36,070 bases of DNA, taken from contig JAITVY010000055.1 in the NCBI GenBank assembly GCA_031285565.1, positions 1 to 36,070 of the forward strand. Reading direction: 5' to 3'. This stretch comes from Tannerella sp. Its GTDB lineage: Bacteria; Bacteroidota; Bacteroidia; Bacteroidales; Tannerellaceae. Under the pieces are notes generated by a model. It saw only the letters and a list, made by a program, of their open reading frames with translations, was not told the DNA's origin and made no database searches. Positions 1 through 36,070 of the stretch are shown here, piece after piece. Both the position numbers and the translations under genes were made by a program. Numbering within the stretch: position 1 is the stretch's first letter; each line of letters opens with the position of its first letter.

Positions 1-1612
1 GCTCGTTTCTTGCATAAATTTGGAGATATCCGTTGGTAGTAACACCGAAGCTGTGAATCCCAGTATCTACATATACATCTTCATAAGCATGTGCTGGCGC
101 GAATAAAACTGTACATTCAAAATTAATCCGACTATCGAGTACGTTGTAGTACCATCTATTTCCTGATTGAACCCAATTCGCGGGTATAAGAGTAGCCGAT
201 ACGTTCACCGCTTTCATTGCATCAAATAAGATTTTATGCGCATTTTCATCCTCGTCATGCGCTTCTATAGCTGTGCTGATTTTTGTATCAACTTGCGAAC
301 TCGTGTCGTAATTCGACATGTCAACACTTACCGACCCTACCAGCTCCCAATCTCCATTTATCCAGATGTATTCATCAAGCGCGTCTCCGGTTTGTGCATT
401 AGCTTTCGGAACAAGGTAAATCTTATTTTCAACACCTGTCGATGGCAGTTCTGTAACCGTCATGAATACTTCATTATCGATATCAGCCGAAAGCGTAATA
501 CTTCCGTCCTCTTCGATCGTAACCTTCATACCAGTGCCTTCTTTCACACGTAGTGCCGTTAATGCGCTCTGTTGTAAATCTGTTAATGAAGTCCAGATAT
601 CGCTGTGAGCACCACTATCTGCATTGTGGCTGCTTATTGCACTGCCCACTTCTTGTTGTGTTACAAATCCAGAAATATCAGATTGTGTATATTCTTCAAA
701 TACTCCAACTGCAGCACCATCTCCATTAGGTTTAAAAAGATACGTTTTTCCTGCTGACAATGTTGATTCTTCTACAACAACATTTCCTGATCCTGACCCT
801 GGTGTACCTCGTGGTATAGAGCCATCAACCCGATAAATCGGCTGACCTTGTCCGTCATAATCCTCAAAGGTGAAAGTCAGGTTTACACTACTGCCAGGTG
901 CACCTGTGGTAATAGATCCGTTTTTTATAACAGGTATAGCTCCTGTTTTACCCTCAGGCACTTTTAATGAAAAAGTATAGATAGGATTTCCATCACCATC
1001 GTAATTACCAGAAAAGACGAAAATCAATTCAGGCGGAGTATTATTTGTAACGGAAGATGAAGTTCCTGTTCCAAGTACAGGCGTTTTGCCATCCTTTACA
1101 TTTGATGCAGCTTGTTGTGCAGTTTTAGCTGCTTCAGATGCTGCCGTACCGGCTTCTGCAACCTGTTGTTTCAGTTCAGTTAGTCCTTCTATAGCATCCG
1201 TTGCCGGTTGACGAAGATAAGCAAGGTAATCATCATTGGTTTTGTTTTCATTTCCGGGTTGTTGCTGCCATACATCAAAAGCAGATGAACCTTTCAGGTC
1301 AGCAACAGAAATAAGATTCGTCCAGATTGTTTCATCCTTGTATTTCCACTGTATCTGATCACTCGATTTTTGTAGCACAATCTCCTTCCCATCCGTACCT
1401 TTCAATGCTGACATTAACAGGCGCTTTAAGGTGAATGTATTACCAGATTCAAACAGTACCGGCAGGGATGAAATTCCCTGCAGGCTGTTCGCTATTTCAT
1501 ACTGTGACGGATCACTTGATTTATTAGAGATGGCTTCTGTTACAGCCGTTACTAATTTAGCAAGTCCTTCTGGAGTTATTTCTATGCCATCTATCGTAAT
1601 ATCACCTGTCAT
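1..1612 (-). CDS. Phage tail fibre / baseplate-associated protein (3' end outside window)
   Basis: An open frame runs without a stop from the ATG at 1612 to the window edge (537 codons seen), so the C-terminus is missing. The N-terminal part (GDITIDGIEI, then a helical stretch) resembles the tail-proximal part of Bacteroidales phage fibres. About residues 150-180 form an alanine-rich helix (AGTAASDAAKTAQQAAS). Two related beta segments follow, each with a YDG(D/Q)G(N/Q)PIY motif and a G-x-P-G-like patch, resembling fibre or carbohydrate-binding modules. It is the last late gene visible and follows the tail tip genes, so a receptor-binding role is inferred. No catalytic motif is visible. The role could be accessory baseplate rather than fibre. 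Confidence 0.75.
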   Translation of the reverse strand, partial: MTGDITIDGIEITPEGLAKLVTAVTEAISNKSSDPSQYEIANSLQGISSLPVLFESGNTFTLKRLLMSALKGTDGKEIVLQKSSDQIQWKYKDETIWTNLISVADLKGSSAFDVWQQQPGNENKTNDDYLAYLRQPATDAIEGLTELKQQVAEAGTAASEAAKTAQQAASNVKDGKTPVLGTGTSSSVTNNTPPELIFVFSGNYDGDGNPIYTFSLKVPEGKTGAIPVIKNGSITTGAPGSSVNLTFTFEDYDGQGQPIYRVDGSIPRGTPGSGSGNVVVEESTLSAGKTYLFKPNGDGAAVGVFEEYTQSDISGFVTQQEVGSAISSHNADSGAHSDIWTSLTDLQQSALTALRVKEGTGMKVTIEEDGSITLSADIDNEVFMTVTELPSTGVENKIYLVPKANAQTGDALDEYIWINGDWELVGSVSVDMSNYDTSSQVDTKISTAIEAHDEDENAHKILFDAMKAVNVSATLIPANWVQSGNRWYYNVLDSRINFECTVLFAPAHAYEDVYVDTGIHSFGVTTNGYLQIYARNE

Positions 1613-1623
1613 ACTTAACTTTT

Positions 1624-1899
1624 TTAGATTGGTTTTAAAATGGTTTTGATATCCTCTATCAGTTTATTAAAAAGACGTTTTAATTGATATCCAGATATTT
1701 TATTCTCTTTATGCAAAGAGAAACCAAGTATCCCGTCCTGGTTAGCATTGGCCGACCCGATTATTTCATCACCCTTATATATCCGGGCATTCACATTTGA
1801 AACTTCTCCATCCGAAGATGCATCACAATCGTATTTAATTGTGAAAGTACCAACTTCACTCTGTGCAGATATTCTCCGCTTGTCGCTTGTTATTTCCAT
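1624..1899 (-). CDS. Small tail-region protein of unknown function
   Basis: This 91-residue protein starts with ATG at 1899, inside the last 44 bases of the upstream gene, so the two are probably translationally coupled. It looks like a small beta-rich domain (residues 10-60) followed by a basic C-terminal helix (RLFNKLIEDIKTIL). There is no signal peptide or membrane segment. Its place between the tail fibre genes suggests a tail accessory or assembly factor, but I do not recognise the family. It is credible as a gene because the late operon is tightly packed and no larger frame competes here. Confidence 0.6.
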   Translation of the reverse strand: MEITSDKRRISAQSEVGTFTIKYDCDASSDGEVSNVNARIYKGDEIIGSANANQDGILGFSLHKENKISGYQLKRLFNKLIEDIKTILKPI

Positions 1900-2194
1900 C
1901 TTTTTTACCTTCTAATAATTCTTCAATTTGTCCATATGCACCTGGTATTAGTACAGCATTACAAACTTTTTTGATCAGTACAGCTTCCTCCGAACTAATC
2001 TCAATATCTTTCTTTGATACTGCAATACGGTTACAAAGTTGAAATGCTTTGTACTTCTCTTCAGGTGTATCCAATTCCCTACTTCCGTATAGGTTAGAAC
2101 ACACCGCATCAATCATTAATTGATCATTTCCATTTTGATCCTGTAATGTTTCTCCTTTGTAATTAAGAAAGGGTTTGTTAAAATTTACTTTCAT
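1856..2194 (-). CDS. Conserved tail-region protein of unknown function
   Basis: This 112-residue protein begins MKVNFNKPFLNYKGE and is mostly helical after residue 25. Its style (an N-terminal strand, then a long helical part about residue positions, cofactors and Asn/Gln) recalls small proteins found near tail fibres in Bacteroidales prophages, a family without known function. It lies 21 bases after the large fibre gene and overlaps the next gene by 44 bases, so it belongs to the late tail operon. No motif allows a function call. A fibre chaperone is one guess. Confidence 0.6.
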   Translation of the reverse strand: MKVNFNKPFLNYKGETLQDQNGNDQLMIDAVCSNLYGSRELDTPEEKYKAFQLCNRIAVSKKDIEISSEEAVLIKKVCNAVLIPGAYGQIEELLEGKKDGNNKRQAENICTE

Positions 2195-2215
2195 GATTCC
2201 TATTTTAATAACTGT

Positions 2216-5020
2216 TTATACTATATAAAAACATCCTGTGCGCGCATCCCAGCGCACGCTATAATTGTTAGTTCCTGTGCTATTAACTATTGCTGGCAAC
2301 CCGGTTAGATTGCTATAAGTAGGCATATTTGATGCCAGAATACATGTTCTGTATATCCCATACCCATCACCCGTCAATTGTGCAAAACCTAAGTACAATC
2401 TTCTCTCAGCAGTCGTGTTAGGAAGATATTTCCCAACCAGGACGTTGGCGATATTGGTCGGTGGACTACCCATCACGTTCAACGTGACCATTCCAGCATT
2501 ATAAGAAAAACCACCATCGCCTGATAAAAATGCTTGGCCACCTGACGTTCTATGATCAACTCCCTGACTACTCAATCGCAAAACAGTACTATTAACAACA
2601 CTGTCAACAGCTTTTAAATACATATCGTCAGCCTTGAATTCTCCGATAGCAAGTGCTTTATTCACTACTAAATTATCAACATCAATTAGAGAAGTTAATA
2701 TAAAGCCACCATTTATAACTGTACTATCAAGCAAAGCTTTTCCTACCATATCTCGATAAGCTAAATCACCGAGGCCGTTCTTAAAATTCGTCAATGCCGT
2801 ATTTGCTCTTGAAACGGCATTGTTTTCTGCATTGTTGGCTGCTGATTCAGAATGGTTTACCAAATTGTTGAAATCCTGATTCCATGCTGAGACTGTTACA
2901 TACCCACTAAGATTTATCTTATTTGCGTTGATAGTTACCGCTTCTGGTGTTTGATTGATTGTAGAAATAATGGTTTTCCCATTCTCCATTGTTTTTGATG
3001 CCCAAAGAGTGTTGCCAGACGTTTCGGTGATCCATCCTGCAGACTCACTTTCCAAATCCGTAACTCGTGAAGCTATTGTAGATATTTTACCTGCTTCAAC
3101 CGTTATTTTTCCTTCAAGTGTTTGTCTTATTGTTCCTGTAGTCTGATCCACATACTGTTTTGTCGCAGTCAATGCTATTTGATCTGCCATCACGGATATT
3201 TCAGTATCATATCTTGTGTAGATCTTTCCAGTTTCACTATCAACATATTCTTTTGTTGCGCGTAAAGCGATCTGTTCGGCATTTTGAAAAATTTCGGTTT
3301 CCAACCTGATAACAGCATTTGCCAATGCATCTGTAAATAATGAAACACCATATATCAATATCGTACCGGTAAACCCAATCTGAAAATCTCCAATTCCATT
3401 CCATTCTGCTGAAAATGATTTCTTTTGATAGTCACTTGTAACCGGAAGGGATTCGGACATATATAAATCTGTACCAGGTATACCTGCTGTTAACGTTCCG
3501 GCACGAAGCACTTTGTAGTAAAACGAAACAGAATGTGTGCCTGAAACATGGTTACTATAATGATCATTTTTTTGAGCGATAGTTGTATTAATCAATCGTA
3601 ATACATTTCGACTTTCATCTTTATAAATATCGGCCACTTTCCGTTTATTAGCATAGAAGTTAGCATTCAACCAGATAAATTTACCACCTGCTTTTATAAT
3701 AGATATGTCATCAACTGCATTCCAGTAATGTGTATTGTCATTGAAGGCAGAATTCTTCAGGATATTTCCCTGTTCGAGTGACATATCGTTCTTTACACCT
3801 TCAATCAGGCTGGAAAATTTACCATCCATCACAACAAACTGTTGTTCGACTGTCATTCCATTATCCAAATAAATATCCGTGTTTTCAAAAACGGCACCCT
3901 GTGCATAAATACCATATCCGTTTAGCTGAACCCCTTTTTTTGTCCGGATACCGGAAATATTTCCCATCCGAACTTTGATCTTTTCAAACATGGATTCGTC
4001 CGTGATGCCATCCAGAACATCAATGTAAGGCGCTTTGTCATCAGATGATGTCAGGTAGATAATCCCCTGCCGGGAAGCATCTGTTTTATTTCCAAACCTG
4101 AACACGACATCTCCGGTCTCCGGTTCATCGTATCCGTCAATGATTTGTAAATCGAAATAATCCGGAGTAACCCCCGTCACTAATCCATAGAAGTAACGGA
4201 TATTGATACCGGAACTACGTTGCATACGGACGATATCATTTGCACGTAAGTTCATCCGCATACTTCCTTCCATTGTATCGATTACACAGCGATATATACT
4301 ACCAATCTTTTCAACTGTAAGGATTTTGTTCAGATCGGATACAATCACTGATCCACCCAGCCCATAAATTTGCGAGTAAACCAGTTCATATACTTTCATC
4401 GACTTTCTGACAGTCCAATGATCTACGGTACCGGAAGCTGTTGGAATATCAATTTCCACGCCCCAGCCTGTAAAACCGGATGCAAATGAAACGGAACCGA
4501 ACGTCCCGCCTAAAAAAACATCAGACCGGACACGGGTACTATCCAGCATAGCCGCTCCGGCATCAGTGATCTGCCAGCCTTTCCCTCCTTGGAAGCCGTC
4601 AATGAAGACACTACTTTTGATGTTTTTGTCAAAATAAATGTTCCCATGTGCTGTATCATCAACATCTTTACGCAGGTACCGGTCATCGAACAGTCCGGCC
4701 ATGTTTACACTATCAATGCCGGTTATATGACCAAAATCATCAAGTTCCAGATTCTGAATAACAAAAGCACGGCCATTGTCAGAACTCTCAGCCTGCGAAG
4801 TGTCACCATGTGAAATGGTATACGTCACTTTACCTAATAGGTCTTTAGAAATACTAATACCCAGCCCTTCCAGGATGTCAAGATCTGCATCTATAGAACC
4901 GGATCCACTGCTGCTTCCGGATCCACTGCTTGTACTGCTCCGGTAAACCGCATTCCCCCCGGCTTCTTTCCGGTACTTGCTTCGTGGACTGGCTGATATT
5001 TTCCTGCTTACTATATCCAT
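2216..5020 (-). CDS. Large central tail fibre / tip protein
   Basis: This 934-residue protein starts at 5020, and its ATG overlaps the stop of the upstream gene. Residues 1-25 are basic, then a Ser/Gly linker (about residues 27-44), then beta-rich modules. One of these (ELDDFGHITGIDSVNMAGLF) is a pattern common in fibre shafts. Between about residues 560 and 660 there are tandem helical repeats (EQIALRATKEYVDSETG, then DQIALTATKQYVDQTTG) typical of trimeric phage fibre stalks. The C-terminal 150 residues form a Gly/Ser-rich domain. Position after tape measure and distal tail protein fits the central fibre or tip of a siphovirus tail. The host receptor cannot be read from the sequence. Confidence 0.8.
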   Translation of the reverse strand: MDIVSRKISASPRSKYRKEAGGNAVYRSSTSSGSGSSSGSGSIDADLDILEGLGISISKDLLGKVTYTISHGDTSQAESSDNGRAFVIQNLELDDFGHITGIDSVNMAGLFDDRYLRKDVDDTAHGNIYFDKNIKSSVFIDGFQGGKGWQITDAGAAMLDSTRVRSDVFLGGTFGSVSFASGFTGWGVEIDIPTASGTVDHWTVRKSMKVYELVYSQIYGLGGSVIVSDLNKILTVEKIGSIYRCVIDTMEGSMRMNLRANDIVRMQRSSGINIRYFYGLVTGVTPDYFDLQIIDGYDEPETGDVVFRFGNKTDASRQGIIYLTSSDDKAPYIDVLDGITDESMFEKIKVRMGNISGIRTKKGVQLNGYGIYAQGAVFENTDIYLDNGMTVEQQFVVMDGKFSSLIEGVKNDMSLEQGNILKNSAFNDNTHYWNAVDDISIIKAGGKFIWLNANFYANKRKVADIYKDESRNVLRLINTTIAQKNDHYSNHVSGTHSVSFYYKVLRAGTLTAGIPGTDLYMSESLPVTSDYQKKSFSAEWNGIGDFQIGFTGTILIYGVSLFTDALANAVIRLETEIFQNAEQIALRATKEYVDSETGKIYTRYDTEISVMADQIALTATKQYVDQTTGTIRQTLEGKITVEAGKISTIASRVTDLESESAGWITETSGNTLWASKTMENGKTIISTINQTPEAVTINANKINLSGYVTVSAWNQDFNNLVNHSESAANNAENNAVSRANTALTNFKNGLGDLAYRDMVGKALLDSTVINGGFILTSLIDVDNLVVNKALAIGEFKADDMYLKAVDSVVNSTVLRLSSQGVDHRTSGGQAFLSGDGGFSYNAGMVTLNVMGSPPTNIANVLVGKYLPNTTAERRLYLGFAQLTGDGYGIYRTCILASNMPTYSNLTGLPAIVNSTGTNNYSVRWDARTGCFYIV

Positions 5021-7107
5021 TACTTCACCTCCATTAAAGTCACCCGCGAACGATCATAGCTATAATCAATTTCTTCATTGATCAGTATAAAATCCTTCCC
5101 CGGCAGGTTAGCATCTTCAATTAATTGATAAGGGACAAAACCTTCTTTTAAAATTTGAGTAGTCTGCATCTTGGCCGCTTGGTATTGATTTACTACCCGG
5201 TTCACAATTAATTCCTCCGGTTTCATTTCGGAATTTGTAATACGATTATGCAGTTTGTCCAAAATGACATTGTTATGTATGACTTTGCTATATGCAAGCC
5301 CTGAATCGTTACTGGATGTTATCTTCAATTCGATATCATCCAATGGGCTTACAAATTCTTCATTAACGACATTGGTGTACAACGTATCATTTTTCTGTCC
5401 GGACTCACTTTCACTTTGTGAGAATTTACAGCTTTGAAGTTTGATGTCTTTTATGAAAATGTATCTATGCAGATAACTATCCTGATCAGCTTTTGGGCAA
5501 TAAATGGTTAATTCTATATCTCCTATAATAGTTTGCTTATTAAACCAAACAATATGTCCGGATACATCCCCTAATTCGAGTAGATAATCATTCTGATTGC
5601 GCACATTTAACCAATCGTAAACATAATGTTGTGTTTTCTTTTTTAGGTCTGTATAGAGTTTGTAAACTTTTTTTTCTTTACTCCATTTGCCTTCGAAAGT
5701 CGTTCCATCATAATACCATTCTCCGATACGTAAACTTATAGGAATGTACCAACCATCCGGGCTGACAGAATCAATTGTGTCTTTATCAACATGCTTGATC
5801 CGAAATCCATCAGGCCTATCTGAGTAACAAACAGCAAAATTTAATATAATAGCCTGTTCGTTGCTGAATACGATGTTTTTTGTATTGAATCTTGTTTGAA
5901 GAAGAGGAAATGCATCATCCGAATAATAATCTAATAACAACTTGCCACGAATAATACTATTGTCTATTTCGCCATCATACAATTTTACTTGTACCATCGG
6001 TTCCCATTTGAGTTCGTTTGGCCGGTCATCACCCTCGAATTCTGTCATACGGATAATCTGTCCACCGGCTATTTTTTCTATTGTTGTTGGTGTTGACGGA
6101 ACGAAAGTTTGGTTGGTATAACGATATTGGAATATATCATAGTTTTTACTCCAGCATAGTTCTTTAAAATACCATTTATTCCCGTTTTTAAGGTTTTCCC
6201 AATAAACGCCCGAACTTCTAGAAATATCTTCAGATAAAGGAGGAAATAAATCTTCTGACTTTACCTCATAATCGCTACATACAACATTTACTTTGTTGTA
6301 GCCTGAAATAATATCAAGTGTGTGATTTTCACCTGCAACCCCCATGTCTAAGGCTGTTAAGTCTAATACGCTCTGTTTGTCGTTGCTAAGCGTCGTTTTT
6401 GATTCTGCAAAAGATGGATTATAAAAGAAGTATTCCGCAAACCCTTTCTTTATATAATCTATATCAATCAGATATAGGAATCCGTTCTTTTCTGTTAGTG
6501 TCCAGCAGTAGAACCGGCAGATTTCTTCTAAGATCTCTTTGTAAGTCATCCGTTCGTCATCTTCATCGATGAAGTTGTCTGAAGATATCATATGTTCTTT
6601 CATCACGTTTGTATTTGTGCCAAACGTACAAGGAACATACAACCCTTTATAATCACCTTCAGAGAGTGTAATAGCCTTTTTTACTAGATCAAACAAAGAA
6701 ACAATGATCGCATCCAGATCAAACTTTACATATTCAAGTGTTGACAGGGCAGAAATACATTCGATTTCAAACTCAAATAAATTGGTAGAGTAATCTTGTG
6801 AATAAACCTCCGGAGTGATAAAACCTGTCCAGATGATATCATTTTCACGTTTCAGGTTTACTTTATGTTTGCGTGCAGACGTGGAAAACAGGCTTTGTAG
6901 ATAATCGCTTCCGACTATTTTTAATGTTGCTCCGGATAACCTCAAAGGATTATACAAAAACTCTTCATCATCGGTATTGACTTCAAACACATCATCACCT
7001 CCATCTAACTCTTTTGATGAGCCGGTATAATCTTTTCGTAAAATTTCGACTTTATACGAAATGTTACTAAGACTTTTAAAGGGTATGGTGTAAAGTGTTC
7101 CGTACAT
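5020..7107 (-). CDS. Distal tail / tail-tip structural protein
   Basis: This 695-residue protein has its start (7107) sharing bases with the tape measure stop and its stop sharing bases with the next start, so the three genes are translationally coupled. The N-terminus (YTIPFKSLSNISYKVEI) and the motif WTGFITPEVYSQDY near residue 95 resemble Bacteroidales prophage tail-tip proteins in the position of Dit/Tal. A domain around residues 180-230 resembles the hub fold of baseplate proteins (inferred). No endopeptidase or lysozyme motif is visible. It probably forms the tail tip ring or hub joining tape measure and fibre. Confidence 0.7.
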   Translation of the reverse strand: MYGTLYTIPFKSLSNISYKVEILRKDYTGSSKELDGGDDVFEVNTDDEEFLYNPLRLSGATLKIVGSDYLQSLFSTSARKHKVNLKRENDIIWTGFITPEVYSQDYSTNLFEFEIECISALSTLEYVKFDLDAIIVSLFDLVKKAITLSEGDYKGLYVPCTFGTNTNVMKEHMISSDNFIDEDDERMTYKEILEEICRFYCWTLTEKNGFLYLIDIDYIKKGFAEYFFYNPSFAESKTTLSNDKQSVLDLTALDMGVAGENHTLDIISGYNKVNVVCSDYEVKSEDLFPPLSEDISRSSGVYWENLKNGNKWYFKELCWSKNYDIFQYRYTNQTFVPSTPTTIEKIAGGQIIRMTEFEGDDRPNELKWEPMVQVKLYDGEIDNSIIRGKLLLDYYSDDAFPLLQTRFNTKNIVFSNEQAIILNFAVCYSDRPDGFRIKHVDKDTIDSVSPDGWYIPISLRIGEWYYDGTTFEGKWSKEKKVYKLYTDLKKKTQHYVYDWLNVRNQNDYLLELGDVSGHIVWFNKQTIIGDIELTIYCPKADQDSYLHRYIFIKDIKLQSCKFSQSESESGQKNDTLYTNVVNEEFVSPLDDIELKITSSNDSGLAYSKVIHNNVILDKLHNRITNSEMKPEELIVNRVVNQYQAAKMQTTQILKEGFVPYQLIEDANLPGKDFILINEEIDYSYDRSRVTLMEVK

Positions 7108-10100
7108 TAGAAATGTCTCCTTTTTTTGTTATAATTCTTTCGTACACCTTCCAAATCTTTACCACGCAAACGCCATTCGACACGACCATATCCCTCGCCG
7201 TTTAGTTGACCTAACAAAGCCGATTGTTGCCGTTGGTTTAAGATTAGTTCCCCGGAATTTACCCGTGCCAGAAGCTTATCACCTGTTCGGGAATTTCCAC
7301 CCACAATACCACCGTTGGCAAACTTTGGCAAGCCTGCAAGTAAAGCAATTATACCTGCAACAGCAGCAATAGCGAGTGCAACCCCGACGATCGGCACCAT
7401 AGAAACTGATTTTGCCGCGCCAGAAGCTGCAGCCGCAGTATTGCCTAATACTGTACGACGGTTAGCGGAAGCCGTACTTTCAGATACAGCAGCATCAGTC
7501 GCGATCTGGGTACTGGCATTCGTTAACTTTTGAGCGGTAACAGCTGAATCAATAATTGCTTCCTGTCGCTTCGCAGCTGATAGCATGTTGACCATTTCAG
7601 TCATTTTCTTGATCATGTCTATGATCTCAATAAAAGCATCTACTGTACTGGTTAACGAATCCCAGACAGCCATGATCTTTTCCCATTCCGAAGCGTCCAC
7701 ATCGTTGAATACTACTGCCAGGTTGCTCCATGCATTTACAACTCGGTCAGCATCAGAGACCATACCTTTAATCCCATCATATGCTCCTCCGGCCAACTCT
7801 TTGCTGAAATCTTTGATAGCACGTTTGGCTTCTGCAATCTTCAAAGCCTTCTCCAAAGAAGTCGCTTTGCTCATTTCCTTTTCGACTTCTTTCAGTAAAC
7901 TTTTCGCGCTACCGGTTGCTGATACTTGTAAGGCATTATATTTTTCTTCGTTCGACAGATTTTTATTTCCAATTATTTCTGATGCAGACGAACGATAATC
8001 GTATTGTTTCGCTTTCGGTGTTGTAGACTGTTGTGCAGAAAGGGAATTATAGAATTTATTTGTATTAGCGTTAGCACCTAACAAAGATGCTGCCAAAAGC
8101 TTTGTGTTATCAATCAGTGAATTTAATTCTTCATTATACTTTTCTTCTGTTTTTAAACCTGCAGCACGTTGATTAGTTAATTCTTTAAACTTATTGTTAT
8201 AATCTTTTTGGATTTCGTCCAGTTTGGTTTGTTCGCGCAATTCATTAGCACGTTCATTCAGGGCATTTAGAAAATTACGATCTGCATCTGTGACAAGCTG
8301 CATCGCAGCAATTTCTTTTCGTGTAGATTCTGTTAAGTCATAAATTGCCTTATCCTGTTCTTCTTTTGTAATTATGCCTCTTTCGAACTGATTACTTAAC
8401 TCCTGTAGTTTGTCGCTGTATTGTTTTTCAGCTTCATAAGTAGCGGATGGATCAACGCCAGATTTTGCTTGTTGGAATGTCGGATTATTAGCAGCTTGTC
8501 CTGGCGTCAATAAACCGGATAAACTTTGAAAGGTTTCTTTGTTTAAATCACGAAGTTTTGAAGTATATTCTTTTTCGGATATAGCTTTATTTTGCAACAG
8601 GTTTGTTAATGCGGTCAATTGCTCCGCATACTTTTCTTCGGCTTTTTCCAGGTCTGTTTTCTTTGTATCTTTTGTAGGAAGAATCGGATCATCCGTAGTA
8701 GTTGGTGTATTCGTATCGGTATTTACGACTTTCAGTTCTAACCTGTTTAGCTCCGCGTTCGCTTTTTGCCAGACTGCATAATTCTGGTTGTATTCTTTGA
8801 GGTCACGGACAGACTGTGTATAATAAAACGGATTCTTTGAAAGAGTTGCGCTCTTAGTTAATGAAGTGCCTTTTTCTTCTTGTGTACTCCCACCATATTT
8901 GTTTAATATGGAACTCATTTGAGATTCAGCCTCCAACTTACTTTTTTGGAAGAATTCAATTGAAGCCATATCTTTTAATAATCCTATCCTCGTTTTTATG
9001 GCATCGTTGATATCCCCGTTGATCCCGAGTGTTTTTTGATCTATCGAGAATGATGTATTTAAAAGACCGTTTATCTGGTCAATTGCACCTTTCCGCTGTT
9101 CATAGGTATTATTTACGTTGATGGCAATTTGTTGAAGGCGTTGTAGTTTGTCTACTTCTGCAATGCTGTTTGCTACTCCGGCAGCTTCTCTTTTCCAGTC
9201 TGAAAAGATTGTTTTTATCCGTTTCGATTCCTGGTATACTTCATGTAAATATCCTCCTATTGAAGCCAGTACTGTAAATATTGCTGTAGGCAATGCAGCC
9301 ATCATTGCTGTTTTTATCGCTGTAGCCGCTTTCTGAAAGGCAAATTTGATTGATGTACTTGTTTTTTGTGCTTCCCAGGCTATTTTATCAAATTGTATCC
9401 CGGCTTCTTTTGCGGCACGTTTAGCGGCTACTAATGCAGCCCTTTCTGCTTTCGCGATTTCAATAATGATCCATTTGAACATTTTGCCAAGCGAAACGCC
9501 TGTAATAAACGCAATAAGTTGGGTTATTACCCTACGAATATTATTAGCAGCATATTCAACCAGTTTTGTTACATAATCAATAACTTGCTTATAGGCGCTT
9601 TGTACATTCGTACTTTTAGTAAATTCAGTAAAAGCGTTTTGCAGCCTGTTAAGTGACGTTTCAATATTGTCCGTGTCAATATTTGGAATCATTTCATCTA
9701 ATGCCTCTGCAAACTTCGGGAGGATGTCAGCAGACATTAATTGGCCTTTCTTCATCAGGCTATCCAGCCCTGCAACGGACACACCTGCAGCTTTCGCCAT
9801 GGCCTGTAAAGCAATTGGAAGTTTTTCACCCATCTGCAGGCGTAATTCTTCCGAACTGATCTTTCCTTTACTCATCATCTGCGACAAAGCAAGGAATACT
9901 CCATTACTCTCATCTGCACTTAAACTGAATGCGGTAGTTGCGCGTGATACGGATTCAAAGATTTTCCGTTGTTGCAACATACTCATACCAGCCTGTGAAG
10001 CAGATGCAGTAAAACGGGCAAAGTTTCCGGTCAGGGAATTTATCTCCATGCCGTACTTCTTTGACATATCCAATAAAAATCGCTGGCTATCGGCAAACTG

Positions 10101-10337
10101 TGCAGTACTGGCCGATACATTCTTTAATGCTGTAGTAACCCGGCTTGTTTCCCGTGCAGTGCTGATCAATCGACTAACGAAGTTAGTCAAACCTAATCCT
10201 CCGGCACCTAATGCAGCTGCGAATGTCAATACCTGCATTTGCAATGAACGTAATGCCGCTTTTGCCTGGTTGGTCCCTTTCTTAAAGTTTTCCGTCAGGA
10301 AATTAAGGGCTATTGAAAAGCTTAATTTTCCTGCCAT
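7107..10337 (-). CDS. Tail tape measure protein
   Basis: This 1076-residue protein is the longest in the tail module and sits in the standard place after the tail chaperone. Residues 1-230 carry the conserved tape-measure domain (NFKKGTNQAKAALRSL; MGEKLPIALQAMAKAAGVS). Residues 260-360 and about 970-1020 contain hydrophobic Ala-rich segments that could cross a membrane. The middle (about 560-800) is a heptad-like coiled coil with repeated E-K-Y units. The end (FANGGIVGGNSRTGDKLLARVNSGE region) is a signature of tape measures. The length suggests a tail of roughly 150-160 nm by the usual 1.5 angstrom per residue rule. The start at 10337 overlaps the chaperone stop by 16 bases. Confidence 0.93.
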   Translation of the reverse strand: MAGKLSFSIALNFLTENFKKGTNQAKAALRSLQMQVLTFAAALGAGGLGLTNFVSRLISTARETSRVTTALKNVSASTAQFADSQRFLLDMSKKYGMEINSLTGNFARFTASASQAGMSMLQQRKIFESVSRATTAFSLSADESNGVFLALSQMMSKGKISSEELRLQMGEKLPIALQAMAKAAGVSVAGLDSLMKKGQLMSADILPKFAEALDEMIPNIDTDNIETSLNRLQNAFTEFTKSTNVQSAYKQVIDYVTKLVEYAANNIRRVITQLIAFITGVSLGKMFKWIIIEIAKAERAALVAAKRAAKEAGIQFDKIAWEAQKTSTSIKFAFQKAATAIKTAMMAALPTAIFTVLASIGGYLHEVYQESKRIKTIFSDWKREAAGVANSIAEVDKLQRLQQIAINVNNTYEQRKGAIDQINGLLNTSFSIDQKTLGINGDINDAIKTRIGLLKDMASIEFFQKSKLEAESQMSSILNKYGGSTQEEKGTSLTKSATLSKNPFYYTQSVRDLKEYNQNYAVWQKANAELNRLELKVVNTDTNTPTTTDDPILPTKDTKKTDLEKAEEKYAEQLTALTNLLQNKAISEKEYTSKLRDLNKETFQSLSGLLTPGQAANNPTFQQAKSGVDPSATYEAEKQYSDKLQELSNQFERGIITKEEQDKAIYDLTESTRKEIAAMQLVTDADRNFLNALNERANELREQTKLDEIQKDYNNKFKELTNQRAAGLKTEEKYNEELNSLIDNTKLLAASLLGANANTNKFYNSLSAQQSTTPKAKQYDYRSSASEIIGNKNLSNEEKYNALQVSATGSAKSLLKEVEKEMSKATSLEKALKIAEAKRAIKDFSKELAGGAYDGIKGMVSDADRVVNAWSNLAVVFNDVDASEWEKIMAVWDSLTSTVDAFIEIIDMIKKMTEMVNMLSAAKRQEAIIDSAVTAQKLTNASTQIATDAAVSESTASANRRTVLGNTAAAASGAAKSVSMVPIVGVALAIAAVAGIIALLAGLPKFANGGIVGGNSRTGDKLLARVNSGELILNQRQQSALLGQLNGEGYGRVEWRLRGKDLEGVRKNYNKKRRHF

Positions 10338-10963
10338 TCCCGGTTCTTTAATGAATAATTACTGTTTAAGAAGCCTTCGAGTATACCGGCATTCTGATCT
10401 ATGTTTTGTTCTGCTTCTTTTTGCCGTGCTTCTTTTTCGTGTTCAAACTCCACAATGTCTTTTGGTGATTTTATTTTTTTGCCAACATGCGGTAACATAC
10501 CGATATATGTCCAAAAGCGATCAGATTCCATTTTTTCGCGCTTAATCTGTTCGAAGGCTTTCATATATTCCTGTAGGTCGGATAATTCCATTTCGTGCAT
10601 CACATAATGAGCATCCAGCCCTGACAAGATTAGCGTATACACTGTATCTTTAATAAAGCTATCCCTTACAATAGCTCCTATATTTTCTTCGTTGGTTTCA
10701 GGTGTTTCATTAGGTGAGATAAACGGGGCTGCTATACTATTATAACGTTCCAGCTCTTTTAGCATATTTATTTGCTGTGCCGGATTTTCGTATATCTCAC
10801 AGAATTCCTCATATGTTACAGATTCGGAATTATTAGCCAGTACACAACAATAAAACAGTGCTTTTACATCATCTTCATTGGTATAATCCAGTGATGCAAA
10901 TGGCTTATCTGTCATTTGTTCGAATCGTATGATTGCTTTGATTGTTAACCTGATTTTGTACAT
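10322..10963 (-). CDS. Tail assembly chaperone
   Basis: I chose the ATG at 10963 (MYKIRLTIKAIIRFEQ); a longer frame to 10999 would begin with a non-ATG codon. The 213-residue protein has the chaperone pattern of N-terminal strands (IRLTIKAIIRFEQMTDKPFA), helices, and an acidic-basic C-terminal tail (residues about 175-200). It sits between tail tube and tape measure, the fixed place of gpG/gpT-type chaperones that coat the tape measure. No second overlapping frame reached by a slippery site is evident, so the two chaperone forms of lambda-like phages may be fused or absent here. Confidence 0.75.
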   Translation of the reverse strand: MYKIRLTIKAIIRFEQMTDKPFASLDYTNEDDVKALFYCCVLANNSESVTYEEFCEIYENPAQQINMLKELERYNSIAAPFISPNETPETNEENIGAIVRDSFIKDTVYTLILSGLDAHYVMHEMELSDLQEYMKAFEQIKREKMESDRFWTYIGMLPHVGKKIKSPKDIVEFEHEKEARQKEAEQNIDQNAGILEGFLNSNYSLKNREWQEN

Positions 10964-10984
10964 AGCTATTATATTTTTATTAAT

Positions 10985-11015
10985 AAAAGGGAACGCCAAA
11001 ACGACGTTCCCTTTT
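10985..11015 (-). terminator. Hairpin terminator behind the tail tube gene
   Basis: AAAAGGGAACG (10985-10995) and CGTTCCCTTTT (11005-11015) form a perfect 11-bp stem with a 9-base loop and T-rich flanks on both sides. It lies in the 60-base gap between the tail tube stop and the chaperone start. It could end part of the late transcripts after the highly expressed tail tube gene, lowering expression of chaperone and tape measure. Confidence 0.75.
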
Positions 11016-11023
11016 CATTTTTA

Positions 11024-11497
11024 TTAAGGTGTTCCAGCTACTGGCACCAATGCTCCTACACCTACGAATGAAGCACTACTTGTTGCAATTTGTCCGTTTT
11101 CAGAGGTTAATGATAACGATGTTATCATGATTACACCAGTATAATGTTTCTTAGTCAAGTCAATATCAAATTTCCCTCCTAAGTTTGTTTCTTCTGTCAC
11201 AAGTGCCTCTCCAAATACAAATTCCATTGTTTTACCAGCAATCAGTCGGTCTAACAACGAATCGTAACTTTCTGCTCCGGTTAATCGAGTCATAAGTGAC
11301 TCGGAACTGACTGTAAACCCTTTTTTACCTGGTAACGATGCTTTCCAGCCCCCCATCATTTTATTTGAGACGTCAATTTCTTCCACAGACGCTTCTAAAC
11401 TAGCCGATGAACCAAAAGCAATCGGCTTACCATCTACAAACAGGAATAACTGTCCCCTGAGTATATCTTTTTCAGAATCATGCTTAATTGCTGTCAT
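11024..11497 (-). CDS. Major tail (tube) protein
   Basis: This 157-residue protein begins MTAIKHDSEKDILRGQLFLF. It has the beta-rich make-up of phage tail tube proteins: a strand with FVDGKPIAFGSSASL, a loop-rich middle (GGWKASLPGKKGF), and C-terminal strands ending in a small Val/Pro/Ala tail. It follows the tail terminator gene and precedes the chaperone, the standard order. It should polymerise as the tail tube. A strong hairpin directly after it fits the need for many copies. Confidence 0.85.
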   Translation of the reverse strand: MTAIKHDSEKDILRGQLFLFVDGKPIAFGSSASLEASVEEIDVSNKMMGGWKASLPGKKGFTVSSESLMTRLTGAESYDSLLDRLIAGKTMEFVFGEALVTEETNLGGKFDIDLTKKHYTGVIMITSLSLTSENGQIATSSASFVGVGALVPVAGTP

Positions 11498-11518
11498 AAT
11501 TTGTTGTTTTTTTAATTA

Positions 11519-11890
11519 TTACTCTATTGAAAACAGGAGGGCTTGTATATACCTTCCGTCACTAAAATCTTCTGTTGAATCCTCCAATTGAATCAACATA
11601 TCCGGTTCTGTGAATTTCCCGTTCAACGCTTTATATATAAGGCTTGCTAAATCTGCGCTATGGTCATAATTTTCACTGATTGCAAAGACATAAACCATTA
11701 CTGCAGTACCGGTAACAGACATTTTATTCCGGTCTGATTTGTACCCATCACGTTGATATATGATAAAATCCCCTTTCTCACTTGTCGGAGCTATAACCGG
11801 ATAAATGCGATCATCTACATAAGCTTTTATTGCGCTATTATCTAACAGGATAGCGCGAATCTCATTTGTTATTTTAAACTTATTAATCAT
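11519..11890 (-). CDS. Tail terminator / completion protein (DUF3168-like)
   Basis: This 123-residue protein has an N-terminal helix with ILLDNSAIKAYVDDRIYPVI, then GDFIIYQRDGYKSD. This is the pattern of DUF3168-type tail completion proteins, which cap the tail tube and join it to the neck. The ATG (11890) overlaps the stop of the gp10-like gene by 4 bases. The order (gp10-like, this gene, tail tube) matches HK97-type phages. Confidence 0.8.
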   Translation of the reverse strand: MINKFKITNEIRAILLDNSAIKAYVDDRIYPVIAPTSEKGDFIIYQRDGYKSDRNKMSVTGTAVMVYVFAISENYDHSADLASLIYKALNGKFTEPDMLIQLEDSTEDFSDGRYIQALLFSIE

Positions 11891-12357
11891 TTTCGCCTGT
11901 CAATAATCCGGTTTACGGCTCGTTCTAATCCGGTAAATAATGCTTCAGATGCTTTTATCTCTTTGGATTGTTTTGTTGTTGTCCAAAAATGTGTCGCTGG
12001 CATTCTTCCTGATGATTTTCTCCGCTGGCCACGTATACCCGTTTTAAAGAACCTTTCTTTTGTTCCCAAATCAGCGAGATGTGCATGATGGCCTTTCTCA
12101 TCAAATCCTGTCAAAACTCCCGGTTTGGATCTTTTTACACGAACCCGGATACTGCTAAGCAGGTTACCCGGTTGACGCCCGTAAGATCGTTTAGTTGTGC
12201 CTGATAGTTTTGAACGGATCTGATTAAGACCTTCCCTCCGAAATACATTACCGGCAGTACGCAGACCACTCTTAACAGCTTTATCTTTTTCGACATCGCT
12301 AAGCTGGTCAAGAACAACCAACATTTCATTTAAACCATTTACTTTAACCTGCAACAT
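11887..12357 (-). CDS. HK97 gp10-like neck / tail completion protein
   Basis: This 156-residue protein begins with a short strand and helix (VNGLNEMLVVLDQL) and then has KSGLRTAGNVFRREGLNQIRSKL, typical of HK97 gp10-like proteins. The C-terminal half is rich in Arg/Lys and contains PATHFWTTTKQSKE, also usual in the family. It overlaps the upstream adaptor gene by 14 bases and the downstream gene by 4. It acts at the head-tail interface. Confidence 0.85.
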   Translation of the reverse strand: MLQVKVNGLNEMLVVLDQLSDVEKDKAVKSGLRTAGNVFRREGLNQIRSKLSGTTKRSYGRQPGNLLSSIRVRVKRSKPGVLTGFDEKGHHAHLADLGTKERFFKTGIRGQRRKSSGRMPATHFWTTTKQSKEIKASEALFTGLERAVNRIIDRRK

Positions 12358-12688
12358 AATCGCTATCTACACATTTATATTCAGCAAATAACCGCCTGTT
12401 TAAGAACTTTATGACTGAAACCTTATAACGGACACCTTCAAAAAGCACCTGGTATTCTTCATTTACTTTTAAATTTGTCCAGGTCTGGAATACAATTGTC
12501 CGTTTAATTACCTCTTCATGCTCTTTGCTACTATCATCACCCTCATGATTGACAATCGTAGCTAGAAAAACGCCTTTAGAGACTAAAGTTTCTTCTATAA
12601 AACCAGATTCGCTTTGTACTTTTTCAGGTGCAAACCATTCCATCTGATCCATAAAAGATCCCGGATTTATTCGTTCACTCTGTCCCAT
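12344..12688 (-). CDS. Head-tail adaptor (head closure) protein
   Basis: This 114-residue beta-rich protein fits the HK97 gp7 / SPP1 gp16 type of head closure proteins. It has an N-terminal G-S-F-x-x-Q-like segment (INPGSFMDQMEWF), a central strand pair around TIVFQTWTNLKVNEEYQVLF, and a Y-x-V-x-x-I strand. The start overlaps the upstream connector gene by 22 bases. It would seal the portal-connector channel and dock the tail. Confidence 0.8.
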   Translation of the reverse strand: MGQSERINPGSFMDQMEWFAPEKVQSESGFIEETLVSKGVFLATIVNHEGDDSSKEHEEVIKRTIVFQTWTNLKVNEEYQVLFEGVRYKVSVIKFLNRRLFAEYKCVDSDYVAG

Positions 12689-12975
12689 CGCTTATAAGGT
12701 TCTGCAAGGTTTTGAGAAGCGGAAATACGCCTGTCTGTTACATCTGTAGGATTTTCGACCAATCGTCCGGCTGTTAGGAGAATTGCTGCCTTTAACAGGA
12801 AAGGCACTTTGTCGCGATCTTCATAATCATCTTCAAAGCTGACCAGCGTAAACATTTCAATCTTTTCAACCGCAGCCAAAAGCATTAATGTTAATTCGCT
12901 ATCCATCTCATCCGTGTAAATACGCAGATGCCTTTTGAATTCTTCTATAGTAACCGGACTTTTGTCGATATCCAT
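12667..12975 (-). CDS. Head-tail connector (gp6-like)
   Basis: This 102-residue helical protein contains VTIEEFKRHLRIYTDEMDSELTL and LKAAILLTAGRLVENPTD, the hallmark of phage gp6-like connector proteins (DnaT-like helices with a Y at the second helix). It sits between the capsid-side gene and the adaptor. It likely forms the ring attached below the portal. Confidence 0.87.
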   Translation of the reverse strand: MDIDKSPVTIEEFKRHLRIYTDEMDSELTLMLLAAVEKIEMFTLVSFEDDYEDRDKVPFLLKAAILLTAGRLVENPTDVTDRRISASQNLAEPYKRWDRVNE

Positions 12976-12976
12976 T

Positions 12977-13276
12977 TTATTCTACTACTGAAAGTTTTTC
13001 AATGATTTCCCTTTCCATTGCTTTCCCGATACCTTTGATATCAGTTAGTGTTTCTTTAGCTGCTAAAACCTGGTTTTTCGTTACCAAACCCGCCTTAATC
13101 AACGCATCACGTCCTTTCAGGTCAAGCGGCAAGTCACTTTCTACATTAGGTTTACTTGTAAGGGTTTGGGCAAACCCTTCGTCAATAAGCTGCTTTGCAG
13201 TTTCTTCCGAAAGGTCTACCTGATCCCCAGCAAAATAACCTAACCCCTTTTTGCACTTAATAAACTTTACCCACAT
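12977..13276 (-). CDS. Small head-region protein with helix-hairpin-helix-like C-terminus
   Basis: This 99-residue protein has an N-terminal SH3-like half (FIKCKKGLGYFAGDQVDLSEE) and a C-terminal helix-hairpin-helix-like motif (TDIKGIGKAMEREIIEKL, residues about 77-95). Similar small genes between capsid and gp6-like connector occur in many Bacteroidota prophages. Whether the motif binds DNA or is only a structural fold is unknown. It lies 11 bases after the capsid gene. Confidence 0.65.
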   Translation of the reverse strand: MWVKFIKCKKGLGYFAGDQVDLSEETAKQLIDEGFAQTLTSKPNVESDLPLDLKGRDALIKAGLVTKNQVLAAKETLTDIKGIGKAMEREIIEKLSVVE

Positions 13277-13287
13277 AGCTGTATCTT

Positions 13288-14529
13288 TTAAGCGACAATA
13301 TCTTTGACAGCCGCAAAACTCTGTATGCGACGTAAGAATATGTCGTGATATGCATTCATTGTGATTTCAATCGCACCTTCTTTCTTCAATGAATACGGGT
13401 CTGTGATTACATCGAAGCCACCCCATTGCGCAATTATCAAATCGCTGAAATTTCCGAAAAGAGCCGCTGATAAGTCCGTACCGGATCCTTTGGTAAGATT
13501 GGCAGGAACAATATTTGATGCTAAAGCGTGATAACCATTGATTTCGTCACGTTCCCAGATATAACCAGGCACATTGTTTGCTTTCAATGTGGTTTTCAAC
13601 GCTCCACGTGCTTTTGTCGTAGTGATATAAGCCATTGAAGCCACATCCGCATTTTTTAATGCAATGGCTGTTTCCAGGTCAACCATTGATTTGAAGGTCG
13701 GAGCATCTCCATTTGCTCCCAGTGACACAGAGCCGATGCCGGTTGTATTCAAAATCCCCAATGGTTCACCTGTGCCGCTTCCATTGATAGCTGCATCCTC
13801 CAATGCTTCCGCATGAGCAGCCAGTATGTCTTCATAGATCATTCGTTCTACATCCCACGAAGACTGCGCGATCAATTGCTTTGAGATCGGCACATTCAAA
13901 GCCAGACGTTTTGGCATCATGCTTCGTTTGGAGAATTGTTTTTTCTTATCTCCGGTTTTATCATTCTCACCTTCCCATGTTGCAGTAATAGCCGCGCCTT
14001 CAATAAGATCAATATTGCCGACCAGACCGGAAATATATTTAGCCCCGGCTTTAGCTAATACCAGGCGTTTACGCAGTTCTTCCTGATACTGCAATACTGT
14101 TGCAATAGTCATACCTCCATCGGCTGGGGTACCGGTAGCTGTCATACCAGGAAAAGCACGGTTTAGTACAATTGCAGGTATCGCAGCACTTCCTTGTAAC
14201 TTTATACCGGAACGGGTGGCTTCTTCGAATGCTAATTGTGACATTTCGGCTTCAACTCCCGTCAGTATGCCGTTGGTACCCAATTCGCGTATGAATTTCA
14301 CAATTGAGAACCGGCGGGCAGCCTGTTCTGTTTCCTGGTCTACAGTGTTTTCTGCCAGGGCACGTTCAGCCGCTTCAGCTATCACAATTCCATTCAGTTC
14401 ATCCGTCAGGCTCTGGACGGTATCCAGAGCTGAACGGTATTCTTCCTGCTTTTCAGGATCGTTCTTTAAGGCGCGAACATTGTCTAACGCTTGTTGTAAT
14501 TCGCGCTGCACTTCTTTCTTTTTTCTCAT
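13288..14529 (-). CDS. Major capsid protein (HK97 fold)
   Basis: I chose the ATG at 14529 (MRKKKEVQRELQQ); the frame could extend to 14610 but only with implausible sequence that overlaps the protease gene. The 413-residue product starts with a coiled-coil delta (scaffold) domain of about 100 residues that the prohead protease would remove. The mature domain follows, with SMMPKRLALNVPISKQLIAQS, AINGSGTGEPLGILNTTG and the C-terminal segment IQSFAAVKDIVA, all typical of HK97-fold capsids. It directly follows the prohead protease, as in HK97. Confidence 0.95.
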   Translation of the reverse strand: MRKKKEVQRELQQALDNVRALKNDPEKQEEYRSALDTVQSLTDELNGIVIAEAAERALAENTVDQETEQAARRFSIVKFIRELGTNGILTGVEAEMSQLAFEEATRSGIKLQGSAAIPAIVLNRAFPGMTATGTPADGGMTIATVLQYQEELRKRLVLAKAGAKYISGLVGNIDLIEGAAITATWEGENDKTGDKKKQFSKRSMMPKRLALNVPISKQLIAQSSWDVERMIYEDILAAHAEALEDAAINGSGTGEPLGILNTTGIGSVSLGANGDAPTFKSMVDLETAIALKNADVASMAYITTTKARGALKTTLKANNVPGYIWERDEINGYHALASNIVPANLTKGSGTDLSAALFGNFSDLIIAQWGGFDVITDPYSLKKEGAIEITMNAYHDIFLRRIQSFAAVKDIVA

Positions 14530-14557
14530 TTCTGATACACTTAGTATTAATATTAAA

Positions 14558-15268
14558 TTATTTAGACAGTGCGCAACAAGCGTTCGCCAATGTGCGCATA
14601 TAATCTTCATTTATGACTGCTCCGGATGTTTGTTCATCTTCTCCGGTTGTGCCAGTATCTTCCGTTTCAGTTTGACGTGTTCCGGTTTCTTTGGCAGTCG
14701 ATTCCGTTTCATCCAGATCCTCTTCAATCATTCGTACAGATCCTTCCGTATAAAAGCCTTCATCTTCTTTGACTTCTGCACTGGTTTCTTCACCAAAGGA
14801 GCGGATTAATGCGTTTTTGTTGGATGGGATCGGCACACAGGAGATTTCAAGTAATTCACGTTTACCGATATAATAAGTTGGATTATTACCTTCCGGGGCT
14901 TCATTACCCTCTCCCCATTTGCCGTTTTCGAGCGGAAAAAAACGTATAGATACACCTTTAAAGGTGCCCGCCAGATATTTACGAAAGATGGTTTCGGCCA
15001 TCGGATTTATATCTGCTGGTTCGAATGTGATGGATCCTAATAATTGTTTACCTTTTACCCATGCACGGGCTGAACCAATTGCCATATTCGGATCACTTGA
15101 CCATGCATTATGATTATATAGTGCTATGCCGTTTTTATTGAAACGATCTAAATCCCATCCTTTGGCTGTAAAAACAGTTCGAAAACTATCCCGTGTTTCA
15201 TCAGAAAAAACAAACTCAATCGTCCGCGTTTCTTCCACGTCTTTAGCAAATCGTCTAATCTTACTCAT
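14558..15268 (-). CDS. HK97-type prohead protease (S78 family)
   Basis: I chose the ATG at 15268, which overlaps the portal stop by 8 bases; upstream codons in the frame lie within the portal gene. The 236-residue protein has the family pattern: TARGWDLDRF-like segment (TAKGWDLDRFNKNG), ALYNHN with the likely catalytic His at about residue 53, TFKGVSIRF with the catalytic Ser at about residue 107, and LEISCVPIPSNKNALI. The C-terminal 60 residues are acidic and Thr-rich, a tail that may guide assembly. It cleaves the capsid delta domain during maturation. Confidence 0.93.
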   Translation of the reverse strand: MSKIRRFAKDVEETRTIEFVFSDETRDSFRTVFTAKGWDLDRFNKNGIALYNHNAWSSDPNMAIGSARAWVKGKQLLGSITFEPADINPMAETIFRKYLAGTFKGVSIRFFPLENGKWGEGNEAPEGNNPTYYIGKRELLEISCVPIPSNKNALIRSFGEETSAEVKEDEGFYTEGSVRMIEEDLDETESTAKETGTRQTETEDTGTTGEDEQTSGAVINEDYMRTLANACCALSK

Positions 15269-16481
15269 TATTGTCAATTTTTTTGATTTCCGTACTGGCG
15301 GCCTGGTTGACTGGATATAGAAATACATCCAGACCTTTGGCTAAATTCATATTTTCCAATTCGCGCACTTCGTTCCGGCTCATCCAACCGGAAAGCACCG
15401 CTTTTTGATAGTATTCGGCACGTGTTTTCATATCACCGCGAAGCATACCATCCAGGTTAAACTTCGTTTCCATTCTTCCTTGTTCATCATCAAAGAATAA
15501 TTTCCGGTCTAGTTCTGTCTCAAAGCGTTTGACTGTTGGACGGATGGAATATTTTACAAACTGGATATCCTGGTGTTCGATATTACTGAATGTGGCACGG
15601 GACAGGTCGGCAATCATATGAGGCGGTATATTAAAAATACGTGCAATATCCTGTAAGGCGAATGTACGTGTTTCAAGCATTTGTGCGGCTTCGGGTTCAA
15701 TACCTACTTCTTTGTATTTTAATCCTCTTTCAAGGATAGGAGTAGCATAGTTTGGCAAATCAGATAAACGTTCTACTAAATCTTTATAGACTTTAATATC
15801 TAATGCCTGTTCAGTTTCAAATACACCTTTAATAGAACCGCCATTTTCAAAGAATTCATTACCGAAACTGGTAGAAGACAATCCGGATTTTATGGCTGCC
15901 GAATTATACGATATAGGATTGACTCCTTTGATACCATCCATCGACAATGAAAAGAAATGCAACATGTCATCATCAGAGTAGGTCCCGTCAAAATACTTAC
16001 TACCGACTACACGATACCACTTTTTACGGTTAAGAAACGAGATAGTAACAAGACTAGGATGTACCGGAATCAATTCACCTGGTACACCACCTCTTTTCCT
16101 GAAAATTATTACATACGCATTACCCCAGCCATCCAGACAAGCATTGATATATTCCCAGAAGGAGAATATATTCATAAAGTTGTTCGGGCGGAATTTGAGA
16201 AGTTTATAAGTAGGATGATCTTTTGCGTCAATCCGTCCGGATGTAGTTCGTTCAACGACATGCTTTGGTAATGAAGCGATTGTTTCAGCCCGTAACCGCA
16301 TAGCAGCAAATACAGCTGTGAATTTCATTGCCGTATTTAAGTTTACATCATAGCCAAGTCCTTTCAGCCATGACATAGAATCAAAGTGTGATGTGGATGC
16401 GGTTGAAGTGGAGGTACCAGAAGTTTCACCCTCCGGCAATCCACGTTTAAAACTAAATATATCCTTTAACCTAAACTTCAC
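15261..16481 (-). CDS. Phage portal protein (HK97 family)
   Basis: This 406-residue protein carries portal-family signatures: AVFAAMRLRAETIASLPKHV near residue 55, KFRPNNFMNIFSFWEY, GGSIKGVFETE, and FNIPPHMIADLSRATFSNIE around residue 280-300. It forms the dodecameric DNA gate of the procapsid. The start is GTG at 16481; no closer ATG lies before the conserved part. The gene is separated from the terminase genes by the 16.5-17.2 kb insertion holding the GG-leader cassette, which is unusual because portal normally follows the large terminase directly. Confidence 0.93.
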   Translation of the reverse strand: MKFRLKDIFSFKRGLPEGETSGTSTSTASTSHFDSMSWLKGLGYDVNLNTAMKFTAVFAAMRLRAETIASLPKHVVERTTSGRIDAKDHPTYKLLKFRPNNFMNIFSFWEYINACLDGWGNAYVIIFRKRGGVPGELIPVHPSLVTISFLNRKKWYRVVGSKYFDGTYSDDDMLHFFSLSMDGIKGVNPISYNSAAIKSGLSSTSFGNEFFENGGSIKGVFETEQALDIKVYKDLVERLSDLPNYATPILERGLKYKEVGIEPEAAQMLETRTFALQDIARIFNIPPHMIADLSRATFSNIEHQDIQFVKYSIRPTVKRFETELDRKLFFDDEQGRMETKFNLDGMLRGDMKTRAEYYQKAVLSGWMSRNEVRELENMNLAKGLDVFLYPVNQAASTEIKKIDNNE

Positions 16482-16709
16482 AATGCGGATTTTTTACAAA
16501 TCTACATTGCGAAAAAATAGTTTCAAAATGATGAAATTTAGACATTTAAATCATTTTGATCTATTGAAAATGAATGAGAAATAATAGAATATATTTAATG
16601 AGAGGAATTAGGCTTTATTTTTATGATATATTAAGAAATAACACAGACGAACGTCACATCATTTTTGAATGAATCTCAAAAAAATGATCATAAATATGAA
16701 CTTTATTCA

Positions 16710-16717
16710 TAAATTTG
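16710..16717 (+). promoter_or_regulatory. Candidate -7 element for the GG-leader peptide gene
   Basis: TAAATTTG matches the Bacteroidota -7 consensus TAnnTTTG exactly and lies 30 bases before the ATG at 16747, in a strongly AT-rich 265-base gap. No good TTTG is seen 19-21 bases upstream, so the -33 half is weak or absent. The site makes the cassette independent of the late operon on the other strand. Confidence 0.5.
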
Positions 16718-16746
16718 AAACTTATTAAATTTTAAAATAAAATATT

Positions 16747-16989
16747 ATGAAAAAGAGAGAAATCAAATTGTCGGAAGTGAACGAAAAGTTTAAAATGAGT
16801 AGAACAGAGCTTGCTCAGGTTAATGGAGGTACAACAAGCTATTTTGTTAATGGACAATTTAGTTATGCTGCTAATTCAGAGGGATATGTTACAAGCAGAA
16901 TGTTCCGAATAAATGAAATAAATAATGCTAAAAATGAGAATCAGTCATCTGCGTCTAAATCAATAGATAAAGCTCTAAGGCTAATGTGA
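16747..16989 (+). CDS. Short peptide with double-glycine leader
   Basis: This 80-residue protein has an N-terminal leader MKKREIKLSEVNEKFKMS followed by RTELAQVNGG, with the glycine pair at residues 27-28. This matches the pattern (L-S-x-x-E-L/M-x-x-V/L-x-GG) of leaders removed by C39-peptidase ABC transporters, as in class II bacteriocins and Bacteroidota natural-product precursors. The rest (about 52 residues, TTSYFVNGQFSYAANSEGY...) is polar and Asn/Ser-rich, with no Cys and no membrane segment. The gene lies alone on the plus strand inside the minus-strand packaging genes, with its own promoter-like site and hairpin terminator: a typical 'moron'. No transporter or maturation enzyme is in the window, so a host exporter would be needed. 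Confidence 0.7.
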   Translation: MKKREIKLSEVNEKFKMSRTELAQVNGGTTSYFVNGQFSYAANSEGYVTSRMFRINEINNAKNENQSSASKSIDKALRLM

Positions 16990-17002
16990 ATATATTTCAA
17001 TC

Positions 17003-17034
17003 AAAGCGGCTTTATACCAAATATTGCCGCTTTT
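17003..17034 (+). terminator. Rho-independent terminator of the GG-leader peptide gene
   Basis: AAAGCGGC (17003-17010) pairs with GCCGCTTT (17026-17033) across a 15-base AT-rich loop and ends in TTTT. It lies 14 bases after the peptide stop codon. The flanking A and T tracts could also stop transcription from the minus strand, but for that strand it would stand between terminase and portal. Confidence 0.7.
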
Positions 17035-17057
17035 CATGTAATAATAAATTATTTTAT

Positions 17058-17234
17058 TCAATCCAACTTGGTTAGTTTATTATTCAAAATCCTATTAACC
17101 CGATCAATTTCGTCATCAATCAGTTTTTCCTGCTTTTTTGAAGTATAAAGAACGATATTTGATCTTGTTTTGAAATATTCTTTTTGCAAACTTCTCATTT
17201 TTTCTACTTCTCTGAAAAATTGTTCTGCTTTCAT
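17058..17234 (-). CDS. Small conserved late protein of unknown function
   Basis: A 58-residue frame from ATG 17234 to TGA 17058, 3 bases after the large terminase stop. It is helical, with MRSLQKEYFKTRSNIVLY in the N-terminal half and an acidic then basic C-terminal helix (LIDDEIDRVNRILNNKL). The MR-x-x-QK-x-YF-x-R pattern is seen in small proteins of many Bacteroidota mobile elements and phages, without a known role. The tight spacing to terminase supports it as a real gene. Confidence 0.6.
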   Translation of the reverse strand: MKAEQFFREVEKMRSLQKEYFKTRSNIVLYTSKKQEKLIDDEIDRVNRILNNKLTKLD

Positions 17235-17237
17235 AAT

Positions 17238-18926
17238 TTATCTCCTCCTAAAATTATCAATAGTCTTTAATCCAGTATATTCCGGTTCTGGAGGGTTAGA
17301 CATATAACCACCAATGGCATTACCCATTGCAACAACTCCATCAATCTTTTCAATGGACCGCTTTTTGTCCAGCTTGATGTTATCATTCGGATCCCGATAG
17401 ATTACTACGTTCCGAAACATCCACCGGATCACTGGATTCTTCATCAGGTCAACGGTACCAGCAGTAACATCGGCTTCGATCCGCTTTGTAGGTTCTGACA
17501 TATTCTGAATGCCCTGGCTAAACTCATCCAGCAACGATGCAAAGCTTTCGTTTTTCTGCAATCCCTGTATTACACCGTGATAAGCCTTTGCCGGGTCGAA
17601 TGCAATGTTCTTCACATCATAGCGTAATAATATATTAGTCAAATCATCCGTGATATAGTCAATATCAATCACATCACCAGGTGTAACCATGATAAATCCA
17701 TCTTTAGCCCATTGCCGGTAATCTACCCGGTCTTCTTTCTGTAAAACCTTTCCTTCCGGAATCCAGAAAAACAACCGAAAAGCCGGTACTTCCAGATCAG
17801 GAAAATAAAGAGCCAGTGCATTAATATCCACGTGAGAAGCTAAATCCAATCCGGCATAACATATTTGTCCAAGTAACTCATCATCCGTGGTTCCATGATC
17901 ACACTTTAAAACCTTTTCATCCTGAATCCATACATCGGGTGCGTCTACCCACATATTTAGGTTTTTTGTTTTGAAGTTTACTTCTGTAGTGCTTCCCATA
18001 TTCAATGCTCGCCCAAACTCTTTGTCCAGATATTCCGGATAAACGGATATCCCATAGTTTGGATTTGCCTTACTCCATGTTTCCGGATTTTTCCAGTCAT
18101 CTTCTGTATCCGGACAATAAATTATAGCAAATGTGTTTTCTTCCTGAACGATTCCTTTCAGGATATTCACATAATGCCTACGCATCTGGTAATACGGCAA
18201 TGTCATATTGGCACCAGCCGTTGTGATGGAAAACACCAATGGATTCTTACGTGCTCCCATACCGGTAGTAATGAGGTTGTAAATCTCATCCGTTTGCCAG
18301 GCATGCATCTCATCACATATTCCACAATGCGGTGAAAGTCCGTCTTTATTTTTACTTTCCCGTGAAAGCGGCTGATAGCTGGATGCGGTTGACTCCATTG
18401 TAATAGAGTTGGAAAAGGTTTGTAACTCTGCACTTAATCCTTTTGATTGGCTAACCATGCTTTTCGCAGCACTCCAACATATCTTTGCTTGATCTTTATC
18501 GACTGCAGCACTGTATACTTCAGAACCCGCTTCACCATCAGCAACTAACATATACAAAGCTATTCCAGCTGCAAAGGTTGTTTTTCCATTTTTTCGGGCA
18601 ACTTCGACATTAGCATAATTGAAACGACGTCTGCCATCTTTCGTTTTCCAACCGAACACATTCCAAATAATGAAACACTGCCAGTCTTCCAGTTCAAATT
18701 CACGTCCAGCCCATTCACCTTTGTAGTGCCGGAGCATGGTAAAGAAAGCAAATACTAACTTAGCAGCTCTTTCATCAAAATAGAATCCCATTTCTGTAGC
18801 GTTCTCCATATCATGAAGATAGCGTTCAACAGCCAGACGCTCTAACTCACCGGCAACCCGCTCACCAGATATAACCCGCTCAACATATGATAACGCTTTG
18901 CGTTTGTATAATTCCGTTTTCTTCAT
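17238..18926 (-). CDS. terL: Terminase large subunit (TerL)
   Basis: This 562-residue ATPase-nuclease drives DNA packaging. The N-terminal ATPase has an adapted Walker A (ARKNGKTT, residues about 110-117) and Walker B GICDEMHAW (Asp-Glu at about 210-211). The C-terminal nuclease shows the RNase H-like acidic motifs YAGLDLASHVD (about 350-360), NIAFDPAKAY and KIDGVVAMGNA. It matches the HK97/P27-type terminases. The ATG overlaps the small subunit stop by 4 bases, so the two are coupled. Confidence 0.95.
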   Translation of the reverse strand: MKKTELYKRKALSYVERVISGERVAGELERLAVERYLHDMENATEMGFYFDERAAKLVFAFFTMLRHYKGEWAGREFELEDWQCFIIWNVFGWKTKDGRRRFNYANVEVARKNGKTTFAAGIALYMLVADGEAGSEVYSAAVDKDQAKICWSAAKSMVSQSKGLSAELQTFSNSITMESTASSYQPLSRESKNKDGLSPHCGICDEMHAWQTDEIYNLITTGMGARKNPLVFSITTAGANMTLPYYQMRRHYVNILKGIVQEENTFAIIYCPDTEDDWKNPETWSKANPNYGISVYPEYLDKEFGRALNMGSTTEVNFKTKNLNMWVDAPDVWIQDEKVLKCDHGTTDDELLGQICYAGLDLASHVDINALALYFPDLEVPAFRLFFWIPEGKVLQKEDRVDYRQWAKDGFIMVTPGDVIDIDYITDDLTNILLRYDVKNIAFDPAKAYHGVIQGLQKNESFASLLDEFSQGIQNMSEPTKRIEADVTAGTVDLMKNPVIRWMFRNVVIYRDPNDNIKLDKKRSIEKIDGVVAMGNAIGGYMSNPPEPEYTGLKTIDNFRRR

Positions 18927-19414
18927 AACAAAGCTTTTAATTCGTCACTGAAACTTTTCCCATCTTCCGGAACCTGGTTAATCCGTTGACGGGAAATAGG
19001 AGTGAAGCCAAATTCGGCGCCGATGCGGTTAATCTGTTCGACCATTTGTTTGTACATAGCAATTTCTGGACGTGGTACATATCCGATGAGAAAACCTTCT
19101 TTGTTGTATTTCTCAACAGCCGGTTCCCTCATCCCTTCCATACAGGAAAAAGCAATATCCAATGAATTAGCATATACTGCCAGGTGTTCAATATCCAATT
19201 CTGTTAGCACCCGGAGTGCTATCAGCTGATTGGCTTTCTGCTTAAAGATATCCTTTGCCCGTTTGGTTGGAAGTAGCTTTAAATTTTTCGTTGACGTGAT
19301 CTTCTTTATATCCGAAATGCGATCTACATTAAAAGCCGACTGCTTCATCCGGCAGGGTTGGTCTGTCCCCCTCATCTTTTTTACCTCATTGGGTATTCCT
19401 TTTCTTCCTTTCAT
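18923..19414 (-). CDS. terS: Terminase small subunit (P27 family)
   Basis: This 163-residue protein opens with MKGRKGIPNEVKKMRGT, the typical 'GRP-x-K-P-x-x-x-K-x-x-x-GT' pattern of P27-type small terminases. Helices follow (ALRVLTELDIEHLAVYANSL), then a conserved C-terminal part with FGFTPISRQRINQ. It recognises the packaging site and hands the DNA to the large subunit. P27/HK97-type packaging with an HNH endonuclease nearby usually means cohesive-end (cos) DNA. Confidence 0.92.
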   Translation of the reverse strand: MKGRKGIPNEVKKMRGTDQPCRMKQSAFNVDRISDIKKITSTKNLKLLPTKRAKDIFKQKANQLIALRVLTELDIEHLAVYANSLDIAFSCMEGMREPAVEKYNKEGFLIGYVPRPEIAMYKQMVEQINRIGAEFGFTPISRQRINQVPEDGKSFSDELKALL

Positions 19415-19427
19415 ATTTTGAGTTGTT

Positions 19428-19688
19428 TTAATCTTTCAGAAAACTTAATAGATCAATTATGGCTTCAGGCACATCTTCAATTTTTATTTCAGTTAAGTCA
19501 TCCTTAATAAAGCTATTCATATTATGGATTTCAATTTCAGAGAAGTGAGCACCCGAAGGACTGTTTTTTCCAAAATCCCATTGCTTATCATATCTTATCA
19601 GTAAACATTTATCTTTTGATTTAGTAAAATAGTAAGTAGTTATATTATCTGAATGCTTTTTACAATGTATCGCAATTTTGTTAATCAT
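19428..19688 (-). CDS. Hypothetical 86-residue protein
   Basis: ATG at 19688, TAA at 19428, 13 bases upstream of the terminase small subunit. It is a mixed protein with an N-terminal strand-rich half (HCKKHSDNITTYYFT) and an acidic C-terminal half (IKIEDVPEAIIDLLSFL). There is no signal peptide or membrane helix. I do not recognise the family. Its strand and close spacing place it in the packaging operon. Confidence 0.5.
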   Translation of the reverse strand: MINKIAIHCKKHSDNITTYYFTKSKDKCLLIRYDKQWDFGKNSPSGAHFSEIEIHNMNSFIKDDLTEIKIEDVPEAIIDLLSFLKD

Positions 19689-19734
19689 ATCTTTCCAATT
19701 TTATTTTCATTAATCAAATTCTCCAATTTTGCAC

Positions 19735-19806
19735 GCGTGAACGTTTGGGGTGGCTGTGGTCTCCGATGGATTCGACCTAGAGATTTGACCCCCATCCCCC
19801 CTATAC
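19735..19806 (-). other. Candidate cos / packaging-initiation region
   Basis: The 19,689-19,977 gap holds no convincing gene. Within it, about 19,735-19,806 is a GC-rich island in an otherwise AT-rich stretch. On the minus strand it has a G6 run (TAGGGGGGATGGGGGTC) followed by GTCGAATCCATCGG. In HK97-type phages with HNH endonuclease and P27 small terminase, cos lies beside these genes, so this is the most likely cleavage site here. This is inference from position and composition; no cut site can be read. Confidence 0.35.
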
Positions 19807-19822
19807 GTTAAAATGTTTGAGA

Positions 19823-19834
19823 ACAAACGTTTGT
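19823..19834. repeat. 12-bp perfect palindrome ACAAACGTTTGT
   Basis: A perfect palindrome between the cos candidate and the Xer-like recombinase gene. The related word AAACGTTTGT also occurs over the start of that recombinase gene (near 20,869-20,877), and AACGTTTGG occurs near 19,740. It may be a binding site for the recombinase or for a terminase/regulator. The function is not established. Confidence 0.35.
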
Positions 19835-19977
19835 AATTATTTAATCTTTTCATTATCAAAATATATTGCATAGCATAGTACCATGTATAATTATAACGTA
19901 CAAATACTACCATTCTTCAATTGTTCATCATGTTTGATACAGTTTTTAATCGCTTTTCATGCCATTTTCCGCTCGTT

Positions 19978-20883
19978 TCAGAAGATATTATCCAATGCGC
20001 GTGCAGCGGGATTAATCAACCTCATTTCGTCTTCTACGCTCTTTAAATAGATTTCGGTAGTTTCAGTACTTCGATGCCCCAGCATAACCTGTACTTCTTT
20101 GATTGGTACTTGATTCAGAATCATTAATACCGCTGCTGTATGGCGTAAACTGTGAGCTGTGATTGTTTTTGAATACAATCCAGCGCTTTTAAGATGTTTC
20201 GTTACGATAACTCCAATTCCTTTTGCAGTAATCGGCTTTTCTCCATTGTATCCGTGGGACATAAAAACAGATTCACTTTCATCTTCAACTCCTCTGTATT
20301 GTAAATAATCAAAGACTGGATTAAGTATCTTTTCGGTTAAACCGATCCGTTTATTCCGGTCATTTGCGCCTTTACGTTGGATCATTGCATAACATCCTGA
20401 ATCATTTCGATGTATATCACAGACACGCAACCTTGATACTTCAACACATCGGAAACCAGATCTTAACATCAGGTTTATAATTGCAAAATCCCTCAAGCCT
20501 TTAATGCTACTTTGATCAATTGAATTCAGAAGATGTGTTACCTGAACAGCACTCAAATGACCTTTACGATAGCTACGTTCTTTACGCCTGACTCTAATAG
20601 CTGCGGCAATGTTCTCATGTTCTCCAATAGTTTCACACCAATCATAAAATAACCGCAATGTTGTCAATCGGGATTCAATTGTATTCTCTGATTTACATTG
20701 GTTTGTTAAATCATTTTTATAAGCCAGTATGTCAGCTCGTTTTAAAGCTTTAATATTACGTCCTGAACAAACCACCCATTTAGCAAAAGCATTCAGGTTT
20801 CGCCGGTATAAATCACGGCTGTTTGGTCTGATATCCAGATTATCAGTAAAGTCCTTGATTAATGTACTAAACGTTTGTCTCAT
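19978..20883 (-). CDS. Xer-like tyrosine recombinase in the packaging region
   Basis: This 301-residue protein has a SAM-like N-terminal domain (residues 1-95) and a tyrosine recombinase catalytic domain with all expected residues: Arg145 (RSGFRCVEV), Lys171 (QRKGAND), His244-x-x-Arg247 (HSLRHT), His270 (MLGHRS) and Tyr279 (TEIYLK). The size and the short N-terminal domain are XerC/D-like, unlike the larger integrase at the prophage end. It overlaps the HNH gene by 17 bases. Possible jobs are resolution of phage genome multimers, integration/excision, or local inversion. The dedicated integrase at 31,865 makes a second integration role less likely but does not rule it out. Confidence 0.9.
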   Translation of the reverse strand: MRQTFSTLIKDFTDNLDIRPNSRDLYRRNLNAFAKWVVCSGRNIKALKRADILAYKNDLTNQCKSENTIESRLTTLRLFYDWCETIGEHENIAAAIRVRRKERSYRKGHLSAVQVTHLLNSIDQSSIKGLRDFAIINLMLRSGFRCVEVSRLRVCDIHRNDSGCYAMIQRKGANDRNKRIGLTEKILNPVFDYLQYRGVEDESESVFMSHGYNGEKPITAKGIGVIVTKHLKSAGLYSKTITAHSLRHTAAVLMILNQVPIKEVQVMLGHRSTETTEIYLKSVEDEMRLINPAARALDNIF

Positions 20884-21202
20884 TTTTGTATCTATTAATC
20901 AAAGCTTTGTCTTTATTTCCTTTAATCAAGTTATGTTTTTTACATAACGATTGCCAGTTCGATGAGTCAAAGAAATCACCACAAACAGGGTAGGGGATGA
21001 TATGATCCACAACTTCCGCTTCATTGATAACATCTTCTGCCTGGCACATCACACATAACGGGTTGGATATCCGGAACGCTTTACTTAACCGTGTCCATTT
21101 GGATGTATGATATAGATCATCCGAACGTTTCCGGACGTATCCGGATCGTTCTTTTGGTTTTGTACCATATAGTCGTTGTCTGCTTTTCGGGCGGGTTGGC
21201 AT
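20867..21202 (-). CDS. HNH endonuclease
   Basis: I chose the ATG at 21202 (MPTRPKSRQRLYG); the frame opens further upstream but overlaps the zinc-ribbon gene. The 111-residue protein has the HNH core: LYHTSKWTRLSKAF, then CVMC (zinc ligands), VVDHIIPY (the first H), SNWQSLCKKHNLIKG (N and last H, with the second zinc pair Cys-x-x-His). HNH proteins of this kind act with P27/HK97 terminases in cos cleavage and packaging. Confidence 0.9.
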   Translation of the reverse strand: MPTRPKSRQRLYGTKPKERSGYVRKRSDDLYHTSKWTRLSKAFRISNPLCVMCQAEDVINEAEVVDHIIPYPVCGDFFDSSNWQSLCKKHNLIKGNKDKALINRYKNETNV

Positions 21203-21206
21203 AGCC

Positions 21207-21431
21207 TTATTTGTTGTCTGGTTCCCATTTAATTGAAACAACAGCCTTTACTTTCCTTGCTCCTTTGCAATAACTGCAGGGATCTTCTTTATACTGGTCA
21301 TGTCCAGTTTCATTTGTAAACGAACCGCGACCGTTACATACTGGGCAACGATAGCCGGGAAGGATAAACAATTCACTCTTACTTTGAAATTCCGGAGTCC
21401 GGATGGTTATGTTTGTTGTTTGTGTGCTCAT
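21207..21431 (-). CDS. Small zinc-ribbon protein
   Basis: A 74-residue protein with two CxxC knuckles (CPVCNGRG and CSYCKGA, residues about 31-56), the DnaJ-like zinc-finger arrangement. It starts at ATG 21431 and ends 4 bases before the HNH start, so the two are probably coupled. No catalytic domain accompanies the finger; it may be a nucleic-acid-binding or scaffold partner. Such small proteins sit next to HNH genes in several Bacteroidota prophages. Confidence 0.7.
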   Translation of the reverse strand: MSTQTTNITIRTPEFQSKSELFILPGYRCPVCNGRGSFTNETGHDQYKEDPCSYCKGARKVKAVVSIKWEPDNK

Positions 21432-21452
21432 ATTTTAAAAATTTATTTGTGT

Positions 21453-22304
21453 TCATTTTTTTACATAGAAAATTTCTCCGTTAATATCTTTTCGTTCGTA
21501 ATCTTTCCATTCCGCTTTACCGCTTGTTACTAAAAGACCAAATTCCTCATAAGTATATTGCTTTGTTGTCCTGTCGTTTATATTTTCATAATTGCCTTCG
21601 ATGATTTTTTGGAAATTGTTCGGTTTTATCATCCAGTCGAATGTTGCTACAAACCCGCGTTTGTTTTCTCCCTTTAAAAAATTGCTTTTTTTTGCTGCAT
21701 TAATCATGTCAATGAAAGATTGTTTCCCATGTTCCCGGATACGTGCAGAAATCATAATTTGCCGTTTTTCGGATATAGGATAACGTAATTCACCGAATAC
21801 TCCTTTTGTTTCATGATTAAAAAAACTAACCAAATCTTTATAGCTGATTGATTCCGGTTTCGTCCGTGAGCCTTGGCTCTTGGACATAGCATTATCTTCG
21901 TAAGAAGATATGCTTTTATTATTTAGTTTAGTTTGGTTTAGTTTATCTTTAGTAGTATCCAACCTCGTGCCAACCTCACAACTAACCTCGTTAGTAACCT
22001 CTGCACTAACCTCGTCAAAATTTGACGACCTTGTAATAATTTGATAGGTAACATTAGCATTACCCGCTTTACTGGTGAAAGTGATTAATCCGGATTGTTG
22101 TAAATGATTCCGAGCATTTTTTAGAGTATTAATTGACACATCCAAATCAGCACTGATACGGGCGTTATTACGTTTGAAAGGATTAGTCCAGCTACAGCGG
22201 TTGCATATTTCCAAAAGATGAAAATAAAGGGCTATCTCTGTTACACTAAACTGATGCAACTCATGTAATTGCCAAAATTTTTTAATTTGCTCGATGTAAT
22301 TCAT
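21453..22304 (-). CDS. Phage replication initiation protein (wHTH, O-like)
   Basis: This 283-residue protein begins with a winged-helix domain (ALYFHLLEICNRCSWTNPF, residues about 25-85; SINTLKNARNHLQQSGLI is the recognition helix and wing). A polar linker follows (about 95-150), then a DnaD/primosome-like C-terminal half. The pattern, length and place are those of Bacteroidota phage replisome organisers, which bind the origin and load host helicase. The linker region is encoded by five short repeats that look like origin iterons (separate entry), as in lambda O. The protein repeat EVSAEVTNEVSCEV results from this DNA repeat. Confidence 0.8.
   Translation of the reverse strand: MNYIEQIKKFWQLHELHQFSVTEIALYFHLLEICNRCSWTNPFKRNNARISADLDVSINTLKNARNHLQQSGLITFTSKAGNANVTYQIITRSSNFDEVSAEVTNEVSCEVGTRLDTTKDKLNQTKLNNKSISSYEDNAMSKSQGSRTKPESISYKDLVSFFNHETKGVFGELRYPISEKRQIMISARIREHGKQSFIDMINAAKKSNFLKGENKRGFVATFDWMIKPNNFQKIIEGNYENINDRTTKQYTYEEFGLLVTSGKAEWKDYERKDINGEIFYVKK
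21901..22013 (-). repeat. Iteron array and AT-rich segment: candidate origin of replication
   Basis: Five copies of AACCTC (GAGGTT on the coding strand) start at 21961, 21972, 21984, 21996 and 22008, spaced 11, 12, 12 and 12 bases. Most copies extend to AACCTCGT. Directly beside them, 21901-21960 is AT-rich with reiterated GTTTA words, a candidate unwinding element. Regular iterons next to an AT-rich tract inside the initiator gene is the layout of the lambda O-type origin. Function is inferred. Confidence 0.55.
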
Positions 22305-22331
22305 TAAAAATTAATTTTCCAACAATCGTTT

Positions 22332-23174
22332 TTAAACAGCTTCAACCAGATCAAACAAAGAAGGAATCTCAACATTATTTTCAGCTGCTTTGCAGTATGA
22401 AACACCGTCAAGGAAATATGCCGGGTTCAATTCTATGCCTATTCCTTTTCTACCCTTCAGTATAGCACGATAAGGAACTGTCATTAAGCCCCCGAAAGGA
22501 TCCAGTACAACATCACCCGGATTGCTCATTTGCTCTATTACACGATCAACAATATCGAATTGGAGCGGGCATAAATGCATTTCTTTTCCTTTGCTCCATT
22601 GCACACTGTTCAATGTCCTCATACGGGTGATATCCGTCCAAACTTCATCACTCCAACTTTGCGGCTGTAAAAGCATAAACCCGGAAGGCAACTTCCCTCT
22701 TAATTCAAGTGTCTCAGCTATATTAACCACATATTCAAAGTTCCAGATTTCATTTAATGAGTATCGTTTAAATGCCTGGAAGATTTCTTTAGGTTCCATA
22801 CTAGCTAACTCTTCCGGTTTTATTGCCCGGTCGCCAGAACTACGTGTAAATCCGTGGGCATCCATTTGCCAACGCGCACGGCTGTATTTATCCTTTGATT
22901 TTACGACAGGAACATCAGCATAAGCTTTTGACCTGTCTGTAGCTGGTTTCCTGAAATACAACAAGTATTCCGGCATGCCAACTCCCATTTTCGTACCGTC
23001 TTTACATTGTTCCGTCCAGCCTAACCGGTAGGTTTGATTATTCTCACGTACTACATCTGTAACAATCGTTTTCATTCCCATGTAGGCAAAACCATGCTTT
23101 TTATAATGTGTTATGCAGTCAATATGGAAAGGATAAGTTTCCTGGCATCCCATTCCGGATAGCCCCATAGGCAC
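22332..23174 (-). pseudogene. DNA methyltransferase remnant lacking the N-terminal catalytic motif
   Basis: This 280-residue frame (GTG 23174, or ATG 23168) matches the C-terminal part of phage DNA N-methyltransferases. It has VVTDVVRENNQTYRLGW-like (TDVVRENNQTYRLGWTEQC), MGVGMPEYLLYFRKP, motif I VVLDPFGG (about residues 232-239) and KGRKGIGIELNPAYF. The family normally has an upstream (S/D)PP(F/Y) motif IV and often a helicase half; none is here. Codons still reading P-G-R-L-A-V-I-H-V-K-D-R, typical of the family, continue upstream of the start to an in-frame TAA and a hairpin, so the gene was cut off there. It probably does not methylate alone. The frame itself is intact and may still be translated. 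Confidence 0.7.
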
Positions 23175-23222
23175 AATTCTGTCTTTTACATGTATTACTG
23201 CTAATCTGCCTGGTTAAATTTT

Positions 23223-23246
23223 ACCCTGGGAATTTTACCCCAGGGT
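23223..23246. repeat. 8-bp inverted repeat ahead of the methyltransferase remnant
   Basis: ACCCTGGG (23223-23230) and CCCAGGGT (23239-23246) form a perfect stem with an 8-base loop. On the plus strand it is followed by GTTTTTC, so it looks like a terminator for plus-strand transcription. On the minus strand it lies between the 247-residue gene and the truncated methyltransferase and ends in AAAATTTAA. It also contains a direct repeat (GGGTAAAATT twice). It may be a scar of the deletion. Confidence 0.55.
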
Positions 23247-23253
23247 GTTTTTC

Positions 23254-23997
23254 TTACTGCTCAATAATCGCTATACCCGGGCACAATTCACTTATTGAAG
23301 TTATCTGTTCATTGATCACAGAATCGCGCATCTCTTCAATCATTTGGTTAGCTGCCGGGCTAAACAGTTGAAGAAATACATCACCTCCGTCAATTGTAGC
23401 ATAAGCTTCAACTTGTAAGGTAGTTGACTCAACGCCTTTGAATATTGGTATATTTAAAGTGAAAGCTTCCGGTAGATTACTGTTTACAACCTGTCCGTAT
23501 GACGCTTTCATACTTCCATTCTCTTTACTTTGGCGTTCCATATTTGCGTTTATGGTAGCATTGAAGTTTTTCAGGTCGGATACCAATTGCATGTTTTCAT
23601 CCCGGTTCGGAAAGAAAGAACGGTTCATTTTGAAGAATTGACCCAAAGCGGCAGGTTCCCAGGTCTTTTTGCTGTTAATGCCGAATTCTTCAAATTTCGG
23701 ATGAAGTTGTAAAATGCCTTTTACACTACCTTTTTGGTATTCATTATCTTCAGAAGTAATCAGTTCGATCGATAGTTTCTCACGATCTACCAAAATATGG
23801 CAGCGTTTAGGTTCGATCTGATCCGGATCGGATAATCGTTTTGATAGGAATTCCAAAGGAGCACCGATAACGCCCACAATTCCGACTTTCACGGGTGGTT
23901 TCGGATCCAGTATTTTCATAGCTGATCCTTCTCGGATAATAACTTCTGCTTTTGTAACTCCTTCGCCTAAGTTGACATACATTTTTTCGTTTTGCAT
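23254..23997 (-). CDS. Conserved phage protein of unknown function
   Basis: This 247-residue soluble protein has segments NLGEGVTKAEVIIREG, PPVKVGIVGVIGAPLEFLSKR and FFKMNRSFFPNRDENM, and ends SELCPGIAIIEQ. The length and its place in a recombination/replication block resemble DUF2303-type phage proteins, but I cannot show this from motifs. It heads a tight block of four genes (24,765 down to 23,254) with gaps under 6 bases. No catalytic residues stand out. Confidence 0.65.
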   Translation of the reverse strand: MQNEKMYVNLGEGVTKAEVIIREGSAMKILDPKPPVKVGIVGVIGAPLEFLSKRLSDPDQIEPKRCHILVDREKLSIELITSEDNEYQKGSVKGILQLHPKFEEFGINSKKTWEPAALGQFFKMNRSFFPNRDENMQLVSDLKNFNATINANMERQSKENGSMKASYGQVVNSNLPEAFTLNIPIFKGVESTTLQVEAYATIDGGDVFLQLFSPAANQMIEEMRDSVINEQITSISELCPGIAIIEQ

Positions 23998-24001
23998 GAT
24001 T

Positions 24002-24331
24002 CTAGTAATTTAATTGTTTAGTTGTTAATTCAGTAAGCCTTTCTTTGATGATCTCATTAATGACTTCGTTATGTTTGTAGTCATTAATTGGCTGGGCTTG
24101 TATCCTGTCGGCCATTCTTGTTGCATAATCTTCGTCAACCGGAGTAATGCCATACACCGCTGTAGGAAGATGATACTTGGTAAATGCAGGACATTTTGAT
24201 GTTTTGGGCACATCTATTCTTACAAAAGATTGACCTGCTATTACCTGTTCTGTTATTTTTCCGGCCAGTTGATTATGTCCGAATAACTCAACTACAGCCC
24301 ATGTTTCAAATCTGACTTGTTTAGTTTCCAT
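24002..24331 (-). CDS. Conserved phage early protein of unknown function
   Basis: This 109-residue protein opens with VRFETWAVVELFGHNQLAGKI and then TEQVIAGQSFVRIDVP, a pattern found in small phage proteins from many hosts (seen in coliphages as well). AITP-like VYGITPVDEDYATRMADRI follows. Its role is unknown. It stands 4 bases after the coiled-coil gene and 4 before the 247-residue gene, so it is part of the early operon. Confidence 0.6.
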   Translation of the reverse strand: METKQVRFETWAVVELFGHNQLAGKITEQVIAGQSFVRIDVPKTSKCPAFTKYHLPTAVYGITPVDEDYATRMADRIQAQPINDYKHNEVINEIIKERLTELTTKQLNY

Positions 24332-24336
24332 AAAAA

Positions 24337-24765
24337 TTAATTGTTAGTACCTGTTCTGTTCATTTGAAAAATGTTTGTTTGCAGTTCACCTGGATAAGTA
24401 GGACGGCTTTCAATCAGGTCTCCATCACCATTGTAATATCCTACTTCCCGGCTGTCTACATCCACAAACTTGAAACATTTTTCAGTTATATATTCAGCTT
24501 TGTTTTTCAACCCGCTCAATAACCTTTTACGTTCATCAGACAAAGGATCAATCCGCGCTTTGAAGTCTTTCATTGCTTCTTTTTTCTCATCTTCAATGTC
24601 ATTGATTTGGATACATGTTTCAGAAAGGTTTTCTTTCATTTGTGCAAGCTGGTCAGAAGAGAACCTCTTCATGTAGCCTTTTTCTTCGATCTTATCACAG
24701 TTGCTTGATAAGAAGTCAATACGAGCCTGACCGGCTTCGACGCTTTTTCCAATTTCTTTTTCCAT
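24337..24765 (-). CDS. Coiled-coil early protein of unknown function
   Basis: This 142-residue protein is mostly one charged coiled coil (residues about 15-95; QMKENLSETCIQINDIEDEK...) followed by a short beta part with VDSREVGYYNGDGDLIESRP and a Thr/Asn-rich end. Proteins with a helical first half and this closing domain occur in Bacteroidota phage early operons. No motif points to a nuclease. A recombination accessory is possible. Confidence 0.55.
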   Translation of the reverse strand: MEKEIGKSVEAGQARIDFLSSNCDKIEEKGYMKRFSSDQLAQMKENLSETCIQINDIEDEKKEAMKDFKARIDPLSDERKRLLSGLKNKAEYITEKCFKFVDVDSREVGYYNGDGDLIESRPTYPGELQTNIFQMNRTGTNN

Positions 24766-24789
24766 ATTTCAATTATTTATAAGTGTATA

Positions 24790-25074
24790 CTATGTGAAGT
24801 AATAAGTTTTGTTATTTCCTGATCCGAACTTTTGTTGCTTGATTACCGTTGCAAAAGGGAAGTCTGATTTTGGGATACGATCTAATGCTTCTTTGATGGG
24901 AACTGCATTAGTAAAGAACTTGCATTCTAAACCTTCATGTAATATCTTTACGATATACCGGTTTTCTCCATGTTGCGTTTTGATACCTGCTTCGTAATCC
25001 AATACCTCTATTTCACAATTGATAATGTCTGTTATTGAAGTAATAGGCACCTGGAAGATATTGCGATCACTCAT
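24790..25074 (-). CDS. Small early protein following the reverse transcriptase
   Basis: I chose the ATG at 25074 (MSDRNIFQVPITSIT), 4 bases after the reverse transcriptase stop; a start at 25107 would overlap it. The 94-residue protein is beta-rich, with QHGENRYIVKI, LECKFFTNAVPIKEALDRI and FPFATVIKQQKFGSG. It lacks the helical-bundle make-up of DGR accessory (Avd) proteins, so it is not an obvious Avd. The compact beta composition would fit a single-strand DNA-binding or similar fold (speculative). Confidence 0.55.
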   Translation of the reverse strand: MSDRNIFQVPITSITDIINCEIEVLDYEAGIKTQHGENRYIVKILHEGLECKFFTNAVPIKEALDRIPKSDFPFATVIKQQKFGSGNNKTYYFT

Positions 25075-25078
25075 TGTA

Positions 25079-26077
25079 TCAATCCCAAAGTCCGAGAATC
25101 GTTTCATTTTGAATAATCTTTTTGATTAAGTGTCTTGAATTACAATGTTTCGCCCATCCGAGATAAGAACATATACTTTGTACATAATCCTTATACGGCA
25201 TTTCCTTTTTATTAATAAGTGCAACTTTCCTACAAAAATTTTTCTTGATTGATTTACGTAGATAGACATGGGTGTGATAAAATACATATCCGACAAAATC
25301 TATTCCACGTGATTCGACTGGAAAAATTTGCTCATTTCCTTTCAGATCAAGATTCAGGTTATCTTTTAAATACATCCTAATCTTATTTAATAAATCGTGT
25401 AAATGAGGCTTATTATCAGACAGTATTACAATATCATCAGCATACCGATAGTAATAACTTATTCCTTTTGATTCTTTCATCCAGTGGTCGAAATATGATA
25501 GATATAAGTTTGCCATATATTGGCTCAAATAATTACCGATCGGAAGACCTGGAGCGGAATCAATAATACCATCCAACAAACGAAGCAACTGTACATCTTT
25601 TATCTTCTTTCGGATGATATTTTTCAATATATCATGATCAATAGAAGGATAGAATTTTTTGACATCTATTTTTAAACAATACACAGTATTATTTTCATTT
25701 TTCAAATCACGTTTAATGTGTTTCAGAGCACCGTGTACACCTTTATTTTTTATACATGAGTATGTGTGGGAGATAAAGATGGATGTCCAAATTGGCTCTA
25801 ACACATTCATGATTGCATGATGAACGACACGATCCTTAAATGGTAACCGATATATTTGGCGTTCTTTTGGATCATGAATCATAAACACGCTATATTCAGA
25901 TGTTTTATATGATTCGTTTGTAAGTTCGCTTTGTATTTGCATCATATTCTCATTCAGATTTTTCTCAAACGACTTGACAGACTTTGCTTTCACTTTACCT
26001 TTCCGGGCTTTTTCGTAAGCCAGGCATAGATTATCCATATTGGATATCTTTTGATATAAATTACCATATCGTTTCAT
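25079..26077 (-). CDS. DGR reverse transcriptase
   Basis: I chose the ATG at 26077 (MKRYGNLYQKISNMDNLCLA), which matches the usual start of DGR reverse transcriptases; the open frame continues upstream through the template repeat but only with a TTG. The 332-residue enzyme has motif A KIDVKKFYPSI (Asp about 138), the DGR-type motif 4 GLPIGNYLSQ (about 177-186, with SQ in place of the group II intron QG), and motif C YADD (212-215). IDFVGYVFY is motif E. It copies the template repeat RNA with errors at adenines, and the cDNA replaces the variable repeats. It is 3' of the template repeat and both target genes, on the same strand. Confidence 0.95.
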   Translation of the reverse strand: MKRYGNLYQKISNMDNLCLAYEKARKGKVKAKSVKSFEKNLNENMMQIQSELTNESYKTSEYSVFMIHDPKERQIYRLPFKDRVVHHAIMNVLEPIWTSIFISHTYSCIKNKGVHGALKHIKRDLKNENNTVYCLKIDVKKFYPSIDHDILKNIIRKKIKDVQLLRLLDGIIDSAPGLPIGNYLSQYMANLYLSYFDHWMKESKGISYYYRYADDIVILSDNKPHLHDLLNKIRMYLKDNLNLDLKGNEQIFPVESRGIDFVGYVFYHTHVYLRKSIKKNFCRKVALINKKEMPYKDYVQSICSYLGWAKHCNSRHLIKKIIQNETILGLWD

Positions 26078-26185
26078 AAGCCTTTGTTTCGTATCGGAGC
26101 GTTCGGTTTCCCTACCAACACCTTTTGAAATGTTATTTTTTGCCAAGAGGCAAGGTCTTTGTCTTTTTAATTTTATTGAACATAG

Positions 26186-26258
26186 TCGGGAACCTGAACC
26201 TGCATTCGCATTGTCGTGATCGTAGTTCGAATTGTTGAACGCGAAGCCTGCAGGAGAC
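26186..26258 (-). repeat. DGR template repeat (TR)
   Basis: A 73-base repeat 109 bases upstream of the reverse transcriptase start. It is homologous to segments in the two genes upstream. Across 26187-26258 the coding strand has 17 adenines (T on the plus strand). VR1 differs at 12 of them and VR2 at 9, and no core base other than these adenines differs, apart from the final base of VR2's alignment. The template reads in frame as SPAGFAFNNSNYDHD then NANAGSGSRL: Asn/Tyr/His/Asp codons with A at positions 1 and 2 give the widest residue choice. Confidence 0.95.
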
Positions 26259-26288
26259 AGGAACAAAGACAAACAACCTGTTTTTCTT

Positions 26289-26669
26289 TTACTTCAATTG
26301 AACTTTTTCCCAGATTTCAGGAAATTGTTTTGCCGCATAATCAGCCATTTCTTCGCTGAAAAGTTTAAGGCGGGAACCCGAACCCGCACCCGCATTGCCG
26401 CGATCGCAGTCCGAACTGCCGAACGCGAAGCCCGCAGGAGACATATCAAACCATGGATACCATTTTCTTTCATCCGTATTGCCCCAATCAGGCTTTCTAC
26501 CCTCATTAAGTGCTTCTACAACTACAAGTGCATCATAATAAGCGGCAAAGTGATCTCTTAAATCTTCTGGTAAATTTGAAAAGTCAATTTCAGGTCTTCC
26601 TGTTGCTTCTCTTGCATCTTTAACTGTTTTGATGCGTTTCATAATTTCTTTTTCTTTGTTTGTTGCCAT
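26289..26669 (-). CDS. DGR target protein 1 (carries VR1)
   Basis: This 126-residue protein has a helical N-terminal half (TVKDAREATGRPEIDFSNLP; EALNEG near residue 55), then KWYPWFDM. The variable segment SPAGFAFGSSDCDRGN...GSGSRL follows (residues about 77-101), and a constant tail FSEEMADYAAKQFPEIWEKV. There is no signal peptide, no membrane helix and no sign of a tail fibre. The tail after the variable region is unlike classical targets (for example Mtd), where the variable repeat ends the protein. Similar 'W/Y-Y-P-W/Y-F ... GSRL ... YA-x-x-F' proteins are known as DGR targets in Bacteroidota phages, but their ligand is unknown. It is a paralogue of the next gene. Confidence 0.85.
   Translation of the reverse strand: MATNKEKEIMKRIKTVKDAREATGRPEIDFSNLPEDLRDHFAAYYDALVVVEALNEGRKPDWGNTDERKWYPWFDMSPAGFAFGSSDCDRGNAGAGSGSRLKLFSEEMADYAAKQFPEIWEKVQLK
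26370..26442 (-). repeat. DGR variable repeat 1 (VR1)
   Basis: Aligned with the TR over 72 core bases it has 12 substitutions, all at template adenines and all A to G on the coding strand (T to C on the plus strand). Five adenines are unchanged. The base at 26370 also differs from the TR, but both VRs share it, so it may be a fixed IMH/IMH* difference. The segment encodes residues about 77-100 of the 126-residue protein. Confidence 0.93.
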
Positions 26670-26692
26670 TTTGTTGTAAATTTTAGGGTTAG

Positions 26693-27172
26693 TTATTTTG
26701 TTAATAAATCGCGAAATTGATCCTTGAATATCTTTCCGGCATAAGCTGCCAGATCACCACTTATAAAAGAAAGGCGGGAACCAGAACCCGCACTCGCATA
26801 GTCGTGATCGCAGTCCGAATCGTAGAACGCGAAGCCAGCAGGAGAACCATTTGTTTCAAAATAGGGATAGTGGCGTGGCTTTTCTCTATTATATAGATCA
26901 AGTGTTTGTCTTTCATTAAGTGCTTCGGTAATAATCACTGCATTATACACCGATTTAAAATATTCCCGTAAGTCATCCGGAACATCATTAAATTCCGGTG
27001 TGATCGGTCGCCCGGTTTCTTCGAAGCAATCTTCAAGTGTTTTAATCCGGTCTTTCACATCTTGTTTTTCAAAAACGTCTTTACCATAAAGATCTTCAAG
27101 CAAAGCACGACCTTTTGTATCGGCTTTTCTCCACGCTTTGAGCGCATTTGTTTTTTCTACTTTTAGCGACAT
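26693..27172 (-). CDS. DGR target protein 2 (carries VR2)
   Basis: This 159-residue protein is a paralogue of target 1, with an extra N-terminal part (KTNALKAWRKADTKGRALLE). The shared core is KTLEDCFEETGRPITPEF..VPDDLREYFKSVYNAVIITEALNE. Then HYPYFETNGSPAGFAFYDSDCD and GSGSRL (variable), and the tail ISGDLAAYAGKIFKDQFRDL. It has no signal peptide or membrane segment. Two such targets in tandem, both fed by one template, suggest duplication. Codon use and operon position place it in early phage expression. The ligand is unknown. Confidence 0.85.
   Translation of the reverse strand: MSLKVEKTNALKAWRKADTKGRALLEDLYGKDVFEKQDVKDRIKTLEDCFEETGRPITPEFNDVPDDLREYFKSVYNAVIITEALNERQTLDLYNREKPRHYPYFETNGSPAGFAFYDSDCDHDYASAGSGSRLSFISGDLAAYAGKIFKDQFRDLLTK
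26774..26845 (-). repeat. DGR variable repeat 2 (VR2)
   Basis: Aligned with the TR it has 9 substitutions in the core, all at template adenines: five A to G and four A to T on the coding strand. Eight adenines are unchanged. The homology ends at 26845, one base short of VR1's. It encodes the variable part of the 159-residue target. Confidence 0.93.
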
Positions 27173-27180
27173 AGTTTCAT

Positions 27181-27369
27181 TTATTTAGTTGATAAATACA
27201 CTTTCCATTTGTTGGGATTTGTAGTCATGACATAACCTTTCCGGATGTTAACCCTGACTAGCTTTTTTCTTTTCTTACTTTCCATAGTCCTCATTTTATC
27301 AAGTTTTGATTGCGATAAAGAGGTATCATGTTCAGTCGTATCTAGTTTGAATGTTTTGTTGTCAATCAT
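27181..27369 (-). CDS. Small basic protein of unknown function
   Basis: This 62-residue protein is rich in Lys/Arg (MESKKRKKLVRVNIRKGYV in the middle). It starts at ATG 27369, overlapping the upstream stop by 4 bases, and ends 9 bases before the DGR target 2 start. A nucleic-acid-binding role is possible from charge alone. Confidence rests mainly on tight operon spacing. Confidence 0.5.
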   Translation of the reverse strand: MIDNKTFKLDTTEHDTSLSQSKLDKMRTMESKKRKKLVRVNIRKGYVMTTNPNKWKVYLSTK

Positions 27370-27590
27370 TGTTGTTCTTCTTTTATTTTTACCCAGGTGT
27401 TATTAATTGTGTCACCGGTGATTACTACTCCTTCATTTTTCATTGCATCAAGAGCCGGATCAATATCCCACCATATCTTTTGCTTAATTTCTAATATCGT
27501 GGCATGATTGGGGACTATATTTTGTTCCTTTTTGTGCTGCACAATATCTTTTACTGTACTGGCAATTAATTGCTTTATTCCGTTTTCCAT
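27366..27590 (-). CDS. Small early protein of unknown function
   Basis: This 74-residue helical protein (IKQLIASTVKDIVQHKKEQN; EIKQKIWWDIDPALDAMK) has the look of a small winged-helix or HTH domain: helices, then IKNEGVVITGDTIN-like segment (MKNEGVVITGDTINNTWV). It lies between small genes in the early operon with a 4-base overlap. DNA binding is possible but not shown. Confidence 0.5.
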   Translation of the reverse strand: MENGIKQLIASTVKDIVQHKKEQNIVPNHATILEIKQKIWWDIDPALDAMKNEGVVITGDTINNTWVKIKEEQQ

Positions 27591-27591
27591 T

Positions 27592-27792
27592 TCAGTCTAT
27601 CTCTATTTTCAATGGGACTTTCTTAACCAGCCTGACGGAGAGGTAGAAGTTTGCCACAATGGCAAGCAGTATGAGCGGATGCGTTTCATTTGAAACTGAC
27701 AACAGGCAAAGTGAGATACAGAAATAAATCACAGCCAGCTTATGTTTAAATGATAGCCCGGATAATCCGAGCATTTTAAGGAGTGGTTTCAT
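27592..27792 (-). CDS. Small two-helix membrane protein
   Basis: This 66-residue protein has two hydrophobic segments (about residues 16-33, HKLAVIYFCISLCLLSV, and 38-55, HPLILLAIVANFYLSVRL), with basic residues between and after. It starts at 27792 and overlaps the upstream Cys-rich gene by 17 bases. The function is unknown; holin-like proteins look similar but sit in lysis modules, not here. Confidence 0.55.
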   Translation of the reverse strand: MKPLLKMLGLSGLSFKHKLAVIYFCISLCLLSVSNETHPLILLAIVANFYLSVRLVKKVPLKIEID

Positions 27793-28000
27793 GATTATTT
27801 TTGCTTTTTCTTTTGCTAAATATCACTGATTGCCTGTCAGGTCTCATATGTGCGAAACATAACCAGGTAAGTTTACAGTATCGTGCACCCTTACCATTTT
27901 GAAAGAAGCATTCGTTACATCCCCTTTGGGTTCGCTTTACAATAAGATCGTTACCTTTGATGGTGATCGGCTGGTCAATTCCTATTATAGCTATATCCAT
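27776..28000 (-). CDS. Small Cys-cluster protein
   Basis: A 74-residue protein with a Cys cluster GCNECFFQNG, YCKL, LCFAHMRPD, ending VIFSKRK. The pattern G-C-x-x-C-x-F ... C ... C-x-x-x-R-x-D-x-x-x-V-I-F occurs in small Bacteroidota phage proteins and probably binds zinc. The ATG (28000) shares bases with the TAA of the HTH gene upstream (TAATG), so translation is coupled. Confidence 0.6.
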   Translation of the reverse strand: MDIAIIGIDQPITIKGNDLIVKRTQRGCNECFFQNGKGARYCKLTWLCFAHMRPDRQSVIFSKRKSKNNHETTP

Positions 28001-28179
28001 TATTTTTGTTTTTTGAACATATTCACTTCGTTTCGATCATAGTAGATCGTGCGTAGTATTCTGCGTTTGGGCTTTATTAAGCCTTTTTTCAACCAAGCCT
28101 GAACCGTACCTATACAAACGCCCAACTCTTCTGCAAGGGCTTTGTTTCCTTTAATTTCATTTTCTCTTGAGATTGCCAT
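28000..28179 (-). CDS. Small HTH DNA-binding protein
   Basis: A 59-residue protein with a helix-turn-helix (NKALAEELGVCIGTVQAWL, residues about 12-30) and a wing-like end (KKGLIKPKRRILRTIYY). This is the MerR/excisionase-like (DUF3853-type) pattern. It is the second gene of the early operon, in the place of Cro/Cox/Xis proteins, and could be an excisionase or a regulator of the early promoter. Confidence 0.7.
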   Translation of the reverse strand: MAISRENEIKGNKALAEELGVCIGTVQAWLKKGLIKPKRRILRTIYYDRNEVNMFKKQK

Positions 28180-28191
28180 ACTTTTAGATTT

Positions 28192-28371
28192 TTATGATTC
28201 AACTGTTTCACTTTTCTCACACCGTTTGCGGATGTTGTAGATTGTCATAGGCGATAGAATTTTAAAATCCTTCATAACCTTGTGGGTTGCCTGCCCTTTT
28301 GTAAAACCGGAAGCCACTAGGGCATTAAACCGGTCGTACGTCTTTTTGTCTTTTTCCTGCTTCGTGATCAT
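28192..28371 (-). CDS. First early-operon protein, HTH-like
   Basis: A 59-residue basic protein (KQEKDKKTYDRFNALVASGF; QATHKVMKDFKILSPMTIY) with helix-turn-helix-like spacing around residues 24-50: a GFTKGQATHKVM helix and a SPMTIYNIRKRC second helix. It starts at ATG 28371, the first gene read from the operator-controlled early promoter near 28,470. It may be a Cro-like regulator. Overall DNA binding is likely but not shown. Confidence 0.6.
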   Translation of the reverse strand: MITKQEKDKKTYDRFNALVASGFTKGQATHKVMKDFKILSPMTIYNIRKRCEKSETVES

Positions 28372-28424
28372 AACTATTCTTTATTAAAAATTTCTATTTT
28401 TCATTTTTTATCTGCAAATTTGCT

Positions 28425-28446
28425 GTTTATACGATTTTGTATAAAC
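28425..28446. promoter_or_regulatory. 22-bp inverted repeat in the early leader
   Basis: GTTTATAC (28425-28432) and GTATAAAC (28439-28446) are perfect 8-bp arms around GATTTT. The site lies between the early promoter and the first early gene, and differs from the repressor operator in sequence. It may bind one of the small HTH proteins, or form a leader hairpin. The 10-bp palindrome GCAAATTTGC (28414-28423) is next to it. Confidence 0.5.
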
Positions 28447-28466
28447 TTATATATTCGTTGATGATG

Positions 28467-28497
28467 CAAATTTACTGATGTATTTCAGTAATAAAAA
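28467..28497 (-). promoter_or_regulatory. Early promoter (minus strand) with repressor operator O1
   Basis: On the minus strand, TAAATTTG (28467-28474) matches the Bacteroidota -7 element, and TTTT (28494-28497) stands 19 bases upstream, one base from TTTG. The spacer holds TTACTGATGTATTTCAGTAA (28472-28491), an inverted repeat TTACTGA-N6-TCAGTAA, which matches operator O2 at 29457. A repressor bound here would block this promoter, the start of the whole early operon. Confidence 0.65.
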
Positions 28498-28526
28498 CAT
28501 TTAAGCGATAAATGTCAGTAATTTAG
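28498..28526 (+). promoter_or_regulatory. Third operator-like half-site and plus-strand -7 element
   Basis: AAATGTCAGTAA (28510-28521) matches the right half of O1/O2, and its left half is degenerate. It runs into TAATTTAG (28519-28526), a weak -7 element for the 171-residue gene. The left part also has CATTTA and TAAATG as an imperfect pair. The centre is about 30 bases from O1, roughly three helix turns. No matching -33 element is seen. Confidence 0.4.
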
Positions 28527-28578
28527 TTTTATTTAACAAATAAGGAGGCTTGGAAAAGTTATATAGGAGAATCAATAA

Positions 28579-29094
28579 ATGATAGCTAAAAATAGAATAT
28601 GGGAAGAGTTAAAGCAGGCAAAAGCGAATATAATATGTATACAACGATATACTGATAGAGGTAGGTGTTTGCTGCGAGCTATTGATTCTTTAATTATCGC
28701 ATTCTCTACTGCTGGCGCATTGGGAAGCCTTATTGATATTCATATTGCTGTATTGGGCGTTTCAATTGTTGCTCTCACGTCAATATTAAAAACAACGCTT
28801 TCGGGAATAGCACAATCGGAACAGGAGTTTACGGAACTTGACAGGCTTATGGACTTTTATTCAAAGTACATGAACGATATAGAAAGGATTTGGTATGAAT
28901 TTAATGAAAAGGAGATGACCGAAAGCGAGATGATTCATAAGTTATTTGAAATAAAAAACGATGAATGTAACCGGTATTCCCTATTGAATAAATTAGTTAG
29001 AAGCATCCCTGAAAAAGAACAAAAGAAAATAGATATAAAGAGTGAAGAGTATATTAACAGAGTATATTTTAATAAATTTGAAAGTAATGAGTGA
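28579..29094 (+). CDS. SLATT-like two-helix membrane protein
   Basis: This 171-residue protein begins at ATG 28579 with a good ribosome site (TAGGAG, 9 bases upstream). Residues 1-35 are a charged helix (IWEELKQAKANIICIQRYTD). Residues about 33-72 form two hydrophobic helices (AIDSLIIAFSTAGALGSL; IHIAVLGVSIVALTSILK). A long charged helical tail follows (EFTELDRLMDFYSKYMNDIE). This layout (helix, two TM helices, helical tail) is that of SLATT-domain proteins, known as pore-forming effectors in nucleotide-signalling immune systems. No cyclase or SLOG partner is visible, so a phage superinfection-exclusion or lysogen-protection role is inferred. It lies next to the immunity region. Confidence 0.5.
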   Translation: MIAKNRIWEELKQAKANIICIQRYTDRGRCLLRAIDSLIIAFSTAGALGSLIDIHIAVLGVSIVALTSILKTTLSGIAQSEQEFTELDRLMDFYSKYMNDIERIWYEFNEKEMTESEMIHKLFEIKNDECNRYSLLNKLVRSIPEKEQKKIDIKSEEYINRVYFNKFESNE

Positions 29095-29224
29095 TGAACC
29101 AAACAAAAGGGGTATTCCGGACCCGTCTAAAATTCCACCGCCCAAAAAAAACAGTAACAATGAAGACGGCTTCCTAGAGAATCTAAGAAGCCGCCACCAC
29201 TTGTTGCAAACAAATAATATTTAA
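29087..29224 (+). CDS. Small Pro/Lys-rich partner protein
   Basis: A 45-residue protein (MSDEPNKRGIPDPSKIPPPK... ending HHLLQTNNI) overlapping the end of the SLATT-like gene by 8 bases, so the two are probably co-translated. It is unstructured and Pro/Asn-rich. It could be a short regulator of its neighbour. It is credible only because of the overlap, and its stop meets the opposing 63-residue gene tail to tail. Confidence 0.45.
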   Translation: MSDEPNKRGIPDPSKIPPPKKNSNNEDGFLENLRSRHHLLQTNNI

Positions 29225-29412
29225 CTTGATTGTTCGTCAACTGTTTCGAGTCGTGCTGCATCAATCCATAGTTGATTAATGTCTTTAGCTTCGGTTATGA
29301 ATGCAATTTGGTACATTGGGGTTCCGTGAAGGTATTCGCATTTTGCAATTGCAACACCTTCAAAGTCTGTGATTTTGTCTTTGACCTTTTGGCCTAATTT
29401 GATTTCTGACAT
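29221..29412 (-). CDS. Conserved small phage protein
   Basis: This 63-residue protein has LGQKVKDKITDFEGVAIAKCEY-type sequence (KVKDKITDFEGVAIAKCE), a pattern found widely in small phage proteins without known role. It reads away from the repressor gene, driven by a promoter whose spacer is the repressor operator O2, so it should be silent in the lysogen and switched on at induction. Its place is that of cro, but no helix-turn-helix is visible. Confidence 0.6.
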   Translation of the reverse strand: MSEIKLGQKVKDKITDFEGVAIAKCEYLHGTPMYQIAFITEAKDINQLWIDAARLETVDEQSS

Positions 29413-29451
29413 GATGATTGAATTTTTAAATAATTAATAATATTTACAAGG

Positions 29452-29483
29452 CGAATATACTGAAATGTATCAGTAAAACAAAG
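29452..29483 (-). promoter_or_regulatory. Minus-strand promoter with repressor operator O2
   Basis: On the minus strand TTTG (29479-29482), 19 bases, then TATATTCG (29452-29459) almost fits TTTG-N19-TAnnTTTG. The spacer holds the operator ATACTGAAATGTATCAGTAA (29457-29476): TACTGA-N6-TCAGTA, the same as O1 read on the other strand. The site also lies 14 bases before the repressor ATG (29490), so it may tune repressor expression too. Confidence 0.7.
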
Positions 29484-29489
29484 TTGCAT

Positions 29490-30146
29490 ATGAAAATTAA
29501 AGAAAGATTCTACGAATATTTAAAATATTTAGATAAAGGTCAAACTGCTTATGAACTGAAAGCTGGTTTATCAAGAGGACAGTTATCTAAAAAAACAGGA
29601 TTTAGTTCCGATTCTCTTGAAAAGATTACAATATGCTCGCCTGAACTAAATATAGAATGGCTAATAACAGGTTATGGAAATATGTTAAAAAAGCCAGAAA
29701 ATGTATCCATATCTAAAAATGCAGACTACCGCCTTGTTCCTTTATGGAATTTGGACGGAGTAGGTGGTATGAACAAGAACAATGAAATAGCACTAGATGA
29801 TCCTCAATATATCATCCGGATGATTCCTTTCACTGATGCACAAAAAGGAGATAAATGTTTTCCGGTATCTAGCGATAGTATGTCACCGACTTGCCCGTCC
29901 GGTAGTATCGTATTAGCTAGGAAAGTTGAGAGTTGGAATGAATATTTTGGCTATGGGAATATCTTTTATCTAATGTTGAAAGATGGGCGCCGGATATTAA
30001 AAGAAGTTCAGAAATTCGATGAGAATTCAAAGGATTATGTATTGTGTGTTTCGCATAAGCCTGGAGTTCCAGCAGAAGAACTTCCACGGAATCTGATAGG
30101 TGAAGTTTGGAAAGTAATTAAAATATTAACTGATAGAGGGTGGTAA
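29490..30146 (+). CDS. CI-like phage repressor (S24 peptidase type)
   Basis: I chose the ATG at 29490, since the frame upstream opens only with TTG. The 218-residue protein has an N-terminal HTH domain (ELKAGLSRGQLSKKTGFSSD, residues about 22-41; NIEWLITGYGNML is the usual domain end). The C-terminal S24/LexA-like domain carries catalytic Ser130 (SSDSMSPT) and Lys171 (RRILKEV). No clear Ala-Gly self-cleavage site is visible in the linker (about 65-90). It would bind the TACTGA-N6-TCAGTA operators and keep the prophage silent, with release under DNA damage likely. Confidence 0.9.
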   Translation: MKIKERFYEYLKYLDKGQTAYELKAGLSRGQLSKKTGFSSDSLEKITICSPELNIEWLITGYGNMLKKPENVSISKNADYRLVPLWNLDGVGGMNKNNEIALDDPQYIIRMIPFTDAQKGDKCFPVSSDSMSPTCPSGSIVLARKVESWNEYFGYGNIFYLMLKDGRRILKEVQKFDENSKDYVLCVSHKPGVPAEELPRNLIGEVWKVIKILTDRGW

Positions 30147-30150
30147 AATT

Positions 30151-30627
30151 GTGGGATTATTTATAACATGCATTATTGTTGTCGTAATAATATTTTTTGT
30201 CTTAATGGCATACTTTACAGCAACACCCGTTGATTATTCTGCTTTTTTCAAAGAATTGCCTGAAATAGATTATACCAAAGAAGGATGCAAAACATTTAGA
30301 ATTGAAGGGTTGGCTTATAGTAAAATACAGCAACATGAATTGGGCAGATTTAAAGGATGTGTTGTCGCAGAAGACGATAACCCACACGATATATATGCAA
30401 TTTCAGTTCGCAAAAATGGAGGAAGACATATCGGATATATACCTGCTGGAAATGAAACTTTATATGAGTATATAGATAAAGAAGGTGGTGTTATACCTGC
30501 ATGGGGAGCTGTAGTCAGAGGTAAATCAGGTCTTAAAGGAGTAGTATATGTAAAATGCAATATTAATTATAAGATAGACAATGAAGAAAGTAACACATAT
30601 GCAGAAGATGAAGGCATTATATTTTAA
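30151..30627 (+). CDS. Membrane-anchored HIRAN-like protein
   Basis: This 158-residue protein starts with GTG at 30151, 4 bases after the repressor stop. Residues 2-24 are a single N-terminal membrane helix (LFITCIIVVVIIFFVLMAYF). Residues about 45-140 resemble a HIRAN domain: FRIEGLAYSKI, then CVVAEDDNPHDIYAISVRKN and GRHIGYIPAGN. HIRAN domains bind DNA ends or stalled forks; a membrane-anchored one in a lysogen operon is unusual. Its co-transcription with the repressor suggests lysogenic expression and perhaps superinfection defence (inferred). Confidence 0.55.
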   Translation: MGLFITCIIVVVIIFFVLMAYFTATPVDYSAFFKELPEIDYTKEGCKTFRIEGLAYSKIQQHELGRFKGCVVAEDDNPHDIYAISVRKNGGRHIGYIPAGNETLYEYIDKEGGVIPAWGAVVRGKSGLKGVVYVKCNINYKIDNEESNTYAEDEGIIF

Positions 30628-30639
30628 AACAAAATCAAT

Positions 30640-31799
30640 ATGAAAAAGTACCTATTCTTTATGTTAATGGCGATGCCATTTTTTTTAGCTCATGTAGTGA
30701 TGATGACGATGAAGGCACTAAACAACATGATATCGTATCAATTACTATTTCCAATAAGATAGAATCTATCATTATTGGTGAAACATATCAATTCAAAACC
30801 GAAATTTTGCCTAAAACGGCAATTGACACATACGTTGATTTTGTTTGGGAATCGTCAGATAGTAAAGTCGCAAATATAGATAAATTGGGGAATTTAAGCG
30901 CGAGAAACAAAGGGGAAGTGAAAATTACACTTACTGCTTATTATACAGATAGTAATAACATTCAGAAAGAAGTCACAGATGAAATTACAATTAAAGTGGT
31001 TCCTGCCAATTTAAAATCAATCAAATTCGACAAAGAATCTTTAGAAATCGTAAAAGGACAAGAAGCTACGCTTACAGTAACTTCCGATCCCTTAAATTCA
31101 GAGATAGGTGAATTAGAATGGCTATCTACTAATGAAAATATTGCAACAGTTTCAGATGGAGTAATAAAAGGCATAGACGTTGGTCAAACTACTATTGTAG
31201 TAACGGTTAAAGGAACAAATATATCTGCATCATGTAAAGTCGATATCACACCGGTTGAATTAATAAGTATAGAATTCAAAGAAAAAAATAAGACTTTGCT
31301 TATTAATGAAAAATTCCAAACAGAAATAATATTTAATCCGGATAATATTGAAAATAAAAAAGTGATTTATTCATCATCTGACAATAATATTGCTACTATT
31401 GATGAAAATGGTATTATAACTGCAATATCAAAAGGTTCTGCAACTATTACAGCAGTCTCGGAAGATGGAAATAAAACAGCTACATGCGATATTGATGTCC
31501 AGCATTTTACAGATAGGATATTTATGCTTAAATCCGGATCAATTGTTAGTATAAATGGATGGGTTACAGCAACTGCAAATATAACTTTACATAATAGTTC
31601 AGGGAAAACAATTTTTGTCAAAAAATTCAATGTTATAAGTAATGGAAACGAAGTATATAATCTTGATATAAATGAGAACCTTAATACATCACAAGAACTT
31701 ACAAGAGGAATAACTTATAACAATGTGTATATGCCTGTCTATAAATACACTTATTCAGTAGATGGAAAAGACTATGAAGTTGAAATCAACGGTTATTGA
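30640..31799 (+). pseudogene. Big_2-domain lipoprotein gene with a frame break in a T8 tract
   Basis: The ATG at 30640 opens a signal peptide (MKKYLFFMLMAMPFF). The frame shifts after the T8 tract at 30679-30686; the other frame reads SSCSDDDDEGTK, a perfect lipobox with the acidic export signal of Bacteroidota surface lipoproteins. Adding one T (T9) joins them. The remaining frame runs to 31799 with two clear Big_2-type Ig domains (VKGQEATLTVTSDPLNSEIG; NPDNIENKKVIYSSSDNN) and a third weaker one. A C-terminal domain of about 90 residues follows. If the shift is real the protein is off; if the tract slips it could be phase variable. A surface-exposed lipoprotein made by the lysogen is inferred. 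Confidence 0.75.
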
Positions 31800-31822
31800 A
31801 CTTCATCTTTAAAACGAACCCT

Positions 31823-31861
31823 AAAAGCTGTAGGCAATAAACAAATGCCTGCAACTTTTTT
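31823..31861. terminator. Terminator between the lipoprotein and integrase genes
   Basis: AAAAGCTGTAGGCA and TGCCTGCAACTTTTTT form a stem of about 11 pairs with one mismatch and one wobble, a 9-base loop and a T6 tail on the plus strand. It lies between convergent genes (lipoprotein stop 31799, integrase stop 31865), so it probably stops both. Confidence 0.75.
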
Positions 31862-31864
31862 AAA

Positions 31865-33160
31865 TCAATCCATCGACCTACTAACCGCATCCTTTTGTAA
31901 TTGTTCCGGTCTGCGTCGATACCTATCAAAAGCTTTTGAATGCTCTGAATGTCCGGACATGCTGGCTACTACATGGATTGGTTCACCTGCCTGGCAAAGG
32001 ATATCCACAAATGTACGCCGTGCCAGATGCGAACTGGCTAACTCGTATAATTTATAAAACTTTTCTTTTTTCTCATCCCTGCTATATTGTATAACTGTAC
32101 GATCCAGTCCTGCAATGCGGAAAACGGTTTTTAGCTGTTCATTGTAATCCGTTGAATGTAAGAAGGGCATAATAAGGTTGTTTGGTCCGGTTTTCTTATA
32201 TTTTTTCATTATTTCTTTTGCCCGATTAGATAAGGGCACTACTACCTTATTTGCATATTCAGATGTTTTGGATGGATAGTATATCAATTGATCACTTTGA
32301 ATATTGTTATAGGTTAGCCGGACAAAATCGCTTACCCGGCATCCAAAAGCAGCTTGCAGGCAAAACATATCCCTGCAAAGTTCATCATCCTTATTTGGAT
32401 ATTTGGTGGTATATAATAGCGTTAGTTCTTCACGTGTCATACAAACGGGTTCTGCATATAGTTCGATGCCAAGTTTATCGGAGAATTTGAAATTATCAAA
32501 GGGGGTGGTTTCGAAGCATCTTATCTCATTTTTTGCAAAATTAAAGAAAGCCCTGATACGTTTTAAAATACATACTGCAGTATTTTCAGAAACAAGATCA
32601 CGCAGGAAAGATTTATATTCGACCGGATCGAAGTTCTTTTCAGTTAATGTTATATTCTTACGCTTAGCATATTCACGTAAACGTTTTAAGTCACTTCTAT
32701 AATGGCGTTTCCTATTCTCGGTAACCTTTGCTAAACGAATATATTCTTCATAAATATCAAACAACTCTTTCCCAGCTGGTATAGATATGGAATCTTCGTT
32801 TAGTTCAATCTGTAGTAACTGCCGGAATTCATCTTTGTCAAATAATTTTCCTGTCTGGCTACTATAATGCTTTTCATAAACTGTCTGTGCTGCATTTTCC
32901 AATTCCCGAAGGCGTGCATTAATCCGGCCAGCCGGTTCACCAGCTTTATTGAAAGTGTTTTTTTTAACCTGTTGAACCCGTACGGTTGAATTTTGCAGTT
33001 TTACAGTTTCTTTGATAAAGTTATCCGGATGCACCCGGAATTTTGAATAATAAAAAACTTCATTACCATCTAATGTGCAAACAAGGTGTATTTGTTTTTC
33101 TTCGCTGTTTTTGCCGGATGAAATAAGGCTGAATCTTGTTCTAAATTTATATCTTTGCAT
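31865..33160 (-). CDS. int: Prophage integrase (tyrosine recombinase)
   Basis: I chose the ATG at 33160 (MQRYKFRTRFSLIS), the usual start of Bacteroidales phage integrases; the frame continues to 33214 only with a non-conserved leader. The 431-residue protein has an N-terminal Arm-binding-like part, a SAM-like core-binding domain (ELFDIYEEYIRLAKVTENR), and a catalytic domain with Arg in AFGCRVSDFVRL, Lys in PSKTSEYANK, HLARRTF (His-x-x-Arg), and GHSEHSKAFDRYRR (His and the nucleophilic Tyr). Its place next to host sequence shows it drives integration at the right prophage end. Confidence 0.95.
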   Translation of the reverse strand: MQRYKFRTRFSLISSGKNSEEKQIHLVCTLDGNEVFYYSKFRVHPDNFIKETVKLQNSTVRVQQVKKNTFNKAGEPAGRINARLRELENAAQTVYEKHYSSQTGKLFDKDEFRQLLQIELNEDSISIPAGKELFDIYEEYIRLAKVTENRKRHYRSDLKRLREYAKRKNITLTEKNFDPVEYKSFLRDLVSENTAVCILKRIRAFFNFAKNEIRCFETTPFDNFKFSDKLGIELYAEPVCMTREELTLLYTTKYPNKDDELCRDMFCLQAAFGCRVSDFVRLTYNNIQSDQLIYYPSKTSEYANKVVVPLSNRAKEIMKKYKKTGPNNLIMPFLHSTDYNEQLKTVFRIAGLDRTVIQYSRDEKKEKFYKLYELASSHLARRTFVDILCQAGEPIHVVASMSGHSEHSKAFDRYRRRPEQLQKDAVSRSMD

Positions 33161-33173
33161 ATCAAAAATAAAC

Positions 33174-33199
33174 CTAAGTACTTTCGCAAATATACTTAG
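33174..33199 (-). promoter_or_regulatory. Inverted repeat and -7 element upstream of the integrase
   Basis: CTAAGTA (33174-33180) and TACTTAG (33193-33199) are 7-bp arms around 12 bases. The minus-strand TATATTTG (33187-33194) inside it fits the -7 consensus and lies 27 bases before the integrase ATG. No good -33 is seen. The pair could be a regulator or recombinase core site for int control or for the attachment site. Confidence 0.4.
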
Positions 33200-33370
33200 A
33201 TTTTTTGATAACATCCTATCTAATCAAATGTTTTTATATATACTCTAATACTACGTGATTATTGGTTGATTATTAATCGTATATCAAAATAAAACTCATA
33301 AGATTGTGATAATGAAAATGATGATAGATTGAATAAAATGATTCCTCCGAGGTCACTACTGAAAATAAAG

Positions 33371-33397
33371 CAGTTACATAATAGTAGCTGTTTTTTT
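33371..33397 (+). terminator. Hairpin with T7 tract at the prophage-host junction
   Basis: CAGTTAC (33371-33377) pairs with GTAGCTG (33384-33390), with one G-T wobble and a 6-base loop, followed by seven T (33391-33397). It reads as a plus-strand terminator. It lies where the host-like coding sequence on the minus strand stops making sense, so it is near the prophage-host border. Confidence 0.5.
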
Positions 33398-33882
33398 ATG
33401 CCTAAAAATTGCGACTTTTCCAATGGGTTGCAGGATAACGTTACGGTACTGCCGACTTTAGTACCGCCGGTGGATGAGTAATTGATCTTCTGGCCTTCTT
33501 CGAAGAAAATCAGCGCATAGACCGTATCAACAGTCACCATAGAGCCATAATTGGTATACATATACAGGACATAGTTGCCCGAGGTCATTGCCTGGACTGA
33601 TGTTGACGTCCGGTTGCTTCCGTCGGGCAATACCCATACGTAGCTCAGTCCGTCGTTTCCACTTTCTATCTTCAGCGGCGCGGAGCAGTTTACAACCGTA
33701 TCGTTTGCGAACCGGAAACTCCTTTTGGCGTCGTAGGTGAGGTTACCCATTGTTCCGGCAGGTACGTTGACGGTGAGCTGGGGGATTGCGCCGTTGCTTC
33801 CCGTCCAGCCGACAAACGTATGTCCGGGCTTCGCCGGGTGCTGCGTGATGCTTGCCGGAGTCGTTACGTTGTAACCATTTCG
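33398..33882 (-). pseudogene. Fragment of a host surface protein (Listeria-Bacteroides repeat and Ig-like domain)
   Basis: On the minus strand the sequence from about 33882 reads NGYNVTTPASITQHPAKPG and TFVGWTG, the Listeria-Bacteroides (InlB B) repeat. An Ig-like part follows (FANDTVVNCSAPLKIESGND, VWVLPDG), up to SQFLGI near 33397. The frame continues to 33259 but that end (KKQLLLCNCF...) lacks any such character. The N-terminal start is missing too: upstream codons end at an in-frame TAA. GC content is clearly higher than in the prophage. It is a leftover of a chromosomal gene disrupted by integration or decay. Confidence 0.65.
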
Positions 33883-33901
33883 ACTTTGACTTTGATTTTG
33901 A

Positions 33902-34036
33902 AGACGAATAGGAAGTGAAACTATTTATATTGTTTTAGGTAGTATTGGTCTGGTTTTAGGTGTTGCTGGTATTTTTGTTCCTTTATAACCTGCTATCCCT
34001 TTTGTGTATAAGTTAAAAATGCTAACCAGTAGTTAA
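33902..34036 (+). pseudogene. DUF454-like membrane protein remnant
   Basis: The plus-strand frame reads RRIGSETIYIVLGSIGLVLG and VAGIFVPL, then TAA, then PAIPFVYK to a stop at 34036. DUF454 (YbaN) proteins carry this motif as G-x-x-G-I-F-L-P-L-L-P-T-T-P-F, so a Leu codon appears to have become TAA. There is no start codon in a good place. The piece is too short for a gene and is likely decayed chromosomal DNA. Confidence 0.4.
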
Positions 34037-34071
34037 ATGCTTGCTGTATAGGGAGGTTTATTGGTGGTATG

Positions 34072-34104
34072 ATTGTGGATAGTCATTGAAAATAATTAAC
34101 TTTG
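34072..34104 (+). promoter_or_regulatory. Promoter of the choice-of-anchor L gene
   Basis: ATTG (34072-34075) lies 21 bases upstream of TAACTTTG (34097-34104), a full match to TAnnTTTG. The ATG at 34128 follows 23 bases later, a usual distance. Confidence 0.55.
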
Positions 34105-34127
34105 ATGCGAAATTAATTACTGGAAAC

Positions 34128-36070
34128 ATGAAAGAAAAATTTTTATTGATCACTCTGGTCTTATCATCATTTGTATGGAATGGATTGTCAGCACAACAAC
34201 GGGCCGGCTATACGTTGGCAGAACAAGCCCAATTGGACAGTATCAAACAAACTTACCTGGATATGGGTATCCCGGAAGAATGGGCTTCAAAAAGGGCCGA
34301 AACGATTTTTTCAAAACAGAATAAAGTAGAGACCCGAATTGCCTCAGGAACCTGGAACGCGTCGATACCTCCTGTGGCAGGTAGTATCTGGATTGACAGA
34401 GATTCTGTTACCGGATTAAGTTATTCACATGCACATTCCTTTACTCCGGAACAATTTGTAAAAGAAATTTTCGTAAAAGGAGGAAAAGAGGTTGCTGATC
34501 AGGTTATTAAAAATGTGAAATTTATTGGGCAAGGTTGGGATCCTGTTGCTGAGGCGTGGACTTACGATGGACGCTCACTGCATTATTTTGATCATGGAAA
34601 TACAGATCCGAATGTTTTTGGAATGCGTAATGGTTTCTTATTATCAACAATGGATGGCAGGCGTGTAGAAGGGCCAAATGAGGATGATGGTGATTTCTAT
34701 GGTGGAGGATTTCCAAACGAATTGACTCAATTCTGGAACGAAATACCAACATATGCGGCATGGGTAGGAGCTGGTAGTTTAGGTGGACTTCCTGCTGAAA
34801 ATAAAGCAAAAGATCCGGATTTAGGCCCTATAGCAACAGCCTCAGGACTCCCACTCCGAACATTAGCTGTACTTGAATTCGATTTCTGTTCCTTCACGGA
34901 TTCTGTTACTTTTGAATTCGTTTTTGCGTCTGAAGAATTTCCTGATTTCTCAAATTCACCATACAATGATGCTTTTGGCTTTTTTATTAGTGGCCCGGGA
35001 TTAACAGATGCATGGGGTAATAGTGGAGATACAATAAATATAGCGCGTTATCCGGATGGAGCGCCTATTGCTGTAAACTCTTCCAACTGGGGAACCTCAC
35101 CCCGATACAATTTAGGAGATGTACCATTAGGAGACGCCGTTAATCCACAGTATCACATCCCTGTATATATAGGATCCGACACAATGGAATATGATGGTCA
35201 CTCCATCTTATTAACAGCGAAAGCGCGGTTGCAAAGAGGAGTGTGGTACCATATGAAATTAGCAATCGGTGATGTCAATGATCAAGGCTATGGCTCCGGA
35301 GTATTCCTGATGGCCGGTAGTTTTGACTTAGGCGCTCCTGAATCCGAAGTGCCCCGTCCTTATGCAACCACTCCTTATGATTCTATTTACGGATGGAATT
35401 CTTTATATGCGGATTGTTTAAATTCAATCATACTTAGCGTTGACCCTTCAACTTCCGACCAGGATATTTGTGTATGGAGTGATGGTAGCGGCGCTGATTT
35501 TGTATATGATCCGGAGCTAAACAAATTCTTTAACGATTCGATCAAATATGTAATACCGGCCAATGATTCAACGCTTACTGTCCGGTTCAAAGTGGGCGAC
35601 AATGTTAAAAACGGATCACAGGTCCGGTTCTATTCAATGTTTCAGGGAGGCATACAAAAAGATACGACTGAAACATTTGACCTGCATGCCAAATCAAACA
35701 CCGAACTGAAGAAATACTACAAACCAACAGCAACATATGCAGGGGTACTGGATATCCGGACAACTAACGGTTCGCCCTATATCCAACGAAGCCTGGATGG
35801 AGGACTCACCTGGGAGTTTGCACGCGACACCATTACCGGGGTAATGAAACCATTTTCAAAATCACAGATTGCCAACCTGGCATCCGAAGAAAATGCGTAT
35901 ATCATATTCCGGGAACCAAATACCTGTTGTACAAATGATACCCTTTTTATTGGTAAAGGCGCCGGAGAACCGGTTATTACGCGGACTGTTACCATGCCGG
36001 TTATTTCAGGAGCCACTGTAGACAAAATACCCGGTGAGTATACCGTAACCAGTATGGATGATTTTACCTT
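34128..36070 (+). CDS. Secreted choice-of-anchor L domain protein (3' end outside window)
   Basis: ATG at 34128 with a signal peptide (KEKFLLITLVLSSFVWNGL, cleavage likely after SAQQ). At least 647 codons stay open to the window end. Residues about 85-430 carry the choice-of-anchor L fold: EFDFCSFTDSVTFEFVFASE and FGFFISGPGL are its signature. Later parts (about 480 on) are Ig-like repeats, including RFKVGDNVKNGS. Proteins of this type in Bacteroidota are large surface proteins with a C-terminal sorting signal (PorSS or gliding-type), which would lie outside the window. It belongs to the host chromosome. Confidence 0.85.
   Translation, partial: MKEKFLLITLVLSSFVWNGLSAQQRAGYTLAEQAQLDSIKQTYLDMGIPEEWASKRAETIFSKQNKVETRIASGTWNASIPPVAGSIWIDRDSVTGLSYSHAHSFTPEQFVKEIFVKGGKEVADQVIKNVKFIGQGWDPVAEAWTYDGRSLHYFDHGNTDPNVFGMRNGFLLSTMDGRRVEGPNEDDGDFYGGGFPNELTQFWNEIPTYAAWVGAGSLGGLPAENKAKDPDLGPIATASGLPLRTLAVLEFDFCSFTDSVTFEFVFASEEFPDFSNSPYNDAFGFFISGPGLTDAWGNSGDTINIARYPDGAPIAVNSSNWGTSPRYNLGDVPLGDAVNPQYHIPVYIGSDTMEYDGHSILLTAKARLQRGVWYHMKLAIGDVNDQGYGSGVFLMAGSFDLGAPESEVPRPYATTPYDSIYGWNSLYADCLNSIILSVDPSTSDQDICVWSDGSGADFVYDPELNKFFNDSIKYVIPANDSTLTVRFKVGDNVKNGSQVRFYSMFQGGIQKDTTETFDLHAKSNTELKKYYKPTATYAGVLDIRTTNGSPYIQRSLDGGLTWEFARDTITGVMKPFSKSQIANLASEENAYIIFREPNTCCTNDTLFIGKGAGEPVITRTVTMPVISGATVDKIPGEYTVTSMDDFT

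Follow-up and report, generated by a model that had tools for sequence, protein, structure and literature searches.

A diversity-generating retroelement beside two tandem small early-region genes of a predicted prophage, and recurrence of this layout in related loci

The retroelement and its prophage setting

The stretch of DNA analysed here, 36,070 nt in all and referred to below as the window, holds a predicted prophage region of a probable Bacteroidales bacterium. Its tape measure, major tail, head, portal and terminase genes occupy 7.1-19.4 kb; replication and methyltransferase-like genes follow at 21.4-23.2 kb, and repressor and integrase genes lie further on (Table 1). Between 28000 and 19428, every ORF taken as a gene lies on the minus strand. 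Near the head of this early gene run, at a distance of 14.5 kb from the tape measure, stands a diversity-generating retroelement (DGR) whose order along the minus strand is target A, target B, template repeat (TR), RT-17 RNA, reverse transcriptase (RT) and a 105-aa gene overlapping the RT end, with a variable repeat (VR) inside each target. The window begins at base 1 of its contig, so tail genes past that edge may be absent. A second integrase-family gene (19978-20883, minus strand) lies beside HNH/terminase genes, and a 330-aa ORF with a TTG start (30807-31799, plus strand) adjoins the repressor gene, outside the structural module, and matches Ig-domain families (phrog_215 and others). Elsewhere in the same genome, further RVT_1 matches occur at G000:C49:90897-91409 and at G000:C3:26629-27067, the latter split into two pieces, of which one contains an internal stop.

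Table 1. Features of the window named in the text, in order of position.
Feature	Position	Strand	Annotation or detail
Tape measure gene	7107-10337		
Terminase	17238-18926		
DnaD-like replication gene	21453-22304		
Methyltransferase-like gene	22332-23174		
DUF2303-like early gene	23254..23997	-	
105-aa gene overlapping RT end, candidate DGR accessory	24790..25107	-	phrog_19665
DGR reverse transcriptase, 331 aa	25079..26074	-	Pfam RVT_1, phrog_1423
RT-17 RNA, spacer between TR and RT start	26074..26157	-	Rfam RF03020; 42.2 bits, gathering score 40.4
TR	26182..26259	-	
Target B, 126 aa, second of tandem pair	26289..26669	-	phrog_11581
VR in target B	26368..26443	-	13 differences from TR: 12 core, 1 at 3' edge
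Target A, 159 aa, first of tandem pair	26693..27172	-	phrog_11581, unknown function
VR in target A	26770..26845	-	11 differences from TR: 9 core, 2 at 3' edge
Divergent repressor gene	at 29484	+	
Integrase	31865-33214	-	

Membership of the cassette among the DGRs is well supported. The predicted RT carries the motifs PIGNYLSQ and YADD, and its matches to Brt of phage BPP-1 (34.7% identity over 311 aa) and to the solved RT 8ub7 (E 9.2e-52) place it with RTs of the DGR kind. It is also 38-57% identical to listed RTs from crAssphage and from cr* records, which we take to be crAss-like phages. One other reading of the RT gene, a translated TR fused to the RT, was rejected: the ORF 25079-26272 is in frame across the TR, but the homologous RT begins at 26074, and the TR-to-RT frame is open in only 5 of 46 related loci.

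All 24 differences between the TR and the two VRs fall at TR adenines and none elsewhere. Adenines make up 18/76 and 19/76 of the TR positions, and the chance of an adenine-only pattern is about 7e-9 and 2e-7. A preliminary description of this DNA had reported a complete DGR on one strand at 25.1-27.2 kb with RT, TR and two VRs in tandem small targets, together with 12 core differences in the 126-aa gene and 9 in the 159-aa gene, all at TR adenines; our analysis agrees on each of these points, and also on the conserved C-terminal tail that these early-region targets keep after the VR. The VR of target B shows 12 A to G changes and one A to C. Special chemistry as the source of this bias was considered and rejected: A to G accounts for 845 of 1,443 adenine changes among 101 unique short-repeat TR/VR pairs, a background from which a proportion of 12/13 is expected about once in 101 pairs. 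Variation in the TR codons is confined to nine residues (five AAY and four single-adenine codons), from which about 2e8 protein variants per target can be computed.

One-way homing goes with an IMH/IMH* mark, which should show as a constant difference between TR and VR at their 3' edges. Here the TR reads GGTTCCCGACTA and both window VRs read GGTTCCCGCCTT, a difference of the type expected. Within the available genome assembly, which is 83% complete, the core occurs exactly three times at up to three mismatches, and this, as far as the assembly reaches, answers the earlier worry that a third, tail-fibre VR might have gone unseen. Both window VRs are internal to early-region genes, and the cassette does not have the tail-fibre-targeting arrangement of the BPP-1 kind, in which a tail protein carries the VR at its C-terminal end. 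Nor was a further VR in a tail-module gene, as in the Quimbyvirus/LoVEphage kind, found in this 83%-complete genome, although one may have been lost beyond the contig edge at which the window begins.

Profile searches gave 484 homologues for target A, the best 120 of which are labelled 'hypothetical' or unlabelled bar one stray label, and 1802 for target B (best 120 listed). No hydrophobic stretch was found in either window target, with 19-residue maxima of 0.57 and 0.51, and no signal-peptide-like stretch; hydropathy exceeded 1.6 in one of 93 scanned target sequences. AlphaFold models built on 136- and 144-row alignments have a mean pLDDT of 85.2 and confident helices. The variable stretch is of low confidence (VR-block pLDDT 53-67 in the 126-aa protein and 53-56 in the 159-aa protein), and the C-type lectin fold was not recovered in these models with their low-confidence variable stretch, which are compatible with either the presence or the absence of a C-type lectin-like loop. 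Foldseek returned no match to the target models in the PDB at E<=0.001. Two uncharacterised BFVD entries, A0A8S5QTH9 from a crAss-like virus (E 2.8e-4) and A0A7M1S2L6 from phage cr128_1 (E 0.053), resemble the target A model, and may be further targets of the distal kind described below.

Recurrence of the layout and ongoing change in relatives

A TR/VR scan of 123 records, the window included, found pairs in 109 of them. A pair entered the scan only if adenine changes outnumbered other changes by four to one or more, which pushes the non-adenine counts of the scan downwards, and the freer test of adenine bias is the comparison of near-identical locus pairs. Setting aside the window, its own copies, L099 and L121, and collapsing identical TRs, we obtained 46 small-target and 22 large-target non-redundant loci, split at a repeat length of 100 nt. 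Small-target VRs are about 67-91 nt long and lie inside the gene, followed by about 21-28 residues, whereas large-target VRs span 112-145 nt and sit at or close to the C-terminal end of their targets, which measure 306-985 aa when truncated or misframed ones are disregarded. The small-target loci carry two VRs in 37 cases, three in 5 and one in 4; each of the four single VRs lies at most 406 nt from the locus start, a contig edge, and the 42 loci clear of such an edge all have two or three tandem targets of one protein family. All 93 VRs of the 46 loci fall inside target-family profile matches, the profiles having been built partly from these loci. The earlier suggestion of an under-described class is supported by a layout common to 46 non-redundant loci with every VR in one family.

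The small-target loci come from sources that include Dysgonomonas, Paludibacter, Muricauda, Galbibacter and Prolixibacteraceae. At the 3' edge the TR reads CTATG and the VR CTTT in 71 of the 93 VRs. The upstream target was poorly called by ORF picking in L023, L024, L025 and L084; in L023 and L025, which were kept among the 46, the upstream VR does fall in a target-family match. A hidden tail VR in the relatives was sought and rejected: 18 of 18 contigs, each covered to at least 91%, hold the TR and small-target VRs only, a count that omits G078, whose sequence covered only regions away from the cassette. Conversely, 7 of 7 large-target contigs hold the TR and one VR, so no distal early VR is present there. 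In a tree of 85 RT rows the small-target label needs 3 changes (bootstrap 2-4), and a single origin of the layout is compatible with this tree, from which the LoVEphage RT was omitted as too short and in which Versailles and BPP-1 form long branches of unsure placement.

Close relatives were compared in pairs. L130 and L131 differ at six positions over 5,094 nt, solely at TR adenines within VRs, with 0/4,934 differences outside. L065 and L066 differ at nine TR adenines and at no other VR position (12/2,861 outside), L016 and L018 at three TR adenines (0/5,438 outside), and the same adenine-type VR change separates L064 from L065 and L015 from L018. Among large-target loci, L037 and L107 show 13 differences at template adenines and 1/10,876 at other positions. 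Taken together, 12 VR-differing small-target pairs of at least 99% identity have 83 differences at TR adenines and 3 elsewhere, although these pairs overlap and are non-independent; across all 24 VR-differing small-target pairs, 18 of 253 VR differences lie off adenines, mostly in the less similar pairs. Such strongly adenine-biased VR divergence indicates that the cassette is active in close relatives. Active adenine mutagenesis, as first described for the window, is therefore supported in relatives (L130/L131, L065/L066 and L015/L018), while for the window's own prophage no close strain was found for VR comparison.

Not every pair varies. Out of 97 pairs, many of which are one contig taken twice, 69 show no difference at VR adenines; the 28 that do include 23 small-target pairs. 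The VRs of L010 and L012-L014 are identical despite 171-174/5,714 differences outside. The identical VRs in some near-identical groups would suit a relic, either a set of repeats in paralogues or an inactive DGR that has persisted by chance. We regard a relic as very improbable in view of the adenine-only differences in both window VRs, the presence of the RT motifs, the conserved gene after the RT and the adenine-biased divergence between close relatives.

Distal second targets, published systems and the gene after the RT

The target family occurs in 9 of 295 genomes of the order, the window's included, and G177 alone among the other eight has the window's layout. Elsewhere the family takes a different place: in 7 of 7 phages with a comparable TR and target, a DGR reaches it as a second target far from the RT. 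In four of these (G130, G336, G179 and G328) the RT lies about 35-38 kb away, and the TR matches a nearby long VR as well as the small-gene VR, the latter with 1, 0, 0 and 2 non-adenine differences, respectively; the viral record G093 shares this arrangement, with no non-adenine difference. The near target is unannotated in these five. In Bacteroides phage Versailles and in LoVEphage, by contrast, the first target is annotated as a tail protein. The Versailles TR, at 53832, has 11 adenine differences and no others from the tail-protein VR (first 107 nt), and 14 adenine differences and no others from the VR of an early homologue, WAK79127, 43 kb off. Homologues of the DUF2303-like gene and of the gene at 24337-24765 also follow the target homologue in Versailles. 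The LoVEphage TR (49383-49500) differs from a VR in the tail collar fibre at 13 adenines and one other position, and from the VR of QVQ57199, on the other strand, at 20 adenines, with four further differences beyond the first 110 nt.

Both of these homologues were tied to the window family by tblastn, and on sequence evidence the window targets belong to the same family as the LoVEphage and Versailles distal target. In a control run on 5 of the 7 phages, 40 shuffled TRs and the reversed TR scored at most 15, against 57-63 for the matches. G144 and G343 have the family and no matching RT at E 1e-10, G363 has only distant RTs, and the second target homologue of G179 gave no VR match. Three of four Versailles-like target records have no RT in the record, and so fall outside the distal-VR comparison.

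A second, non-structural DGR target in Bacteroides phages has been published (PMC8008677; PMC12629997): these sources describe a tail and a distal target in Quimbyvirus (Benler 2021, PMC8008677) and four prophage species with a distal second VR (Nature 2025, PMC12629997). One and the same B. dorei record is reported to align at about 95% with Quimbyvirus and with LoVEphage (PMC8525569), and multiple-VR cassettes are on record (PMC6642488). The resemblance is that one TR diversifies a non-structural protein, with QVQ57199 of LoVEphage in the window's target family. However, the RT and TR of Quimbyvirus and LoVEphage are described as lying in the tail module, where a tail-module protein is also diversified, whereas in the window they adjoin a tandem pair of early targets, and the search for a tail VR gave none. 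In the comparison with the double-VR gut prophages, as these are described in PMC12629997, the window side has a methyltransferase-like gene (Table 1). The novelty proposed in the preliminary description consequently stands for the layout class and falls for the principle; what differs from the published distal-target principle is that the RT and TR adjoin early targets in tandem and that a tail VR did not turn up. Searches of the open-access literature showed no paper on that arrangement, and supplements such as the Roux 2021 target clusters may list the family. The cassette resembles that of BPP-1 (NC_005357) in its homologous RT, in a TR just upstream of the RT and in adenine-specific change. 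BPP-1 diversifies the tail protein Mtd and encodes Avd, whereas the window cassette has its VRs within the coding sequences of small early proteins.

The gene after the RT is the remaining shared component. Iterated profile searches found a member of the 105-aa family 3' of the RT in 45 of the 46 small-target loci, counting a partial fused ORF in L093; the 46th, L022, is cut off 115 nt past the RT end. Large-target DGRs have RTs of the same group but long VRs at or near the C terminus; in 10 of their 22 loci a relative of this gene lies no more than 2.5 kb from the RT, and Versailles also has one. The family has no Pfam name (two stray single-member matches) and is unlike BPP-1 Avd or bbp4 by sequence, searches of the open-access literature showed no paper on it, and phmmer found no BPP-1 Avd-like ORF at E up to 1 among the 70-180-aa ORFs of the loci examined. 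We infer that the 105-aa protein is a candidate DGR accessory standing in for Avd.

A possible role for the paired targets

The target class is a variant of the known ones: non-structural as judged by position, tandem, early, and with an internal VR. Three functions may be considered for it. The small targets could be virion proteins, such as a decoration protein or adhesin, made out of place, in which case the DGR would still alter host attachment. This is what precedent might suggest, as Roux 2021 (PMC8144416) reports a tail-protein annotation for most viral targets in three DGR clades, and the Versailles homologue, itself annotated 'tail protein', draws on the same TR as a tail protein that adjoins the RT. 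The genomic setting makes a virion role unlikely nonetheless. Tape measures were found in 10 of 29 related records, and the cassette lies 8.8-29.3 kb from that gene in the seven in which it could be placed; small-target neighbours sent to Pfam include DnaG-type zinc-finger, MuB-like AAA, DUF4494 and LuxR-type genes, the first three of which argue for a non-virion setting; and the LoVEphage gene is on the strand opposite the tail module.

Alternatively, the targets might counter rival phages or work on the lysogen itself, the DGR tracking competitors in a form of exclusion. The phage has repressor and integrase genes, the two window VRs differ from each other, and two or three paralogues would broaden coverage. 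However, the window targets are without a signal-peptide-like stretch, and the target genes belong to a run heading away from the repressor, so that lysogenic expression is not implied. We consider exclusion improbable, to much the same degree as a virion role.

We lean, with modest confidence, towards a third function, in which an early-operon DGR rewrites two tandem small genes to give variants of an intracellular binder of host or defence factors. The TR would be copied into error-prone cDNA, the 105-aa protein taking the place of Avd, and then pasted into both genes, so that each would keep producing new versions of a single small binding protein of the cell interior. Both targets would do their work within the infected cell at an early stage; the variable patch would bind changing host factors, most likely defence proteins, and the two copies would widen the repertoire. 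The step to an intracellular binder is a weak one, drawn from position, from the absent hydrophobic stretches and from the counter-defence neighbourhood of distal targets as far as the published accounts describe it. Historically, a family that is elsewhere the distant second target of tail-hitting DGRs would here have come to lie beside the RT and TR, in a cassette without a tail VR. More tentatively still, the loci could represent a widespread class of Bacteroidota phage DGRs off the tail fibre, making paired, antibody-like early intracellular binders against variable host defences, with a new accessory in place of Avd.

If the intracellular-binder reading is true, phage targeted hypermutation would serve not just attachment but also the fast evolution of intracellular interactions, and the variable residues would point directly to the binding surface. 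The small targets in tandem, the distal second VRs known from prevalent gut phages and a conserved post-RT gene would then be joined in one testable system, and Versailles and LoVEphage, whose genomes are in GenBank, can be named as phages in which it could be tested.
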